Source: Pirellulaceae bacterium (lineage in GTDB: Bacteria > Planctomycetota > Planctomycetia > Pirellulales > Pirellulaceae). Taken from it: a stretch of 64,000 nucleotides of DNA. The notes under the pieces are model-generated. The model did not search any database. It worked only from the letters and a program-made list of their open reading frames with translations, and was not told the origin of the DNA. The position numbers and the translations under genes were made by a program. The stretch spans positions 1 through 64,000 of the forward strand of contig JADYZV010000099.1 in NCBI GenBank assembly GCA_020852965.1, written 5' to 3'. Of this stretch, positions 1 to 64,000 are shown piece by piece (positions within the stretch are counted from its first letter, which is position 1; each line of letters starts with the position of its first letter).

Positions 1-52
1 ACGAGTCCGTTGGAATCCGTATAAGTCAGGGACTCATAACCTCGTCCACTAC
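1..52. repeat. Dispersed palindromic repeat, family A (truncated by window start)
   Basis: The first 8 bases match the end of the left arm of the family A element and bases 29-52 are its right arm (GGACTC, then one mismatch, then AACCTCGTCCACTAC). The complete elements at 17499, 37784, 55278 and 61158 show the same two inverted arms around a short variable loop. It lies just upstream of the isomerase gene. Function unknown; possibly a REP-like element or a bidirectional terminator. Confidence 0.75.
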
Positions 53-75
53 AGCCAACTATAGGAGACACAATC

Positions 76-1086
76 GTGAATACCACACCGATCATCCTCA
101 GCGGTTTTGCCGACGAAGCGGCCAACGAAAAACAGGCAGTTCAGCAGTTTTCCGCGCTGGCGGCCGCCGGTCTGCAATACTATTCGATCCGCTTCATCGA
201 TGTAGGCGATGGGATCAAGAATGCGATGGCCCTATCCAAAGGCGAATTGAAAACAGTTGTCAAACTGCAACAGGAATACGGCTTGAGCGTAGCGTCGATG
301 GGATCGCCGATCGGCAAGGTGCGTTTGTTGGAAGTCGAAGATGGGACGAAAAATAAATTCATCCCGTTCAAAAAATATCTGCAGACCGATGTCAAACACG
401 CTTGCGAAGTCGCCAACGCGGTTGGTACGAAACTCGTGCGTGGATTCTCGTTCTACCATCCGGTGGGAACGCAGCCCGAAGACCATCTCAATCAAGTGGT
501 CGACCAAATCGGACAGATTGCCGACGTGTGCGCCGCCGCAGGGCTCGTATATGGGCTCGAAGTCGAAGCCAATTTGGTGGGGCAAACGGGTAAGATCTTG
601 GCCGAGATCCATCGCAAGGTAAAACGTAGCAATTTGGTACTGATTTTTGATGGCGCCAATTTGGTCTGCCAAGGGATGACGCCCGACGAGGTCTTTGCAG
701 AATACTTGGCGATGAAGCCCGGTTTGGGCTGGGTCCATATCAAGGATTACCGTCGCGGTTCGGCAGCGAATCGCTTGGAGCATATTGATGAAGCGTCGCT
801 AAAGAACTTTGTCCCGGCCGATTTGGGGGACGCGGGGCACGAGTCGATTTTGCGCGATCTGAAAGAAGAACTGCCGAAGATCGACAAACGCATGAAGAAG
901 TTTGGTGCGCCCGGCGTGGTCTTCGATCTCGAACCCCACGTCAAAGGTGGCGGCCAGTTTGGTGGCTTCAGCGGACCCGACGGTTTTGGCGTTGCCCTGC
1001 GTGGACTGTGCCGAGTTCTCGACTACGTTGGCATCGACTATCACTTGACCGACTTCGAAGATATTCTGCAAAGACGTGGCGGCTGA
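76..1086 (+). CDS. Sugar phosphate isomerase/epimerase (xylose isomerase-like TIM barrel)
   Basis: The 336-residue product looks like the AP endonuclease 2/xylose isomerase-like TIM-barrel family, which includes sugar and inositol isomerases and epimerases. Supporting stretches are the N-terminal strand ILSGFADEAA, a central GLEVEAN segment, LVLIFDGANLV and WVHIKDYR; in this family such Glu/Asp/His residues bind a divalent metal. The start is GTG, eight bases after an AGGAG-like stretch (ATAGGAGACA). The stop codon overlaps the start of the methyltransferase gene by one base (TGATG), so the two are probably translationally coupled. No signal peptide is visible, so a cytoplasmic enzyme is expected. 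The exact substrate cannot be told from sequence. Confidence 0.8.
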   Translation: MNTTPIILSGFADEAANEKQAVQQFSALAAAGLQYYSIRFIDVGDGIKNAMALSKGELKTVVKLQQEYGLSVASMGSPIGKVRLLEVEDGTKNKFIPFKKYLQTDVKHACEVANAVGTKLVRGFSFYHPVGTQPEDHLNQVVDQIGQIADVCAAAGLVYGLEVEANLVGQTGKILAEIHRKVKRSNLVLIFDGANLVCQGMTPDEVFAEYLAMKPGLGWVHIKDYRRGSAANRLEHIDEASLKNFVPADLGDAGHESILRDLKEELPKIDKRMKKFGAPGVVFDLEPHVKGGGQFGGFSGPDGFGVALRGLCRVLDYVGIDYHLTDFEDILQRRGG

Positions 1087-1763
1087 TGTCGCCGGAGTGG
1101 TTGCATCTGAAGGTGCGCATCGAGCAGTTCGTAACGCTCCGGAGCGAACCACTCGAACTGGGCGGACAACGGCTCGATTGGTATCGCGTGACCGATGGCG
1201 AGCGGCTGCTCAGCAGCGCAGTACAGGGCACTCATTCGGCAGAAGAGCTCGATCCCTTTTGGGCTGCGACCTGGCGCGCGGCCGTAGGGCTCGATCGCTT
1301 TATGTCGCGATATGAATTGCGCGACGTGCGCGTTTTAGAGTTGGGATGCGGGTCGGGACAAGCCGGAGTGGGGGCGGCCTTGCGGGGCGCTCGAGTGACG
1401 CTAACCGACGCGGTGGGGATCGCGCTCTTGGTCGCTCGCTTGAATGCGTGGCCCGTGAAAGAGCGAGTCCAGATCAGGCGGCTCAAGTGGGACTCAGCCA
1501 CCTTGATTGAGCCGCGTTTCCCACACATTATCGGTTCCGATTTGGTATACGATCCGAGTCACTTTCCGCTGCTTGAACGCTGTGCGCGATTGCACTTGTC
1601 GCCCGGTGGGCGACTGTTACTAAGTGAGCCTCATCGTCATACGGGTGATCACTTTGCGCGATGGATCGCGCAGGCTGGTTGGCAAACGATCGAGCACGAC
1701 GTCGACTTGGCCGACGGGCGTATACCTATCCGTGTGTTTGAATGTGAACTCTTGCAAACTTAA
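1086..1763 (+). CDS. SAM-dependent methyltransferase (METTL21/Methyltransf_16-like)
   Basis: Predicted class I methyltransferase of 225 residues. The SAM-binding motif I is VLELGCGSGQAG, followed by the acidic strand end VTLTDAV and the motif-IV-like IIGSDLVYDPSHF, which resembles the DxxY region of the lysine methyltransferase group METTL21/Methyltransf_16. The reading frame is open further upstream, but the ATG at 1086 overlaps the stop codon of the isomerase and gives the expected family length, so it is preferred. Substrate unknown; a protein lysine is the best guess by family. No functional link with the preceding isomerase is evident beyond coupling. Confidence 0.75.
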   Translation: MSPEWLHLKVRIEQFVTLRSEPLELGGQRLDWYRVTDGERLLSSAVQGTHSAEELDPFWAATWRAAVGLDRFMSRYELRDVRVLELGCGSGQAGVGAALRGARVTLTDAVGIALLVARLNAWPVKERVQIRRLKWDSATLIEPRFPHIIGSDLVYDPSHFPLLERCARLHLSPGGRLLLSEPHRHTGDHFARWIAQAGWQTIEHDVDLADGRIPIRVFECELLQT

Positions 1764-1809
1764 ACTCAGTCTTAGTTCTAAATTGTTCAATACAGACAAT
1801 AACCCTGCA

Positions 1810-2787
1810 TTAGCCGTGATGCGTCTTCAACCAATCCCATATTTCGGCTAGCGCCGCATCGGACACCTGAGGTTGATATCCCAATGCGAGTTGGGCCTTG
1901 CTGGAGTCGTAGTAGTGGTTGAGGATGCCCATGCCAATTGACGCACCGTTGACATCACCTTCGGGGATCGGAAGCCAGCGATGGAAGAGGTCGATAGCCG
2001 CCCCGGCCCAAGTGATTCGCTTGCCCAACATAGCCACATGCTTGGGGCGACCGGCAATGCGCAACATGCGCTTCCACAATTCTCGATAGCTGACATTTTC
2101 TCCTGCCAAGATATAGTTTTGCCCTGCCTCACCTAGCTCGATTGCGTCGATGCACGCCTTGGCTACTTGGCGAGCATCGCTCAAGCTGCAGCCACCGCAG
2201 GGGGCCACAATGACTGGTGCCTTGGCCACTTGTAGAAACATGCGACCGCTCGACGGCTTCCAGTCGTAGGGGCCGAGCATGAAGCCGGGGTTGAGAATGA
2301 CCGCATCGAGGCCCCGTTGCGCACACGCCTCGCGCACCAATTGTTCGGCTTCGGTCTTGCTGACGACATACGCACAGGGCACGTTGGCCACACCCCCTTC
2401 GCCGCTTTCGTCGATCGGTTGGTCCAGAGCGCGGGCGGTGGGTAGGGTGTCAACGGTCGAGACATGAATCAAGCGGCACTGATGACGCAGACAGGCCTCG
2501 ACGATCGCGCGAGTTCCTTCGACATTCACCTGTCGCGATTCGTCAAGTTTCTGCCAACCGAGATGAATCATAGCCGCACAATGAATCACGGCTCTACAGC
2601 CAGCGATGGCAGCCTCGAGCACTTGAGGCTGACTCACATCTCCATCGACGATGTCGACGGTGAGGCCATCGAACGGCTTGCGTGACGAGCCGCGTCGACA
2701 AAGCACGCGCGTCTCCAGGTTGCGCTGGCACAGTTCGCGTACGACACAATTGCCCAGCAGCCCCGTGCCGCCAGTGACGAAGATCAT
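1810..2787 (-). CDS. NAD(P)-dependent epimerase/dehydratase (extended SDR)
   Basis: An extended short-chain dehydrogenase of 325 residues. The Rossmann motif TGGTGLLG starts at residue 5 and the catalytic YVVSK (YxxxK) follows near residue 140, preceded by the serine-containing IHVSTVDT. The pattern resembles dihydroflavonol-4-reductase-like or hopanoid-associated sugar epimerases (HpnA-like), which act on NAD(P)-linked alcohol or ketone substrates. It begins with ATG at the very start of the Rossmann fold. It is the last gene of a minus-strand run behind the POT transporter and a doubtful small ORF. Substrate cannot be assigned. Confidence 0.8.
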   Translation of the reverse strand: MIFVTGGTGLLGNCVVRELCQRNLETRVLCRRGSSRKPFDGLTVDIVDGDVSQPQVLEAAIAGCRAVIHCAAMIHLGWQKLDESRQVNVEGTRAIVEACLRHQCRLIHVSTVDTLPTARALDQPIDESGEGGVANVPCAYVVSKTEAEQLVREACAQRGLDAVILNPGFMLGPYDWKPSSGRMFLQVAKAPVIVAPCGGCSLSDARQVAKACIDAIELGEAGQNYILAGENVSYRELWKRMLRIAGRPKHVAMLGKRITWAGAAIDLFHRWLPIPEGDVNGASIGMGILNHYYDSSKAQLALGYQPQVSDAALAEIWDWLKTHHG

Positions 2788-2818
2788 GTTGGATACTTCC
2801 TGATTGTTTCCAATAGCG

Positions 2819-3094
2819 TTAGCCTGAGCTGCCCAAAATGTGGTAAGCAGCCGCAGGTGAGATTATCAGTTGGCAGCCGCAGGTGCCGTCGCCTGCGCAG
2901 GCCGCGACAGTGGGTTGGCATACGCGGTGGTCGCCCGAGCCGCACCCGTTGACCAGCTCGCCTTGCACATCAGCGGCCTGCTCCGCCTCGGTGTTAAACG
3001 ATTCCTCCGAGTCGATGTATATAGTTTGACTCGATCGGCACTCCTCAATGATCACAAGCCGATTGTCTGCATCAAACGGCTGATACTCATTCAT
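2819..3094 (-). CDS. Possible small hypothetical protein
   Basis: A 91-codon frame between two minus-strand genes, with 39 bases to the transporter stop and 31 bases to the epimerase start, spacing that would suit an operon member. The first 50 residues are acidic and protein-like (for example LVIIEECRSSQTIYIDSEE). The C-terminal part is Cys/Ala/Gly-rich and is encoded partly by a direct repeat (GGCAGCCGCAGGTG at 2872 and a near copy at 2850). No ribosome-binding site or domain is visible. It could equally be spacer. Confidence 0.3.
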   Translation of the reverse strand: MNEYQPFDADNRLVIIEECRSSQTIYIDSEESFNTEAEQAADVQGELVNGCGSGDHRVCQPTVAACAGDGTCGCQLIISPAAAYHILGSSG

Positions 3095-3133
3095 CGAGCG
3101 ATGCTAATTCTCGAATTAAGCTGTGACCAAGCA

Positions 3134-4909
3134 CTACTCAATTCCGTGCATCTTGCGTTTCATCCAGCCATTCATACCGCATAGGACCAGTCCAGCCGTG
3201 ATGGGTATTGCAGTATAGATTAGGAAGAATGTTGCCAATCCGTATTTCTCGGAGATTAGGTCAATATAGCTGCCTGTCCAGCCCGCCAGGTAGTTGGCCA
3301 CGGCTGTCGCCAGAAACCAAACTCCAAACATGAGCCCAACGAATTTGACTGGGGCCAACTTGCTGACATACGACAAGCCGACCGGGGAGACGCACAATTC
3401 GCCCATGGTATGGAACCAGTAGGCAATCACTAGCCACCATATACTAACCATCGCCGTTCGATCGCCTTGGCCAATGCTCATACTTCCCAGAGCCAACACG
3501 CCAAACCCGAGTCCCAGCAGAATCAATCCCAGGCCGAACTTGATCGGTGCCGAGGGATTGACGCGGCTTTCCCACAAGCGACTAAAGAGAGGTGCAAAGG
3601 AAACAATAAAGAACGAATTCAAGATCTGGAACCAAGAGGCAGGGATCTCCGTCTCGTTCTGTTTTTCTCCCTCGACCGTGGCGGCGAACTCTCCTTCGAA
3701 CTCGTCAGCCTGTTCCTGCGTGATGATCTTCAGCTTTCCCGCACCACCCTTGCGTTCCATATCGATCAAGTACAGGGATTGTCCGATTTCGAGCGGAGCG
3801 TCGTGTTGCAAGGTCGCTCGCATAACCTCTCCTGACTCGCCGCCGGCAAAGCTGACTTCGATGGCCCGCATTTGAAACTCCTTGGACAACATCCACAGGG
3901 CGATACCCCACACAATCACAAAGCTGGTCATAATCACCAAATTGGAAATGGGAATGGATTTGAACGAGACGCGTACCAATTGAGCTAGCACGTACGTTAC
4001 GACCGCCAAGGGGACGATGGTCAGTGCCGTATTGGTCCAAAAGAACATGCTGGCGTAAATGCCGCTCATGGTCCGTCCCGTGTAGTCCTTGGCAAAAATG
4101 GTCATCGAGCCCCCAGCTTGCTCGAAGGCCATCCAAAAGAAAATGGTGAAGAATGACAACACACCGATAACTATTAGGCGATCGCGCACGACGATCGGGT
4201 CTTGCTTTTCTTCCTCATTCGCTCCCTCATCGGCTTGACTGAGCGCCTTAGCTCGCGTGCCGTGTTCACCAAGAATTGATTGCCCGAGGTAGAACATCAC
4301 CATCCCGAGCAACATAAATACACCAGCCAGACCAAAACCAAAACTCCAGCCGACTTTTTCTCCGACATAGCCGCAGAGCATGATGCCTAGAAAGGCCCCC
4401 GAGTTGACTCCCATGTAGAAGATGGTGTACGCGGCGTCTTTTTTCTTATCGGCATGATCGGCATAGAGTTGTCCGACGATGCTCGAAATGTTGGGTTTGA
4501 AAAATCCGTTTCCTACGATCAACAGTGCCAAACCGCTGTAGAATGCGAACTTGGTCTCGAGCGCCATCGACGCATGGCCACAGGTCATCAGCAGCGCCCC
4601 AAACAGCACCGCGATTCGGTGTCCCGTCAGTTTGTCGGCCACGATGCCACCCAAGATCGGAGTTAGATAGACCAAGCCGGTGTAGAGTCCGTATAGCCAC
4701 AACGCCTCGTCGCGCGACCATCCCCAGCCTCCACCGGCGATCTCGCTGACCAAGAACAACACCAACAGCGCTCGCATGCCGTAGTAGCTGAATCGCTCCC
4801 ACATCTCGGTAAAAAACAACAAGAACAACCCCGCTTGGTGCCCGAAAATCAACGGCAATCCATGGCTCGGATTGGCTCCGCTGCCTGCGGTAGGGTGATT
4901 CGACTGCAT
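3134..4909 (-). CDS. POT family proton-dependent peptide transporter
   Basis: A major-facilitator protein of the proton-dependent oligopeptide transporter (POT/PTR2) family, expected in the inner membrane importing di- and tripeptides with protons. The ExxER-type signature TEMWERFSYYGMRALL is present near residue 35, followed by many hydrophobic helices. At 591 residues it is about 100 longer than typical bacterial POTs; a hydrophilic stretch at roughly residues 345-423 lies between transmembrane segments. The frame extends to a TTG four codons upstream, but the ATG at 4909 has a GGAG seven bases before it and is chosen. Confidence 0.9.
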   Translation of the reverse strand: MQSNHPTAGSGANPSHGLPLIFGHQAGLFLLFFTEMWERFSYYGMRALLVLFLVSEIAGGGWGWSRDEALWLYGLYTGLVYLTPILGGIVADKLTGHRIAVLFGALLMTCGHASMALETKFAFYSGLALLIVGNGFFKPNISSIVGQLYADHADKKKDAAYTIFYMGVNSGAFLGIMLCGYVGEKVGWSFGFGLAGVFMLLGMVMFYLGQSILGEHGTRAKALSQADEGANEEEKQDPIVVRDRLIVIGVLSFFTIFFWMAFEQAGGSMTIFAKDYTGRTMSGIYASMFFWTNTALTIVPLAVVTYVLAQLVRVSFKSIPISNLVIMTSFVIVWGIALWMLSKEFQMRAIEVSFAGGESGEVMRATLQHDAPLEIGQSLYLIDMERKGGAGKLKIITQEQADEFEGEFAATVEGEKQNETEIPASWFQILNSFFIVSFAPLFSRLWESRVNPSAPIKFGLGLILLGLGFGVLALGSMSIGQGDRTAMVSIWWLVIAYWFHTMGELCVSPVGLSYVSKLAPVKFVGLMFGVWFLATAVANYLAGWTGSYIDLISEKYGLATFFLIYTAIPITAGLVLCGMNGWMKRKMHGIE

Positions 4910-5312
4910 TGTGCGCTCCAAGACGATGGCTTCAGGGGGATAAATTTCCCTCCCGTTGCGGTCGGGGTTCGCAATCGGCAGGAGAAATCAATGGCGACAG
5001 ATTAACTCCCCAGCCGATCCAAGGAAACCCCGACTGGCTACTCAAACCCTACAAACCGATACGGCGAGATTCAAAGTCAATTGGAAAGATCTGTGCTATC
5101 GCGGCGAATACAAGGTAGGATGCCAGGCATCGCTCAGACGTCGCTGTTGGATTTCGACTGTGGCATAGGCTTCCTGATTGTGGTTTCCGTGGCATAGGCT
5201 TCCTGATTGTGGTTTCTTGAACACAAGCTGGAAGCTTCTGCCACTTTTTTCCCGTGCGACCCCGAGGCGGCGATCACTGCGAAACGTTAGAACATTGAAA
5301 GTGAGTACGGAT
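4910..5312. other. Gene-free spacer between divergent genes
   Basis: This 403-base stretch separates the minus-strand peptide transporter from a plus-strand secreted protein and must hold both promoters. The only distinct structure seen is the tandem duplication at 5160-5216. The frame of the downstream gene is open back to 5178, across that duplication, but codons there look non-coding. Confidence 0.6.
5160..5216. repeat. Tandem duplication, period 29
   Basis: Two perfect 28-base copies beginning GTGGCATAGGCTTCCTGATT at 5160 and 5189, separated by one base. It lies in the spacer ahead of the secreted protein gene. A recent duplication is the simplest reading. Confidence 0.85.
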
Positions 5313-7145
5313 ATGTTGCAACAACTATCGACAGAACGGATGGGACTGAGCACAAGGATTGGGCTATTCTGCGGGCTCATGCTAAGCTGCGGCCTACTTC
5401 GAGCCGACGACGGCGTACAACAAGACCGGTCGGCACCGGAACTGCTGCCCGAGAGCGTGGTGGCGGTGGCTGAAATCCCCAAGCTCGGTGCGATTGCAGA
5501 CACGCTCTGGGACCATCCCCTGAGACAGCGACTGCTGGAACTACCTGTATACAAGGCCACGCTGCAATCGAAGGACTTCAAGCAGTTTCAGCAGGGGGTC
5601 AATGCGTTCGAGTCGGCGATGGGAGAGCCGTGGCTGCCTGCCCTAACGAGATTGACCGACGGCGGAGTTACGCTTGCGCTAAGTGTCAGCCAGGGGCCGG
5701 GCATCACGGTACTGATTCGCTCCTCGGACCAGAACGCCTTGGAGAAATTTCGAGATTTTATCTTGGCGATACGCTTACTCTCGGGCAAGGGCAAACTGGT
5801 TCAACAAGCCGAATATCGCGGGCTGACGGCACACGCCCTAAACGACGACGCCAAGATGGTCTTGCTGGATCACTACCTGTTACTGACCAATCAGTCCGAG
5901 CTGGGCAAAGCGATCGTCGATCGCTATTTGGACCCTGGGCAATCCACGCTACAAACCAACGAACGCTATCAACAAACACTGGCCATGCGCAATTCTACTC
6001 ACCCTGCTTTAGCCGGAGAGGAGTCGCCTCGCGTGGCCACAGCGTTTCTCGATTTACAATCACTGCGGCAAGCGGGAGTTGCCAAGGAGGTCTATCACGA
6101 GCGCAGCGGTAACTATTTCGGTGAATTGCTATTGGGTGGACTGCTTACAACCGTGCGGCATGCCCCCTGTGCCGACGTGCAATTGCAACTTTCGAGTTCA
6201 GCCGTCGGTTTGCACTTGGCGACTGAGCACCAGCGTGGCTGGGAGCCGCCACGAGAATACACGTTTGGCGCGCCCGAGCTCGGCGTCGCACCTCCACTAT
6301 TAACCATTCCCAATCGATTGTTTGCTTTGTCGGCGCACCGCGACTTGTCGCAGATGTGGTTGCGAGCAGGCGAGCTACTAACCGAAAACGCGGAAGAGCA
6401 ATTGGCCCAAGCCGACACGCAGTTGGTAACCCTGCTTTCCGGCCACGATTTTGGAGAAGACATTTTGGGATCGTTCGGTAGCGATGTCCGCATCGTGGCC
6501 CAGGTTCAAGACTTTGCGGATAGACTTCCGCGTCCAGCGATCCAGCTTCCCAGTTTTGCTTTCGAATTTCAGATGAAGGATGCCAGTGAGTCCCAAACCG
6601 AATTGCGGCGGATATTCCAAAGCTTCATCGGTTTTATCAATGTCACTGGAGCCACCAACGGCATGCCACCCTTCGACCTGGGGATGGAAGCTGCCGATGG
6701 CGCTCAGTACTACACGGCGACGTACGTTCCCAATCGCGACCAGCAGAAGAACGCTGCTGCACCGATCAATTTCAACTTCTCACCCACGATCGCCTTTGTC
6801 AACGATCGGTTCATTGTGTCGAGTACAACTGCGCTGGCTCGCGAACTAGTGCAAAGCCCAACCAAGATCGAATCGCAACCTGCCGGTGAGGAAACAGAAC
6901 CTGCAACTCATCCAGTTAACACAAGCGCGGTGCTCGATGCTGAACCGCTGCGATCAATTTTGCAATTAAATAAGTCTCATTTGATCGCCAATAACATGTT
7001 AGAACAGGGGCATACGCAAGAGGAAGCGGCAGCGGAAATCGGTCTATTGCTTGAATTAGTCGAGTACCTGCGGCAAGCCGACCTGAGACTGGACTTTAAC
7101 GATGGTCGCATGGAGTTTGATTTTGAATTGAAGCTGGCTAAGTAG
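5313..7145 (+). CDS. Secreted hypothetical protein (610 residues)
   Basis: Not recognised with certainty. From the ATG at 5313 the protein has a signal-peptide-like start: a short polar n-region, the hydrophobic IGLFCGLMLSCGLL and cleavage near LRADD. The body has features reminiscent of planctomycete DUF3352-like periplasmic proteins: LPESVVAVAEIPKLG near the mature N-terminus, repeated beta-rich segments, FIVSSTTALARELV, and a final LRLDFNDGRMEFDFEL. A GTG at 5301 and an ATG at 5340 are alternative starts. The frame is open upstream to 5178, but that part encodes a tandem duplication and no plausible protein. Probably exported; role unknown. Confidence 0.75.
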   Translation: MLQQLSTERMGLSTRIGLFCGLMLSCGLLRADDGVQQDRSAPELLPESVVAVAEIPKLGAIADTLWDHPLRQRLLELPVYKATLQSKDFKQFQQGVNAFESAMGEPWLPALTRLTDGGVTLALSVSQGPGITVLIRSSDQNALEKFRDFILAIRLLSGKGKLVQQAEYRGLTAHALNDDAKMVLLDHYLLLTNQSELGKAIVDRYLDPGQSTLQTNERYQQTLAMRNSTHPALAGEESPRVATAFLDLQSLRQAGVAKEVYHERSGNYFGELLLGGLLTTVRHAPCADVQLQLSSSAVGLHLATEHQRGWEPPREYTFGAPELGVAPPLLTIPNRLFALSAHRDLSQMWLRAGELLTENAEEQLAQADTQLVTLLSGHDFGEDILGSFGSDVRIVAQVQDFADRLPRPAIQLPSFAFEFQMKDASESQTELRRIFQSFIGFINVTGATNGMPPFDLGMEAADGAQYYTATYVPNRDQQKNAAAPINFNFSPTIAFVNDRFIVSSTTALARELVQSPTKIESQPAGEETEPATHPVNTSAVLDAEPLRSILQLNKSHLIANNMLEQGHTQEEAAAEIGLLLELVEYLRQADLRLDFNDGRMEFDFELKLAK

Positions 7146-7317
7146 GTCGAGGTAACCGTTTGCATCCAGTTCAATTTGCTTTTCTTCCGCCCCTCGCCGG
7201 CTTACCGGCAGGGGTCAAAGTCCAAACGCGGGAGAGCTAACCTCCTGCTTGGGCAAATCAACGGTGAAGGTATCGCGGGTGCCAGGTTTTCTATTCCTAA
7301 AACTTCTGCTCCTGCCA

Positions 7318-7412
<95 letters not shown>

Positions 7413-7436
7413 CGACAAACGAATAAGGTTTTCAAT

Positions 7437-8795
7437 ATGCACGACATAGACCCCAATTGGGCTTGGCAAGTCTTCGAGCCGACAGCGGAACGCCCATGGG
7501 ACCGCGCGTTGGCTGCCCACCTGTTCCGCCGCGCGGGCTTCGCTGCCGATCCAACGACGCTCGACGCGGCCCTGACTCAATCGCCGACCACTGTCATTGA
7601 AGAGCTTTTGAGAGCCAACGTCGAACCGAGCCAATTTCGCACTACCGCAGACCAATTGGCAGAAACCGTTTTAGCTGGTGGCGAGGCTAAGCGATTATCT
7701 GCTGCGTGGGTCTATCGACTAGTGAACGCTCCCAGCCAGTTGCTGGAAAAGATGACGCTGTTTTGGCACGGGCACTTTGCCACGGGAGCCGAGAAAGTTA
7801 CTGACGCGAGGTTGATGTGGCAACAGAATCAATTGTTACGGCAATATGCCCTGGGGAACTTTCCCGCTCTGGTGCATGGTATCTCGCAAGACCCTGCGAT
7901 GCTGATCTACCTCGACTCGGTGGCCAATCGCAAGGCGCATCCCAACGAGAATTTTGCTCGTGAATTAATGGAACTCTTCTGCCTTGGCGAAGGAAACTAT
8001 AGCGAGAGAGATGTGCAAGAATTGGCGCGCTGCTTTACCGGTTGGGAAATCAAGAACAAGCAGTTTCGCAAAAACAAGTACCAACAAGACACCGGTGAAA
8101 AGACCGTGCTGGGACAGAGCGGCGCATTCGATGGCGAAGAGGGTGTGCGTTGCGTATTGGAGCAACCGAGCGTCGAGAGGTTCTTGGCGTCGAAGTGGTA
8201 TCGCTTCTTCATCGCCGATGAGCCTGCTCCATCGGCTGAACTGCTGCAGCCATTGGCGGATGAATTTCGCAAGCATGATTTGCAAGTCGCCCCGGCACTG
8301 CAGTTCCTACTTCAGAGCAATCTTTTCTTCTCATCCCACGCGATCGGTCGGCATATCAAATCACCCGTTGAATTTATCGTCGGCATGTTGCGTGGCTTGC
8401 AGGCGACCGCCAGCGCAGACCTAATCTCCAAAGGGCTGATTCGCCTGGGACAGGGGCTGTTTTACCCGCCGAACGTCAAGGGCTGGGATGGCGGGCGAAC
8501 CTGGATCAACTCGTCGACCCTGCTGGGGCGATCCAATCTGCTGGCTGACTTGCTCGCCCACGAATCGACCAGATTTGCTGGTGATAGCTTGTCCGCATAC
8601 TTGAAAGAACTAGGAATCGATGGGCCGCAGCAAGCCATCGAGCACTACGAGAGCACACTGTTGGCAGCCCGACTGAGCGATGAAATGCGTGGTGAACTGT
8701 GTCGCGCATTTCCAAAAGCCGCCGGTGGCGATGAGCCGGCCGCGCGTGAATTGCTTCACGCAGTACTTTCCCTTCCCCTCAGCCAGCTTGGCTAA
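7437..8795 (+). CDS. DUF1800 family protein
   Basis: A 452-residue DUF1800 protein. Recognisable parts are AAHLFRRAGFAA near the N-terminus, KMTLFWHGHFATG, NENFARELMELFCLG with YSERDVQELARCFTGW, and FYPPNVKGWDGGRTWINSSTL near the C-terminus. The family is abundant in planctomycetes, nearly always paired with DUF1501, and its biochemical role is not established. ATG 7437 is chosen because AAGG lies upstream at proper distance and because the longer frame runs through a tandem repeat. Its stop codon overlaps the start of the DUF1501 gene (TAATG), so both are translated from one message. Confidence 0.9.
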   Translation: MHDIDPNWAWQVFEPTAERPWDRALAAHLFRRAGFAADPTTLDAALTQSPTTVIEELLRANVEPSQFRTTADQLAETVLAGGEAKRLSAAWVYRLVNAPSQLLEKMTLFWHGHFATGAEKVTDARLMWQQNQLLRQYALGNFPALVHGISQDPAMLIYLDSVANRKAHPNENFARELMELFCLGEGNYSERDVQELARCFTGWEIKNKQFRKNKYQQDTGEKTVLGQSGAFDGEEGVRCVLEQPSVERFLASKWYRFFIADEPAPSAELLQPLADEFRKHDLQVAPALQFLLQSNLFFSSHAIGRHIKSPVEFIVGMLRGLQATASADLISKGLIRLGQGLFYPPNVKGWDGGRTWINSSTLLGRSNLLADLLAHESTRFAGDSLSAYLKELGIDGPQQAIEHYESTLLAARLSDEMRGELCRAFPKAAGGDEPAARELLHAVLSLPLSQLG

Positions 8796-10111
8796 TGACA
8801 AAAGGCAGTCTCATGGTCTTCATCAATACCAACCGTCGGCAGTTTTTGCGATCTTCGATCGGCGGGGCAACTGCGATCGGTATCGGATCGCACATCCCAG
8901 CATGCTTTACGCACGCCGCTGAAAACTCGAAACGAGCTCGAGAGAACATCTTGGTCGTGGTGCAGATGTCGGGTGGCAACGACGGACTCAACACGCTGAT
9001 ACCCTTTGCCGATCCCGACTACAAGGCAGCTCGCCCCAAGCTCGGATTCTCGGCTGCCGAAGTGCTCAAGTGTACCGATAGCCTCGGTTTTCACCCATCT
9101 ATGTCGGGACTACATGGGCTGCTCGAAGCTGGAGATTTGGCAGTCGTACAGGGCGTAGGCTACGATAATCCCAATCGATCGCACTTTGAAGCGATGGACA
9201 TCTGGCACACCTGTAGACGCAAGCAAGAGCCGCGTCCCGACGGCTGGCTGGGCCGATACCTGGATACACAAGCCAGCGGAAGCGGCGGCGATGTGCTGGC
9301 CTTGCACTTGGGCCAAGAACAGCAGCCCTTCGCCGTCAATTCGCAATCCGTGCGAGTCCCCACAGTGCGCGAACTGACCGAGTTTCAACTGCGTGGCCAG
9401 CACCGCGAGCAGTTGTGCGAGCTATTGAGTAGCAGTGCGGATGAAAAGCAAGCTGTCGCTCTGCGATCGAGCACATCGGTAAGTATGAAAGAGAGCCCGT
9501 CCGACAACGATCTGCTGGCATTTTTGGAATCGAGCACGACGGCCGCGCTGGCTGCCAGCGAGCGTGTTAGTGAAGCGGTGCAAGGCTATAAATCGGACAT
9601 CACCTACCCGACCAGCGAATTGGGGCAAAAGCTCCGCATCGTCGCGCAGTTGATCGATGCCGGGCTGACGACCAAAATTTACTATGTGCAGCTCGATGGT
9701 TTTGACACACACTCGCAGCAAGCTCAAACGCACTCGATTCTACTTAAGCAATGGAGCGAAGCGGTCTCTGCATTGATTCAAGACCTGAAGTCGCACGACC
9801 ATGATCAACGCGTATGCGTGATGAGCTTCAGTGAGTTCGGCCGCCGTGTGGCGGAGAACGCCAGCGAAGGGACCGATCACGGCGCAGCGGGACCGATGTT
9901 TGTCAGCGGGGGCAAGGTTGCTGCTGGCATCGTCGGCGAGTCACCGAGCCTGACCGATTTGCAGGATGGCGACTTGAAACATCACACCGATTTCAGGCAG
10001 GTGTACGCGACGGTGCTACACGACTGGTTGGGCGTTGATCCGACACCGATACTTGGCGGCCAATACGCTACGCTACCGCTGTTTAAGAATCAAGTGGCCA
10101 GTGCCAGTTGA
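8795..10111 (+). CDS. DUF1501 family protein with twin-arginine signal
   Basis: A 438-residue DUF1501 protein, related to the alkaline phosphatase/sulfatase fold. The N-terminus carries NRRQFLRSSIGGATAIGIGS, a twin-arginine export signal followed by a hydrophobic helix, so export by Tat is expected. Family landmarks are VVVQMSGGNDGLNTLIPF, a Gly-Asp-His region GTDHGAAGPMFVSGG and TDFRQVYATVLHDWLG at the C-terminus. The first ATG overlaps the DUF1800 stop; a second ATG at 8813 is also possible. The tight coupling with DUF1800 suggests a joint function, which is unknown. Two TatA-like genes occur at 34.8-35.2 kb. Confidence 0.9.
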   Translation: MTKGSLMVFINTNRRQFLRSSIGGATAIGIGSHIPACFTHAAENSKRARENILVVVQMSGGNDGLNTLIPFADPDYKAARPKLGFSAAEVLKCTDSLGFHPSMSGLHGLLEAGDLAVVQGVGYDNPNRSHFEAMDIWHTCRRKQEPRPDGWLGRYLDTQASGSGGDVLALHLGQEQQPFAVNSQSVRVPTVRELTEFQLRGQHREQLCELLSSSADEKQAVALRSSTSVSMKESPSDNDLLAFLESSTTAALAASERVSEAVQGYKSDITYPTSELGQKLRIVAQLIDAGLTTKIYYVQLDGFDTHSQQAQTHSILLKQWSEAVSALIQDLKSHDHDQRVCVMSFSEFGRRVAENASEGTDHGAAGPMFVSGGKVAAGIVGESPSLTDLQDGDLKHHTDFRQVYATVLHDWLGVDPTPILGGQYATLPLFKNQVASAS

Positions 10112-10419
10112 TTTCCTGAGGCTATTCGCTGATCGCCAACTACGACCATCGCATGCTCGCGCCGCCGCTGGCGTAGGCTCGTAACGAGTACCGCGAGTTA
10201 CGGCGCGGGCAGCGCATGCGGATCGTTCCGCACTCATGTTCCCCCTCGTTCGCGTCAGGCCCAAGTCGCCAGCGTATTGTGTGGCTCAATATCAACGCAA
10301 GCACACGGGAACGGCGCTACTCATTCGAGCGTGGGAACGCAGCCAATGATCACTTGCTTCGGTCTGCCGTAACTCGCGGTACTCGTTACGAGCCTACGAG
10401 GTAATTGGGGACAATGGTC
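10112..10419. other. Spacer carrying a perfect 33-base inverted repeat
   Basis: No credible gene here. The spacer lies between the end of the DUF1501 gene and the end of the convergent xylonate dehydratase gene and is dominated by the inverted repeat listed separately. It could serve as a two-way terminator or be a small mobile-element relic. Confidence 0.6.
10172..10398. repeat. 33-base perfect inverted repeat, 161-base interior
   Basis: The arm 10172-10204 (starting CGTAGGCTCGTAACGAGTAC) is the exact reverse complement of 10366-10398. Each arm is itself partly palindromic (CTCGTAACGAG). The interior has no reading frame resembling a transposase. The layout is like a miniature inverted-repeat element, but flanking target-site duplications were not evident by eye. 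Confidence 0.85.
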
Positions 10420-12381
10420 CTAAAATGGGGAGCGCTGGAGGGCGGCGAGGATGGCGTCGACGTCGTAGACGCAGCCGCCCCAGGTGCCGCCGCCGTATTG
10501 TTGCAATGCCGCCCACAATCGCGTGTCGTCGGGCAGACGCGGATCGGGGGCGAGACCAGCGTGCATGGGACGCTGACGCAATTCTTCTGTGACTTCTTCA
10601 GCCGACTTGCCTGCTATGATCAGGTTGACGGAACCGTCGAGCGTGTGGCGATCAACGATGACTTCGATCGTATCGCCATCGCAGACTTTACCGATCGGTC
10701 CACCCGCCAACGCCTCGGGCCCGACGTGGCCAATGCAGGCTCCGGTACTGACACCAGAAAATCTCGCGTCGGTGATTAGGGTTACCTGCTTGCCCCACTT
10801 GATGTGCTTCAAGGCGGATGTCAACTGATATGTCTCCTCCATGCCGGTCCCAGCCGGCCCGCAACCGATTAGCAATAGCACATCACCGGCTTGCACTTGT
10901 TTCGCGCTTTGGCCCTTGAGGGCAGCGATGGCTTCTTTCTCCGAGGTGAAGACTTTGGCGGGACCGGTGTGACGAAAAACGCCGTCGTCATCGACTACCG
11001 TGGGGTCGATTGAGGTAGCTTTGATGACGGAGCCTTCGGGGCAGAGATTACCAACGGGAAAGGCGACGGTGCTGGTGAGTCCTTGCTGCTTGGCCCGTGC
11101 GGGTGGAATGATGACTGCATCGGGATCGACTCCATCGCGCTGCACCAGCAGTTCGCGCAGCGCCGCGCGGCGTGAGCTCGTCTGCCATGCATCGAGAATT
11201 TCATCCCACGTCTGGCCGATGACCGTCATGCAATCGCCATGAATGGCTCCCGCTTCGCGCAAGTGCCACATGATCTCAGGCACGCCACCGGCCAAGTAGA
11301 GTTGCACGGTTGGGTGATTGACCGGACCGTTAGGAAGTACGTCGACGAAGCGTGCGATCTTTTGATTGACCGCGCGCCAATCGTCGACGGTGGGACGCTC
11401 GAGTCCAGCGGCGTGGGCGATAGCTGGAATGTGCAGAAGCAGATTGGTCGAACCACCGCAGGCAGCATGCACGGCCAACGCATTGGCCAGCGACTTCTGC
11501 GTCAAGATGTCGGCCAAGGTTTGCTTGCGCTGCGCCAAGCCCATGAGCGCTTCGGCGGAGTAGCGGGCCATGTCGAGCCATACCGACTGACCACTGGGTG
11601 CCAGGGCTGCGTGGGGGACCGTGAGCCCCAACGCCTCGGCGACTACTTGGCTGGTCGCTGCCGTTCCTAAGAATTGACAACCTCCGCCGGGACTTCCGCA
11701 AGCGCGGCAACCAGCGGCGGCCGCATCTTCCAACGAGAGTTCGCCATGCACATAGCGCGCACCGATGGTCTGCACTTTGGCAGTATCCTCGCCGGTCTTC
11801 GAAGGCAGCGTAACTCCACCGGGTACGACGACCCCGGGCAGATCGCTCGCACCCGCCAGGGCTAACATGGCGGCAGGTAGACCTTTGTCGCAAGTCGCTA
11901 CAGCCAAGACACCTTGGCGCGTGGGTAGCGAACGAATCAGGCGGCGCATGACGATGGCCGCGTCGTTGCGATAGGGGAGCGAATCGAACATGCCGGTCGT
12001 CCCTTGCGAGCGGCCATCGCAGGGATCGCTGCAGTAGGCGGCGTAGGGAATGCCACCGGCCGCAGTGATCGTTTCCGCTGCCGCTCGCACTTGCAAGCCA
12101 ACTTCCCAATGGCCCGTATGATAGCCCAGTGCGATGGGTTGGCCATTCTCGTCGCGCATGCCGCCGAGTGTACTCAGGATCAAGAATTGCGGACCGGTCA
12201 TGTACTGCGGATCCCAGCCCATGCCCGCATTCTGCGTTAGACCGAATAGGTCGCCACTGGGCCAATTGCGCAGCATTTCGTCGGTGAGCGGCAAACTACC
12301 GGCAGGCCCATCGCCTTGCGTAGCGACATCGGAAGCGGCCGAGTGGTCGAGGCCAAACCAGGCGGATAATTTACGAGTCAA
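10420..12381 (-). CDS. yjhG: D-xylonate dehydratase, YjhG/YagF family
   Basis: A 653-residue IlvD/Edd-family dehydratase that closely resembles the YjhG/YagF branch in both length and sequence: [47 protein letters not shown] and [20 protein letters not shown]. These enzymes remove water from D-xylonate to give 2-keto-3-deoxy-xylonate using an iron-sulfur cluster and Mg2+; the cysteines in SDPCDG, TCDKG and GGGCQ are candidate cluster ligands. The start is TTG, giving about 20 residues before the conserved [14 protein letters not shown]. It stands alone; neighbouring genes do not complete a xylose oxidative pathway. Confidence 0.9.
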
Positions 12382-12437
12382 GGTAGGTTCTTTTTAAGTT
12401 GATGATTTATTGAAGTTTAGAGCAGCGAGCACGAAGC

Positions 12438-12555
12438 AGCAGGCACAGTCCCTTGTGCCGTCGCATTGTGCGTAGCCCGTTTGCCATAGCCCAGTGTAAC
12501 TAAGGAATACTCTCTCCGGCAGCGACTATGCGCGGTTGAAGGACTGTGCCTGCTA
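12438..12555. repeat. Inverted repeat, 14-base arms
   Basis: AGCAGGCACAGTCC at 12438-12451 is the exact reverse complement of 12542-12555, with a 90-base interior. A sequence resembling the left arm and the bases after it (AGCACGATCCCTTGTTCCGTC) appears at 59448, suggesting a dispersed family. Confidence 0.7.
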
Positions 12556-12561
12556 CTTTAA

Positions 12562-12792
12562 ACCCGGATTACTCATAACCCGCAGCGTCAGCAAGGACAT
12601 TTGAGTCAAAGTCGAAAATTAAAAGCATGAATTACCTTGGCTTTTCGCAGCCCACTTGCAGTTGCGTCATACGACCTTGCTGACGCTGCGGGTTGCGATT
12701 GCATAGCAGACTGTTTTTTGCTCGTATGACGTAAACCTATTCGCTATCATCGTTTACTTCGTTTTCTCGCAGACTCATGAATAATCCGGGTT
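12562..12792. repeat. Nested inverted-repeat element (about 230 bases)
   Basis: Outer arms 12562-12578 and 12776-12792 (AACCCGGATTAxTCAT) match with two differences. Immediately inside, AACCCGCAGCGTCAGCAAGG at 12578-12597 is the exact reverse complement of 12675-12694. No coding capacity. A diverged copy of the left end occurs at 35501-35537, which supports a dispersed element rather than a local operator. Confidence 0.8.
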
Positions 12793-13007
12793 AAGCCGTG
12801 GCGTCGACATTCAGCAGGGGGGCTAGAATCGCCACTGGCGGTTTATTTGGCAGAAATCCACTTTAAAAGGCATGGGGCGAGCTTGAAAGGATGGGCCGAC
12901 GCACAACAATAAGCAATTGAAGTGTTTTCACGCTTCGATCCCACGCGCCCCGATCCGACGTGCTACTGCGGCGGCGGACGCCCACCTCCCAATTCAAAGG
13001 ACACAGA

Positions 13008-13709
13008 ATGCGTTTGATCGCTCTCGTTTGCTTGGCGCTGGCCACAACGGCAACTCAACTGGTCGCTCAGCAAACGACTCAGCTCGCCAATCCACTGAAG
13101 GCTACCCAAGACTCAGCAGCGGGCCAAGTAGGTGATGCGGCTAGCTATGGTTTGGGATACGACATCGGCATGAACATCGCCGGTAATGGCTTGCTGGCGG
13201 AAGATATCGCTCGGGACGACATCATGGCGGGCTTGCTCGATGCGTTGGCTGGCAAAGATCCGGCGATCAGTGCCGAGGTAGTTCAAGAGGCCATGCAGGT
13301 ATTGGCCAAGAAGGTGTCCGATCGCCGCAAGGCCGTAGCGACTAAGTTCTTGGAAGAGAACAAAAAGAAAGAGGGAGTGCAAGTCACCGAGAGCGGATTG
13401 CAGTACCAGGTCATCAAGTCGGGTAGCGGTGCTTCGCCGACGGCCGAGAGCAAAGTCAGCGTTCACTACGAAGGGAAGCTGGTCAGTGGCGACATCTTTG
13501 ATAGTTCCATCCAGCGCGGTGAACCGGCTGCGTTTGGCGTTAGCCAGGTCATTCCGGGATGGACCGAAGCGCTGTTGCGGATGAAAGTGGGCGACAAGTG
13601 GAAATTATTTATCCCACCCAATTTGGCTTATGGTGATCGCGGATTCCCCCCAGTCATCGGCCCCAACGAGGCGTTGATATTCGAAGTCGAATTGCTCGAG
13701 GTGCGATAG
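13008..13709 (+). CDS. FKBP-type peptidyl-prolyl cis-trans isomerase, exported
   Basis: A 233-residue FkpA/Mip-like protein. Residues 1-21 form a signal peptide ([19 protein letters not shown]). An N-terminal FKBP_N helix region ([28 protein letters not shown]) precedes the catalytic FKBP domain, seen as [46 protein letters not shown] and [10 protein letters not shown]. It should accelerate proline isomerisation in exported proteins in the periplasm. ATG 13008 is preferred over the upstream frame because an AAAGGA lies seven bases before it and the signal peptide begins there. Confidence 0.9.
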
Positions 13710-13738
13710 CCAAATGGTAGTCGTGCGGCGAGTTACTC

Positions 13739-14482
13739 TCAAGCGGTCAGTGGCAGTGGGCTATCAGCCAATTCGCGGTAAGCGTGGCTGATATGCTCTG
13801 CGGAGACAACTCCAGCGGCCAACAGAAATCGCATGCGAGCTCGGCGAATTACCCCTTTCTCCATAAAGTGTCCAAACAGTCGCAGTCGCTGCGTGGTTTG
13901 ATCGTCTTTAGTACAGCGGCGCGCGTTGTACTGATCGCTGGGTTCGATCAGCCACAAGCCGCTGTGAGCACTGTCCGCATTGGCATTGTCGGCTAGAGGG
14001 CCGCACAACAAGGCGGCTGGTCCGCGTGCAACAGCAGCAGAATCCTTCTGAGAAGCCGAATCGGGTTTGGAAAGCTGGTGATGTTCGAAGACCCGCCAGT
14101 GCTGACCACTACGAGCGCTGCAGGCAATTTCCAATTCAGGCTCGGTATCGAGCAGATCGGTTTGCACGCTGAGCCACAATTCGACTGCGGCGACAAAAGG
14201 GGCAGTGGCCGGGAGCAGTTGCCAGTCGAGCTGATAAGCGAACGTATCGGCTGGGCTCTGCCGATAGCGGACGATCAAATCCCCTTCGCGACTGTAGACC
14301 TCTTCGGGAAGGCTAGCGTGGGGCGGATGAGGCATCACCGAGGCGAATTCCCACGCGCATGGACTTGCGCTGTTGGGAACTATCTGCCAGCGCGCAGCCT
14401 GAGCTGGCGAGCTCGGAAAAACCTCGATTTGACTCGCTCCCGCGACTCCCATCGCGGACGCTTCGGACAAGCGCCAATGCAT
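13739..14482 (-). CDS. Hypothetical protein (247 residues)
   Basis: Not recognised. The product is rich in beta-strand-like segments and tryptophans (YQLDWQLLPATAPFVAAVELWLSVQ) and contains HVxxxY-like elements near its C-terminus. No signal peptide or membrane helix is obvious. ATG 14482 is preferred because GGAG lies nine bases upstream; the frame also has an ATG at 14491 and TTG at 14497 immediately next to that GGAG. It converges with the FKBP gene, separated by 29 bases. Codon use resembles its neighbours, so it is likely a real gene. Confidence 0.65.
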   Translation of the reverse strand: MHWRLSEASAMGVAGASQIEVFPSSPAQAARWQIVPNSASPCAWEFASVMPHPPHASLPEEVYSREGDLIVRYRQSPADTFAYQLDWQLLPATAPFVAAVELWLSVQTDLLDTEPELEIACSARSGQHWRVFEHHQLSKPDSASQKDSAAVARGPAALLCGPLADNANADSAHSGLWLIEPSDQYNARRCTKDDQTTQRLRLFGHFMEKGVIRRARMRFLLAAGVVSAEHISHAYRELADSPLPLTA

Positions 14483-14725
14483 AGCGAACATCTCCAACTG
14501 TTAATGGACCGGAATCGGAAAGCCACCAGACTCGTAGAAACCAGGAGGCTTACTCTATATTATGCCATTGTGATCGCATCCCTGGTAGCACGCACACTTA
14601 GCATGCATACTGGTGCATCGTCTCTTCGTAGCTGCGACACTAGACAATAGACCGCCGAGTGCGGAATTTTGAGACAGAGCCATAGTGCAATGTGATTTAA
14701 GATTGGGCGAAAGCCAGGAGCGGTT

Positions 14726-17497
14726 GTGGGTGTAGCTAGGCACAAGCTGATTGCGAGCAAATTTATCACGCGATACTGGCCATTCGTGATCGGAGGCTGG
14801 ATCGCACTAGCCGTAGCCCTGCGCGCGATTGCACCCGCCTGGAGCGATATTGCTGCCGATGGTGATTTGGCCTTCCTTCCCCCGACAGTCCCCAGTGCCG
14901 TAGGACAGCGGGAGTTGGTAAAGGCCTTTCCCAGCATGAGCGCTCGCAGTGCGATGGTCATGGTCATCGCCAATCGCGACACTCCGTTAGGTCTTGGGGA
15001 TTTGGCCATGGCCATGGATGTCGCGCGCAGATTGCACTGGGTCGCGGCTTGCAACATTTTGGCGGAGCTACCCAAGAACGCATCTGGAAGTACCAGCGGG
15101 GACAAATCGCAAGCGTCGCTCGAACGCAACATTGCGGCCGAAAGTGCGATCGACAACTTGACCGAAGCGATCGAGATCGAAGAGATCTTGGGACGCTATC
15201 TCCAAAGCACTATTGCTGAAGTAGAATTCTTGCGTTTGCCGGACGCCTATCAACTGCGTGGCCAGTTGCTCGAGCGCTTTGGAGACGCCGGCCAGCAACC
15301 GCAGGCGGCGTTGGATTTGGACACGGCCGCAATCATGCGCGAGCAACAAACACCCATCCTCGCCACCGAACTGCCGGACTGGGGGAAGAACATTCAAGAT
15401 GTTTGGTCTTGGCGACATCCCGTCGTGGGACATAAACTCGGCAGCAACGACCCGCATGCGCGGCTGGTCCACGTACAGCTCGGCAGCGATTTCACCGCCA
15501 CCGATAACATCCACACGTTGGTTGGGTTGGAGCAGTTAGTGCGTGAACTGCGAAATGAATATGCCCAGTTGATCGATCCCCAAGTGCGCACCGAGTGGAG
15601 CGGGTCGGCGGCGGTCGGGGCGGATATGCTGCGCGCCGCTGCCAGTGGTGTGCGAATGACGGAAGTGGTGACCATTCTGCTCGTGCTACTTATTTTGGCC
15701 GTTGTTTACCGTGCACCGATTTTGATCGCAATTCCGCTGACAAGCATTGGATTGAGTCTCGTGGTTGCGACTAGTTTAATTGCCCTGCTAGCGCGCGAGC
15801 CGTCGACCAATACAGGGTATGGGCTATCCGTCTTCACTACGACTCGCATCTTTGTCGTGGTGTTGCTGTTCGGTGCGGGAACTGACTTTTGCCTGTTCTT
15901 TTTGGCTCGTAGTCGTGAACTGCTCCAGATGCGGCCCGGCGGATCGCGTCGACATTGGCAACGCATCGTCGCCAGTAGCTGGCGGAGTGTGCATGATGCG
16001 TTGGTGGCTAGCGCGTTGACGACGGTGGTCGGGTTGGCACTGATGTGGTTTTCTCAGTTCCAGAAGTTCCAATACAGCGGTCCCATCATTGCAATCAGTT
16101 TGCTGGTCACCCTATGTGTATGCTTGACATTTACTCCGGCGCTGCTGTGCGGTATTGGTCCACTGGCGTTCTGGCCTTTCCATATGAGATCGAACGGCAA
16201 GGTGGGCAAGGCAGCTAGAGCGACTCAAGCGGTACCGCGCACGACGCGTTCGGTGCGATATTGGGCGCGGTTGTCTGGCTGGGTTGTCGATCGCCCGGCG
16301 TTTGCCTTGGGGGTAACACTGTTGGTGCTGACGCTGCCGGCTGCCTACGGACTAATGAAGTTAGGGCATGTGACCTACGATTTGACCGACGAGCTCTCGC
16401 CTTCGGCCGCTAGCCGACGGGGTGCGCGGTTGATTGCGCAGCACTTTCCGACCCAGGACGGTAGTCCGCTGATGATACTGATGGTACGCAATGAACCTTT
16501 TGCGACGGAAGAGCAACTTCGAGAAGCTTGTGACGAACTATCTGCGGCCCTGTACGTCGAGGGGGTCGATTCGGTACGCAGCTTGACCGACCCGCTCGGA
16601 GACTATCCACCTGGCAAGCGTATGGGCCTGTTCGACAAAGACGCTTGGCGTCGGCGATTGCTCAATCGCATCGCGCGCGAGCGTTACGTGAGCACGGTGG
16701 ACGGTCTGCAAGAGCGTGTCGCGAGATTTGACGTGGTTTTGGCTGACAACCCATTTTCGCTCGACGCCAGCGCGACGTTGCGACGCATTGAACGAGTGCT
16801 CGAACCCCAGTTAGAGAACCCTCATTCTGCTTGGTACGGCGCTCATCTGACAACTACCGGGACCACGGTGGGCATCACCGATCTGCGATTGATCACGCAA
16901 GCCGATCAGCGGCGAATTCAAGTCTTGGTCACCATCGGCGTGTGGTTGGTGCTCGTGGTCCTGCTCCGCCAGTGGGTGCTGGCGAGCTATTTGATATTTA
17001 CGGTGTTGCTCAGCTATTTTGCCACACTGGGACTAACCTACGCTACCTTCGCCTACTTACACGCGCCCGACTATAGCGGATTGGATTGGAAAGTTCCGCT
17101 GTTCTTGTTCGTGATTCTGGTCGCGGTGGGGCAGGACTACAACGTCTATTTAGTGACACGAATATTTGAAGAGCAACGTGGGCTGGGCAAGACTGGCGGG
17201 ATGCGACGGGCTGCCGTTGGACGCGCATTGCAAATGACGGGGGGAATTATCACCAGTTGCGGGTTTGTCATGGCCGGGACTTTTATCGCCATGACAAGTC
17301 CAGCCATACTGCTGTGGTTGAGCCAGGTTTTGCCTCAGGGCTGGGTCGACCCCAACACGCCGGTGTTGCGTGGCATGACCGAGCTCGGCTTTGCGCTGGC
17401 GCTCGGCGTTTTGCTCGATACGCTGATCGTTCGCACGATCCTTGTTCCAGCTTTTATGGTCTTATGGCAGGCACCGAATAAGAGAACCGAGCTTTAG
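14726..17497 (+). CDS. MMPL/RND family transporter
   Basis: A 923-residue inner-membrane exporter of the MMPL (RND superfamily) type. It has the expected two-fold plan: a first helix near residues 15-35, a large periplasmic loop, a block of helices (VVTILLVLLILAVVY, then IFVVVLLFGAGTDFCLFFLARSRE), a second helix near residue 530 (FALGVTLLVLTLPAAYG), a second loop, and a final helix block with FVILVAVGQDYNVYLVTR. The GxGTDF/GQDYNV motifs are the conserved Asp/Tyr elements linked to proton coupling. GTG start with AGGAG seven bases upstream. Such proteins export lipids or hopanoids; the substrate here is unknown. Confidence 0.88.
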   Translation: MGVARHKLIASKFITRYWPFVIGGWIALAVALRAIAPAWSDIAADGDLAFLPPTVPSAVGQRELVKAFPSMSARSAMVMVIANRDTPLGLGDLAMAMDVARRLHWVAACNILAELPKNASGSTSGDKSQASLERNIAAESAIDNLTEAIEIEEILGRYLQSTIAEVEFLRLPDAYQLRGQLLERFGDAGQQPQAALDLDTAAIMREQQTPILATELPDWGKNIQDVWSWRHPVVGHKLGSNDPHARLVHVQLGSDFTATDNIHTLVGLEQLVRELRNEYAQLIDPQVRTEWSGSAAVGADMLRAAASGVRMTEVVTILLVLLILAVVYRAPILIAIPLTSIGLSLVVATSLIALLAREPSTNTGYGLSVFTTTRIFVVVLLFGAGTDFCLFFLARSRELLQMRPGGSRRHWQRIVASSWRSVHDALVASALTTVVGLALMWFSQFQKFQYSGPIIAISLLVTLCVCLTFTPALLCGIGPLAFWPFHMRSNGKVGKAARATQAVPRTTRSVRYWARLSGWVVDRPAFALGVTLLVLTLPAAYGLMKLGHVTYDLTDELSPSAASRRGARLIAQHFPTQDGSPLMILMVRNEPFATEEQLREACDELSAALYVEGVDSVRSLTDPLGDYPPGKRMGLFDKDAWRRRLLNRIARERYVSTVDGLQERVARFDVVLADNPFSLDASATLRRIERVLEPQLENPHSAWYGAHLTTTGTTVGITDLRLITQADQRRIQVLVTIGVWLVLVVLLRQWVLASYLIFTVLLSYFATLGLTYATFAYLHAPDYSGLDWKVPLFLFVILVAVGQDYNVYLVTRIFEEQRGLGKTGGMRRAAVGRALQMTGGIITSCGFVMAGTFIAMTSPAILLWLSQVLPQGWVDPNTPVLRGMTELGFALALGVLLDTLIVRTILVPAFMVLWQAPNKRTEL

Positions 17498-17498
17498 A

Positions 17499-17567
17499 GG
17501 TAGTGGACGAGGTTACCAGTCCCTGAATCGCGATGAACCCAAGGGACTCGTAACCTCGTCCACTACC
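17499..17567. repeat. Dispersed palindromic repeat, family A
   Basis: Arms 17499-17523 and 17543-17567 (25 bases each, one mismatch, core GTGGACGAGGTTACxAGTCC) enclose a 19-base loop. It begins two bases after the MMPL transporter stop codon, which suits a terminator-like role. Confidence 0.88.
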
Positions 17568-17659
17568 TTAGAATGTAGTCGTGCAGGCGCAGTAGAATCG
17601 GTTATCATAGTGACGAAGCATCGCCTGCTGATCTTCCTCTTTTTTCGGTGTCCGTGGTC

Positions 17660-20600
17660 ATGGGCAACATTTCATTCTCCTTTGAAGCTCCATGGCTGCT
17701 ATTGCTATTGGCACTGATTCCGTTGCTATGGGTCACCAGCTTTCGGTCTATGGCGGGCCTTGGACCGGGGCGGCGACTGGCGGCGTTATTTTTCCGCTCG
17801 CTGGTGTTGCTGCTGATTGTCTTGGCGCTGGCTGGAATACAGTGGGTTTGGATCAGCAATAAGCTCACCGTCGTGTATGTGCTTGATCAAAGCGATAGTA
17901 TCGCTCGCGCCAAGCGTGACATCATGCTCGACTTTGCCATCGAGTCGGTCAAAGCGCACCGCAACAACGATCGGGAAGACCGCTCTGGGCTCATTGTCTT
18001 TGGTCGCGAAGCAGCCATTGAATTCCCTCCCTACGATGATGATTTGCCTGTCATTCGCGGCTTAGAGAGCTACCTGGGACGTACCGATGCGAGCAATTTG
18101 GAATCGGCGCTGAAGCTGGCTGCCGCGTCGTTTCCAGAAGACTCTGCCAAACGCATCGTGATCATTACCGATGGGATCGAAACCGTCGGCACAGCCTCAG
18201 GTGTCGCCAAATCGCTGGCCGAAGCGGGAATTGGTATCGACGTCGTCCCGATTAGCTTTATCTCCAAGAGCGAGATCTTAGTCGAAAAAGTCGACCTGCC
18301 GGCCGATATTCGCCAGGGCCAACCGTTTGAAACTCGCGTCGTTATTCAGCGCTTTCAGCAGGGGGCTGACGAGCCGGTCCCAGGGAGCTTGAAATTGCTA
18401 CGCAAGGTGGGTCCGCGCGAGCAGGTGCTATTTGACCAGAAGGTGGTGCTCGACCAAGAGATCAATGTCTTTCCCATTCGCGACACGATCGACCAACCGG
18501 CTGGTTACACCTATCGCGCTGAATTTGTACCCGACAACGCAGCGGATGACAGCTTACAACAAAACAATCGCGCCGACGCTTTTACCTACGTGCGCGGCAA
18601 AGGGCGCGTGCTGCTGATCGAAGATTGGAATACACCCGGCGAGTACTCCGCTCTGGTCGAGGCATTGCTGCGAAGCGATATCGAAGTCGAAGTACAATCG
18701 AGCGACCAACTATTCACTTCGCTGACCGAATTGCAGGCGTACGACTGCGTGATCTTAGCGGGCGTGCCACGCAGCAGTGGTGAATCTGCCAAGGATATCG
18801 CCAATTTCAGCGACGAGCAAATCGAGATGTTGGTCAGCAACACCGAATACGTTGGAAGTGGGCTGATCATGCTGGGCGGCCCCAATGCGATGGGGGCGGG
18901 AGGTTGGGCCAATACCGAGATTGAGAAGGCGATGCCGGTCGACTTCCAAATTAAAAACAAGAAGATCGAAGCGGTCGGAGCTTTGGCCATGATCCTGCAC
19001 GCATCGGAGTTGGCCAATGGCAACTATTGGCAGAAGCGCATTGGCCAATCGGCGCTCGAAGTGCTGGGGCCAATGGACTATTGCGGCGTGTTGCAATACG
19101 GCGGGCTTGGTGATTCTTGGTTGTGGGGTGGCAAAACCGGAATGATGCGCGTCGGTCCCAATCGCACGGCGATGATTGCCAATATGCGCGCCATGGCACC
19201 CGGCGATATGCCCGACTTCGGCCCCTCGATGGGCATGGCCTTGCGCTCACTCATTGCTACTCCAGCTTCGATTAAGCACATGATCATCATTAGCGATGGC
19301 GATCCTACGCCTCCGCCTAGTGGCCTGCTGGGACAATTCTCGACAGCGGCGGTTAAGATCTCGACGGTCGCTGTTGGCACGCATGGTCAAGCTGGCCACC
19401 AGACTTTGCAAAATATCGCCACGACCACCGGGGGCAACTATTATGTAGCCAGCAATCCGACGGCGCTGCCGAAAATTTTCCAGCGCGAGGCGATGCGCGT
19501 CTCACGACCGCTGGTTTATGAACCCGAAGGTGGCTTGCATCCACGCATCGCATATCCGCACGAAATCGTGCAAGGACTGCCGCGCGAGTTACCAAATCTG
19601 AAAGGTTTTGTGCTTACTTCGCTCAAAGACAGCGGGCTCGTACAAGTCCCCATTCGTTCGAGCAATCCGACCGAGCCAGAGAATCAGGCGGTTTTGGCGA
19701 CGTGGGAGTTTGGTGCGGGGCGAACCGCCGTGTTCACCAGCGATGTGGGTAAACGCTGGGCGGGGGAGTGGACGAGCTGGAGTGGCTACGATCAATTCTT
19801 TTCGCAGCTTGTTCGCTGGGCCATGCGTCCGACCAAGTCCGACGCGAAGTTCACTGTGGCGACCAATGTCACCAACGGGAAAGTGGAAGTCGTCGTCAAT
19901 GCACTCAACCAAGAGGATCAGTTTTTGAACTTTTTGGACATGCAAGCCATCGCGGTCGGGCCCGACCTCCAACCCATTCCTTTGATCATGCGCCAAGCCG
20001 CACCGGGCAGGTATGTAGGTTCCTTCGATGCGGATGTCGCTGGAAGCTATTTGATCAACGCCATCCCTGGGCCGGGCATGGCACCGATCACGACGGGGGC
20101 CAGCGTCCCCTTCTCCGACGAATATCGCGTTCGTGGAACGAACTTTGCCTTGCTCGAACAACTTGCGCAACTCGAACCTGCAGGTGGCGTTGCCGGTGAA
20201 ATGACGCCCCCGCTCGATGCATCCAGTCTGCAAGAGTTGCTCAAAACCAACACCTATCGCGGCGGCCTGCCTAGGGCGATGAGCATGCAAGACATCTGGC
20301 CGCTCTGTCTATTGATTGGCGCACTAGCGTTGTTTGCCGACATTTTTGTACGGCGCGTATCGCTCGACTACGCCTATCCGTTCAAATGGTTGGTTCGACG
20401 CTTGCAACCGCGTGAAACGGCGCAGGATAGCGACCGCAAAGAGAGCCTAGCGCGCCTGCGCAGCACCAAGACAGAGGTCTCGGGCGAGTTGGCCCAAGCC
20501 AGATCGTCGACGCGCTTTGAATCCGATGGCAGCACGACAGATGTCAACCCTGCTCAGACGCTCGGTGACGCCCAAGGTAGTGCGGCCGCATCCTCGACAG

Positions 20601-20734
20601 CAAGTGGTAGCAAGCGTTCGCCGACCACGCCCGGGTTGTCCCAATCTGAGGAGCCGAGCGGTTATACTGCTCGGCTGCTAGCCGCCAAGAAGGCAGCCCA
20701 ATCCAAAAAGAATGATCCCCCCAAACAGAATTAA
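17660..20734 (+). CDS. Large membrane protein with von Willebrand A and glutamine-amidotransferase-like domains
   Basis: A 1024-residue protein of a kind common in planctomycetes. Order: two N-terminal membrane helices (PWLLLLLALIPLLW; FRSLVLLLIVLALAGI), a VWA domain with the MIDAS motif DQSDS at residues 76-80, a beta-sandwich, a GATase-like segment (RVLLIEDWNTPGEY, DCVILAGVPRSSG, LIMLGGPNAMGAGGW) that interrupts a second VWA-like part (IIISDGDPTPP), and a C-terminal membrane helix near residue 877 followed by a Ser/Thr-rich tail. A GTG at 17648 is the alternative start. The following MoxR gene, 59 bases away, is the usual ATPase partner of VWA proteins, suggesting a metal- or complex-assembly function at the membrane. 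Confidence 0.85.
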   Translation: MGNISFSFEAPWLLLLLALIPLLWVTSFRSMAGLGPGRRLAALFFRSLVLLLIVLALAGIQWVWISNKLTVVYVLDQSDSIARAKRDIMLDFAIESVKAHRNNDREDRSGLIVFGREAAIEFPPYDDDLPVIRGLESYLGRTDASNLESALKLAAASFPEDSAKRIVIITDGIETVGTASGVAKSLAEAGIGIDVVPISFISKSEILVEKVDLPADIRQGQPFETRVVIQRFQQGADEPVPGSLKLLRKVGPREQVLFDQKVVLDQEINVFPIRDTIDQPAGYTYRAEFVPDNAADDSLQQNNRADAFTYVRGKGRVLLIEDWNTPGEYSALVEALLRSDIEVEVQSSDQLFTSLTELQAYDCVILAGVPRSSGESAKDIANFSDEQIEMLVSNTEYVGSGLIMLGGPNAMGAGGWANTEIEKAMPVDFQIKNKKIEAVGALAMILHASELANGNYWQKRIGQSALEVLGPMDYCGVLQYGGLGDSWLWGGKTGMMRVGPNRTAMIANMRAMAPGDMPDFGPSMGMALRSLIATPASIKHMIIISDGDPTPPPSGLLGQFSTAAVKISTVAVGTHGQAGHQTLQNIATTTGGNYYVASNPTALPKIFQREAMRVSRPLVYEPEGGLHPRIAYPHEIVQGLPRELPNLKGFVLTSLKDSGLVQVPIRSSNPTEPENQAVLATWEFGAGRTAVFTSDVGKRWAGEWTSWSGYDQFFSQLVRWAMRPTKSDAKFTVATNVTNGKVEVVVNALNQEDQFLNFLDMQAIAVGPDLQPIPLIMRQAAPGRYVGSFDADVAGSYLINAIPGPGMAPITTGASVPFSDEYRVRGTNFALLEQLAQLEPAGGVAGEMTPPLDASSLQELLKTNTYRGGLPRAMSMQDIWPLCLLIGALALFADIFVRRVSLDYAYPFKWLVRRLQPRETAQDSDRKESLARLRSTKTEVSGELAQARSSTRFESDGSTTDVNPAQTLGDAQGSAAASSTASGSKRSPTTPGLSQSEEPSGYTARLLAAKKAAQSKKNDPPKQN

Positions 20735-20793
20735 CCTGTACTTCTCTACTTCGTAGCTACCTTCAGTATCCATTACACCCACTAGAGAACTTC

Positions 20794-21801
20794 ATGACAA
20801 ACGTGGCTGAGAACATGCAGCGCCAAGCGGACGAGTTTCGCACTCGTTACCAATCCGTGCGCGAGGAGATAGGCAAGACGATTGTTGGCCATGACGAGAT
20901 CGTCCATGGCGTGTTGACGTGTCTGTTTGTTGGCGGTCACTGTTTGCTCGAAGGTGTCCCGGGCTTGGGCAAAACGATGCTGGTACGCACGTTGTCCGAA
21001 GCGCTCAACCTGCATTTCAGCCGCATTCAGTTCACCCCTGACTTGATGCCAGCCGACATCTTGGGGACGAACATGATCGTCGAAAACGAACAGGGGCGCA
21101 AAGCATTCGAATTTCAAAAAGGTCCAATCTTTACGCAGATCTGTTTGGCTGACGAAATCAACCGCGCGACTCCCAAGACCCAGTCGGCATTGTTAGAGAC
21201 GATGCAGGAAGGGACGATCACCGTCGCGGGCCAGCGCTACCAGCTCGACAAGCCGTTCTTGGTGTTGGCGACCCAGAACCCGATCGAGCAGGAAGGGACC
21301 TATCCGCTGCCGGAAGCCCAACTCGATCGCTTTCTGTTCAAATTGGTTGTCGGCTACAGCTCGCGTGAAGACCTCAATACGATCGTCGATCGCACCACGC
21401 GCGGAACTGTCATCGCAACCAACAAGATCATGGACGGCGAGGAGATTCGGCGCTGGCAGCAGCTTGTGCGCGAAGTCATCCTGGCCAAGCATGTGCAGGA
21501 CTACATTGTGCGTTTGGTCCTAGCTACGCATCCTGAAGGGCAAATGGCTCAACCGATCACCAACCAGTACATTCGTTGGGGAAGTAGCCCTCGCGGAGCA
21601 CAGACGATGGCTCTGGCGGCCAAAGTGCGAGCTCTGCTCGATGGGCGCTTCAATGTGAGTTTCGAGGATGTCCGCCGCGTTTGCTTGCTCGCTATGCGAC
21701 ATCGCGTCGTTTTGAACTTCGAAGCTCAGGCCGAAGGGATCGACGTCGACCAGGTGTTGCTCGAAATTTTAGAGAAAGTTCCTGAGAAGGCGGAGAGCTG
21801 A
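20794..21801 (+). CDS. MoxR family AAA+ ATPase
   Basis: A 335-residue MoxR-type ATPase. Walker A is GVPGLGKT, Walker B is ICLADEINRATPKTQSALLE, and the sensor-like ATQNPIEQEGTYPLPEAQLDRF is diagnostic of the MoxR group. A C-terminal lid domain follows (RWGSSPRGAQTMALAAKVRALL). MoxR proteins act as chaperones that help VWA-domain partners mature. The VWA protein directly upstream is the obvious partner, and co-transcription is likely. Confidence 0.93.
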   Translation: MTNVAENMQRQADEFRTRYQSVREEIGKTIVGHDEIVHGVLTCLFVGGHCLLEGVPGLGKTMLVRTLSEALNLHFSRIQFTPDLMPADILGTNMIVENEQGRKAFEFQKGPIFTQICLADEINRATPKTQSALLETMQEGTITVAGQRYQLDKPFLVLATQNPIEQEGTYPLPEAQLDRFLFKLVVGYSSREDLNTIVDRTTRGTVIATNKIMDGEEIRRWQQLVREVILAKHVQDYIVRLVLATHPEGQMAQPITNQYIRWGSSPRGAQTMALAAKVRALLDGRFNVSFEDVRRVCLLAMRHRVVLNFEAQAEGIDVDQVLLEILEKVPEKAES

Positions 21802-21886
21802 TTGAAGAAGACAGGTCCAGCTTTTCGTGTCCTTCGTGTTTTCCGTGGTTAACAAACAAGCTAAGGCGTGAACGGTTACACAATTC

Positions 21887-23383
21887 TTACACCTGCGCGA
21901 TGGTGTAGAGCTGAGGCGCTAGTTCAACGGTTTCTACGTTGCCAAACAAGGTGGTTCCGCTGGCGTCATGGATGAGCAGGTCGAGCATCTGACCGGTCTG
22001 TCGCTCGTTGCCATCCCAAACCACAATGCGATCGCAGGGGGTGCGTCCCATCATCTGTCGCAATGGACCGGTATCCTGGCGTTTGACGGAAAGCTTACTC
22101 GAGCCTTCGACAAGTACTTGAACGCGTTGGCCGAGAAAGCGGAGATTGTCCTGCAAGCAGATTTCATTTTGCAGGTCGAGCAATTCGACGTTGCGACGCG
22201 ATTTGACATCGCTCGGAACATCATCGGCATAGAGCTCGGCACCGCGAGTGCCGGGACGCACCGAGTACTGAAAGATGAAGCTGTTCTTAAAGCGGCAGCG
22301 ACGTACCAATTCCATCGTCTGTTGGAAGTCGTCCTCCGTCTCGCCACAGAAGCCGACGATAAAGTCGCTGGCAACCGCTGCCTCGGGTAGGATATCGTGG
22401 ATGCGATCCATCATTTCGTAGTAGTCAGCCACGGTGTACCCGCGCTTCATACGCTTGAGAACGGCATCGGAGCCCGATTGGGCTGGGACGTGCAAATAGG
22501 GAGTGCACTTGGGGAGGTCGCGTACGGTTTCCAGCAAGCGGCGCGTCATGTCCTTAGGATAGTTGGTGACAAACTTTAGCCGTTCGATACCGTCGATGTC
22601 GTGGATCGCTTCCAGCAGGTCGGCGAGGACGGTCTCACTTTTGTCTTCGTGGCGATAGCGGTAGCTGTTGACGGTTTGGCCCAGCAAGGTAATTTCTTTG
22701 CAACCTTGCCGAGCCAGCTCGTGCGCTTCGGCAACGATCAATTCGGGGGATCGACCTTGTTCTGGGCCACGCGTCATGGGGACGATACAGTAGGTGCAGA
22801 ACTTATCGCAGCCAATTTGAATGCGCAGGAAGGCCTGGAACGGTGTCGGACGCATCGTTGGATCGCGCAACGGGTCGAAGCTCTCGTGGCTGCGGCGAAT
22901 GTCGTCCTGGCTCCCATCGCGACGGCCCAGACTAACGGCCATCTGCGGCCCTGCACCGCTGCGGACCTTGTCCAGCAAATCGGGAATGCGTTGGAGTTGC
23001 CCAGGGCCTACGACCAAGTCGACAAAGGGTGCCCGGTCGAAGACAAGCTGCTGATCCTTTTGAGCCATACAGCCCATGACGCCAATCGTCTTCTCGGGAT
23101 GTGCCAGTTTGAGCAGCTTCAATCTAGCGATCGAGTTGTAGACTTTCTCTTCGGCGTGTTCGCGGACGCTACAGGTATTAAACAGAATGGTGTCAGCCGC
23201 TTCGACGGAGTCGGTCAGATCGTAGCCACGGCGGCGCAGGCTGGCCACGACCATTTCGCTATCGAGCACGTTCATCTGACAGCCAACCGTTTCGATGTAG
23301 AGCTTTTTGGTCGGCAGGTCGTCGGTGCTATGGCAGTCAGTGTTTGGCACTTCAGGCGTGGCTGGGAGAGCGGCGGGATTCAT
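21887..23383 (-). CDS. miaB: tRNA-2-methylthio-N6-dimethylallyladenosine synthase MiaB
   Basis: A 498-residue methylthiotransferase that adds a methylthio group to i6A37 of tRNAs reading UNN codons. The N-terminal UPF0004 domain carries the three auxiliary-cluster cysteines in ETVGCQMN, FNTCSVREHAEEKV and VMGCMAQ. The radical-SAM motif is CDKFCTYC, within GCDKFCTYCIVPMTRG. A C-terminal TRAM domain follows (QVLVEGSS...VVWDGN). The first 25 residues are a non-conserved extension; the ATG at 23383 is the only good start. It is convergent with the MoxR gene. Confidence 0.95.
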   Translation of the reverse strand: MNPAALPATPEVPNTDCHSTDDLPTKKLYIETVGCQMNVLDSEMVVASLRRRGYDLTDSVEAADTILFNTCSVREHAEEKVYNSIARLKLLKLAHPEKTIGVMGCMAQKDQQLVFDRAPFVDLVVGPGQLQRIPDLLDKVRSGAGPQMAVSLGRRDGSQDDIRRSHESFDPLRDPTMRPTPFQAFLRIQIGCDKFCTYCIVPMTRGPEQGRSPELIVAEAHELARQGCKEITLLGQTVNSYRYRHEDKSETVLADLLEAIHDIDGIERLKFVTNYPKDMTRRLLETVRDLPKCTPYLHVPAQSGSDAVLKRMKRGYTVADYYEMMDRIHDILPEAAVASDFIVGFCGETEDDFQQTMELVRRCRFKNSFIFQYSVRPGTRGAELYADDVPSDVKSRRNVELLDLQNEICLQDNLRFLGQRVQVLVEGSSKLSVKRQDTGPLRQMMGRTPCDRIVVWDGNERQTGQMLDLLIHDASGTTLFGNVETVELAPQLYTIAQV

Positions 23384-23521
23384 TCAGTCAGGTGCTTGGA
23401 GTGATAGGGGATTGGGGGGCGATGACTAATTTCGAAGAGAGTTGACTAGTTACAACGACGCGGGTCAAGTCGACTCATTGTAGACCGACTGGCGGCAGGG
23501 GTCGATAGTCGCAGACCGTCC

Positions 23522-23836
23522 CTAGACCGCTTCTTGAACGGGCTGCTCTTGGGGGGTATCGGACGTGACGCTCGCCGAGACCGTGTCGTAGCGGTCATAG
23601 TTGGGATCGTTCAGACGGCGCGATTCCTTGGCTTCGTTTTCGGCTTTCTCACGGGCGAGCCGCCGCGCTAGGCGTGACGCTTTAGCCTTCTTCTTAGACC
23701 ATTCGTGTTGCTCGTCCACGTACTTGCGAAGCATGAGCAGTAGTCGAGCTTGCCGATTGCGCATCAATTGCGCGAGGCCAATGACTGCCAGGCAGGCGGC
23801 AGCCATCCAGAGGACGAGTTTTGGGTCTACGGCCAT
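23522..23836 (-). CDS. Small membrane-anchored hypothetical protein
   Basis: A 104-residue protein with one N-terminal hydrophobic helix (LVLWMAAACLAVIGLAQLM) followed by a highly charged, Lys/Arg/Glu-rich helical stretch (EWSKKKAKASRLARRLAREK) and an acidic, Thr/Ser-rich tail. No family recognised. ATG 23836 places the helix at the usual position; the upstream in-frame ATG at 23887 is less likely. It may be co-transcribed with miaB, starting 139 bases ahead on the same strand. Confidence 0.6.
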   Translation of the reverse strand: MAVDPKLVLWMAAACLAVIGLAQLMRNRQARLLLMLRKYVDEQHEWSKKKAKASRLARRLAREKAENEAKESRRLNDPNYDRYDTVSASVTSDTPQEQPVQEAV

Positions 23837-24118
23837 AGGGGATTGAGCGTAAAAGGTTAAATGGGTCAGCGGTCCTGGGCGGGCCACGCAAGTCGGCAGT
23901 GTAGCTCAAACGGGTCTGCCAGCGGAAGCCAGAAGCCGCACAACTATACATGCGTTCACTACCTGGACAGCAAGCGTTTGGCGTTTTTTCTCAGATACTG
24001 CCTCAAACGCCTTTGGCGAGCGGTACAGGCATGGATACAATAGCCGCAATTGAACGGGCTCTGCGATGCGAAGCTTATTCAGAACTATACGAACACGCAC
24101 AACATGGAGTCCAATTAA

Positions 24119-24475
24119 GTGCAAGTCAATGTCTCCGCACGCCATGGTTCGCTGAGCGGCCATGATCAGGAAGTCATCCGCGAGAAAACTGAGAAAGTTC
24201 GACGCCTATACGATCGAGTTAATGCGATTGAAGTCACCGTCGATTTTCAGCGTCAAGAAGAGCCGCACGTCGAGATCAATGTATCGGCTGAGCACAGTCA
24301 CGATTTCATAGCATCGGCAAAGGCCACGACGGTAATCGCTGCGTTGGACGGAGCGATCCAAAAAGTGGAACAGCAGCTCCGCAAACACAAAGAAAAACTG
24401 ACCGGTCATAAGTCGACGAGTGTCAAGCACATAACACCTGAGCCGGTCGACGAGTATATAGATGAGGAAGAGTGA
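24119..24475 (+). CDS. hpf: Ribosome hibernation promoting factor (short HPF)
   Basis: A 118-residue HPF/YfiA family protein that binds the 30S decoding region during stationary phase and helps form or stabilise inactive ribosomes. It begins MQVNVSARHGSLS and contains EVTVDFQRQEEPHVEINV and the basic helix QKVEQQLRKHKEKL, followed by a short acidic tail; there is no long-HPF dimerisation domain. GTG start with GGAG ten bases upstream. It begins a co-directional series with ptsN, as in the rpoN-linked clusters of many bacteria, though no rpoN lies here. Confidence 0.92.
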   Translation: MQVNVSARHGSLSGHDQEVIREKTEKVRRLYDRVNAIEVTVDFQRQEEPHVEINVSAEHSHDFIASAKATTVIAALDGAIQKVEQQLRKHKEKLTGHKSTSVKHITPEPVDEYIDEEE

Positions 24476-24585
24476 TTGGGCGTCGTTGCGTCAAGGCGTA
24501 ACTGCCCCACTACAACTCTACGTCTGGCCGCTCGCTAATTTAAATAAGCGGTAACCAAGACACGGTAACCAAGAAAGATTCGGAA

Positions 24586-25059
24586 ATGAAATTCTCTGAT
24601 TTTATTAGTACTAATTCGATCTGTTCGGAACTCAACTCTGTTAGCAAAGAGTCGGTTATAGCCGAATTGGTCGATTCACTGGTCGCTGCGGGTAACATCA
24701 AGCAGGCTGACCGCGAAGACATCATCAAAGCCATCATGAAACGTGAGGAATTGGGAAGCACCGGCATCGGCCGTGGCGTCGCCGTTCCGCACACCAAGCA
24801 CCCCAGCGTCGACAAGCTGGTGGGTACGGTCGGGGTGAGCAGCGATGGCCTGGATTTCGATAGTCTGGACGGCGAGAAGGTCCAACTATTCTTCTTGCTG
24901 GTATCTCCACCGGATCGCCCTGGGGATCATCTGCGAGCCTTGGAAAACATCTCTCGTCAATTGCGAGATGAAACCTTCTGTCGCTTCCTCAAACAGAGCA
25001 AGACTGCTGAAGACATCATGCAGTTGCTGGAAGAGGCTGACAACAATCACTTCGTTTAA
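24586..25059 (+). CDS. ptsN: PTS EIIA protein, PtsN-like (EIIA-Ntr/fructose type)
   Basis: A 157-residue EIIA domain. The phosphorylatable histidine is His69 in GIGRGVAVPHTKHPSV, and the family segment VQLFFLLVSPPDRPGDHLRAL follows. EIIA-Ntr proteins receive phosphate from HPr-like carriers and regulate other proteins rather than moving sugar. The ptsH gene begins 10 bases after the stop codon, so the two are almost surely co-transcribed. No EIIB or EIIC gene is in the window. Confidence 0.92.
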   Translation: MKFSDFISTNSICSELNSVSKESVIAELVDSLVAAGNIKQADREDIIKAIMKREELGSTGIGRGVAVPHTKHPSVDKLVGTVGVSSDGLDFDSLDGEKVQLFFLLVSPPDRPGDHLRALENISRQLRDETFCRFLKQSKTAEDIMQLLEEADNNHFV

Positions 25060-25069
25060 GTCGAGCGCT

Positions 25070-25375
25070 ATGTCACCTACGCTTGAAAAAGTTGTGACCG
25101 TGAGCAACCCCATGGGTATTCACATGCGGCCAGCAGATCTGCTTTCGCGTACCGCGGGGCGTTTCGAGTGCCAAGTGCTCATCGAAAACAACGGCCAATC
25201 GATCGACTGTAAAAGCATTATGAGCATCCTCACCCTGGGTGCGCGCCAAGGGACTCAGCTAAATCTGCGAGTCACCGGACCCGACGCGCAGCAGGCTCTG
25301 GATGCTTTGTGCGAACTGTTTGAACAAGGATTCGACGAATCCGATTCGGAGGTAGCTACCGAGCAGACAAGTTGA
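25070..25375 (+). CDS. ptsH: HPr family phosphocarrier protein
   Basis: A 101-residue HPr-like protein. His18 in NPMGIHMRPA is the phospho-acceptor (the common form is GLHARPA), and Ser49 in CKSIMSI matches the regulatory Ser46 site that HPr kinase modifies in other bacteria. ATG 25070 was chosen because it starts right at the family N-terminus; the frame is open much further upstream inside ptsN. The C-terminal tail of about 12 residues is acidic and non-conserved. A 264-base gap follows before ptsI. Confidence 0.93.
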   Translation: MSPTLEKVVTVSNPMGIHMRPADLLSRTAGRFECQVLIENNGQSIDCKSIMSILTLGARQGTQLNLRVTGPDAQQALDALCELFEQGFDESDSEVATEQTS

Positions 25376-25639
25376 ATGTGGGAGCCACCGATAGCCTGCT
25401 TCGGTGAGTCGACTGCGCACGAGCAATACTGCGTCTGCAACGTATTGCCTGCGCGTCGAGCCCCGTTGGCAGCGTGCATCCACAACTTGTTCGGCCGGTC
25501 GACCCAGCTACTGCAACCCAACCGAACTACCCAATACAACTGAACAAACCATGAACACCTGTCATCGCCCACTCCGCTCGCACGGTAATCGGTCCGTGAT
25601 TAGCGCGCAGTCGCTGCATGACCTGTCGCCCCATCATCC

Positions 25640-27385
25640 ATGCTCGAACTGCAAGGTATTGCGGTCTCGCCAGGAGTTGCCATCGGAAAGGTTTTAATCC
25701 TTGACCGCGAAGGTTACCGGATTACTCGCTCTCAGATAGATTCCGCAGATCGCCACAATGAACTCGACCGTTTGCGCACGGCAATTGCCGAGGCGTCTAA
25801 GCGTCTGGAGCAGCATCGCCGCGATTCGACCGAAAAAATCGGCGTCGATATTGGTGCTATCTTTTCGGCCCATCAGCAATTGCTCTTGGATACGACCCTG
25901 CATCGCGAATGGGAGCGTTTGATCAGCGACTCCTGCTACAGCGCCGAATTTGCGGTCTCGACGGTGCTCAGCCGCTATGCGCATGCCTTCCGCAACATGG
26001 GCTCGGATGTCATGGCCGAGCGAGCTGGCGACATTCGCGACGTCGAACGGACGCTGCTCGAAGCGTTGGGAGGGGCCCCACTGCAAGTCAGCGGTGGCCT
26101 GGGGCAATCGATCCTGCTCAGTCACGATTTGACTCCAGCGGAAACCGCCGGCCTCGACCGATCGAAAATCATCGGTTTCTGTACCGAAGCGGGTGGCCCT
26201 GGCGGTCACACCGCGATCGTGGCGCGCGGCATGGAACTCCCTGCCGTGGTCGGCTTGGGGAGTTTCTTACATCGCATCGCGCGTGAGACCACGGTGATCC
26301 TAGATGGTTTTAGTGGACGCGTGGTTCTTCAGCCCGACGAAGCGGCCTTGAAAGACTATCGCCAGCGAATGGAAGTTCGAGCCGGTCGAGTCAAGCAACT
26401 GACTGAAATTCGCGACTTGCCCGCAGTCACGCAAGATGGAACCCGCGTAACCCTACTGGCCAACATCGAATTCCCAGGCGAAATTGCCGCGAGCCTCCAG
26501 CGCGGTGCCGAAGGAATTGGATTGTATCGAACCGAGTTCCTCTACTTGGGTGCGGACACAGAGCCAAGCGAGGAAGAGCAAACCACCGCCTATCGTGAGG
26601 TGCTCAGTCAAGTCGATGGCCTTTCCGTCATCATGCGCACGCTCGACTTGGGCGCGGACAAAGTTGGCAAGTTTACGCTGCTCGAGCCGGAGAGCAATCC
26701 TTCACTCGGATTGCGCAGTATTCGCCTATCCCTACGGCAGCCAAGGATGCTCCGTACTCAACTGCGCGCGATGGTTCGTGCCGCCTGTGGCGGAAAACTG
26801 AAAATTATGTTTCCGATGATCTCCACGCTTCACGAGCTGCGCACGGCGAGGATGTTATTGCGTCAAGTCATCGATGAATTGGCCGAAGAAGGACACCAGC
26901 CGCCACAAAAGATCCAGGTTGGGATGATGGTCGAAGTTCCCGCTGCCGTCTTGATGCTCGAACGCTTTGTGCGTGAGGTTGATTTCATCAGCATTGGTAC
27001 GAACGATTTGATTCAGTACACGATGGCCGCTGATCGTAGCAATGAATACGTGGCGGATTTGTACGCAGGCCATGACCCGGCTGTATTGCGTTTGCTCCAA
27101 ACTTCAGTCGATGTCGCTCAGGCGGCCGGCGTCGAAATCAGCGTCTGTGGCGAGATGAGTTCCAACCCCATTACTTCGCTCCTGCTAGTCGGTCTCGGGG
27201 TTCGCATCCTGTCGGCCTCGCCCGCATCGCTACCACAGATGAAGCAAGCCCTGCGTCAAGTTAGATTGGAAGACTGTACTCAGATTGCCAAGCGCGTGTT
27301 TGACTTCGATACAGCTCGCGAAGTGGACGCCTATTTGAAAACTCGCTTCGCAGAACTGCTCCCCGAGATGGCGTTAGGAGTCTAA
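25640..27385 (+). CDS. ptsI: Phosphoenolpyruvate-protein phosphotransferase (enzyme I)
   Basis: A 581-residue enzyme I, which takes phosphate from PEP and passes it to HPr. It starts directly with the EI N-domain (LELQGIAVSPGVAIGK). The active histidine is His190 in GGPGGHTAIVARGMELPAVVG, and the PEP-binding barrel shows LYRTEFLYL, MRTLDLGADK, VGMMVEVPAAVLM, FISIGTNDLIQYTMAADR and the proton-donor Cys503 in SVCGEM. There is no N-terminal GAF domain, so it is the ordinary EI form rather than EI-Ntr (PtsP). Three bases separate its stop from the next gene. Confidence 0.96.
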   Translation: MLELQGIAVSPGVAIGKVLILDREGYRITRSQIDSADRHNELDRLRTAIAEASKRLEQHRRDSTEKIGVDIGAIFSAHQQLLLDTTLHREWERLISDSCYSAEFAVSTVLSRYAHAFRNMGSDVMAERAGDIRDVERTLLEALGGAPLQVSGGLGQSILLSHDLTPAETAGLDRSKIIGFCTEAGGPGGHTAIVARGMELPAVVGLGSFLHRIARETTVILDGFSGRVVLQPDEAALKDYRQRMEVRAGRVKQLTEIRDLPAVTQDGTRVTLLANIEFPGEIAASLQRGAEGIGLYRTEFLYLGADTEPSEEEQTTAYREVLSQVDGLSVIMRTLDLGADKVGKFTLLEPESNPSLGLRSIRLSLRQPRMLRTQLRAMVRAACGGKLKIMFPMISTLHELRTARMLLRQVIDELAEEGHQPPQKIQVGMMVEVPAAVLMLERFVREVDFISIGTNDLIQYTMAADRSNEYVADLYAGHDPAVLRLLQTSVDVAQAAGVEISVCGEMSSNPITSLLLVGLGVRILSASPASLPQMKQALRQVRLEDCTQIAKRVFDFDTAREVDAYLKTRFAELLPEMALGV

Positions 27386-27388
27386 ACC

Positions 27389-28123
27389 GTGATGAACAGC
27401 GAACCACAGGGCGAAACAGGCTCACCCGATCGAACTCGACTAAGAATTCGCTTCACCAAGTGTGGAGACGTGCGCTGGATCAGTCACCGCGATTTGGCCC
27501 GAGTATGGGAGCGATTGCTGCGCCGCGCGGGATTGCAATTGGCCTTTAGCCAGGGCTTTCATCCCAAGCCCAGGATCAGCTTTCCTTCCGCGCTGGCATT
27601 GGGAATCGAAGCCCTCGACGAAGTGGTCGAGCTGGAAGTGCTGGGGATCGTCGAGCTCGAAGCGATCGATGCGGTGCTTCGGCGAGAAATGCCCGCAGGC
27701 ATGGAACTATTAGAGTTGCACGCTCTAAAAACTTCGCTGGGCAAGGCCAAGGTGCTGGGTGCCAGCTACCGCATCGCACACGGTCTGCCGGAGCAATCGA
27801 CCGAAGAGGATACGTCGCCTACCGGCCATGTGTCGTCGGTGGCCGACCTACGCCGTCGACTCGACACGATTCGGCAATTGGCCAGCTTAGATTTGGATCG
27901 TGAAGGGAAAACCATCCTTTGTCCAACCAACGACCCACATTTTGATGTGGGCGTCGAGCAGGAGTACTTTCTGTTCTCGATACCCAACGTGGCTCAAGGC
28001 TCGATTCGCCCGAGCGAATTGCTCACCCACGTCGGCTTGGGTCAACTACTCGAGGCGGGCGTTACGCTACAGCGTACAGCCGTCCATTTGCAGGAGCCCG
28101 CGCAAGTGCCGCTCCCCACCTAA
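27389..28123 (+). CDS. DUF2344 / TIGR03936 radical-SAM-associated protein
   Basis: A 244-residue protein of the TIGR03936 (DUF2344) family, usually found fused or next to a radical-SAM protein and next to RNase G/E. The signature is RIRFTKCGDVRWISHRDLAR, then LAFSQGFHPKPRISFPSALALG. It has no radical-SAM cysteines itself, and no radical-SAM partner lies beside it here. Function is not known; the neighbourhood suggests RNA or tRNA metabolism. GTG 27389 has GGAG eight bases upstream (the GGAG lies within the end of ptsI); an ATG follows immediately. Confidence 0.88.
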   Translation: MMNSEPQGETGSPDRTRLRIRFTKCGDVRWISHRDLARVWERLLRRAGLQLAFSQGFHPKPRISFPSALALGIEALDEVVELEVLGIVELEAIDAVLRREMPAGMELLELHALKTSLGKAKVLGASYRIAHGLPEQSTEEDTSPTGHVSSVADLRRRLDTIRQLASLDLDREGKTILCPTNDPHFDVGVEQEYFLFSIPNVAQGSIRPSELLTHVGLGQLLEAGVTLQRTAVHLQEPAQVPLPT

Positions 28124-28192
28124 ATACTTATCACAAAACCTCTCTCGCATGGCCACAGGCGTGCTTGTCGCCTTACTCAGGAACAAAAGAAT

Positions 28193-29884
28193 ATGAAAAA
28201 AGAAATGTTGATTAATGTATCGCAGCCGGAGGAATGCCGGATAGCGATTCTCGAAGACGGTGTGCTCGAAGAACTATACACCGAGCGTGCCAGTCAAAAC
28301 AACTTTGCGGGAAACATCTACAAGGGAAAGATCGTCAACCTCGAGCCGAGCATTCAAGCCGCCTTTGTCGACTTTGGAGTCGGTCGAAACGGATTTCTGC
28401 ACATCAGTGACGTCGAGCCTCAGTACTTCCGCCAAGCGGGCTATGACCCCGACGAGTGCATGGAAGGAAACATCCCCGGAGCCGATATCGACGACGGTGA
28501 TGACGGCAATGGCAATGGTGACGAAAGCGACGACGCGTCGAAAGGGCGAGGCAAACGCGATGACCGCAACGATCGTGGGCGCAAACGCAACACGCGCAAC
28601 CAACACAGCTCGCGGCCACGCTTCAAACCGCCGATTCAAGAGATCTTCCGTCGAGGTGACGAAGTCCTGGTGCAAGTTATTAAAGAAGGCATCGGAACCA
28701 AAGGCCCAACCCTATCGACCTATATCAGCATCCCGGGGCGATATCTGGTCCTCATGCCCGCGTTGGGGCGCGTCGGAGTCAGCCGTAAGATCGAAGACGA
28801 CAAACGCAGGCGTACGTTGCGCAATATGCTGTTAGAACTCAATCCACCCAAGGGGCTGGGCTTCATCGTTCGCACGGCCGGTCAAGAGCGGACGCAGCGC
28901 GAGCTATCGCGTGACATGGCCTATCTGGTGCGACTGTGGAAGGTATTGGTCAAACGAGTCAAGAACACTCCCTGCCCCGCCGACATCTACGCAGAAAGCG
29001 ATATGATCATTCGCACCATCCGCGATATCTTCACCGACGACATCGACACCATCGTGGTCGATGAAAAGGACGCCTACGAGCGCGCCAAAGAGTTCTTGCA
29101 ATTGACTATGCCACGCTACGTGAGTCGTTTGAAGCTCTACGACAGTCGCGAGCCGCTGTTTCACAAGTATGGCTTGGAGAAAGAGATCGCCAAGATCCAA
29201 CGGCGCACAGTGCCGCTCAAAGGTGGAGGTTCCATCGTCATCGATCCGACGGAAGCTCTGGTTGCTATCGATGTCAACAGTGGTTCATTCCGCACTGAAA
29301 AATCAGCCGAAGAAAACGCCTTTCAGCTCAATATGTCGGCCGCCCGTGAGATCGCTCGACAGCTTCGACTGCGTGATCTGGGTGGGGTGATCGTCAATGA
29401 CTTCATCGATATGCGCAGCGAGACACACCGCCGGAAAGTGGAACGCGCGCTGCACGACGCCATGCGCCGCGATCGAGCGCGAACTAAAGTGCTGCGCACC
29501 AGTCCGTTTGGTTTGATCGAGATGACGCGACAGCGGATTCGACCAAGCCTAAAACGTAGCGTCTATGAAGACTGTCCCTGCTGCCAAGGCCGCGCGGTCG
29601 TCAAGACTGGCGAGAGCATGGCTATTGAAGTCGTGCGCGTTTTGATGATGGCTTGCCAGCAGCCCAAGGCTTGCCGAGTGACGATTCGAGTCAATGATAA
29701 AGTCTCTGCCTACTTGAACAACAAGAAACGTCGTGACGTAGTCCAAATTGAAGAGTCCAGCGGTGTGGCCATTCAAATCCTCGGCAGTGAAGCCCTATTT
29801 CCCGAGCATTTTGAATGTGACTGCCGCGACGCCGAAGGAAATCTGATAGCCCTGCCATTCCTCGAAGATATGGGGTCGAAGTAG
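28193..29884 (+). CDS. rng: Ribonuclease G/E family endoribonuclease
   Basis: A 563-residue RNase G/E catalytic protein acting in rRNA maturation and mRNA decay. It begins MLINVSQPEECRIAILEDG, typical of the family, and has an S1 domain, the metal-binding aspartates Asp360 (VAIDVNSG) and Asp403 (VNDFIDM), and the zinc-link CPCC motif. It lacks the long C-terminal degradosome scaffold of E. coli RNase E. Unusually, residues about 80-148 form a Gly/Asp-rich then Lys/Arg/Asn-rich low-complexity insertion inside the S1 domain. It is the last gene of the hpf-pts series. Confidence 0.95.
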   Translation: MKKEMLINVSQPEECRIAILEDGVLEELYTERASQNNFAGNIYKGKIVNLEPSIQAAFVDFGVGRNGFLHISDVEPQYFRQAGYDPDECMEGNIPGADIDDGDDGNGNGDESDDASKGRGKRDDRNDRGRKRNTRNQHSSRPRFKPPIQEIFRRGDEVLVQVIKEGIGTKGPTLSTYISIPGRYLVLMPALGRVGVSRKIEDDKRRRTLRNMLLELNPPKGLGFIVRTAGQERTQRELSRDMAYLVRLWKVLVKRVKNTPCPADIYAESDMIIRTIRDIFTDDIDTIVVDEKDAYERAKEFLQLTMPRYVSRLKLYDSREPLFHKYGLEKEIAKIQRRTVPLKGGGSIVIDPTEALVAIDVNSGSFRTEKSAEENAFQLNMSAAREIARQLRLRDLGGVIVNDFIDMRSETHRRKVERALHDAMRRDRARTKVLRTSPFGLIEMTRQRIRPSLKRSVYEDCPCCQGRAVVKTGESMAIEVVRVLMMACQQPKACRVTIRVNDKVSAYLNNKKRRDVVQIEESSGVAIQILGSEALFPEHFECDCRDAEGNLIALPFLEDMGSK

Positions 29885-29955
29885 TGAGACTTGAGACCTG
29901 AGGAGCAGCGCGGCAAAAGTTGCTTTTGACAATGTTCGCTGAGCGCAGTTGAGCT

Positions 29956-30060
29956 CCTCCGTGTTCTCTGTGCCTCTGTAGTTTCAATTTCCTGTCGAGT
30001 GAGCCAAACAACGACGATGCGTTTCGTTTTTGAAACACAGAGTCACGGAGTTCACAGAGA
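29956..30060. repeat. Imperfect inverted repeat downstream of rng
   Basis: The sequence around 29956-29988 (CTCCGTGTTCTCTGTGCCTC, then TGTAGTTTCAA) is related to the reverse complement of 30029-30060 (about 80 percent by eye). Motifs of the type CTCTGTGxCTCTGTG are repeated within each arm. Its place between rng and the next gene fits a terminator or a dispersed repeat; there is no clear T-run. Confidence 0.5.
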
Positions 30061-30119
30061 TATGTTTTCGGAAACAATCGTTGCCTGTACATAATTAATT
30101 TCAATCTTTAAGCCTCTGT

Positions 30120-31136
30120 ATGAGACAAATACTGGTAACCGGCACGGCTGGATTCATTGGCTTCCACTTGGCAAAGGCTTTGCTGGCGGCGGGGGAACAA
30201 GTCGTTGGGGTGGACAATCTCAACCCCTACTACAACGTCCAGCTCAAACGGGATCGACTCCAACAGCTCGACGGGCTGCCTGGCTTTACGCAACTTGAGT
30301 TCGATTTGTCCAATCGCCAGGCTGTCGCGAGACTGTTTGCCGAACGCCGCTTTGACCGCGTGGTGCATTTGGCCGCGCAGGCGGGTGTGCGCTATTCGCT
30401 GACCAACCCACAGGCCTATGTCGACAGCAATCTGGTCGCATTTGTCAATCTGCTCGAAGGCTGTCGAAATTCGGAGGTTGGACATCTGCTCTATGCCAGC
30501 AGCAGTAGCGTTTATGGAGCCAACAAACAACAACCCTTTTCGACCCATCACAACGTCGATCACCCCTTGAGTCTCTACGCAGCGACCAAGAAGGCCAACG
30601 AGCTGATGGCCCATACCTACAGCCATCTGTATCAATTGCCGACAACCGGCTTGCGGTTCTTCACCGTCTATGGTCCGTGGGGTCGCCCTGACATGGCGGC
30701 TTATCTGTTCACGAAAGCCATCTTCGAAGAGCGTCCCATCGACGTCTTCAACCATGGGGACATGCGCCGCGACTTTACCTACATCGATGACATTACCCAG
30801 GCGCTCGTGGGCTTGATCGACGTGCTAGCTGAACCGACGAGCGACTTCGATGCCAGCCATCCCGATCCGAGCAGCAGCCCTACGGCGCCCTATCGCCTTT
30901 ACAACATCGGCAATAATCAGCCCGAATCGCTCGAACACTTCATCGAAGTGCTCGAGACCTGTATCGGACGCAAAGCGCTGAAGAACTATCTCGATCTGCA
31001 ACCGGGCGATGTGGTGGAGACCTATGCGGACATCAGCGATTTAGAACGCCACATCGGCTTTCGCCCCACGACCAGCATCGAACAAGGCTTGGCACATTTC
31101 GTGAATTGGTATCGCGCCTATCACTTGACCGTGTGA
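30120..31136 (+). CDS. NAD-dependent epimerase, UDP-glucuronate 4-epimerase-like
   Basis: A 338-residue extended SDR. The NAD-binding motif TGTAGFIGFHLA starts at residue 7; the catalytic residues are in YASSSSVYG and YAATKKANE. The combination VDNLNPYYNVQLKRDRL and YGPWGRPDMA is typical of UDP-glucuronate 4-epimerases, which make UDP-galacturonate for surface polysaccharides. ATG start. It stands alone with no polysaccharide cluster beside it. UDP-galactose/UDP-glucose epimerase is a less likely alternative. Confidence 0.9.
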   Translation: MRQILVTGTAGFIGFHLAKALLAAGEQVVGVDNLNPYYNVQLKRDRLQQLDGLPGFTQLEFDLSNRQAVARLFAERRFDRVVHLAAQAGVRYSLTNPQAYVDSNLVAFVNLLEGCRNSEVGHLLYASSSSVYGANKQQPFSTHHNVDHPLSLYAATKKANELMAHTYSHLYQLPTTGLRFFTVYGPWGRPDMAAYLFTKAIFEERPIDVFNHGDMRRDFTYIDDITQALVGLIDVLAEPTSDFDASHPDPSSSPTAPYRLYNIGNNQPESLEHFIEVLETCIGRKALKNYLDLQPGDVVETYADISDLERHIGFRPTTSIEQGLAHFVNWYRAYHLTV

Positions 31137-31186
31137 ACCAAGAAGCGACGACCCACCGAAGGAACGATCGGCGACGGTCGTGCGAA

Positions 31187-31621
31187 CTATTCACCAGCCC
31201 AATAGTCGACGACGAGCACCTTTTCCAGGTGTGGCTTGAGCGTGGCGCCAAAGGCCTTGTGAGCTGGATGCGGAAGGTAGGCATCGCGATCCGCCTCGCT
31301 CTTGAAGGTTAGCAAAAAACAGTGCGTGAAGCCATCTGACAATCCTTCAGGACTGTTGTCGGTGCCGTACTCAAAGGCAGCGATGGCCGGAATCTTGCTA
31401 GGCAGAGCTTTGAATTCAGCGATGATGTGCTGCACATCCTCCGTCGAGGCGGAGTCTTTAAACTGAAACATGACTACGTGTCGCAGCAGTTTGGCTTGCT
31501 TGTCGGCAGCCGTGGGGCGATCGCTCATGTTCAAGTAGACGGCTCCAGCAACAGCGAAGGCAATTGTTAAAACAAAGAATTTGGTGAATCGCGGACAGCA
31601 AGACATCTGGATGGCTTTCAT
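31187..31621 (-). CDS. Dabb family (stress-responsive A/B barrel) protein with N-terminal membrane helix
   Basis: A 144-residue protein with an N-terminal hydrophobic stretch (FTKFFVLTIAFAVAGAVYL), probably a signal anchor, followed by a Dabb domain (LLRHVVMFQFKDSASTEDVQ, then FEYGTDNSPEGLSDGFTHCFLLTF). Family members are small dimeric alpha-beta barrels of varied roles. ATG 31621 is chosen, with ATG 31606 also possible; the longer frame upstream runs through two repeat hairpins and is not protein-like. A secreted form appears common in planctomycetes; the substrate is unknown. Confidence 0.8.
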   Translation of the reverse strand: MKAIQMSCCPRFTKFFVLTIAFAVAGAVYLNMSDRPTAADKQAKLLRHVVMFQFKDSASTEDVQHIIAEFKALPSKIPAIAAFEYGTDNSPEGLSDGFTHCFLLTFKSEADRDAYLPHPAHKAFGATLKPHLEKVLVVDYWAGE

Positions 31622-31629
31622 TAAATGAA

Positions 31630-31679
31630 CACGTTGGTCCCCCAGCGTGATTAAAGTAGCACGTTGGTCCCCCAACGTG
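31630..31679. repeat. GGTCCCC hairpin repeats, family B (two copies)
   Basis: Two 20-base hairpins in direct orientation, 31630-31649 and 31660-31679, each an 8-base stem with loop TCCC (CACGTTGG-TCCC-CCAACGTG in the second; the first has one wobble pair). They lie just upstream of the Dabb gene start. Confidence 0.8.
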
Positions 31680-31721
31680 ATTGAGTCGACTTTCGGTGGA
31701 GTCCACCGAGCTGCGTTAATA

Positions 31722-32852
31722 CTAGCGTTTTTCTTTTGCCAGTTGGCGGAAGTAGCCTTCAATGACTTCGCGATAGTGGCTGGGAAGCTCCTCCGTTAGC
31801 CGCTGCAATGACTCTTGACGCTGGGCGGGCGGAAGATTCCCCCAGCCCGAGCGGTCACCGTTGTCACGATTGTCCACGTCGCCTGGGCCACGACCACCAG
31901 CGATTTGGCTGTCGTCCATCGGCTTCATTTGAGCCGGTGAGGGCGAGCCGGATGGTTGCTGTTGCTGCTGCATCTGCTGTTGCATCTGCTCTTCAATTTT
32001 CTCGATGAGCTTATCGAGCTTATCAACAATTTGCTGCTCTTGGTCGCGGACTCGCGTCCCCGCACGCCCTAGATCCAGGCGACGATGAACGTCCTGCATG
32101 AGCCGAGCGACTTCATCCAAGCTGTCTTCGGCGAGCGGTTCGATGTCGGCAGCGATCAGCTTGCCAACGATTGCAAAGCGACTGGGAAGTTCGCTTTCCC
32201 GCTCCAGCAATAACTTCACATTGGCTAGGCACTCGTCCTTCTTCAGCAGATGGTGCTCTGCGGCGGCCCGATAGAACAATAAAGTAGCTGGATCACAGAC
32301 GGTGGAGGTCTCCAAGCCGGAGAGCGATTCGAGCGATTCGTCGTATAACTTGCGCTGGCCGAAACTGCGACCGCAAGCCAACCGAACGGTGTCCTGCAGC
32401 CAGCCCGGTACGTCGCTGCTCAGCCATGTCAGCTTGCCAGGATAGACTGAGTCCGCCGTGGTGGAGCGCAATTGAGCATTCAATTCAGCGATGCGAGGCT
32501 CGATTAGCCCCCCGACATCGAGCAAGCGATCGAGCAGAGCGGGCCCCCGGTCGGCGCTCTCGGTTTCTTTCCAAAACAGCTCGACCTGCTGTCGCAATTC
32601 CGGCGAGGCAGCGTGCTGGTCAAGGAAGCTGAGCAATTGCTGTTCGTAGACAGCCACGTCGGGCCAATTCCACGATGCGGTCTTCTGAAGGCCATCGGCA
32701 CCCGTGGCTTGCGGCACGGCCCGAGTGATTCGGTCGTCGTCGGCTGCTTGGGGGGCGGCAGCCGCCGCTGCCAGTTTCATGCTCAGCGACAACCACAAGG
32801 CAAACTGAATGGCGTGGGCGGTCTGGCGAAAACATCGTGTTGTGTCGCGCAT
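31722..32852 (-). CDS. Exported hypothetical protein with coiled-coil/Gln-rich region
   Basis: A 376-residue product of unknown family. ATG 32852 has a GGAG about ten bases before it. The N-terminus is hydrophobic (AIQFALWLSLSMKLAAAAAA), probably a signal peptide. A helical, repeat-like middle part contains YDESLESLSGLE and LLFYRAAAEHHLLKKDECLANVKLLL, which is TPR-like. A long helix with many Gln residues (LIEKIEEQMQQQMQQQQQ) suggests a coiled coil, and the C-terminus ends SHYREVIEGYFRQLAKEK. The last element (LTEELPSHYREVIEGYFRQL) is common at the ends of planctomycete proteins associated with VWA/BatA-like systems. Function unknown. Confidence 0.7.
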   Translation of the reverse strand: MRDTTRCFRQTAHAIQFALWLSLSMKLAAAAAAPQAADDDRITRAVPQATGADGLQKTASWNWPDVAVYEQQLLSFLDQHAASPELRQQVELFWKETESADRGPALLDRLLDVGGLIEPRIAELNAQLRSTTADSVYPGKLTWLSSDVPGWLQDTVRLACGRSFGQRKLYDESLESLSGLETSTVCDPATLLFYRAAAEHHLLKKDECLANVKLLLERESELPSRFAIVGKLIAADIEPLAEDSLDEVARLMQDVHRRLDLGRAGTRVRDQEQQIVDKLDKLIEKIEEQMQQQMQQQQQPSGSPSPAQMKPMDDSQIAGGRGPGDVDNRDNGDRSGWGNLPPAQRQESLQRLTEELPSHYREVIEGYFRQLAKEKR

Positions 32853-33261
32853 ACTCTTTAAACTCCAAATGCAAACCGAATCTCCCACCGAGGCTGCGAT
32901 CGCCATACTGCGCAACTCGACCGTCTGGCGACGGTGGCTACCGAGGTAGGGTGGCTACCGAGCAAGAGTAGCTGCCGACGAGTACGAGGCGAAGCCTTTT
33001 AACGGGTAGTGAAAGAGATATAGTGCTCCCATTGTAGCTGGGAAAGGCGACTTTGGCCCGATCGCGGATGATCGGCAAGTAGGTTTTACGCCTTCCCGCG
33101 TGAGGATTCTAGCGGAAAATGCATGTCGGCTACCCCGGATTCCGCACTTTGCGTAAAAAAGTTCCTTTGGATTCGGTGCTAGCTCCCGTTGAGCTGCTTG
33201 GGCAAAGCGGTTAAACCTAACGGCTCATTGCGCGACCTCAACTTGTATAAGTATTATCCAC
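32853..33261. other. Spacer between divergent genes with one family C hairpin
   Basis: Gene-free 409 bases. At 32920-32935 lies the hairpin ACCGTC-TGGC-GACGGT (the reverse-strand form of the GCCA-loop family), followed by two GTGGCTACCGAG-like copies near 32935-32962. The remainder must hold the promoters of the unknown minus-strand gene and of the FabZ gene; no convincing promoter boxes could be assigned. Confidence 0.5.
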
Positions 33262-33741
33262 ATGAGATTTCTCCAGCTTGATAAGATTACTTTGTTGGAA
33301 CCAGGGGCCAGAATCGAAGCCTATCGGACACTTAGGGCAAATGAAGACTACTTGCAGGACCATTTCCCGCGTTTCCCCGTCATGCCGGGCGTGCTGATGC
33401 TCGAAGCCCTGTTTCAAGCTGCGGCGATATTAGTGCGTGCAACCGAGGAATATCGTTCGGGTTTGGTGTTGCTTCGCGAAGCAAAAAACGTCAAATTTGC
33501 AGACTTCCTGCAGCCAGGACAAACCTTGAAGATCTCGGCACAGATTGTAAAGGCCGAAGGCCCCCAATTCGTGGTAAAAGCCACAGGCTTCAAGGGGGAT
33601 ACGACGGCCGTTTCCGGACGTTTGATCATCGACTGCCAACAGAACGTCGATGGACATCCGGACGTGATCGACCAATTGGCGGCTAAGTACATTCGAGATT
33701 TGGCCGAACAACTGCAGGGGGCCGCTATTGTGCGGCGTTAA
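33262..33741 (+). CDS. 3-hydroxyacyl-ACP dehydratase, FabZ-like
   Basis: A 159-residue hot-dog-fold dehydratase. The FabZ active-site block is DHFPRFPVMPGVLMLEAL, with His34 and Glu48 as the catalytic pair. It should remove water from 3-hydroxyacyl-ACP in fatty-acid elongation. The gene heads a tight run with an acyl carrier protein (33836) and a second hot-dog protein (34219), so the three probably work together. A dedicated side pathway, rather than the main FAS II set, is possible because no fabD, fabG or fabH lies next to them. Confidence 0.9.
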   Translation: MRFLQLDKITLLEPGARIEAYRTLRANEDYLQDHFPRFPVMPGVLMLEALFQAAAILVRATEEYRSGLVLLREAKNVKFADFLQPGQTLKISAQIVKAEGPQFVVKATGFKGDTTAVSGRLIIDCQQNVDGHPDVIDQLAAKYIRDLAEQLQGAAIVRR

Positions 33742-33835
33742 GATAGCTATAATCTCCCACATTGCTGGGACTCGGGATTCTGTGGCTGACGCCCGGAATC
33801 GAGCACTCATTCGACTTTAGTAGGACAAAACAACG

Positions 33836-34216
33836 ATGGCGAGTTCGGAAGAAGTATTCGAGAAGGTACAAGCGGCGCTGGTGGACGCATTGGGCGTTGA
33901 AGAGGACGAAGTGACTCCGGAAGCGACCATGGTCGGCGACTTGGGTGCCGAGTCGATCGACTTCCTAGATATCGTCTTCAAGCTGGAAAAAGCTTTTGCT
34001 ATCAACATTCCGCGCGAAGAGCTGTTCCCAGATGACATTTTGACCAATGCGGAATATGTCAAGGATGGAAAAGTGACCGACCAAGGAATCGCCGAGCTCA
34101 AAGCGCGATTACCCTGGGCCAACCTAAGTCGCTTTGAAAGCAACCCGCGCGTGCAAGACTTCGGTAATTTGCTCACCGTCAACGATTTGTGCCGCTATGT
34201 CGAGAGAAAATTGTAG
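33836..34216 (+). CDS. Acyl carrier protein, C-terminally extended
   Basis: A 126-residue acyl carrier protein. The phosphopantetheine attachment site is Ser40 in GDLGAESIDFLDIVF, and the start (EVFEKVQAALVDALGVEEDEV) is classic ACP. Normal ACPs have about 78 residues; here the extra 45 residues include an insertion and a C-terminal part ending FGNLLTVNDLCRYVERKL, which looks like the last ACP helix moved outward. The next gene starts two bases after the stop codon, so translation is coupled. It likely carries acyl chains for the flanking dehydratases. Confidence 0.9.
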   Translation: MASSEEVFEKVQAALVDALGVEEDEVTPEATMVGDLGAESIDFLDIVFKLEKAFAINIPREELFPDDILTNAEYVKDGKVTDQGIAELKARLPWANLSRFESNPRVQDFGNLLTVNDLCRYVERKL

Positions 34217-34218
34217 TC

Positions 34219-34761
34219 ATGCGCTGGTTTTGGATCGATCGATTCGACAAGTTCGTCGTCGGCCAAGAAGCGGTTACGGTTAAGAACGTAACGCTCGGCG
34301 AAGAGCCGCTGGACGATTACCTACCGGGCTACCCACACTACCCCCATTCCCTGATTATCGAAGGAATGGCACAGACCGGCGGGCTTCTACTGGCTCAAAT
34401 CCAGGAATTCCAACAACGCGTGGTGCTGGCCAAAGTAACCAAGGCGCTGTTTCACCGCATGGTTGGCCCCGGCGATCAGCTCCGCCTGACCGCGCGCGTC
34501 TTGAGTTTGCAGGACGATGGGGCCATCGTCCAAGGGAGCGTGGAAGTCGACGAGCAGCCACAAGCCGAAATGGAGCTGACGTTTGCTTTTCTCGATCAAT
34601 CGTTCAGTGATAAACCATTTTTCATCCCAGGCGACCTTTGTCGTATTTTGCGGACGCTCAAGCTATTTGCTGTCGGCGTACATCCCGACGGCACACCCAT
34701 CCAAATTCCGCAGCACATGCTCGACGGCGAGTACGAATTGCTAACCGGCGAAGTGACCTAG
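34219..34761 (+). CDS. FabZ/FabA-like hot-dog protein lacking the catalytic histidine
   Basis: A 180-residue hot-dog protein. The active-site region reads DDYLPGYPHYPHSLIIEGMA, followed by QTGGLLLAQ: aligned with FabZ (DHFPxxPxxPGxLxxEAxAQ), the catalytic His position is Tyr34 and the conserved Gly is His43, while Glu48 is kept. It may therefore be a non-dehydrating acyl-binding partner or use another residue. ATG 34219 starts two bases after the ACP stop. An extra C-terminal part of about 40 residues (IPGDLCRILRTLKLF onward) is not part of a basic FabZ. Confidence 0.8.
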   Translation: MRWFWIDRFDKFVVGQEAVTVKNVTLGEEPLDDYLPGYPHYPHSLIIEGMAQTGGLLLAQIQEFQQRVVLAKVTKALFHRMVGPGDQLRLTARVLSLQDDGAIVQGSVEVDEQPQAEMELTFAFLDQSFSDKPFFIPGDLCRILRTLKLFAVGVHPDGTPIQIPQHMLDGEYELLTGEVT

Positions 34762-34763
34762 CG

Positions 34764-35033
34764 TTACTCATCGTCTGCCGGCGGCGGAGTGAACTTGGGT
34801 GCCGTCGGCTCGATTCGCTCGACCTCATCCGGGGTAAACTTCGGCTTTACTTGCGATGTGGGCTCGGGGCGGTCCCAGTCACGAAATTCGCGTTGGAAAT
34901 CGTCCACCTTGCGACGCAAATCACGATAGGTACCTCCAAAATTGCGCGCAACATCTGGAAGCTTGCTGCCAAATAACATCAGCGCAATGATGCCGATGAG
35001 CAGCATTTCGGTGTAACCCAAGCTTGAAAACAT
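34764..35033 (-). CDS. TatA/TatB-like twin-arginine translocase subunit
   Basis: An 89-residue protein with the TatA plan: short N-terminus, one membrane helix (MLLIGIIALMLFGSKLPD), a hinge FG motif and an amphipathic helix (RNFGGTYRDLRRKVDDF), then a Pro/Glu-rich tail. It starts four bases after the stop of the other TatA-like gene. The longer tail and less Ser-rich amphipathic helix could mean a TatB role. TatA/B pairs guide folded RR-signal proteins to TatC; no tatC is in the window, but the DUF1501 protein shows a matching signal. Confidence 0.88.
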   Translation of the reverse strand: MFSSLGYTEMLLIGIIALMLFGSKLPDVARNFGGTYRDLRRKVDDFQREFRDWDRPEPTSQVKPKFTPDEVERIEPTAPKFTPPPADDE

Positions 35034-35037
35034 GAGA

Positions 35038-35217
35038 TTACTCTTTCGAGTCGTCTTCGAGCTTCTTGTCGTCGACGACAGGGTCTTTCATGCCAGCCTT
35101 GAATTCATTGGCGCTACGGCCAAGGTTTCGCATTAGACTGGGCAAGCGAGCGCTGCCGAAAATCAGGAGAGCGATGACCATGAAGATCATCAATTCTTGC
35201 ATACCGAGACCAAACAT
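35038..35217 (-). CDS. TatA-like twin-arginine translocase subunit
   Basis: A 59-residue TatA-type protein: MFGLGMQELMIFMVIALLIF, then GSARLPSLMRNLGRSANEFK. This contains the polar Glu8 before the membrane helix, the FG hinge and an amphipathic helix. The frame is open further upstream to 35283, but ATG 35217 begins exactly at the family N-terminus and gives the usual short length. It forms an operon with the second TatA-like gene downstream. Confidence 0.9.
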   Translation of the reverse strand: MFGLGMQELMIFMVIALLIFGSARLPSLMRNLGRSANEFKAGMKDPVVDDKKLEDDSKE

Positions 35218-35375
35218 TGCAAACACCAGTGTTAGGTAGAAATCAGGTGCTCGAAAGGGCGAAAGCGGGTCAGTCCCTCTCACCGTGAAAGTACTGCCGG
35301 AACCTCTGCCGAGCGATTTGGCTAGACACTATTCTAAAGCGGCGGTCGGTGGCCGTCAAACCGACCACCGAAATT

Positions 35376-35424
35376 GTTCTTGGTTCTTGGTGCTTGGTTC
35401 TTGGTGCTTGGTGCTTGGTGCTTG
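35376..35424. repeat. Heptamer tandem repeat
   Basis: Seven consecutive 7-base units of the types TTCTTGG and TGCTTGG (phase-shifted), exactly 49 bases. Simple-sequence tract in a spacer; may vary in copy number between strains. Confidence 0.85.
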
Positions 35425-35500
35425 CGCGCTCAAGAAATGCGAATCAGGCGTATTGGCGTTAGCCAAATTTCCGACGCGATCATCCTCGGTCAATGCTTAA

Positions 35501-35537
35501 AACCCAGATTTTTCATGACCAGCAGCACCATCTAAGG
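35501..35537. repeat. Diverged copy of the 12562 element end
   Basis: AACCCAGATTTTTCATGACC and the following AGCAGC...TAAGG line up with AACCCGGATTACTCATAACC and CGCAGC...CAAGG at 12562-12597. No matching opposite arm was seen nearby, so it looks like a solo relic. Confidence 0.5.
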
Positions 35538-35789
35538 AAGTTTGGTTTGAATCGAATCTTTGGCCTATGAATGAGCCCGAGCGAAAACGGTCATTTCGGC
35601 AATCATTGCTATCCGACCAATCAACCGGCAGAGCCGTCACGTTGCATACCGGCCAAGCCTTGTTTGCGTATTGGTCCGGACACTTTTCTGGCCTGCGCGC
35701 TAGTCGTGTCCTATATTTTCCGTAGCCTGAAATAGCCCAGCTCAACTCTTCTTTTTGCCTGCTACGACAGCGAATTGACGGTATCAACC

Positions 35790-36374
35790 ATGAATCGAAC
35801 TCCCGCCTCAGCATGCTGGCTAACTTGTACTTTGGCCATTGGTTTGGGAGCGTTGGCAGGCTGTTCCGACGAGCCTACGGCTACTCCGACTCCGCATGAA
35901 ACCGCTGTCAGTTCGACGCACATGGGGGACAGCGATGGTGAAAATAGTGTTGAGCCGGGCCAGCTAACGGCAATGATCGGCAGCCTGGGGAGCACCATGC
36001 AAGATCCCTTGGGCTTGGATGCTTCCAGCCAATCGCTGCCAGAAGATCTGCGCGACCCGCTGCTCGCCAATCAAACAACAACCACGCCGTTTCCGGAACG
36101 AACCGACCCGTTTGAGTTCGGCAAAGGAGTCGTGTTTGACGTCCCCGCAGGTAGCGACAACGAGGCGCAGAACATCCGATTGTATGGTTTCGCCGGCGCG
36201 GATCAGCCCAAGGCGATTATCAACATTGACGGAAAAACGAAAATGCTCAGCGCGGGTGAGAAGTGGGGAGTGGTGGAAGTGCTGGAAGTATCCCCTCCCA
36301 CCGTTCGCATCAAGGCCAACGGCATCGCGCGGGTATGGTCGCTGCTGGGACATCACGAGCAAAACGGCTTGTAA
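35790..36374 (+). CDS. Hypothetical lipoprotein with GspC/PilP-like C-terminal segment
   Basis: A 194-residue predicted lipoprotein: signal peptide ending in the lipobox LAGC (TLAIGLGALAGCSDEP). A low-complexity Thr/Pro/Ser linker is followed by a C-terminal segment IINIDGKTKMLSAGEKWG, then VVEVLEVSPPTVRIKANG, which resembles the small beta domain of type II secretion GspC and type IV pilus PilP proteins. This is a weak similarity by eye. ATG 35790 is used; a TTG at 35775 would add five residues. No secretion genes are adjacent. Confidence 0.65.
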   Translation: MNRTPASACWLTCTLAIGLGALAGCSDEPTATPTPHETAVSSTHMGDSDGENSVEPGQLTAMIGSLGSTMQDPLGLDASSQSLPEDLRDPLLANQTTTTPFPERTDPFEFGKGVVFDVPAGSDNEAQNIRLYGFAGADQPKAIINIDGKTKMLSAGEKWGVVEVLEVSPPTVRIKANGIARVWSLLGHHEQNGL

Positions 36375-36663
36375 CCAACCGCTCACGAGTCATGATCCTG
36401 CGTGTGTTTCGCGGTCAATGCGGCTACCATACCTCCCAGTTCGTGAACAGCTACGCCTTGGTTGACCAGCGCAAGCGGATTTAGCTGGGCGAACTGATGG
36501 CTACGCTTCCCATTCCATCAACCGTGACTGATGCCCAAACGGCCCCCCCACTCGGAAACCATTCAAAAAGGGGCTGGATGTGGTGTATACTTTGGGCGAA
36601 TCGAGCACGTTGTCACTTCCAGCTCAGCACAGCGAGCCTTAGCACAGTGAGAAAGGACCTCCA

Positions 36664-37197
36664 GTGAACTCAGCGTCCCCCAATCCGCAGCCTACCGATA
36701 GAACGTCAGACAATGAAGCAAGTGGACATTGGGTCGAAGTTACTTTCGACTGCATGCCGTTGCGGTCTGTCCCGCGCGTCGATGTGCCACTCGACGCGTC
36801 GCCGAAACTGGCCGCCAAGATCCTGCGCGTCAAAACGGCCTTGGAAAAGCATGGCTCACTCAACAGCTACTACCTGCACAACGCCAAATGCATCTATCAC
36901 CTTACCAACGATCCTCAACAGGGAATGATGGAATTCGAATTTGAAGGGGTGGTACTGACCGACGAACGAGACATGCAAGCCCGCAGTTGCGATCTGCTGG
37001 TCGCTCTTAAACGCGAGACGTGCAGTTGGCTCAATCAGTCGATCGTCGATTGGCTGGGCGAAACGGTGCGTCGCAATGTGCTGATCGATTTCAACCGCTA
37101 CATCTCCCAAGGGGATCTTTCGAAGACGCTCGAGCGCATCGAGCAGACGCAGCACGCCAGCGATGAAGCGGGCGGCTTTGTCGGCATGTACTTGTAA
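36664..37197 (+). CDS. Hypothetical protein (177 residues)
   Basis: Not recognised. It starts with GTG preceded by AAGGA eight bases upstream. The protein is soluble, mixed alpha/beta, with CMPLRSVPRVDVPLDASPKL, LHNAKCIYHLTNDPQQGMMEF and FEGVVLTDERDMQARSCDL as the most distinctive stretches, followed by a helix rich in Trp and Arg (CSWLNQSIVDWLGETVRRNV). No membrane helix or signal peptide. Codon use and the ribosome-binding site support a real gene. A family B/C-free, family D repeat cluster begins right after the stop codon. Confidence 0.7.
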   Translation: MNSASPNPQPTDRTSDNEASGHWVEVTFDCMPLRSVPRVDVPLDASPKLAAKILRVKTALEKHGSLNSYYLHNAKCIYHLTNDPQQGMMEFEFEGVVLTDERDMQARSCDLLVALKRETCSWLNQSIVDWLGETVRRNVLIDFNRYISQGDLSKTLERIEQTQHASDEAGGFVGMYL

Positions 37198-37202
37198 TGT
37201 GC

Positions 37203-37287
37203 CCCGACGCTCCGCCGTCGGAAATGAATGTGGCCCGACGCTCCGCCGTCGGACGGAAATGAATTTGCCCAGACGCTCCGCCGTCGG
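37203..37287. repeat. CGACGCTCCGCCGTCGG repeats, family D (three copies)
   Basis: Three copies of the imperfect palindrome CCCGACGCTCCGCCGTCGG at 37203-37221, 37234-37252 and 37268-37287 (third has one inserted base). Single copies lie at 50430-50448 and 56835-56853. Stem CCGACG(GCTCCG)CCGTCGG is partly self-complementary (CGACG/CGTCG). Confidence 0.88.
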
Positions 37288-37326
37288 AATTGCATTTCCG
37301 CACGCAGCTAGCCCCTCGTCGCCACT

Positions 37327-37668
37327 CTAAATCAACTCTGCAGCGCGCTCTGGAGTCAACACGATCTCATTGCCGCTCGCATCGAGCTTACGGCGGCGGC
37401 GGCGTTTGATTTTCGCGTTGCTCCACTCCTTGGTAATCGTCTCGAAGACCTCCGGGGATTCATAGCGCACCACGTTCTTACCTTCGGGAATTGGGCCAAT
37501 CAGACCCCGAAAGACAGGCAAACCGCGCAAAGCGAGGTCAGCACTGCTGTCGTCGACGCCAATCTGCGAGTGCAATTGGAAGATCGGTTCCGACGATGGA
37601 AAGTCGCGGACGCGAATACTGCCGTCACTAGCTCGGGTCACAATGCGAAACGTATCTTTTTTGCTCAT
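37327..37668 (-). CDS. Hypothetical protein (113 residues)
   Basis: Unknown family. The start is ATG 37668 (KKDTFRIVTRASDGSIRVRD). The product is rich in charged residues with a basic patch KIKRRRRRKLDASG and an acidic/hydrophobic C-terminus (VLTPERAAELI). A possible nucleic-acid-binding role is suggested only by the basic run. No membrane segment. The minus strand downstream end lies close to the family D repeats. Confidence 0.55.
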   Translation of the reverse strand: MSKKDTFRIVTRASDGSIRVRDFPSSEPIFQLHSQIGVDDSSADLALRGLPVFRGLIGPIPEGKNVVRYESPEVFETITKEWSNAKIKRRRRRKLDASGNEIVLTPERAAELI

Positions 37669-38323
37669 GAGTCTACAAGTCTCCACGGATGTTGGGGCTG
37701 TTTTACTCCGGCAGCACGTTGCCAGTGGCAGGCAATGGAGTGGCCTGATGCATTGTCAATCATAAAAAAAGGGGGTTCGCCGAAGTGGACGAGGTTACGA
37801 GGCCGCTTGAATCGTTAGCCGTTAACGACTCGGAATACGTTATGAGACTCGTAACCTCGTCCACTACAATCAACCCCAAAATCTACTGTGGACAGAGCAC
37901 TAGCTGGTGCATGGGAGCGTATTTAGCTAGCATCGGCCATTTCGAGTGCTGGGCATGGGCGGTTTTCGTAGCCCCCGCGCGATGCAAAAATCAGGGACAA
38001 TAGCCACACCCCCATTTGGGCCATTCGCTTCATTTCATCGATACAATCCGGAAAAATGGCCCTCGTTTGGAACTTGCAGGAGCCAGTAGTCATCAGAGAA
38101 ACATGGCGTTTCGTTGACAGTTGGTGGAGTGGAATTAGAATCGAGATTGCTTTTTCCCCAATTGCCACATCTTATCCATCCGTCAAGTTTTCCCATTCCG
38201 ACGATATTGCTAAGTTTTGGCACGAAAAAACGGTCCCCAGACGGACTGGGGTAGCACAACCAATCGGTGGCAGCCTCTCCTCCATAGTCATCAGCAGCGA
38301 TACGATTTTAAGGACGTTGAAAA
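37669..38323. other. Long spacer ahead of the giant surface-protein gene
   Basis: 655 bases with no convincing gene. It holds one family A palindrome (37784-37867). A 99-codon plus frame at 38056-38355 overlaps the start of the giant gene and lacks protein-like composition. AAGGA at 38311 is the ribosome-binding site of the gene at 38324. Confidence 0.6.
37784..37867. repeat. Dispersed palindromic repeat, family A
   Basis: Left arm 37784-37801 (AGTGGACGAGGTTACGAG) and right arm 37846-37867 (GACTCGTAACCTCGTCCACT, then AC) are inverted copies with a 44-base loop. This copy sits between divergent genes, unlike the copy after the MMPL gene. Confidence 0.85.
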
Positions 38324-41300
38324 GTGAAATCACGCAAACCTGCCAAGGTATCTAAGAAATCCCGACGCGCCGACCGGCACCGCAAATCCCTGAGTGGTGC
38401 GCTGCGCTTGTTCGAGACCTTGGAAGACCGCAAGCTGCTAACCGTAGCGCCCTGGAGCGATGGACTCTACTACCCTCCCACGTTAGCGACTACTGGATTG
38501 CTACGAGTCGGGACGTCGGTTGCCGATATCAAAGCCATCAGCGCAGTGCAGTATGGCAACGCGGCACCACCGAGCGGCATGTCCGGGGAGGGCACACAGC
38601 CCTTCATCAATACGCTCGAAGTGGAACCCAACAACAACGCCAGTCAAGCTCAGTTTATCAATTTAGGAACGGGTCCTGGCCAGAGCGACGGCGTGACTGT
38701 TGTTGGCTCACTGCCACTGCCTAGCGCCGCGCCAGGGCTTGGCTTGGATGAAGACTACTATGCCTTCGATTTGCGTATTGGCGACATTCTCGATGCGCGG
38801 GTCGATGGCACATTGAATGCCGTTTTCGATCTTTCCATTCAGAACGCTAACCGGCAAGAGGTTCTAGGTTCGAGCATCTCGATGTCGAGTGTCGGCGTTT
38901 ACCCTGCCAGTAGCCCGCTTAGTTTGACCGGGACTCCCAACGCCGATTTGGCGTTCGTAGTGCCTCAAACGGGCCGCTATTATGCGCGAGTCAGCGACGG
39001 TGACTCAGCCTACTCACTCACGATGCGGGTGCGCCGCCCGGTGCTGGAGTCGGAAGCGGTTGGGACCAAACAGAAGATCTTTCTTGACTTCGACGGCGCG
39101 TTCGTGCGACGCGAGGTTTTTGGGGCTGGGACACCGGGAACAGCGCGTCTATCGCCACTTTCAAGTTTCCTTACTGGCTGGGGGCTTTCAGCCGCCGACG
39201 AGAATCGCATTATCGATCGAGTGGTCGCCGAGTTCACTCAGCAATTTAATTCCAATAGCTCCATTTCGGTTCTGGGTTTTAACGGGGACTACAACGCCAC
39301 CGCTGCACCAGGCCAGTTCGGCGTTGAAATCCTTAATAGTCGTGACAACCCCGATGTGTTTGGCCAGCCGAATGTTACGCGCTTGATCATCGGTGGCACG
39401 GTGGGTGAGTTTGGATTCAGTACTATAGGACTGGCGCAGAGTATCGACGTAGGGAATTTTGCGACCTCGGAGACTGCCGTAATACTTCTGGATGGCATCC
39501 AATCTGATTTCGTCGACTTCGTGCCTCGCGCGGCCAACAAGTCGGCTGAAGATGTGATTGTCAAAGCGATTGCCAATGTGGCAGTGCACGAACTGGGGCA
39601 CCTGACCGGTGCCTGGCATACCAACAATGCGAATGCATTGAAGCAGATCATGGACTCTGGCGGAACGCTCGCTGCCAACTCCGGCTTGCTTGGGGCAGGC
39701 GCGGATGGCATTTTTGGCACCGCGGATGACGTAGTCCCTGGCTTCGGCACCGATGCCTATGCTTTGGGGGCAGGCGTTTTCGGCATGCAGAATAGTGCCG
39801 TGCTGATGGCCTATGGTCTCGCGACCGGAACCGCCGGAGGCGCTGTGATCAAGGGGAATGTTTATCAAGACACGAATTCCAATCGAGTGCGCGACGCAGG
39901 CGACCTGCCGCTGGTCTCGGTGGTGATCTACAACGACGCCAATAACAACGCCAAACGCGACGCGGGCGAGCTGAGCACCGCTACCGATGTCAATGGCAAT
40001 TATCAAATGACTGTGCCAGCCGGCGTGTACACCCTGCGCGAATTGACACCGGCCGGGCAAAAGCTGGTCTCGCCCGCAAGCCTTACCCATGTCGTTAGCG
40101 TGACCAACAACCAAACGGTAGCCGGACGCGATTTCATTAATGAAAAAGTCAATCCGGTCGCCACGGGATACAAATGGAATGACTTCAATGGCAATGGCAT
40201 TCGCGATATTGGCGAGCCCGGCATTAAAGATGTCTATATCTATGTCGACTTGGACTTGGATGGCCGCATCGACATCGGCGAACCGGCTGCGAAAACCAAC
40301 GCCGATGGATCGTACAAGCTCACCTTCCCCGGGCCGGGCATGTACTCCGTTAAAGAAGTACTGGAGCCCGGCTTCACGCAGACCTTGCCTGGAGCGGCTG
40401 CTGGATTTCAATACGTCGTCACTCTCACCGGCAATCCAACGACCGACGCGGCAAGTCTATCGGGATTGAACTTTGGCAACAACATCACGGTCGACTACGG
40501 CGACGCACCAGCGACTTATGGTATTGCATCGAGCGGCTTCAAATCGGGATTAACTTTAGGGACTCTGTGGGACTCGGAAGCAGCATCTCTATTCTCGCCC
40601 GACGCTCGAGGCGACGACAACGACAAAATCGACGATGAAGATGGCATCGATCTGAGTACGGTTCGCCCGCTCATTGCCGGCAGCAGTAACAACCCGATCA
40701 CGGTAATGACCACCAACACGACCGGTCAGACCGCCTACTTGCAGGCTTGGATCGACTTCAATGGCAACGGTGTCTTCACCGATCCAGGTGAACAGGTTGT
40801 TACCAATCAGCCTGTAGCCGGAACCGCTTTGCCGCCCTTTAATGTCTCGGTGCCTGCCACGGCGACCATAGGCAACACGTTCGCCCGTCTGCGACTGAGT
40901 ACCGCTCAAAATATTGGACCAACAGGTCAGTCGATCGATGGGGAAGTCGAAGACTACGCCATTGCCATTCGTCCCGACTCCTCAAGTCTGGCCATCGACG
41001 ATACGGCCACGGTCCGTCGCAATTCGGTACTCAATCCAATCGATGTGTTGGCCAACGACATTCGCATTGGCAACGAAACGCTGGAGGTGGTCAATGTCAG
41101 CGGCTCTGCGGCTGGTGGCTTGGTTACCTTTACTCCCACGGGAGTCTTATATACGCCACCGGCAGGTTTTATCGGCACCGATACGTTTACCTATCAAGCG
41201 CGCACTTCTTCGGGAGAAATCTACCCTGCTGCCACCGTCACGGTGACAGTCGCGCTGTTCTTTGACAATCCCTTTGCTATTGATGACAGTTTCGATGTCC

Positions 41301-43342
41301 CCACCAATGCGATCGATTTCCCGCTGAATGTTGTGGCCAACGACATTGAAGGAGAAAACGGTGCGCTGTCGATCGTCTCGGTGACACAACCCGACAAAGG
41401 CGGAAACCTATCGATCGCCACCGGCAACAAATCGCTGCGTTACACGCCCAGCCGTGACTTTGGGGGGACCGAGTTCTTCACCTACACCGTCTCCGACGCC
41501 GCCGGCAAAACCTCGATCGCCCGGGGGACGATTCACACGCTGCCTGGCGATCGCACCGATGACAAGTTGCAGATTCGCCTGGTCGCGACCGACTTGGCAG
41601 GCAATCCCATCGCACGAATTCAGCAAGGACAGCAGTTTAAGGTCGACATGTACGTCGACGACCTGCGTTACCATGTCAATGACCCGCTCAAGGGCACGGA
41701 TCCACCCAATCCCAGCCCAACATTGGACGCCGGCGTATTTGCCGCCTACACCGACTTGCTCTACAACTTGCAATTGGTTTCAACGGTGGCGGCAAATTCC
41801 AGCACGCCGAGCGGATTTAACTTTGCGGTCAACTTCTTCAATAACTACCAAAATGGCTTGACCGGCGATGCCGCGATCCCCGGTATCATCGACGAATTGG
41901 GAGCGTTCTTTGATGGCAGCACCATGAATCGCCCCGACCCGGTACGATTGGCATCGGTGACGTTCCAAGCCAAAACACCCGGGATCGCGCGTTTCTTGGC
42001 TGATCCCGCCGATGCGAATCCAGCTTCCAACTCAATATTGTTTGATACTTCCGCCACCCCAGTACCCGCAGATCAAGTCCGCTACTTGGGAGCGGACATT
42101 GAGATTGTCGGCGATGGCGTGGTCTTCCCAGCCGCCGTTGATGATAGTCCCAGCGCCGTCGTGCCTGCCAACGCCGTGCAGTTTCCGATCGACGTGTTGG
42201 CCAATGACCTGCCTGGATCGTCTGGCCCACTGACGCTCAAGCCGACCGGATTGGGCTCGCCACTCAACGGGACGGTTGTCGTCAGTGGCAATCGAGTCCT
42301 ATATACACCTCGCCTGGGCTTCACCGGTTCCGATCAGTTTACCTACACTGCGGTCGATACGGTGGGGAACGAAAGCATTGCGAAGGTGACACTCAAGGTG
42401 GGCAATAATACGGCCGCCGATGACATTGTATCGCTGCCGCTACGAGTCACCGATCTAAGTGGTGCACCGATCACACAAGTCAGTGTCGGGCAGCAGTTCC
42501 AATTGCGTGGCTACGTGCAGGATCTCCGCACCACGGGCTCGGACTTGGGAGTATTTGCCGCCTACCAAGACGTGATCTATTCGTCCGCATTGACCAGCCC
42601 TGTGTCGAGCACCACCAACCCACTAGGCTTCCAGGTAACTTTCGGACCGAACTACCAACGCGTTCTTGAAGGAGACGTGCTGACACGCGGCCTATTCAAT
42701 GAGATTGGAGCCGTGGCGACCTCCGATACCCCGACAAACTATGGAACGACTGAGCAGTTGTTGTTCACGATCACGCTGACGGCCAACGCGCTCGGCAATG
42801 CGACTTTTGTTGGCGACCCTGCCGACATCTCACCGCTGCACGACACGCTGACTTTCCAACCAGTCACCCCCGTCCCATTTGGCCAAGTTCGCTTTGGCCT
42901 GGCTTCGGTCAACATCGTGGGAGTAACGACTTTCGGTGGAGCGGGCGGCGAGTTCACCAACAACAATAGCCCGCTCGATGTCAATGCAGACGGCTTTGTT
43001 TCACCCATTGATGCCTTGGTTATTATCAACGCACTCAACTCTGGTGGCGCTCGTTCGTTGATGAGTGGTTTGGGCGGCGAAGGGGAAGGGGCCAACCGCT
43101 TCTTCATCGATACCAACGGCGATGGATTTCTCAGCCCCATGGATGTGCTCGGCGTCATCAACTACCTCAATACGAATTCTGGTCAAGGAGCTGTCGGTGA
43201 GGGCGAGGGGAGTCGTTCGAGCGAACCCCTTGCGGCTAGCGATGCCGTCTACTCCGATGATCTGTTTGACGATGGAGTCGATGAACTGATCGGACAACTT
43301 GCACCTGACATCGAGCAGACGTGGAAGAAGCAAAGGGTGTAG
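38324..43342 (+). CDS. Giant surface protein: LEPR-type anchor, metzincin motif, SdrD/CNA-B, GEVED, cadherin-like, cohesin-like and dockerin modules
   Basis: A 1672-residue protein. A basic N-terminus is followed by the planctomycete surface motif FETLEDRKLL (about residue 30). Next come a PPC-like domain (about 100-235), a metalloprotease-like region with HELGHLTGAWH at 422-432 (the metzincin HExxHxxGxxH zinc site), two SdrD/CNA-B-like units (about 510-590 and 613-690), a GEVED domain (about 805-885), Ig/cadherin-like units with DVLAND motifs, two repeated modules beginning LRVTDLxGxPI...GQQF that look cohesin-like, and C-terminal dockerin Ca-binding repeats (DVNADGFVSPIDALVIINAL; DTNGDGFLSPMDVLGVINYL). 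GTG start with AAGGA upstream. Likely a secreted, wall-attached, multi-module protein. Confidence 0.88.
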   Translation: MKSRKPAKVSKKSRRADRHRKSLSGALRLFETLEDRKLLTVAPWSDGLYYPPTLATTGLLRVGTSVADIKAISAVQYGNAAPPSGMSGEGTQPFINTLEVEPNNNASQAQFINLGTGPGQSDGVTVVGSLPLPSAAPGLGLDEDYYAFDLRIGDILDARVDGTLNAVFDLSIQNANRQEVLGSSISMSSVGVYPASSPLSLTGTPNADLAFVVPQTGRYYARVSDGDSAYSLTMRVRRPVLESEAVGTKQKIFLDFDGAFVRREVFGAGTPGTARLSPLSSFLTGWGLSAADENRIIDRVVAEFTQQFNSNSSISVLGFNGDYNATAAPGQFGVEILNSRDNPDVFGQPNVTRLIIGGTVGEFGFSTIGLAQSIDVGNFATSETAVILLDGIQSDFVDFVPRAANKSAEDVIVKAIANVAVHELGHLTGAWHTNNANALKQIMDSGGTLAANSGLLGAGADGIFGTADDVVPGFGTDAYALGAGVFGMQNSAVLMAYGLATGTAGGAVIKGNVYQDTNSNRVRDAGDLPLVSVVIYNDANNNAKRDAGELSTATDVNGNYQMTVPAGVYTLRELTPAGQKLVSPASLTHVVSVTNNQTVAGRDFINEKVNPVATGYKWNDFNGNGIRDIGEPGIKDVYIYVDLDLDGRIDIGEPAAKTNADGSYKLTFPGPGMYSVKEVLEPGFTQTLPGAAAGFQYVVTLTGNPTTDAASLSGLNFGNNITVDYGDAPATYGIASSGFKSGLTLGTLWDSEAASLFSPDARGDDNDKIDDEDGIDLSTVRPLIAGSSNNPITVMTTNTTGQTAYLQAWIDFNGNGVFTDPGEQVVTNQPVAGTALPPFNVSVPATATIGNTFARLRLSTAQNIGPTGQSIDGEVEDYAIAIRPDSSSLAIDDTATVRRNSVLNPIDVLANDIRIGNETLEVVNVSGSAAGGLVTFTPTGVLYTPPAGFIGTDTFTYQARTSSGEIYPAATVTVTVALFFDNPFAIDDSFDVPTNAIDFPLNVVANDIEGENGALSIVSVTQPDKGGNLSIATGNKSLRYTPSRDFGGTEFFTYTVSDAAGKTSIARGTIHTLPGDRTDDKLQIRLVATDLAGNPIARIQQGQQFKVDMYVDDLRYHVNDPLKGTDPPNPSPTLDAGVFAAYTDLLYNLQLVSTVAANSSTPSGFNFAVNFFNNYQNGLTGDAAIPGIIDELGAFFDGSTMNRPDPVRLASVTFQAKTPGIARFLADPADANPASNSILFDTSATPVPADQVRYLGADIEIVGDGVVFPAAVDDSPSAVVPANAVQFPIDVLANDLPGSSGPLTLKPTGLGSPLNGTVVVSGNRVLYTPRLGFTGSDQFTYTAVDTVGNESIAKVTLKVGNNTAADDIVSLPLRVTDLSGAPITQVSVGQQFQLRGYVQDLRTTGSDLGVFAAYQDVIYSSALTSPVSSTTNPLGFQVTFGPNYQRVLEGDVLTRGLFNEIGAVATSDTPTNYGTTEQLLFTITLTANALGNATFVGDPADISPLHDTLTFQPVTPVPFGQVRFGLASVNIVGVTTFGGAGGEFTNNNSPLDVNADGFVSPIDALVIINALNSGGARSLMSGLGGEGEGANRFFIDTNGDGFLSPMDVLGVINYLNTNSGQGAVGEGEGSRSSEPLAASDAVYSDDLFDDGVDELIGQLAPDIEQTWKKQRV

Positions 43343-43369
43343 GCCGCTAGAATCCATTTGACAATACGA

Positions 43370-43410
43370 AAACGGCCTCGCAGTGAAATCACTCCGAGGC
43401 CGTTTGACTT
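43370..43410. terminator. Bidirectional rho-independent terminator
   Basis: Stem 43370-43380 (AAACGGCCTCG) pairs perfectly with 43395-43405, with an inner AGTG/CACT stem, followed by GACTTTTT. It lies 28 bases after the giant gene stop and before the end of the convergent BBP7 gene, so it can serve both. Confidence 0.85.
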
Positions 43411-43485
43411 TTTACGCGATTGCAGTTGCTAGCGGGGGTTTGCTACCTACGCAATTCATTTTCCGCCGGAAACCGAACGCGGAGC

Positions 43486-45324
43486 TTAGAAGTTATACAA
43501 TGCTCCGATGTTCAAGCCGTGCAAGACGAGGCAACTGCTGGTGTCGTAGTTGACCACATCGTTGTAGTTGGCAAACGTCGAACGAACGTTGTCAGGCGAT
43601 GTCGCTACACCCTGAACAATCACGGCCCGGTAGCCGGCCGTTGCGGTCCAATTGGGTGACAGGCGAAATCCCAAGCCGGTGCCGATCTCGCTCAAGAAGG
43701 CAACATTGTTCTTCGATACGTCGAAGTCGTAATCGCCTCCGTTGCCTGGATTGGCAGGCGTCCGTGTATCGTTCAAGACAGCGTTTTGAGCATCGGTTCC
43801 CAATCTCGTTAGCAAGCGGGAGTGGTTGTTGTAAATACCAACTTTACCCATGCCATACAAGTTGACGCGCCGTCCCAGGCAGTAGTTAGCTTGGCTGCCC
43901 ATCTGGAAACCAAACAAGTCGTTGGTCGTGTTGGCGTTGTAATATAAGTCGTCAGCCGCTCGAGTGACCATGGTATCGTTTAGACTTGCCGCATAGAGCA
44001 AATTGTCCGAGAAGTGGAAGTAGCGGAAGCCACCCAGCCACATCAAGTTCAAACGGCTGCCACAAGTCGGACCTGTTAGGCAACATGGCCCAGTGGCGTA
44101 ACGGCTCGCACCGCCCCCGCAGGAACCGCAGCCAGCGCCACCACATGATCCACACGCCCCACCAGTGCCGGAGAACATTGACCCGGCGGGCGACATGTTG
44201 AAGCTGCGGGCTGCACCACCCATTGCAAAGCCGAGTAGGTTGACTTCCGCGCTGTGATAGGTGCTCGATCGAAGCAACTTATGTGCACGGGCGTTATTGT
44301 ACCAGTCTGCAACGTTGTACGGCGTTCCCGGCATGGCTGGCGTGTTGGGCATTGCCGGTGGGCCGGAGGAACCTATAATTGCCGGCGTATCGGGCATTTG
44401 CATGTAGGTAAATGGGATCCGTGTCCGGAGATCGCCCGGCATTCCCGTTGCCAGCTTGCACTGCTCGGTAGGGTACAGGCCCCAGTAGGTGGCCTGTATG
44501 GCATTCTTGCCACAGTTGAAATAGCGACCGACGCTGCCCTGAAAACCACCTGCGACCGGCATACGAGCACTCTGTGTGGTGATCAAGTCGGCGTTGTAGT
44601 CGGTTCCACTTAGGCTGAGTGGTACATCGTGACTGTCAATGCGCTGGAATATCAGAGCGCTTGCCCCAAAGAACCAGGGCTTGGCACCATATGGCAATCC
44701 GCCTAAATTCGCGGCTCCCAAGCCTCCACCGATTGGCGTTCCAAAGAACTGGCTGTTGCCTGCATACGCATTGCCTCCGAAATAACTGGGACCGACGGCG
44801 TTGCCAGCCGGTGCTTGACCGTAGCTGCTGGCGCTTGGGGCCACCATCTGTTGGTAGCCACTACCGATCGGAGTTTGGTGTGGCGATTGGCAGCTCATGC
44901 AACCTGGGGCCGCCATGGAAACTTGTGGCCCCATGTTCTGCGAGGGTGGTTGGGCCATCGGAGCAGGCGCAGGGACCGGTTCCGTCGCTGCTTGCCCGTA
45001 GACCGCATCCGAGGGGACTTGAGCGGCGACCATCTGAAATGGCGTCGCTTGTTGTTGATATTGCTGCGGAGCTTGGTACTGTTGCGCAGCTTGATATTGC
45101 TGCGGAACTTGGTATTGCTGCGGAACTTGATATTGCTGCGGAACTTGATATTGCTGCGGAACTTGGGGCAAGTTCTGAAGCATGCTTCCCACCTGCGGTT
45201 GCTGCTGCACCGGATAGGAACTAGGTCCAAAGTTGTTGTAAGCGTTTGGATATTGTCCGAACGCAGTAGTCGATCCTATCCAACCCAAGCTCAATGCCAG
45301 GGCTGCGAGCCATGATTTTCTCAC
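43486..45324 (-). CDS. BBP7-like outer-membrane beta-barrel protein with PQQYQ repeats
   Basis: A 612-residue predicted outer-membrane protein. The start is GTG 45324, with a perfect AAGGAGGT six bases upstream; the longer frame starts with TTG. Residues 1-24 are a signal peptide (SWLAALALSLGWIGSTTAFGQ). A Gln/Tyr-rich zone follows with at least six PQQYQ copies, then a Pro-rich linker and the barrel part: WFFGASALIFQRIDSHDVPL, VGRYFNCGKNAIQATYWGLYP, LWLGGFRYFHFSDNLLY-like strands and a Cys/Gly cluster (GGACGSCGGAGCGSCGGG). The overall pattern fits the planctomycete BBP7 (beta barrel porin 7) family. Confidence 0.85.
   Translation of the reverse strand: MRKSWLAALALSLGWIGSTTAFGQYPNAYNNFGPSSYPVQQQPQVGSMLQNLPQVPQQYQVPQQYQVPQQYQVPQQYQAAQQYQAPQQYQQQATPFQMVAAQVPSDAVYGQAATEPVPAPAPMAQPPSQNMGPQVSMAAPGCMSCQSPHQTPIGSGYQQMVAPSASSYGQAPAGNAVGPSYFGGNAYAGNSQFFGTPIGGGLGAANLGGLPYGAKPWFFGASALIFQRIDSHDVPLSLSGTDYNADLITTQSARMPVAGGFQGSVGRYFNCGKNAIQATYWGLYPTEQCKLATGMPGDLRTRIPFTYMQMPDTPAIIGSSGPPAMPNTPAMPGTPYNVADWYNNARAHKLLRSSTYHSAEVNLLGFAMGGAARSFNMSPAGSMFSGTGGACGSCGGAGCGSCGGGASRYATGPCCLTGPTCGSRLNLMWLGGFRYFHFSDNLLYAASLNDTMVTRAADDLYYNANTTNDLFGFQMGSQANYCLGRRVNLYGMGKVGIYNNHSRLLTRLGTDAQNAVLNDTRTPANPGNGGDYDFDVSKNNVAFLSEIGTGLGFRLSPNWTATAGYRAVIVQGVATSPDNVRSTFANYNDVVNYDTSSCLVLHGLNIGALYNF
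45049..45170. repeat. 18-base repeats encoding PQQYQ
   Basis: Tandem units of the type GGAACTTGATATTGCTGC encode the Gln/Tyr-rich part of the BBP7-like protein. Copies are nearly identical at DNA level, so the tract is likely to vary in length. Confidence 0.8.
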
Positions 45325-45682
45325 TGCAAACCTCCTTGCGAAATTCGTCAATCCCTTGACTTGGGCTATTCCATGCCCGAAAAGCAGTTGTTAGCTTCCC
45401 AAGTCATCGAGACATCGTGTCTCGAGCGTAGGTAAAGGGTGGTTGGAAGAGACTTGGTTGCTAGCACTAGCTCCCACTGGGTAGTCGACTTCCTCCCGCC
45501 TAACGCATCGGCACTTAGCGAGTCAGCCGAACAGGCATAGGGGCGTTCCAAACTTGCTTTTTGAAAACGGCCATGGGAGAAAAAGCACTTTTACATCAAG
45601 TTGCCCAACAGGCAAAAATCCCTGCGTATTCCCAATCTGGACATTCGTTAAAGTTTGGCAAATTTTGGACCGCAACTCGTAG

Positions 45683-45702
45683 CTACCGTCGCCAGACGGT
45701 AG
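45683..45702. repeat. GCCA-loop hairpin repeat, family C
   Basis: CTACCGTC-GCCA-GACGGTAG, a perfect 8-base stem with GCCA loop. The copy at 63412-63431 has a different stem but the same loop (CTGCGGTC-GCCA-GACCGCAG), and 32920-32935 has it in reverse orientation. Confidence 0.8.
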
Positions 45703-45805
45703 TCTTCAAGCTTCGATTCTCTCGGCCGCACGCCGGCTTGCCCGGCATGAGCCAAAGTTTTTGAAGCAAGAAACGGTTCTGCGAGCGCAAAAAAACGTCC
45801 CGCCG

Positions 45806-45835
45806 CCCCGCTCGACGCCTATGGGTCGAGCGGGG
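45806..45835 (-). terminator. Strong GC hairpin, possible terminator
   Basis: CCCCGCTCGAC at 45806-45816 pairs perfectly with 45825-45835 around an 8-base loop. On the minus strand a seven-T run follows ten bases after the stem, which is more distant than ideal. It lies about 175 bases after the DUF1573 stop. Confidence 0.5.
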
Positions 45836-45913
45836 GGGAGAGAGAACGCACGGGCTGATTACCAACAAAACTGATTCACCAGCGAGCAAGCTCGCTGGGT
45901 TCTAAGCACCTGA

Positions 45914-45963
45914 GGTCTAAAAACGAAAGCAGGGGCGATATCCATTGGCGGACATGCCCCTGT
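45914..45963 (-). terminator. Rho-independent terminator of the DUF1573 gene
   Basis: On the minus strand GCCCCTG...CAGGGGC (45956-45962 with 45930-45936) is followed by CTTTCGTTTTTAGA. It lies about 50 bases after the stop codon of the DUF1573 gene. Confidence 0.65.
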
Positions 45964-46009
45964 GTGTTGCTTTGCGCTAAGCAATCGAAGCCCCTACGGC
46001 GTCGAGTCG

Positions 46010-47077
46010 CTAATCCGCCTTGACCACGCTCGTGGCAGCGTTCTTGGTCAACTGGCTGAATTGGAGCGGAATGCGTATAGGCTCATCAACCAAGTCGGTT
46101 TTGAGCAGAATCTCGCCGACGATTACCCCATCAGAAGCCTGCGGATCTGGGATGATCACCAAATTCAGCAGGTGAGCCGGCTTGGCCGATTCGCTCGTCT
46201 CCACGCGGATTTCCGCTTGTTCGGAGGTAATAGCGATGATTCGAAACGGGCTGCGAGCCTTAACGACTAAGCGCTGCGGGATCGGCTCGCCAGTCGAGAC
46301 GGTTCCCAACGCTAGAGCGTGAGGACTGACCTGGACCGGTGGCTGGACGCTGGCAATAAATCGAATGGGAACCGTAGTCAAGTTGCGGTCGTTGGTCTTT
46401 AGCAACAACTGGTTCTGTAGAATGCCCAACGGAGCATCAGCCGAAAGGCTTGCGGATATTTTGTAGCTAACCCGCCCCCCGGCCCGCGAGATTTCTTCAA
46501 ATTGGACATCCACGAATTCGCTTGGACTTTCGGCCCCCAGCAAAGACCAGTCGTTGCGACCGGCGTAATCGAGCGTTACGTCAATAGCCTTCGGCTCACC
46601 GACGGGAACTTCGCCAAAATTGGCTTCGCCTGGATTGAGCACAACGTCGCTACGGATGTAGCCTTTGACGTTGAGTTGCAACTCGGTGAATACTGGTTTG
46701 TCGATCGTGACCGTCAGGGTAGCGGCTTTCTTACCGGTAAAGGTGCCGGTATTGAAGCGAGCTAAGATCGAACCGGTTTCCCCTGGCTTGATCCACTCGG
46801 TCTCCACGATCGGCGTCGTGCAACCACAACTCGCTCGGATAGAGCTTATGTGCATATCGCTACTGTGGTTATTTTTAACGTAAAAGCGGTGCTCGGTATT
46901 GGCAGCTCGGGCGACAGTACCAAAGTCATGCATGCGCGCCTCGGGCGCGATCTGTTGTGCTTCAACGGGGCCATGCCACATAGAAACTGCGGCGACAAAA
47001 GCCGCAAAGCATAAGGACGTTGCTTTTTGGGCCCCGCTGCACAATGGGCCTGTGCATAAGAAAACGAAAGGACGCAT
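46010..47077 (-). CDS. DUF1573 domain exported protein
   Basis: A 355-residue protein with a signal peptide (TSLCFAAFVAAVSMWHGPVEAQ) and a DUF1573 domain. The diagnostic part is HDFGTVARAANTEHRFYVKN followed by IRASCGCTTPIVE and IKPGETGSILARFNTGTFTG. It is a beta-sandwich of the Ig-like kind; two or three such units may be present, since HALALGTVSTGEP recurs near the C-terminus. Function in general unknown. ATG 47077 is chosen for the GGAGG upstream and the signal peptide. It lies between two other envelope genes on the same strand. Confidence 0.88.
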   Translation of the reverse strand: MRPFVFLCTGPLCSGAQKATSLCFAAFVAAVSMWHGPVEAQQIAPEARMHDFGTVARAANTEHRFYVKNNHSSDMHISSIRASCGCTTPIVETEWIKPGETGSILARFNTGTFTGKKAATLTVTIDKPVFTELQLNVKGYIRSDVVLNPGEANFGEVPVGEPKAIDVTLDYAGRNDWSLLGAESPSEFVDVQFEEISRAGGRVSYKISASLSADAPLGILQNQLLLKTNDRNLTTVPIRFIASVQPPVQVSPHALALGTVSTGEPIPQRLVVKARSPFRIIAITSEQAEIRVETSESAKPAHLLNLVIIPDPQASDGVIVGEILLKTDLVDEPIRIPLQFSQLTKNAATSVVKAD

Positions 47078-47560
47078 GGTGCCAAACCTCCAGGATTGAT
47101 TGGGAAGCTCATTGACCGTTGATGCAAAGAACGGCATCGGTGGGAAAGTTTGGAGCGGACCCTTTCCGACGCTCGATTTGCGGGCAAGAGCGCAATTTGA
47201 GTTGTTTTCTATTATCATAGAGAATCTGGCTAGAAAGCCAACTTCATTTTGAAAAAGACTCAAGCTGCCCCATTGCGGCCATGCGTTTTAAGCAATTTCC
47301 GTGCAAACAAAAAAAGCGGCCGGTTCAGCCTCCATGGCAAACCGACCGCCTTTTGCTTAACTCCACCAGATCATCATCCGGACGGTGGAAGGTCATATTT
47401 TACCGAACCGAAAAGTTCGCTAGTTTTTCTTGGGCAGTGCGACACTTGTGTCGGATCATCGCCGGTAAAGTTCTGTTTCCCAGTCCGAACCGGCACCGCT
47501 GAGTCGGGCCATTAGACCTGACTCAGCCGACGTGCCGTAGTCGAATTGGAGCCGGTTTGA
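47078..47560. other. Spacer upstream of the DUF1573 gene
   Basis: 483 gene-free bases between two minus-strand genes. It holds the terminator at 47307-47357 and a second hairpin just after the YTV gene (GCTGAGTC/GACTCAGC around 47498-47526, extended by GGCAC/GTGCC pairs) without a T-run. The rest should contain the DUF1573 promoter. Confidence 0.55.
47307..47357 (-). terminator. Rho-independent terminator (both strands)
   Basis: Imperfect stem AAAAGCGGCCGGTT / AACCGACCGCCTTTT (47311-47325 with 47339-47353), flanked by an A7 run on the left and T4 on the right. On the minus strand it gives a stem followed by TTTTTTTG, about 200 bases after the YTV gene stop. Confidence 0.65.
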
Positions 47561-49285
47561 CTAGCAACCGCATCCGCAATCAGCGGCCGCTACACATCCA
47601 CAACCAGTGCTGCAAGCGTTGCTGCCGAGACGCGATCCGATGTTTCGCAGACGGTTCAGCAGACCTGGGCGGCGAGCTGGTACGCAGCACGAGCCACAGG
47701 GGTCGACGCAGCAGCCACAGCTAACGGTTACAGGAACTTGCTCGCAAACCGTACGAGGAACACAAACGGTTACTTCGTAAGGAACGCAAACTGGAACTCG
47801 CTTGCAGACGGTGATCGTCTTTTGTTCGCATACTGGAACGCAAACGGTGTAAGGAACTTGGCGGCAAACGTTTTCGCAAACATAGCTGCACACGGTGTAG
47901 CACTGAGTCTTGCACTCAGGAACCATCGTGCAGGTAGTGTAGCAAACGTCTTTGGTGCATTGTTCGCAAACCCACTTGGTTACGCAGTACTTGACAGTGC
48001 GAGTACGGCACTCAGGAACCATCTTGCAAGTGGTGTAGTTTACCGTGCGGCTACGTGGCTCGCAGACCATTCTGCAAGTCGTGTAGTTCACAGTGCGCTG
48101 ACGGCACTCGGGTACCATTTTGCAAGTGGTGTAGTTGACGGTACGGCTACGTGGCTCGCAGACAGTGCGGCAAACGTTGTAGGTGACCGTGCGGCTACGG
48201 CACTCAGGTACCATGCGGCAAGTGGTGTAGTTGACGGTGCGGCTACGGCACTCAGGAACCATGCAGCAAACGGTGTAAGGAACCGTTTCCGTTACGCAGC
48301 TACGCTCGTAACGTGTGCAATTGATTTCTTTCGTTTCGCAGGTTGGAACCCACACCTTCTTGCACACGGTGCGCGGTGGGCACTGTATACACTCAGTGTG
48401 ACACGAACCTGGGCAGTAAACGCAACGGCACTGCGAAGCATCCCACACCCACGAACCTGGTGTGCGAACAACGCGACGCTGAATCGGACCAGCGACTTCT
48501 TCCGATACGGTATCCCAATGGCCACCGTTAACTTGCACTGTCTTTGTGTAGTTGACGGGCGTGGTAACGTAGCGAACGACTTCGCGAGTTCGTGTTTCAT
48601 GCTTAGGAACCATGACCGTGTAGTTGACTACGCGGCTATGGGACTCTTGCACTGGGGTCATAACTGTGTAGTTGATGACTTTTTCACAAGTTTCAACGAC
48701 CGGCTTGCGAACGGTGTAGTTGATAACCTTGCAGTGAGTCTCGTGTACAGGTGTCATGACCGTGTAGTTGATGACCTTGCTACAGGTCTCATAAACAGGC
48801 TTCTTGACCGTGTAGTTGATGACCTTGCAGTGAGTTTCGTACACAGGCTTGCAGACCGTGTAGTTGATCTCACGTGAGCAAACCTCAGTTACTGGACGGC
48901 GTACGTTGTAGGTAACCTGACGAGTTTGAGTCGAATATACCGGCCGATTGACCGTGTAAGTCCGAGTCTTGGTCTCGTAAACAGGCTTGCGCACAACAGA
49001 ATTTACCGTGCGATAACGTGTTTCACGCTGCATCCGAGTCACATTGACTACCTTGTCTTCGGTAACCGTTTGGTACTCAGTTCGCGTCCGCTGTTGGGTC
49101 TGCTGCTCGTATACTGTTCGACGAACCGTTTTCATCACAGTGTGCGTGGCCGGCCCAACGCCATCTGAGACGGCGCTTCCGCAACCATCATAACACGCCG
49201 CGCCGCAATAGGCGGCGTCGGCTTTACCAGACGTGAATGCTACTAGAGCAATCAACGCTGCTGGCAATAAAATCAACTTTCTCAT
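47561..49285 (-). CDS. YTV-repeat cell-wall protein
   Basis: A 574-residue Cys/Thr/Tyr/Val-rich secreted protein. ATG 49285 follows an AAGGAG and starts the signal peptide RKLILLPAALIALVAFTSGKADAA. After a Gln/Arg-rich segment come about ten 18-residue repeats with VINYTV or similar (for example CKVINYTVKKPVYETCSKV), then Cys-rich repeats such as CRMVPECRSRTVNYTT, and a Cys/Gly C-terminus (TGCGCVAAADCGCGC). The NYTV motif defines the YTV domain described for Rhodopirellula baltica, whose members are thought to form the proteinaceous cell wall, probably disulfide cross-linked. The long plus-strand frame opposite is only a shadow of the repeats. Confidence 0.9.
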   Translation of the reverse strand: MRKLILLPAALIALVAFTSGKADAAYCGAACYDGCGSAVSDGVGPATHTVMKTVRRTVYEQQTQQRTRTEYQTVTEDKVVNVTRMQRETRYRTVNSVVRKPVYETKTRTYTVNRPVYSTQTRQVTYNVRRPVTEVCSREINYTVCKPVYETHCKVINYTVKKPVYETCSKVINYTVMTPVHETHCKVINYTVRKPVVETCEKVINYTVMTPVQESHSRVVNYTVMVPKHETRTREVVRYVTTPVNYTKTVQVNGGHWDTVSEEVAGPIQRRVVRTPGSWVWDASQCRCVYCPGSCHTECIQCPPRTVCKKVWVPTCETKEINCTRYERSCVTETVPYTVCCMVPECRSRTVNYTTCRMVPECRSRTVTYNVCRTVCEPRSRTVNYTTCKMVPECRQRTVNYTTCRMVCEPRSRTVNYTTCKMVPECRTRTVKYCVTKWVCEQCTKDVCYTTCTMVPECKTQCYTVCSYVCENVCRQVPYTVCVPVCEQKTITVCKRVPVCVPYEVTVCVPRTVCEQVPVTVSCGCCVDPCGSCCVPARRPGLLNRLRNIGSRLGSNACSTGCGCVAAADCGCGC

Positions 49286-49716
49286 CTCCCGTGCTCCTTG
49301 GAAAACTTGTGACGTTCTGCTTAACTGGATGGTGTCTGGTTTGGGCACCAGTTTGCCCGTGGTGTTGAACCGACTCGACCGCTCGCCCTGTTTCCAACTT
49401 CAGCCACTACAAATGAGCTACTACCATCTAACCGCCGATTGTTCCTCCCGAACGTTTGGCGATTAGCTAGGAGCTACGGACTGAAAAGTTTGCACAAAAC
49501 GCGCAGAGTCTGCTCTAAGCACTGACTTCATCGTCAATCACGCAATTGTTGAACAGGCAATTTGGGACGGATTGCGAAAGTGGGGTATTTACATCAAGTT
49601 GCAGTGTCGAGCGTAACGGGCTTGCCAAATCTAACGGCTGTATCGATTGCGCGCATGACTCGCAGGTAATTCTCGCCAACAACCTTTCGATACCGAATCG
49701 CTTATACTTCTTTTCT
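49286..49716. other. Spacer between divergent YTV and rex genes
   Basis: 431 bases carrying the promoters of both genes. I could not assign promoter boxes or a clear Rex operator. The rex frame is open to 49546 but shows no protein-like content before 49717. Confidence 0.5.
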
Positions 49717-50424
49717 ATGAACACTCCCAACACTCCCCCCGAACCACATCTCGCAACCGGCGACATACCTACCGTCCGCGCGGGTACGATTCCTCCGGCC
49801 ACGGCTAGCCGACTTGGGTTATACCTGCGCGAGCTGCAACACTTCTTGCGCGGAGGCACGGAGACGATCAAGAGCACCGCTCTGGGGCGGCGACTAGGGC
49901 TGAGTGATTCCCAGATCCGTCGCGACCTGGCCCTGTTTGGAGAATTCGGCAAACGTGGAGTTGGCTACAACGTCGCCGGACTTGTCGGCGCCCTGCGTAA
50001 AGCACTCGGGACCGACGGACAGTGGAATACCGTGCTGATTGGTCTCGGGAACCTCGGCAACGCCCTGGTGCGCTACCGAGGCTTCCAACAACAGGGCTTC
50101 GTGCTGCGAGCCATCTTCGAAGCCGAAGCAGCCAAATTCGGTGCCAACTTGACCGACACCCACATCAATGGAGTCCCAGTCTATGACGTCCAACGCCTGG
50201 AGGAACTGCTTCCCGGCCTCAATGTCCAAATGGCCATTTTGGCGGTCCCCACCACAGCAGCTCAGGGGCTGGTCAATCGCCTGGCCGACCTCGGTATCAG
50301 CGGTATCCTGAACTTTGCCCCTGTCAGTTTGTCTATTCCGGATAGCGTGCAATCGGTCGACGTCGACCTGGCCGTCGAGCTCCAACGGCTCGCCTTTGCC
50401 GTCGTCAACGCCGCACCACGTTAA
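49717..50424 (+). CDS. rex: Redox-sensing transcriptional repressor Rex
   Basis: A 235-residue Rex protein. The N-terminal winged helix has LGLYLRELQHFL and SDSQIRRDLALFGEFGKRGVGY, and the NAD(H)-binding Rossmann part has VLIGLGNLGNALVRY, FEAEAAKFG and the C-terminal swapped helix LQRLAFAVVNA. Rex represses fermentation and respiration genes when NADH is low and releases DNA when NADH rises. ATG 49717 gives a 25-residue non-conserved N-terminal tail before the DNA-binding domain. No target gene can be named from this window. Confidence 0.94.
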   Translation: MNTPNTPPEPHLATGDIPTVRAGTIPPATASRLGLYLRELQHFLRGGTETIKSTALGRRLGLSDSQIRRDLALFGEFGKRGVGYNVAGLVGALRKALGTDGQWNTVLIGLGNLGNALVRYRGFQQQGFVLRAIFEAEAAKFGANLTDTHINGVPVYDVQRLEELLPGLNVQMAILAVPTTAAQGLVNRLADLGISGILNFAPVSLSIPDSVQSVDVDLAVELQRLAFAVVNAAPR

Positions 50425-50429
50425 TGCGT

Positions 50430-50448
50430 CCCGACGCTCCGACGTCGG
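50430..50448. repeat. Family D repeat, single copy
   Basis: CCCGACGCTCCGACGTCGG, one base different from the 37203 copies, six bases after the rex stop. Confidence 0.75.
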
Positions 50449-50587
50449 ATTCCCATCCCCCCGCCCCCTCTTCAACCACTCCAAACCTTAAAACTTCCCT
50501 GCATCTTCCGAACCGCTGTTGTCAATTTGTAGGGATCAAGCTAAATTCTAGGCTACAAGAGCTAAGGTCTCTCAAGCGACCATAGTT

Positions 50588-50658
50588 TGCCCGGTGGTGT
50601 AATGGTAACACTAGTGATTTTGGTTCACTCATTCATGGTTCGAGTCCATGCCGGGTAG
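50588..50658 (+). tRNA. tRNA-Gln (anticodon TTG)
   Basis: A complete 71-base cloverleaf: acceptor stem TGCCCGG/CCGGGTA (one G-T pair), D arm GTGT-AATGGTA-ACAC, anticodon stem AGTGA/TCACT with loop TTTTGGT (anticodon TTG), T arm CATGG-TTCGAGT-CCATG, discriminator G. The CCA end is not encoded. The 5' U-A closing pair suits glutamine tRNA. Confidence 0.95.
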
Positions 50659-50720
50659 TTTTTCTCTGGTTGCGGTCTTTCTAAAGTAACAAGGCAACTG
50701 GACTTCTGAAGATTGCATCG

Positions 50721-51149
50721 ATGATGCGAAGTTCCATTTCGGACTTTCTTGCCGCCACCGCTTTCGTCGCGTTGATCGTGTGGACTGGTTCGCCTGCAAC
50801 TCAGCATGGCCTCGCCCGTTTTGTTGCCTCCCTCGTGCTTGTTGCATGCTATTCAGCATTGAGTCGACGGCCGAATTGGGATATCCGGGCTCCGGTAGCG
50901 TCCGTCCTCGCCTACTTTGCCATGAGCCTAATCTGCTGGTGGGCGGCAATTTGGATTGGTTACTTTAAGCACGTTCCATCGCAAAAACTGCAGCCCTTTT
51001 TTGAGGACGGGCTCGTCGTCGAGGGAGTGCTTTTTCCAATCGGATATTTCGTAGTTTATTCGCCAATAGTTGCCGCAGTCGGGGCCATTGCCTCTTCGAC
51101 TACACTCGCAATTGCAAGCAGGTTCTTTGGGGCACTTAACAGCAGGTAA
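50721..51149 (+). CDS. Integral membrane hypothetical protein
   Basis: A 142-residue protein with about four hydrophobic segments (FLAATAFVALIVW; FVASLVLVACYSAL; VLAYFAMSLICWWAAIWIGY; FVVYSPIVAAVGAIASSTTL). No family recognised and no catalytic motif visible. Two adjacent ATG codons at 50721 and 50724; no strong ribosome-binding site is seen. It lies 60 bases after the tRNA. Confidence 0.55.
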   Translation: MMRSSISDFLAATAFVALIVWTGSPATQHGLARFVASLVLVACYSALSRRPNWDIRAPVASVLAYFAMSLICWWAAIWIGYFKHVPSQKLQPFFEDGLVVEGVLFPIGYFVVYSPIVAAVGAIASSTTLAIASRFFGALNSR

Positions 51150-51474
51150 CTGTCCAATGCAACGAAAATCCGATTGGATGACGTTGAGTTTTTCGTCATA
51201 GGTAAACTCGATCATTCCACAAACCAAAAGGCGTCCGGTAGACCCAAGGACTTAGCAGACATTGGCCGCTGGCAACCCCTTGCGTTCGTAATGCCGCCTG
51301 CTGTTTCGCCTTCTTCGTTGGAATGCTTGGTCCGTTGACAGCGTTAGTCGCCGCGCCAGGAGAATGCGGCATGGTTCAATTCCGAGTCGCAATCGTCAGG
51401 AATACCGAAGTCGTCTACTCGACCGTCTTGCTCGACGCAATTCCTGCTCCAATAACCGGCGTTCTCGGCGATTA
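51150..51474. other. Spacer after the small membrane protein gene
   Basis: 325 bases containing no convincing gene; a plus-strand frame from 51323 runs into the opposite strand of tilS and is rejected. No hairpin with a T-run was noticed. Confidence 0.5.
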
Positions 51475-52590
51475 TCAATCAGTCTGGACGCCTCTTACCG
51501 TCCCTGGCGATAATTGGTTGACGGTTACCCACTGTCCCACTCGCCGCGCTATCAATCCGCCAGGCAAATTCGCGTACCCCTCGTCGAGTTGTCCATTCAG
51601 TAGCTCGCGCAGCTTCTCCCAATGCCCGCGCGACATGGCTTGCAGCGGCCAACCGCGCTCCTGCCATACGCGCACCAGCCCTGAATGCACCACAGGCCAA
51701 GGGCAGGGGAGCTTCTCCAGAGTTGGCAACCACAGCTCGTTTGAGACTCCGAGCCCCGTCAAACCAGAACTGGCTGCCATTTCGTCCTGCATTAATTTAA
51801 TTCTCCGCAGATAGTCCGCAGACAATTCGCGCAGTGCGTCCACCGACTCCTCGGCCAACTCCGAAAATGTTAACAATCGCTGGTCGAGTGAATCACCAAA
51901 ACGCGCGCGCAGCTCAGGCAACAGGGCTTGCCGCAAGTAGTTCCGCTGGTATTTCACGTCAGCATTGCTGCTATCTATGCGGAAGTCTTGCCCCAACTCC
52001 TCCAAGTACGCCTCGATCTGTTGCCGCCAACAGCCCAGCAACGGTCGGACTAGTACCAGCTCTGGTCCCAAGCTTCGCGTTAGCGACGGACCGGCTACTC
52101 CCGACAGCCCCGTTCCCCGAAAGAGATTGTGCAATATCGTTTCGACTCGATCATCGGCCGTGTGGGCCGTAAGCACGTAACGCGCACCGCATTGGTAGGC
52201 AGTTTGCGTAAGAAAGTTGTAACGCAGATTGCGCGCGTTTTCTTCGGTTCTTGAGCGGTTGGTGTCGGTTGTTGGGGAGTGCGTTTGCGCGGCCCGTGCC
52301 GTAACAGCGCGGTGCTCGTTACGGCCTACTTCCAGAGGGACATCCAGGCGCCGACACAGCTCGGCGACGAAGGCTTCGTCCGCGTCGCTCTCGGCACCGC
52401 GCCAGCCGTGATTGAAGTGAGCGGCTTGAATCTGACCTTCAATACGATTCGGCTGAGTTGCCGCTAGTCGAACCATGGCCTGTAGCAGCGCAACGCTATC
52501 GGCCCCACCACTCACAGCCACCAACACGCGCGTCCCGCGCCAGCGCTCTCTCGACCACTTGGCATCGATCTCGTCTTCAAGTGAATGCAT
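51475..52590 (-). CDS. tilS: tRNA(Ile)-lysidine synthetase TilS
   Basis: A 371-residue TilS, which converts C34 of the CAU-anticodon isoleucine tRNA to lysidine using ATP and lysine. The PP-loop is VLVAVSGGADSVALL near residue 22; conserved parts are AAHFNHGWRG, TAHTADDRVETILHNLFRG and RNYLRQALLPELR. The C-terminal domain is only partly conserved. ATG 52590 is preferred; a TTG at 52617 lies inside the upstream hydrolase gene and would add nine residues. The gene follows the hydrolase by 11 bases on the same strand. Confidence 0.9.
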   Translation of the reverse strand: MHSLEDEIDAKWSRERWRGTRVLVAVSGGADSVALLQAMVRLAATQPNRIEGQIQAAHFNHGWRGAESDADEAFVAELCRRLDVPLEVGRNEHRAVTARAAQTHSPTTDTNRSRTEENARNLRYNFLTQTAYQCGARYVLTAHTADDRVETILHNLFRGTGLSGVAGPSLTRSLGPELVLVRPLLGCWRQQIEAYLEELGQDFRIDSSNADVKYQRNYLRQALLPELRARFGDSLDQRLLTFSELAEESVDALRELSADYLRRIKLMQDEMAASSGLTGLGVSNELWLPTLEKLPCPWPVVHSGLVRVWQERGWPLQAMSRGHWEKLRELLNGQLDEGYANLPGGLIARRVGQWVTVNQLSPGTVRGVQTD

Positions 52591-52601
52591 GCTCGGGTGC
52601 T

Positions 52602-54722
52602 CTACTTGAATTGCCAATGCTCGTCAAAGAAACCAGCATCAACAATCTTCCCGGGCAGTTCGCTCGTCGCCCCGTCGGTAACGTCGATGACCGCCCAATC
52701 CGGCAGCATGGGGACTTGCCGCGCATTGTTCAACTGCGCGTACTCTCGAAAAGTAAAACCGCTGTTAATCACGACATAGGACTGTGGAGCCAATGGCATG
52801 GGATAGATCATGGCCAGCACATGCGTCTTGGCAGAATAGCTTTTGCCGTTAACGAACAACTTCTCGTCATCCCACTCGACCGGTAGTTTGTCGATCCAAC
52901 TGGCCAGAATTAGATTGGTGCTTGGCGTACCGAACAGCACCACATTTTTCTGCAATTCGACTGGTGCCCCCCCTTCGAAATCGCTCACCGGCGGATCGCC
53001 ACGGAATTGACGCTGCCATTCGCTGGCCGCGTGCCTGAACTCGGCAGTTGCCCACTCGTCGACTGGCGTCTTCTTTGCATCGGAAGCCTTTGGCGGCGAG
53101 CTTGGCATCATGTTAAACGCATCCATGAACGCATCGTCGATCGGCCCTTGCAAGCCGGGCCGCTTGCGCATGGCCGTCGCTAGCTCGAACTCGGTCGAAT
53201 GATCCAGCCCCCACTCCCCGCCCGAGTCTTTCAAGAGCCTCAACGGCTGGCCTGCATTGGGCCAATCGCTGGCCACCTGCAACACTTGTCCATCAATTCT
53301 CAGCTCGGCAATCGGCTCCTGCGGCGCATCCACAGCAGTCGTGTCGGCCGCATCATTTTCTACCTCGGGGAATTGCAGTTTCAAATGCGTTACCCCTTTT
53401 GTAGTGAGTTCGATGCGATTGTCCGCTTCAAACCACTCCCCCTGTACGCGCGATTCCTGCCAATGCTCTTCGAGCCCCTCGATCGACAGCCACCCCAGCT
53501 CGTGATATCGCAGCATATAGGTCGTCAAGTCAACTTTGCGCGGCAAACGCGGCTTGCCATCCTGCAATGCATCGCTCAAAAACTGCTCGATCTCAATTTT
53601 CGAATCGGCATGAATACTGTGCTCGGCATCGGGGCCGATCACATGCGGGAGCTTCATGCCACGCGCAGCGAAGGCGGCCTCCATCACATCAGCGGCTTGC
53701 TTTTGCCGATCCTTTTCGCCACTATAAGCAACCGTGGGAACAGCTCGCAAATTGTTAGTCCAGTCGGGGCAATCGTACCAATGCAACAGCAACTGCTGGA
53801 AATTGGTTGGGTGGATCTCCTCGTGCTGAAAGACTCGTAGGAACTCAGTCGTTTCACTGAAGCCAGCTCCTGGACTGGCGGCGGCCCACAAGTTGGGATA
53901 ATGTACGGCCAATTGCCAACAGCCAGCTCCCCCCATGGAAAACCCACGGATGGTGATGCGGCTTTCGTCGATTGGGAAAATCTGCTTGACACGTTCGATG
54001 GCTTCAATGACATCGATTTCCCCAGCGAACTTGAACGCGTTGCAGTAACGCCCATAGGGATGTAATACCAGCGTGTTGCCAGGAGTGATTTCGCCGACGC
54101 TCCGTGAATGCTGCCGCAAGAAGGCCACTTCGCTGAGCTTTTCGCCTCGACCGTGCAGCCACACGTCGAGCCGCATGGGCTCCTGAGAATCGGGCCGCCA
54201 TCCGCTCGGTAGCACCAAACCGAAGGGTTGCACGGAATTGTCGATGCGTGAGCGGTATCCACCAACGATGGGGAGTGGCTTAGACAAACTACTTTCGCCC
54301 GCAGGCAGTGTTGCTCCAAGCAATTCCAGCTCCGACGCACCTGCATCTAGCTTTTCGAGCCGCTCTGCACCTAGCTTCAATAGTTCTTGCGCTGCGGCAA
54401 CTTCGTCGTCGCGATAAAACATGTTCGTATCCACCGTCATCCGCACCCCGCGCGACAGCACTTCGCATAGCTCGCGCTTCCGCTGTTCGGAAGGGGGCAG
54501 AGCAGGGTGAGCCAACTCCAACAGTCGTTTGCGTTGCCGCTCTACGTCAGCCAGCAATTCTGCGCGAACTTCACGCGATAACTCGATCCCGGGCGGTGGC
54601 ACCTGGCGAACTTTTCCCGGCTGATTGTCGTTGGGTCCATCAGCACGAAGCAGCGAAAGCGACACGACATACAGTATCGCTGCCAGGGCTAGCAAGCCCC
54701 GTGGCGCAAATGACAAGCTCAT
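52602..54722 (-). CDS. Secreted alpha/beta-hydrolase (prolyl-oligopeptidase/PHB-depolymerase-like)
   Basis: A 706-residue protein with a signal peptide (GLLALAAILYVVSLSLLRADG). The hydrolase core has the strand LDVWLHGRG, the nucleophile Ser262 in GFSMGGAG, PTVAYSGEKDRQKQ (likely Asp loop) and a histidine candidate in GPDAEHSIHAD. The last 200 residues form a separate domain (VVLFGTPSTNLILASWIDKLP), common in planctomycete exported esterases. Possible substrates are esters or peptides. ATG 54722 is used; a GTG at 54734 would add four residues. Confidence 0.8.
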   Translation of the reverse strand: MSLSFAPRGLLALAAILYVVSLSLLRADGPNDNQPGKVRQVPPPGIELSREVRAELLADVERQRKRLLELAHPALPPSEQRKRELCEVLSRGVRMTVDTNMFYRDDEVAAAQELLKLGAERLEKLDAGASELELLGATLPAGESSLSKPLPIVGGYRSRIDNSVQPFGLVLPSGWRPDSQEPMRLDVWLHGRGEKLSEVAFLRQHSRSVGEITPGNTLVLHPYGRYCNAFKFAGEIDVIEAIERVKQIFPIDESRITIRGFSMGGAGCWQLAVHYPNLWAAASPGAGFSETTEFLRVFQHEEIHPTNFQQLLLHWYDCPDWTNNLRAVPTVAYSGEKDRQKQAADVMEAAFAARGMKLPHVIGPDAEHSIHADSKIEIEQFLSDALQDGKPRLPRKVDLTTYMLRYHELGWLSIEGLEEHWQESRVQGEWFEADNRIELTTKGVTHLKLQFPEVENDAADTTAVDAPQEPIAELRIDGQVLQVASDWPNAGQPLRLLKDSGGEWGLDHSTEFELATAMRKRPGLQGPIDDAFMDAFNMMPSSPPKASDAKKTPVDEWATAEFRHAASEWQRQFRGDPPVSDFEGGAPVELQKNVVLFGTPSTNLILASWIDKLPVEWDDEKLFVNGKSYSAKTHVLAMIYPMPLAPQSYVVINSGFTFREYAQLNNARQVPMLPDWAVIDVTDGATSELPGKIVDAGFFDEHWQFK

Positions 54723-54881
54723 GTTTTTTCTCACGAAGTGGGTAGCGGTTCACGGACCTGGCATTCTAGTCGTACAGCACAACGCCAATCCATGGTTTTC
54801 GCAATTGCCAAATCGTCAACGTCAGTTACACGAATCACACGATAAACGATTAGCACGAATAGCGACCGACCGGCGAAGCGG

Positions 54882-55247
54882 TCAGCGACTAAAACTCGCC
54901 AGCAGTTGAATCATAAATAATGCTAAGCCGATGACCGCAGATACAAAACTAGCTACGAGCACCGCCCCGCTGGCTATATCGAGTGCTCGACCGACGTGTT
55001 CATTGTGCTCCGTGCAGAGCCCTTTGGCTAGCGATTCGATCGCGCTATTGACCAATTCCAGCGAAAGGACCAGCCCGATGCACAATCCCAAAACGCACCA
55101 CTGCCATGCCTCGCAGCGAAGTGCATAAGCCAAGCCAAGTGTAGCCACCGTGAATGTTAAGTGAACGTGGAAGCTAGACTGCCCGACGATCCCCAAGCGA
55201 ATTCCACGCAGCGCGTTCGCAAACTTGTTGTACCAGTGGGAACGCAT
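54882..55247 (-). CDS. dgkA: Diacylglycerol kinase / undecaprenol kinase family protein
   Basis: A 121-residue membrane protein with three hydrophobic helices. The family signature is ELVNSAIESLAKGLCTEHNEHVGRALDIASGAVLV, given here as parts: ELVNSAIES at about residue 64, EHVGRALDIASGAVLV near 86. It phosphorylates diacylglycerol or undecaprenol, linking to membrane-lipid and wall-precursor recycling. A basic N-terminus (WYNKFANALRGIRLG) matches DgkA. ATG start. Confidence 0.9.
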   Translation of the reverse strand: MRSHWYNKFANALRGIRLGIVGQSSFHVHLTFTVATLGLAYALRCEAWQWCVLGLCIGLVLSLELVNSAIESLAKGLCTEHNEHVGRALDIASGAVLVASFVSAVIGLALFMIQLLASFSR

Positions 55248-55277
55248 GGCTAGAGGTCAATTCCTACTTAATTACGT

Positions 55278-55374
55278 GTAGTGGACGAGGTTACGAGTCC
55301 CGTTTGCCTGTAGTGGACGAGGTTACGAGTCCGTAGGATCGCATTCGTCAGGGACTCGTAACCTCGTCCACTAC
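55278..55374. repeat. Dispersed palindromic repeat, family A (two left arms, one right arm)
   Basis: Identical left arms at 55278-55300 and 55310-55332 (core GTGGACGAGGTTACGAGTCC) face one right arm at 55352-55374. Either left arm can pair with the right arm, so two alternative hairpins are possible. It occupies the gap between dgkA and asnS, both minus strand. Confidence 0.9.
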
Positions 55375-55403
55375 GACCCGCCTCGTAAAACACGACACGC
55401 GTC

Positions 55404-56807
55404 CTAAAACTCGGCCGATCCTGGTGTGCGTGGAAACGGAATGCAGTCGCGGATGTTGGTCATGCCCGTAACCCATTGCACGACTCGCTCGAAGCCCAGC
55501 CCAAACCCGGCGTGAGGCACGCTTCCGAACTTTCGTAGATCGATGTACCACCAGTACTCTTCCTCGGGGAGCTTCATCTCGCGAAGCCTGGCCAGCAGCA
55601 TATCAAGTCGTTCCTCGCGCGGGCTACCACCGACGATCTCGCCGACTTGCGGCACCAACACATCCATGGCGGCTACTGTCTTGCCGTCGTCGTTGCTGCG
55701 CATGTAGAACGGCTTGATCGACTTGGGGTAGTTGTACAATATCAAGGGCCCCTGAACGTGCTTTTCGGTCAAAAAGCGTTCGTGTTCCGCTTGCAGATCC
55801 GCGCCCCAACTCACCGGATACTCGAACTTTTCGCCCGACTTTTGCAACACGTCGACTGCGTCGGTATAGGTCATGTGTTCGAACGGTTTGTCTACTACCA
55901 TTTGCAGCGCGGCCAACAAGCCAGGCTGAACTCGTTCTTCGAAGAATGCCATGTCGTCGCCGCATTGGCCGAGCGTATCTCCCAGCAGCCGCTTGATGAA
56001 TCGCTCGGCCAGCGCCATGTCGTCGGCCAGCTCAAAAAACGCCGCCTCGGGTTCGATCATCCAAAACTCAGCTAGGTGACGGCTGGTATTGCTATTCTCC
56101 GCGCGAAAAGTCGGACCGAATGTGTAACAACGTCCCAGTGCGGTAGCGTAGGCCTCCGCTTCCAATTGCCCCGAGACGGTCAGGTAAGTTGGCTTGCCAA
56201 AAAAATCTCGCGAATGATCGACCTTGCCATCTTTCAACGGCAAGTTATCGAGTGGCAGAGTCGTCACGCGGAACATCTGCCCAGCCCCTTCGCAATCGCT
56301 GGCGGTGATAATCGGCGTATTGACGTAATAAAACCCTTCCTCTTGGAAGAATTGATGCACGCTGAAAGACAAGCGATTGCGCACGCGCGTCAGGGCACCG
56401 AACGAATTGGTGCGAGGTCTCAAGTGGGCCCATTCGCGGATTTTTTCGAAGCTATGCCGCTTCTTTTGCAGCGGGTAGTCGCTGGGGGCATCGCCAATCA
56501 AGCGCACGCTACTGGCCGCTAGCTCGGTCGCTTGTCCCTGCCCCTGGCTGGCCTTGAGCGTCCCGACCGCCACAATCGAGCTGCCGACCGAGAGCGAACT
56601 GATTTCAGCTTCATAGTTGTCGAGAGTGGCATCGGCAATGATTTGCAAATTGCCAAAGCAACTGCCATCGTTGATCTCGATGAAGCTGAAGCCTCCCTTG
56701 CTATCGCGACGTGTGCGCACCCAACCGCGCACCTCGACCGTCTCCCCCACGCCAGCCGCAGCTCGAGCCGCCTTAACTGAAATCCATTTTGCTGAGGCAC
56801 CAGTCAT
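55404..56807 (-). CDS. asnS: Asparaginyl-tRNA synthetase
   Basis: A 467-residue class II synthetase, normal in length. The N-terminal OB fold includes [23 protein letters not shown]. Class II motif 2 is [21 protein letters not shown] and motif 3 is [15 protein letters not shown]. It charges tRNA-Asn in the cytoplasm. ATG 56807 starts at a normal distance before the OB fold, while the longer frame runs through family B and D repeats and is not coding. Confidence 0.95.
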
Positions 56808-56834
56808 ATTGCTTTCGATTCTTTCAATGTGGCC

Positions 56835-56973
56835 CGACGCTCCGCCGTCGGTCTTGCGACCCCAACGTAGCACGGCGGTCCCCGCCGTGAACTTTTCAAT
56901 TTTTATTTTTTTGAATCCTCAGTGGGGGACCACTGAGCTACTTAGCTAATTCCTCAGTGGGGACCGCTGAGCT
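56835..56973. repeat. Cluster of family B and family D hairpins
   Basis: In the trxB-asnS gap: family D at 56835-56853, family B hairpins at 56873-56891 (CACGGCGG-TCC-CCGCCGTG), 56920-56939 (CTCAGTGG-GGGA-CCACTGAG) and 56955-56973 (CTCAGTGG-GGA-CCGCTGAG). The last two are reverse-oriented copies of the GGTCCCC loop type. An A/T-rich tract separates them. Confidence 0.85.
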
Positions 56974-56993
56974 ACGTTACATTCCAGCTTCAA

Positions 56994-58058
56994 CTATCCG
57001 TGTTCCGCCAAATAGCGTTCCGCATCTAGGGCTGCCATGCAGCCCGTCCCAGCCGACGTGATGGCTTGGCGGTAGTAGTCATCAGCCACGTCACCCGCAG
57101 CAAACACGCCGGGGACACTGGTCTTGGTTCGGAAGGCCTCCGTCCACTTGATGTAACCACTGCTATTCATCGTTAGCTTTCCTTTCAGAAAGTCCGTATT
57201 GGGCGTATGTCCAATCGCTACGAACATACCGCTAACCGTTAGTTCGCTCGATGCACCATCGACGGTATTCTTCAGTCGCAAGCCGGTAACCTGCTTGTCG
57301 TCGCCTAGCACTTCTTCGACGACACTATTCCACACCAGCTCTATTTTGGGATGCTTCATCGCCCGGTCTTGCATGACCTGCGAAGCTCGCAGTTCATCGC
57401 GACGGTGGACCAAATAGATTGTTTCTGCTCCGTCGAGGTTGGCCAAATAGCTGGCTTCTTCCACGGCCGTATCGCCACCACCGATGACGGCCAGTGGCTT
57501 ACGACGATAAGTCGGCAGGGCACCATCGCACACGGCGCACGCGCTGACCCCCCGATTCTTGTACTTTTCTTCCGATTCGAGCCCCAGATAATTGGCTCGA
57601 GCCCCGGTGGCGATGATCACTGTCTGCGCTTTCACTGGTTCACCGCTAGCGGGAATGACGGTAAACGGTCTGGTCGAAAAATCGACGTCGACAATATCAT
57701 CACCGACAACACGCGTGCCAAAGTTGAGCGCTTGCTGCTTCATCAGCTCCATCAGCTCGACACCCTGCACGGCATAGTGAGGCTGTCCATCTTTTTCATG
57801 GCCCTTGGGAGCTGGAGGCAAGTTGTAGTGGCGATCCTTGTCGACGGCGCTCTCCACGAATGCGCGGACGTTTCCAGCCGGAAAGCCTGCGTAGTTTTCA
57901 ACTTCGGTCGTGAAGGCCAACTGCCCTAGCGGAATCATTTCGGGTTTGGCGGTCCCTTCGAACAGCAGCGGTCGTAGATTGGCCCGGGCCGCGTAAATGG
58001 CCGCCGACCAGCCAGCCGGGCCGCTTCCGATGATAACCGTTCGTTCGATCTCGCTCAT
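56994..58058 (-). CDS. trxB: Thioredoxin reductase
   Basis: A 354-residue flavoprotein that passes NADPH electrons to thioredoxin. FAD motif [10 protein letters not shown] at residue 11, redox-active CAVC (Cys174 and Cys177), NADPH motif [16 protein letters not shown], and C-terminal [14 protein letters not shown]. It is about 36 residues longer than the usual form because of an extra stretch at about residues 62-97. ATG 58058 is used; a TTG two codons upstream has an AGGA at better spacing and is possible. Confidence 0.94.
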
Positions 58059-58276
58059 GGTCAATGGACTTCCTAGTGGATTCGAGTGTGTAATTCTCTA
58101 GTTTGAAATACTTGGGTTGTGTTCTACTTGGCAGATTATAGGCGCACGGCTGGCTACTTCCCAGACGACCTATGCCGCCGTTCATTTTGACGCTTGTCCG
58201 CGGCCAGCACGAGAATTGGAAGAAATAGTGTGGCGTTTGAGACGAAAAATCTCTGCGAGCACCGTGCCTCTAGGTT

Positions 58277-59317
58277 TCAACAATCGATCCAGTTGCCGCT
58301 TTCGGCTGATTGTTGCAAGCACTGGCAGATATGGATCGCATCGCGGGCGATTTCGCCGCTGAGCCGAGGCTCGACGTGTCCCGATTGGATCGAGGCGACG
58401 CAGTCGTCGATCTCGGCGACAAAAGCGGACACCTCGTCGCTGGCTGGCAATTCCGGAGCACTAGCCCGCCCATCTTGCCCGAGCACTTTCAACGGCAAGA
58501 TATCTGCCCCGTCGGTTAGCGCTGTCAGTTCGAACTGCATCGCGGCCTGCTCGAACTGAATCTCGAAACCATGGCAGAACGGACGTGCATTCTGTTCGCT
58601 GACTCCGCTGGAAGTACCGACGACGATTCCCGGATTCGCAAATTCCATCAAGCTATAACCGTACTTAACGACCCCCTCATGCATTTCCGCAGAGCACATC
58701 ACGCGGCGCGGCATGCCGAACAACAGCCGTACAAAATGGGCATCGTGAACGTGCAGGTCGATCAGCGGCCCACCCACTTTCTTCGCATCGTAAAAATCGG
58801 GAATCCAGTCGGGCGGCGATATGACGCGTTTGAAATGCCCTCTCAACGGCTGGCCGTACGTCTTGTCCTGGGCCGCCTGGTAGGCAAATTGAAACTCACC
58901 CATATATGGCAAAACCTGGGCCACCAACACCTGTTTGCCTACTTTGGCAGCGGTCGACAGAATGCGGTCGCAGTCAGCCGTATTGAGCCCCAGTGGTTTC
59001 TCGCACAGTACGTGTTTGCCTGCCTCAAGTGCCAAACAAGCCGCATCGACGTGCAGATGAGGTGGTAGGCAGATGTCAACCAAATCGACTTCGGGATCCT
59101 TCACAATTTGCTCGAGAGTCTGGTAAACTTTAAGGCCATCGAGCGAGATCTGTTCACCCGGCGGCCCGAAGTTGCCCCGAATACTGCTCCAATCACCCGC
59201 TTGTTTTTTTGCGTCACGCGAGCAAAATGCATGCAGCTTGGCATGCGTGGAACGTTGGTAGGCCAAATAGTGAATCCAACCCATGAAGCCGATACCGGCG
59301 ATTGCAGCTTTTAACAT
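58277..59317 (-). CDS. Gfo/Idh/MocA family oxidoreductase
   Basis: A 346-residue NAD(P)-dependent sugar-type oxidoreductase. The Rossmann motif is AIAGIGFMGWIH at residue 5 and the family lysine motif is CEKPLGLN near residue 100; HVHDAHFVRLLFG in the substrate domain supplies the likely catalytic His. Substrate (sugar, inositol or amino sugar) cannot be told. ATG 59317 is preferred; no strong ribosome-binding site is visible. It diverges from the leucine-rich lipoprotein gene. Confidence 0.9.
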   Translation of the reverse strand: MLKAAIAGIGFMGWIHYLAYQRSTHAKLHAFCSRDAKKQAGDWSSIRGNFGPPGEQISLDGLKVYQTLEQIVKDPEVDLVDICLPPHLHVDAACLALEAGKHVLCEKPLGLNTADCDRILSTAAKVGKQVLVAQVLPYMGEFQFAYQAAQDKTYGQPLRGHFKRVISPPDWIPDFYDAKKVGGPLIDLHVHDAHFVRLLFGMPRRVMCSAEMHEGVVKYGYSLMEFANPGIVVGTSSGVSEQNARPFCHGFEIQFEQAAMQFELTALTDGADILPLKVLGQDGRASAPELPASDEVSAFVAEIDDCVASIQSGHVEPRLSGEIARDAIHICQCLQQSAESGNWIDC

Positions 59318-59618
59318 GATTTCGTTGCGTTGCTTAAAGTTGGGAAGTTTTTGAGTTAATTCATATGGAACGTTTGTAATTCGCAAGCCAGACAGTATAG
59401 CGTGATTGGACGACTGGGCTCAAGCCTTCAAAAGCAACAAGCACGATCCCTTGTTCCGTCTGCAGAACTAGTAGGGTAAACCCTTTTGGTCGCGCGTAGA
59501 GGCTGCCGAAGATAGTTTCTGTTTAACCGCGCCAGCGCTGTCGCGGTTAAACAGACCAATGCTCCGGTCACGATTTAGTACTGCCGAAGAGCGCGCCTTG
59601 AACAAATCAATAGATACC
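59318..59618. other. Spacer between divergent genes
   Basis: 301 bases with a perfect hairpin at 59521-59552 and a sequence near 59448 resembling the 12438 repeat. Promoters of both divergent genes are expected here. Confidence 0.5.
59521..59552. promoter_or_regulatory. Perfect 11-base-arm palindrome, possible operator
   Basis: GTTTAACCGCG at 59521-59531 is the exact reverse complement of 59542-59552; the 10-base loop itself contains CAGCGCTG. It sits about 70-90 bases before the lipoprotein start and about 200 bases before the divergent oxidoreductase start. It could be an operator, a transcript hairpin or a repeat. Confidence 0.5.
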
Positions 59619-60761
59619 ATGTTTTTCAAGAGAAAGTCTTCCATGCGTCTCCTTTGCACCGCAGTTCTATGCACCGCATTGCTAGTTAGTTCTGGTTGCG
59701 AATCAGCCAAACGTTCCAATTTAGATTCTGAGAATTCTACGGCAGCTTCTAGTCAAACCGAGCAGCCGTCTGAAGAGCTGCGAAGAGCAACCGAAACGCT
59801 CAAAGCGACGGGTGCTGAGCTCGAACAAAACAGTGCCGGACAAGTCACCAGCGTCGACATGGGCCAAGTCGAAGTGACCGACACACTGGCTACCCAGATT
59901 GCACTCTTGGACCAACTTGAAGAGCTGACCATTGGCGAATCGGCCATGACCACCGCAGGCTGGCAAAAGCTAGGACAACTCGTCAATCTGCAGCAGCTCG
60001 ATCTGCGAGATTGTCCTCTAAATAACGAACAACTCGATGCGATCCTACAAGATCTGCCCCAATTGAAAGCGCTGCGTCTAAATGGTACCAGCGGCCGCAC
60101 AACGGTAGATGACGGTGGACTCGCTGGCTTGGCCAATTGCCCAGAGTTGAAGGTATTGGCTATCGACGGCCTATGGGTCGGAAGCCCAGGGCTGGAGCAC
60201 TTGAAGGGCAATCTGAAATTAATTGAACTCTACGCGTCGGGGACGACCATCGACGATGCCGCCTCCGCGCTGCTGGCTGGCTTTCCCAACCTACGGAAAC
60301 TCAGACTTTCAAGAACTTCGGTGGGTACTGCTGGGATCGCTTCGCTAGCCAAGCTGCCGCTCGAGGACCTCGATATCAGTGAAGCCAGTGGAGTTAACGA
60401 CGAAACGCTCGAGACCGTCGGCCATATGCAATCGCTCAAGCGGCTGAACCTATGGCGTGACACGGTCAGCGATGCAGGGGTCGAGCACTTGGCCGGTTTA
60501 ACGAATATCGAGTGGTTGAATTTGGATAATACGCACCTGACCGACGCCGGGCTGCCCCACTTGGCAGGGTTGACGAAGCTCAAATTCTTGCACTTGGGTT
60601 CAACAGCCGTGACCGACGCGGGAATGCCCGCACTGGTTTCACTCAAATCGCTCAAAGACCTGAAAGTTACCCGCAGCGCCGTCACCGAAGCAGGCGTCGA
60701 CGTAGTGAAACAAGCCATTCCAGGCATCGAAATTCAATTAAAGTATATCGAAGGTGAATAG
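59619..60761 (+). CDS. Leucine-rich-repeat lipoprotein
   Basis: A 380-residue predicted lipoprotein: basic n-region, hydrophobic [17 protein letters not shown] lipobox, then a Ser/Glu-rich linker. The rest is a set of about ten leucine-rich repeats of the bacterial type L..L.L..T.ITDAGL..L..L (for example [20 protein letters not shown] and [20 protein letters not shown]). Such proteins are exposed adhesins or binding scaffolds. ATG 59619 keeps the basic n-region; ATG 59643 is also possible and has an AAGAG upstream. The hisI start follows seven bases after its stop. Confidence 0.82.
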
Positions 60762-60768
60762 CCGATCC

Positions 60769-61161
60769 ATGCTCAATCAACCCGACTTCTCGCGAGGCAC
60801 TGACGGCCTGCTGCCAGCCATCGCTCAAGATGCAGTAAGCGGCCAGGTGCTGATGTTAGCCTGGATGAACGCCGAGGCTTGGATGGAGACACTGTCTACT
60901 GGTCGGGCTGTTTACTTCAGCCGCAGTCGCTCGCGATTGTGGCGCAAAGGAGAAGAGAGCGGGCACTTTCAAGAACTAGTCGAAGCTCGCACCGATTGCG
61001 ACGCCGACACCATCCTGCTCAAGGTCCATCAAACCGGTGCCGCTTGCCACGAAGGCTACGCCAGTTGCTTTTTCAGACGCTGGGATGTTGCGACTGAATC
61101 ATTCCAAATCTGCGAACCACAATGGAAGCGGCCCGAAGATATCTACTCAAATTTGAAGTAG
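60769..61161 (+). CDS. hisI: Phosphoribosyl-AMP cyclohydrolase
   Basis: A 130-residue HisI, which opens the purine ring of phosphoribosyl-AMP in histidine synthesis. It shows [35 protein letters not shown], the metal-binding DCDADT and [13 protein letters not shown]. No fused HisE domain. ATG 60769 is chosen over a GTG at 60754 inside the preceding gene. It is separated from other his genes. A family A repeat starts inside its stop codon. Confidence 0.94.
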
Positions 61162-61241
61162 TGGACGAGGTCGCGAGTCCGTCTGCGTAGTGGACGAGGT
61201 TACGAGTCCGTTTTTATCGACACGATAGGGACTTGTAACCC
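61158..61241. repeat. Dispersed palindromic repeat, family A (two left arms, degenerate right arm)
   Basis: Left arms at 61158-61180 (two substitutions) and 61187-61209 (exact), and a shortened right arm GGGACTTGTAACCC at 61228-61241. The first arm overlaps the hisI stop codon. It mirrors the doubled-arm arrangement at 55278. Confidence 0.82.
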
Positions 61242-61254
61242 GCACTCGCTGCAG

Positions 61255-62541
61255 CTAGCCTTCAAATCGCCCAACGGCCAGCGTGACATTTTGGCCGCCA
61301 AAACCAAAGGAATTATTGAGCGCAATGCGCACCTTGGCTTCGCGAGCCTGATTGGGAACGTAGTCCAAATCGCAGAGTGGATCGGGGTTTTCCATGTTGA
61401 TCGTAGGCGGCAGGACCCCCTGCTCGATCGTTTTCAGACAGACAATCATCTCGGTCACTCCGGCTGCCGCGATCAAATGCCCCATCATGCTCTTGGTGCT
61501 CGACACGGGAACTTGTTTGGCGCGATCACCAAACACGGCCTTGCATGCCACGGTCTCCACTTTGTCGTTAACCGTGGTGCTCGTACCGTGCGCGTTGACG
61601 TAGCCAACATCGTCGGGTGATAGCCGGGCGTCTTTCAACGCGGCGGTCATGCAGCCGATCGCTCCACGACCTTCTGGATGGATGTCGGTAATACGATAAG
61701 CGTCGGCTGTGCAACCATAGCCCATCACTTCTCCGTAGATTTTTGCCCCGCGCTGCTTAGCGTGCTCGAGTTCTTCCAGAATGACGACGGAAGACCCCTC
61801 CCCCAAAACGAAGCCATCGCGCAAGCGGTCGAAGGGACGCGAGGCTCCAGCCGGATGATCGTTGTTGGTCGACAAGGCGGTCAACAGACTGAAACCGGTC
61901 AGACCAAATGGGTGGATCATGCTATGCGCACCACCAGCCATCATGGCATCCACACGCCCCGCTCGTATCAGCTCCGTCGCCTCACCTACTGCTTGGCTAC
62001 TGGCCGCACAGGCGGTAAGACAGTTCAAATTCGGCCCTTGAATATCGAACATGTTGGCTACGTGGGCAGCAGGCATGCTTGGTTCTTGTTCGAGCTCCAA
62101 TTCGGGGTCGAGAATTTCAAGCCCCTTGCGCATGAAAGCATCCACATCGAAGCTACCGTCATCCTGAGCCGCCACATTGACCATCTGCGTAAAATTAAAA
62201 AAGTCTTGGTTCCCTTCACCTGCACCGAAGTATACGCCCATCCGCGTTGGATCGCTGATGGCATCGAGAATCCCAGAATCGGAAATGGCTTGCTGCGCCG
62301 CACCAGCGGCAAAGCGAGCGTGCCTACCACGCTTGGCCCAGACCTGCGGATCTTGGCCACATTCGGCGACGGTCCACCCATGAACCTCAGCCGCGATGCG
62401 CGTCGGATAGCTCGATGCATCAAATACGGAGATATACCCCACGCCGCTCTGCGCATTGATAAGTGCGTTCCACACGGTGTCTACATCCGTGCCCAGCGGA
62501 TTGATCATTCCCAATCCCGTGACGACAACCCTTCGACGCAT
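61255..62541 (-). CDS. fabF: 3-oxoacyl-ACP synthase II (FabF)
   Basis: A 428-residue condensing enzyme for fatty-acid elongation. The Cys-His-His triad is Cys178 (NCLTACAASSQ), His318 (VNAHGTSTTVND) and His355 (SMMGHLIAAAG). The start of the protein, RRRVVVTGLGMINPLG, is typical. ATG 62541 has GGGAG ten bases upstream; a GTG at 62562 is possible. Next on the same strand upstream is the PlsC-like acyltransferase, so membrane-lipid genes are grouped. Confidence 0.95.
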   Translation of the reverse strand: MRRRVVVTGLGMINPLGTDVDTVWNALINAQSGVGYISVFDASSYPTRIAAEVHGWTVAECGQDPQVWAKRGRHARFAAGAAQQAISDSGILDAISDPTRMGVYFGAGEGNQDFFNFTQMVNVAAQDDGSFDVDAFMRKGLEILDPELELEQEPSMPAAHVANMFDIQGPNLNCLTACAASSQAVGEATELIRAGRVDAMMAGGAHSMIHPFGLTGFSLLTALSTNNDHPAGASRPFDRLRDGFVLGEGSSVVILEELEHAKQRGAKIYGEVMGYGCTADAYRITDIHPEGRGAIGCMTAALKDARLSPDDVGYVNAHGTSTTVNDKVETVACKAVFGDRAKQVPVSSTKSMMGHLIAAAGVTEMIVCLKTIEQGVLPPTINMENPDPLCDLDYVPNQAREAKVRIALNNSFGFGGQNVTLAVGRFEG

Positions 62542-62639
62542 GCTCTGGAAACTCCCATCCACGTATTCGATATCTACACAGAAAAGAGAATCTTAACCTG
62601 CCAACCCATCAGTTGGTAGACGTGTGGATTGCAACGGAG

Positions 62640-62682
62640 CACGGTGGTCCCCCACCGAGATACACGGTGGGGGACCACCGTG
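62640..62682. repeat. Family B hairpins, inverted pair
   Basis: CACGGTGG-TCCC-CCACCG at 62640-62657 and its reverse-oriented partner CACGGTGG-GGGA-CCACCGTG at 62663-62682 form both short hairpins and one long hairpin. Located between fabF and the acyltransferase gene. Confidence 0.85.
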
Positions 62683-62687
62683 CCACG

Positions 62688-63380
62688 TTAGGCTTCTTTC
62701 AACGCCCTAACCGCCTCGCGAGCGCGATTGAGGAATTCCGTCTTGGGCTCTCCGGCTTCCAACCAGATCGGTGCTCCCACCGTAATGCTACTAAGTAGCG
62801 GTACCGGCATGAACTCTCCACGCGGCAAGATTCGATTGAGATTCTCCATGTAAACGGGAACCAACTCAAGATCGGGGCGCTTCTTGGCAAGGTAATAGAT
62901 GCCACTCTTGAACTCACCCATGGTGCCGTCTTCAGCTCGGCCACCTTCGGGGAAGACGATTAGCGAGTAGATATCTTCGATTTCGCGGATCATCAAGTCG
63001 ACCGGGCTCTGATGCACCTTGATCTCTTTGCGATCGATCAGCATCGCGTTGAACGAGCACGCCAAGAAACGCTTCCATGGGGTCTTTCCCCAATAATCCT
63101 TAGCCGCAACCGGGCGCGTCAAATTGCGAATCTCGGCTGGTAGCGCAGACCACAGCACCACCGCGTCTAAGTGACTGGTGTGGTTGGCAAAGTAAATACG
63201 TTGACATGTGTCGGGCTGGCAATCGACCCAGCGTACTGTGTAGCCACTAAAAAACCGCGCAAGCGCTATGATGACATTCCCCGTCAGCTTGTGGCGCCAA
63301 TCTTGCAAGGGCGCCAACGGTCGCTTGCGTTCAGTGGCGGATTCAGGCTTGGTCGTTCGTGGGTCAATAGCGGCGGTCAC
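62688..63380 (-). CDS. 1-acyl-sn-glycerol-3-phosphate acyltransferase-like protein (PlsC family)
   Basis: A 230-residue lysophospholipid acyltransferase. The catalytic HxxxxD is His67-Asp72 in NHTSHLD, and the phosphate-binding FPEGGR is at 143-148. It transfers acyl chains to a lysolipid at the inner membrane. GTG start with no strong ribosome-binding site. The head region of about 30 residues is polar and non-conserved. FabF lies next on the same strand, which supports a lipid-synthesis role. Confidence 0.88.
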   Translation of the reverse strand: MTAAIDPRTTKPESATERKRPLAPLQDWRHKLTGNVIIALARFFSGYTVRWVDCQPDTCQRIYFANHTSHLDAVVLWSALPAEIRNLTRPVAAKDYWGKTPWKRFLACSFNAMLIDRKEIKVHQSPVDLMIREIEDIYSLIVFPEGGRAEDGTMGEFKSGIYYLAKKRPDLELVPVYMENLNRILPRGEFMPVPLLSSITVGAPIWLEAGEPKTEFLNRAREAVRALKEA

Positions 63381-63411
63381 GCGAGTGATTGCTCATTTGG
63401 AGTATTTGTAA

Positions 63412-63431
63412 CTGCGGTCGCCAGACCGCAG
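63412..63431. repeat. GCCA-loop hairpin repeat, family C
   Basis: CTGCGGTC-GCCA-GACCGCAG, an 8-base perfect stem. Compared with 45683-45702, several stem pairs differ on both sides together, while the loop is unchanged. Confidence 0.8.
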
Positions 63432-63607
63432 AAGCCTATCGTCTGGAGGCGGTAGCTTCTGAGATGTTGGATATACCATATGTTGTAAACCGTTTGCGAC
63501 CATTTCGCTAGATCGAGCAAGGGGCTGTCCACACTCTGCCTCCGTCAGGCTATCATACAAACCATCCACAATCCCAGCTTTTCCCCACCCACAGCGGAGC
63601 GCGCTCG

Positions 63608-64000
63608 ATGAAATCACCTCACGATCCTGTACATTTAGCCGTTGATCTGGGGGCTTCGAGTGGACGCGTGTTGGCGGGGCGAGTGCTCGATAGTGGAATC
63701 GAACTCGAAGAACTGCACCGCTTTTCCAACGGTGGCATACACCTGGGACGCAGGCTTGTTTGGAACCTGTTGGGGCAGTGGGAACATATTTGCGATGGAT
63801 TGGCGCGCGCCGCCGAAAATTACGGCAAGCGAATCGTCAGCGTTGGGGCCGACACCTGGGGAGTCGACTACGTTTTGCTCGATCGCAACGATGATATGGT
63901 CGGGCCCTGCTTCCACTACCGCGACCAGCGCAATCGAGGAATGATCGACCGGGCGCTGGAGCGGATGAGTCGCGATGACATTTTTCGCGTGACCGGTTTG
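63608..64000 (+). CDS. rhaB: Rhamnulokinase-like FGGY carbohydrate kinase (cut by window end)
   Basis: The first 131 residues of a protein that continues past the window end. AVDLGASSGR (residues 11-20) is the FGGY phosphate-binding loop, and VGADTWGVDYVLLD (79-92) is typical of L-rhamnulose kinases. FHYRDQRN at about 102 adds support. Rhamnulokinase phosphorylates L-rhamnulose in rhamnose breakdown. ATG 63608 begins the frame. A related sugar kinase is possible because the C-terminal half is not seen. Confidence 0.85.
   Translation, partial: MKSPHDPVHLAVDLGASSGRVLAGRVLDSGIELEELHRFSNGGIHLGRRLVWNLLGQWEHICDGLARAAENYGKRIVSVGADTWGVDYVLLDRNDDMVGPCFHYRDQRNRGMIDRALERMSRDDIFRVTGL

Follow-up and report, generated by a model that had tools for sequence, protein, structure and literature searches.

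Hairpin repeats in the window

The window, i.e. the whole 64,000-nucleotide stretch analysed here, contains a family of short hairpins, named family B, at three spots (Table 1). The cluster at 56867-56975 separates two genes of the minus strand. Its upstream neighbour is thioredoxin-reductase-like and is read by us as trxB, while the downstream neighbour codes for a class II D/K/N tRNA synthetase with OB fold, presumably asnS-like. All three clusters are likely intergenic, as the overlapping ORF calls run past likely ATG starts (31187-31762, ATG at 31621; 55404-56873, where the true start is probably the ATG at 56807).

A family B unit measures 23-24 nt and consists of a GTAG-like tag, an 8-bp stem and a short loop of mostly 3-4 nt. 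The unpaired tag 5' of the stem was absent from the description in the sequence-only reading, which had reported seven copies at three loci, each with TCC(C) or its complement between the stem arms. A covariance model, run with filters off, located eight copies at E <= 0.01; since five of the 14 copies with four-base loops from which the model was built came from the window, this count is a map rather than an independent test. Seven of the eight had the loop TCC or TCCC, and the additional eighth copy was degenerate with the loop ACT. The four stems quoted in the reading were all present, with the loop TCCC at 31660-31679, TCC at 56871-56889 and minus-strand TCCC at 56918-56937 and 62663-62682; only the start given as 56873 had to be shifted by two bases to 56871. 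The tag was GTAG in four copies and GCAG, GTGG, GGAG and TGAA in the others. Three of the seven TCC(C) copies had imperfect stems (31630-31649, 56953-56971 and 62640-62659). Folding of four single-unit copies gave z-scores of about -6 in three and -1.4 in the fourth, and the fold of 56953-56975 was barely above chance, with 17 of 200 shuffles equally good. Across the whole window perfect hairpins were not in excess (18 vs 16.2 on average over 20 shuffles), and perfect hairpins with a GG-TCC type tip numbered 4 vs 0-2 per shuffle.

Table 1. Hairpin units in the window and the genes next to the cluster at 56867-56975
Feature	Position	Strand	Tag	Stem	Loop	Basis or score
Family B unit, degenerate tag	31626..31649	+	TGAA	CACGTTGG/CCAGCGTG	TCCC	31.7 bits
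Family B unit, perfect 8-bp stem	31656..31679	+	GTAG	CACGTTGG/CCAACGTG	TCCC	41.2 bits; fold z -6.0
Degenerate family B unit	31692..31714	-	GCAG		ACT	20.6 bits
GCCA-loop hairpin	32920-32935	-	GTAG-like		GCCA	
GCCA-loop hairpin	45683-45702	+	GTAG-like		GCCA	
asnS-like gene (by reading), downstream of cluster	55404..56873	-				class II D/K/N type, OB fold
Family C hairpin	56829..56852	+	GTGG	CCGACG..CGTCGG	TCC (core)	read from sequence
Family B unit	56867..56889	+	GTAG	CACGGCGG/CCGCCGTG	TCC	32.1 bits; fold
Family B unit	56918..56941	-	GTAG	CTCAGTGG/CCACTGAG	TCCC	40.0 bits; fold
Family B unit, imperfect stem	56953..56975	-	GTAG	CTCAGCGG/CCACTGAG	TCC	23.0 bits; weak fold
trxB (name by reading), upstream of cluster	56994..58064	-				Pyr_redox_2
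Family B unit, left half of inverted dimer	62636..62659	+	GGAG	CACGGTGG/CCACCGAG	TCCC	37.9 bits
Family B unit, right half of dimer	62663..62686	-	GTGG	CACGGTGG/CCACCGTG	TCCC	39.4 bits
GCCA-loop hairpin	63412-63431	+	GTAG-like		GCCA	

A second hairpin family of the window combined a GTAG-like tag and a stem with the loop GCCA (Table 1). Its pattern GTAGNNNNNNTCGCCAGA occurred 83 times in the source genome vs 0 for the control; 12 of another 59 genomes held 24-384 copies each, and the stems differed among the matches listed. The GCCA-loop family thus repeats the pattern of a fixed loop with a variable stem.

Copy number and tag in the source genome

The source genome comprises 8.37 Mb in 199 contigs and is 99.5 % complete. 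The pattern GTAGCNNNNNGGTCCC had 156 matches (78 on each strand), its reversed version six (3 + 3). Without a defined loop, the pattern GNAGCWCGGYGG-N1..7-CCRCCGW matched 163 times (83 + 80) vs 0 for the control. Among the 100 matches listed of these 163, the loop began with TC in 94, being TCCC in 49, TCC in 20, TCT in 18, TCCT in 4 and one of three other sequences in one match each. With the second tag base left free, the same 100 listed matches carried GTAG in 93, GCAG in 6 and GAAG in 1 case. The covariance model gave at least 165 matches, 150 of 6212 first-look candidates having been scored. A scan that did not require a tag found 177 units, 140 with GTAG, 14 with GTGG and 7 with GCAG, in stretches that had been fetched by patterns or a model including GTAG. 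The same scan over 400 kb of other stretches of the source genome, which lie away from the known copies and so bear on untagged copies elsewhere only, yielded two weak units (6 of 8 pairs), both untagged; untagged copies are therefore unlikely to exist elsewhere in large numbers. With a tag directly 5' of the stem, a short foldable palindrome and many, mainly intergenic copies, family B has the features of GTAG-tagged repetitive extragenic palindromes (REPs).

Paired changes in the stems and arrangement in dimers

Changes on one side of the stem had been proposed to be matched on the other side. For a comparison, 142 units were chosen by their 5' half alone (GTAGC, five free bases, GGTCCC) and the 3' arm was then inspected; the units were drawn from the window together with the stretches fetched from the source genome, and copies with identical context were removed. 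Relative to the commonest stem, pairs 2-6 had 95 two-sided changes, 90 of which were still Watson-Crick, vs 37 one-sided changes. The excess of paired over single changes, named in the sequence-only reading as the observation on which its claim would stand or fall, was thus found at the pairs open to the test. Pairs 2, 3, 4, 5 and 6 contributed 47, 1, 2, 12 and 33 two-sided and 10, 5, 6, 11 and 5 one-sided changes, respectively. Watson-Crick pairing was present in 668 of the 710 cells of these pairs, and 2000 permutations gave 540 on average and never more than 568; after reduction to the 46 distinct sequences it was present in 191 of 230 cells (permutations: mean 156.5, maximum 176). At pairs 1, 7 and 8, whose 5' side was fixed by the selection pattern so that only one-sided changes can appear, 51, 4 and 4 changes were counted. 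Pair 1 was lost in 51 of the 142 units, as C.A in 45 of these 51, hence part of family B has a 7-bp stem.

A model-fitted alignment of 128 rows, 87 of them distinct, had 91.4 % standard-paired cells vs 81.7 % after shuffling, 66 two-sided cells vs 25.7, and a covariation score of 0.265 vs 0.108, with slid partners at or below 0.031. Two measures did not stand out in this alignment: five pairs had a two-sided change (3.5 in shuffles, reached in 45 of 500), and further pair types numbered 12 (11.1 in shuffles, reached in 184 of 500). The paired changes define the stem subfamilies CTCGGTGG, CTCGGCGG, CACGGTGG, CACGTTGG, CACGGCGG and CTCAGTGG. As the two-sided changes fall mostly into a few subfamilies, at pairs 2, 5 and 6, they go back to few independent events.

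The stems differ most often at pair 2, by T-A or A-T, and in most inverted dimers this difference also distinguishes the left from the right hand. Among 28 close inverted pairs with the tags outside, the spacer measured 2-3 bp in 20 (ATT eight times, AAT three times). A CT-stem was joined to a CA-stem in 24 of these 28 pairs vs 3 of 37 tandem pairs (Fisher p 1e-10); 34 of the 37 tandem neighbours were of the same type. The dimer of the window at 62636-62686, a same-type CA/CA pair, is an exception among the inverted dimers. Close inverted pairs, a feature of BIMEs and REPINs, were present 28 times, 24 of them heterotypic. The marking of left and right hands by pair 2 is not expected from neutral drift.

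Paired changes can also arise without selection for structure when mutation preserves palindromes, e.g., by template switching between the two arms. Such a process would yield perfect stems of many sequences, and the two-sided changes do fall within the stem; palindrome-correcting mutation may have contributed some of them. Acting alone, it cannot keep an unpaired tag and a loop constant, and it accounts neither for the pairing of CT- with CA-stems in left and right hands nor for the association with transposase genes described below, so we consider it an improbable source of the whole pattern. Of the two causes offered by the sequence-only reading, selection for structure is favoured, in the form of a single-stranded DNA hairpin, and a copying process that keeps palindromes is left as a possible origin of some paired changes.

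Genomic position and spread

Clusters were counted once per 400 bp, which gave 97 with six at an edge. According to the gene calls of a simple codon-usage caller, also used for orientation, 78 of the 91 non-edge clusters were intergenic; of positions drawn at random from the same loci, 81 % fell inside genes. The flanking genes were co-directional at 45 of the intergenic clusters and convergent at 21, and in 46 of these 66 cases, counted by hand, the loop was at most 50 bp from a stop codon. In 10 of the 142 units the gene called ahead of the hairpin used the TAG within the tag as its stop codon.

In 59 relatives, 14 of them of the same genus, GTAGCNNNNNGGTCCC remained at background, with no more than 6 matches in any genome, similar to the reversed control. 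Of 396 genomes from the order, eight contained the stricter pattern GTAGCNCGKYGGTCCCC, with 136 copies in the source genome, 28 in G163, 8 in G261 and single copies in G009, G072, G073, G174 and G235. A search for GTAGN7GTCCCC, which leaves the stem free, in 149 genomes of the family revealed a clear excess over the reversed pattern in G078 (99 vs 4), G163 (49 vs 6), G179 (49 vs 10) and G143 (31 vs 6), and a weaker one in a few others, e.g., G101 (21 vs 4) and G013 (17 vs 2). The stems in G078, G163 and G179 include CCCGATTG, AGCGATTG, AACAGTTG and AACCGTTG.

The stretch downstream of trxB, with four hairpins in the window, was compared among relatives. A hairpin of the TCC type was absent at this position from nine of ten relatives inspected; among the nine, L077 had a 7-bp hairpin of another kind, and the gene that comes next is apparently a different one in L076 and L077. 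The tenth, the Pirellulaceae MAG locus L127, contained three tandem hairpins downstream of trxB (7061-7145) with the stem ACGGCTG and the loop TCCC or TCCT. The covariance model applied to 80 trxB loci gave one weak match (L127, E 0.01) and four weaker ones. As the hairpins of L127 have another stem at the same place, the spot downstream of trxB was probably filled more than once.

These observations bear on a role as RNA. Hairpins in 3' untranslated regions could act as stabilisers, attenuators or protein-binding sites, and the paired changes would then reflect selection for RNA folding. Clusters just past stop codons are in agreement with this, and many are for the same reason probably transcribed; single mismatches were G.T or T.G in 7 and A.C or C.A in 4 cases, counts too small to decide. 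In conflict with an RNA role, no Rfam 15 family matched at the window loci, the only hit over the gathering score being a tRNA at 50588, the orientation relative to co-directional flanking genes was just slightly biased (38 units in the same and 26 in the opposite direction), the hairpins were missing from the trxB site of all inspected relatives except L127, the spread was patchy with 8 of 396 genomes, and the unpaired GTAG tag is left unexplained. The results for family B thus argue against an RNA element, to which we assign a low probability. Dispersed intrinsic terminators, suggested by GC-rich hairpins past stop codons, were rejected as very improbable, since no more than 8 of 142 units had TTTT in the 10 nt after the hairpin and 13 of 142 had it on the other side (random 10-mers: 2 %), a mild rise on both sides that is no terminator signature.

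RAYT genes and their flanking hairpins

REP-associated tyrosine transposases (RAYTs) are HUH nucleases of the Y1 type related to the transposases of IS200/IS605 elements. The source genome has seven Y1 transposase genes (PF01797), two of which are cut by contig ends. None of the seven had a convincing family B copy nearby (about 1.5 kb); the best weak match, with 16.3 bits and E 0.009, was situated in an apparent ORF near L033. An intact cognate RAYT was not found in the 199 contigs, nor was any RAYT gene with family B copies on its flanks, the arrangement typical of a REPtron. In G163, which shares exact stems of family B, no RAYT flanked by them was detected either, so that the CTCGGTGG-type stem was not seen flanking any RAYT.

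A candidate for the type of enzyme involved came from G078. Its RAYT (L240/L246) of 243 aa has GAGCGATTG-TCCC/TCCT hairpins on both sides, together with a CCCGATTG-TCCT hairpin on one side and a shortened one on the other. The protein scored 24 bits with PF01797 (cut-off 23) and 51 bits with the model NF047646 for REP-associated tyrosine transposases, below the cut-off of 80 bits. The only relative of this RAYT in the source genome at E <= 1e-10 was an N-terminal fragment, present twice. The duplicated remnant lies among family C hairpins, which are tagged by GTGG or GTAG and have a TCC loop. In L276 this family, with the stem CCGACG, flanks the duplicated fragment at about 1752-2240; a match of the covariance model on L276 (16.3 bits, E 0.005) is a family C hairpin. 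Family C had at least 11 copies in the fetched loci, a lower bound from a narrow pattern that missed the copy at 56829-56852.

Among the 149 genomes of the family, 69 had relatives of the G078 RAYT at E <= 1e-10, and 30 loci from these 69 genomes were examined. In a search that imposed no loop, 25 of the 30 loci had recurrent 8-bp hairpins with a tag and a TCC-type loop. Twenty-four had the loops TCC, TCCC or TCCT, and G166, with TCCA/TCT, was counted as TCC-type. The remaining five were G136 with the loop GCT, G131 with the loop CCC, and G024, G007 and G163 without such hairpins. Several loci, L246, L251, L254, L259 and L265 among them, held further recurrent hairpins, some with other loops. 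Hairpins with the tag GTCG and a TCC-type loop flank the RAYT relatives L254, L260, L262-L265, L267-L270, L272 and L273. Around the RAYT of L259 (G131) the hairpins formed a GTAG array (ACCAATTC-CCC) with a period of about 250 bp. Other Y1 genes were flanked by several GTAG-tagged hairpins with other loops, namely L177 and L187 (G009), L223 (G143), L168 (G007) and L180 (G010).

The hairpin characters were placed on a quick tree of the RAYT proteins (33 rows, SH-aLRT) in which nine forks were open and some branches long, each locus being represented by one hand-chosen hairpin. The stem required at least 19 changes, the loop 3, the base closing the loop 4, and the tag, which was partly preselected by a required GT, 3; L246 and L248 also hold copies with GTGG or GTAA. 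Whole-stem labels have more possible states, thus counts per position are the fairer comparison: 3-10 changes for the stem, 0-2 for the loop and 0, 0, 3, 0 for the four tag positions.

Interpretation

Family B very probably represents GTAG-tagged REPs, arranged as single units, in tandem and in REPIN-like pairs, which act as single-stranded DNA hairpins with a tag read by a RAYT, a TCC-type loop and an intact stem. Each unit would act in the folded, single-stranded state. The RAYT would recognise the unpaired GTAG, the TCC-type loop and the intact stem of about 8 bp, and would copy or move the element into intergenic DNA, mostly just past stop codons. The stem may be read mainly as paired DNA, any change of its sequence being tolerated that is matched on the opposite side, and with tag and loop kept, a fixed loop on a covarying stem would be the outcome. 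We conclude that the hairpins are, or formerly were, mobilised by an enzyme reading tag, loop and pairing. The mover of the copies in the source genome would be a RAYT, as suggested by the flanking hairpins in related genomes, and tag and loop would be the elements read by the enzyme, which the biochemistry published for another RAYT supports.

A more far-reaching reading has, in our judgement, about even odds in all its parts together. One clade of RAYTs would read the GTAG or GTCG tag and the TCC loop and would check the 8-bp stem for pairing only; stems would diverge by two-sided changes into private REP stems of each lineage, and two stems would mark the two hands of a dimer. If such a code of tag plus loop holds true, the diverged stems are substrates for probing whether cross-recognition was kept or lost, and orphan families such as family B could use the RAYT of another lineage. 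In this planctomycete REP population the stem was measured to vary, with loop and tag almost constant, and the RAYT genes and the hairpins beside them offer material for tests of enzyme recognition.

Comparison with known systems

Repeats of this kind are already known, since GTAG repeats were described in planctomycetes in 2013 (Di Nocera et al. 2013, PMC3733652). That study reports several REP families for Rhodopirellula baltica and subfamilies with 'alternative complementary stem residues', and states that some species may have lost the REPtron. Beyond such general publications cited here, our literature search found none on these repeats in Pirellulaceae. The present analysis adds family B itself, the left and right hands of its dimers, the tie of tag and loop to one RAYT clade and the contrast in rates between stem and loop.

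Family B resembles the GTAG REPs of PMC3733652, including those of R. baltica, in the unpaired GTAG beside a stem of 6-13 bp, the short loop, the many copies, the dimers in both orientations, the subfamilies with complementary exchanges in the stem and the planctomycete hosts. It may be one of the 24 families of that study. Close inverted REP pairs and arrays are shared with BIMEs and REPINs (PMC2817692 and PMC3686654), from which family B differs in that 2-3 bp separate the two units in 20 of the 28 inverted pairs. Inverted pairs of different REP types have a parallel in the y-z mosaics of E. coli (PMC8266576). With the ends of IS200/IS605 elements (PMC6006769), family B has in common a hairpin with a 5' guide tetranucleotide that is recognised by a Y1 enzyme as single-stranded DNA, a recognition that for family B is presumed. 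Unlike IS200/IS605, the dimers carry no transposase gene between two ends.

The closest biochemical model is REPtron Sm of Stenotrophomonas maltophilia, in which GTAG also directly precedes an 8-bp stem with a short loop (PMC8266576); unlike the enzyme presumed for family B, the one of REPtron Sm belongs to another phylum and acts on another loop. The biochemistry in that source covers enzymes of E. coli, S. maltophilia and Marinomonas. TnpA-REP of S. maltophilia acts on a perfect 8-bp REP with GTAG and a loop base is essential; stem blocks swapped to their complement had no drastic effect, while stem mismatches reduced or almost eliminated cleavage. Applied to family B, this rule predicts a fixed tag, a fixed loop and a stem that is free in sequence but paired.
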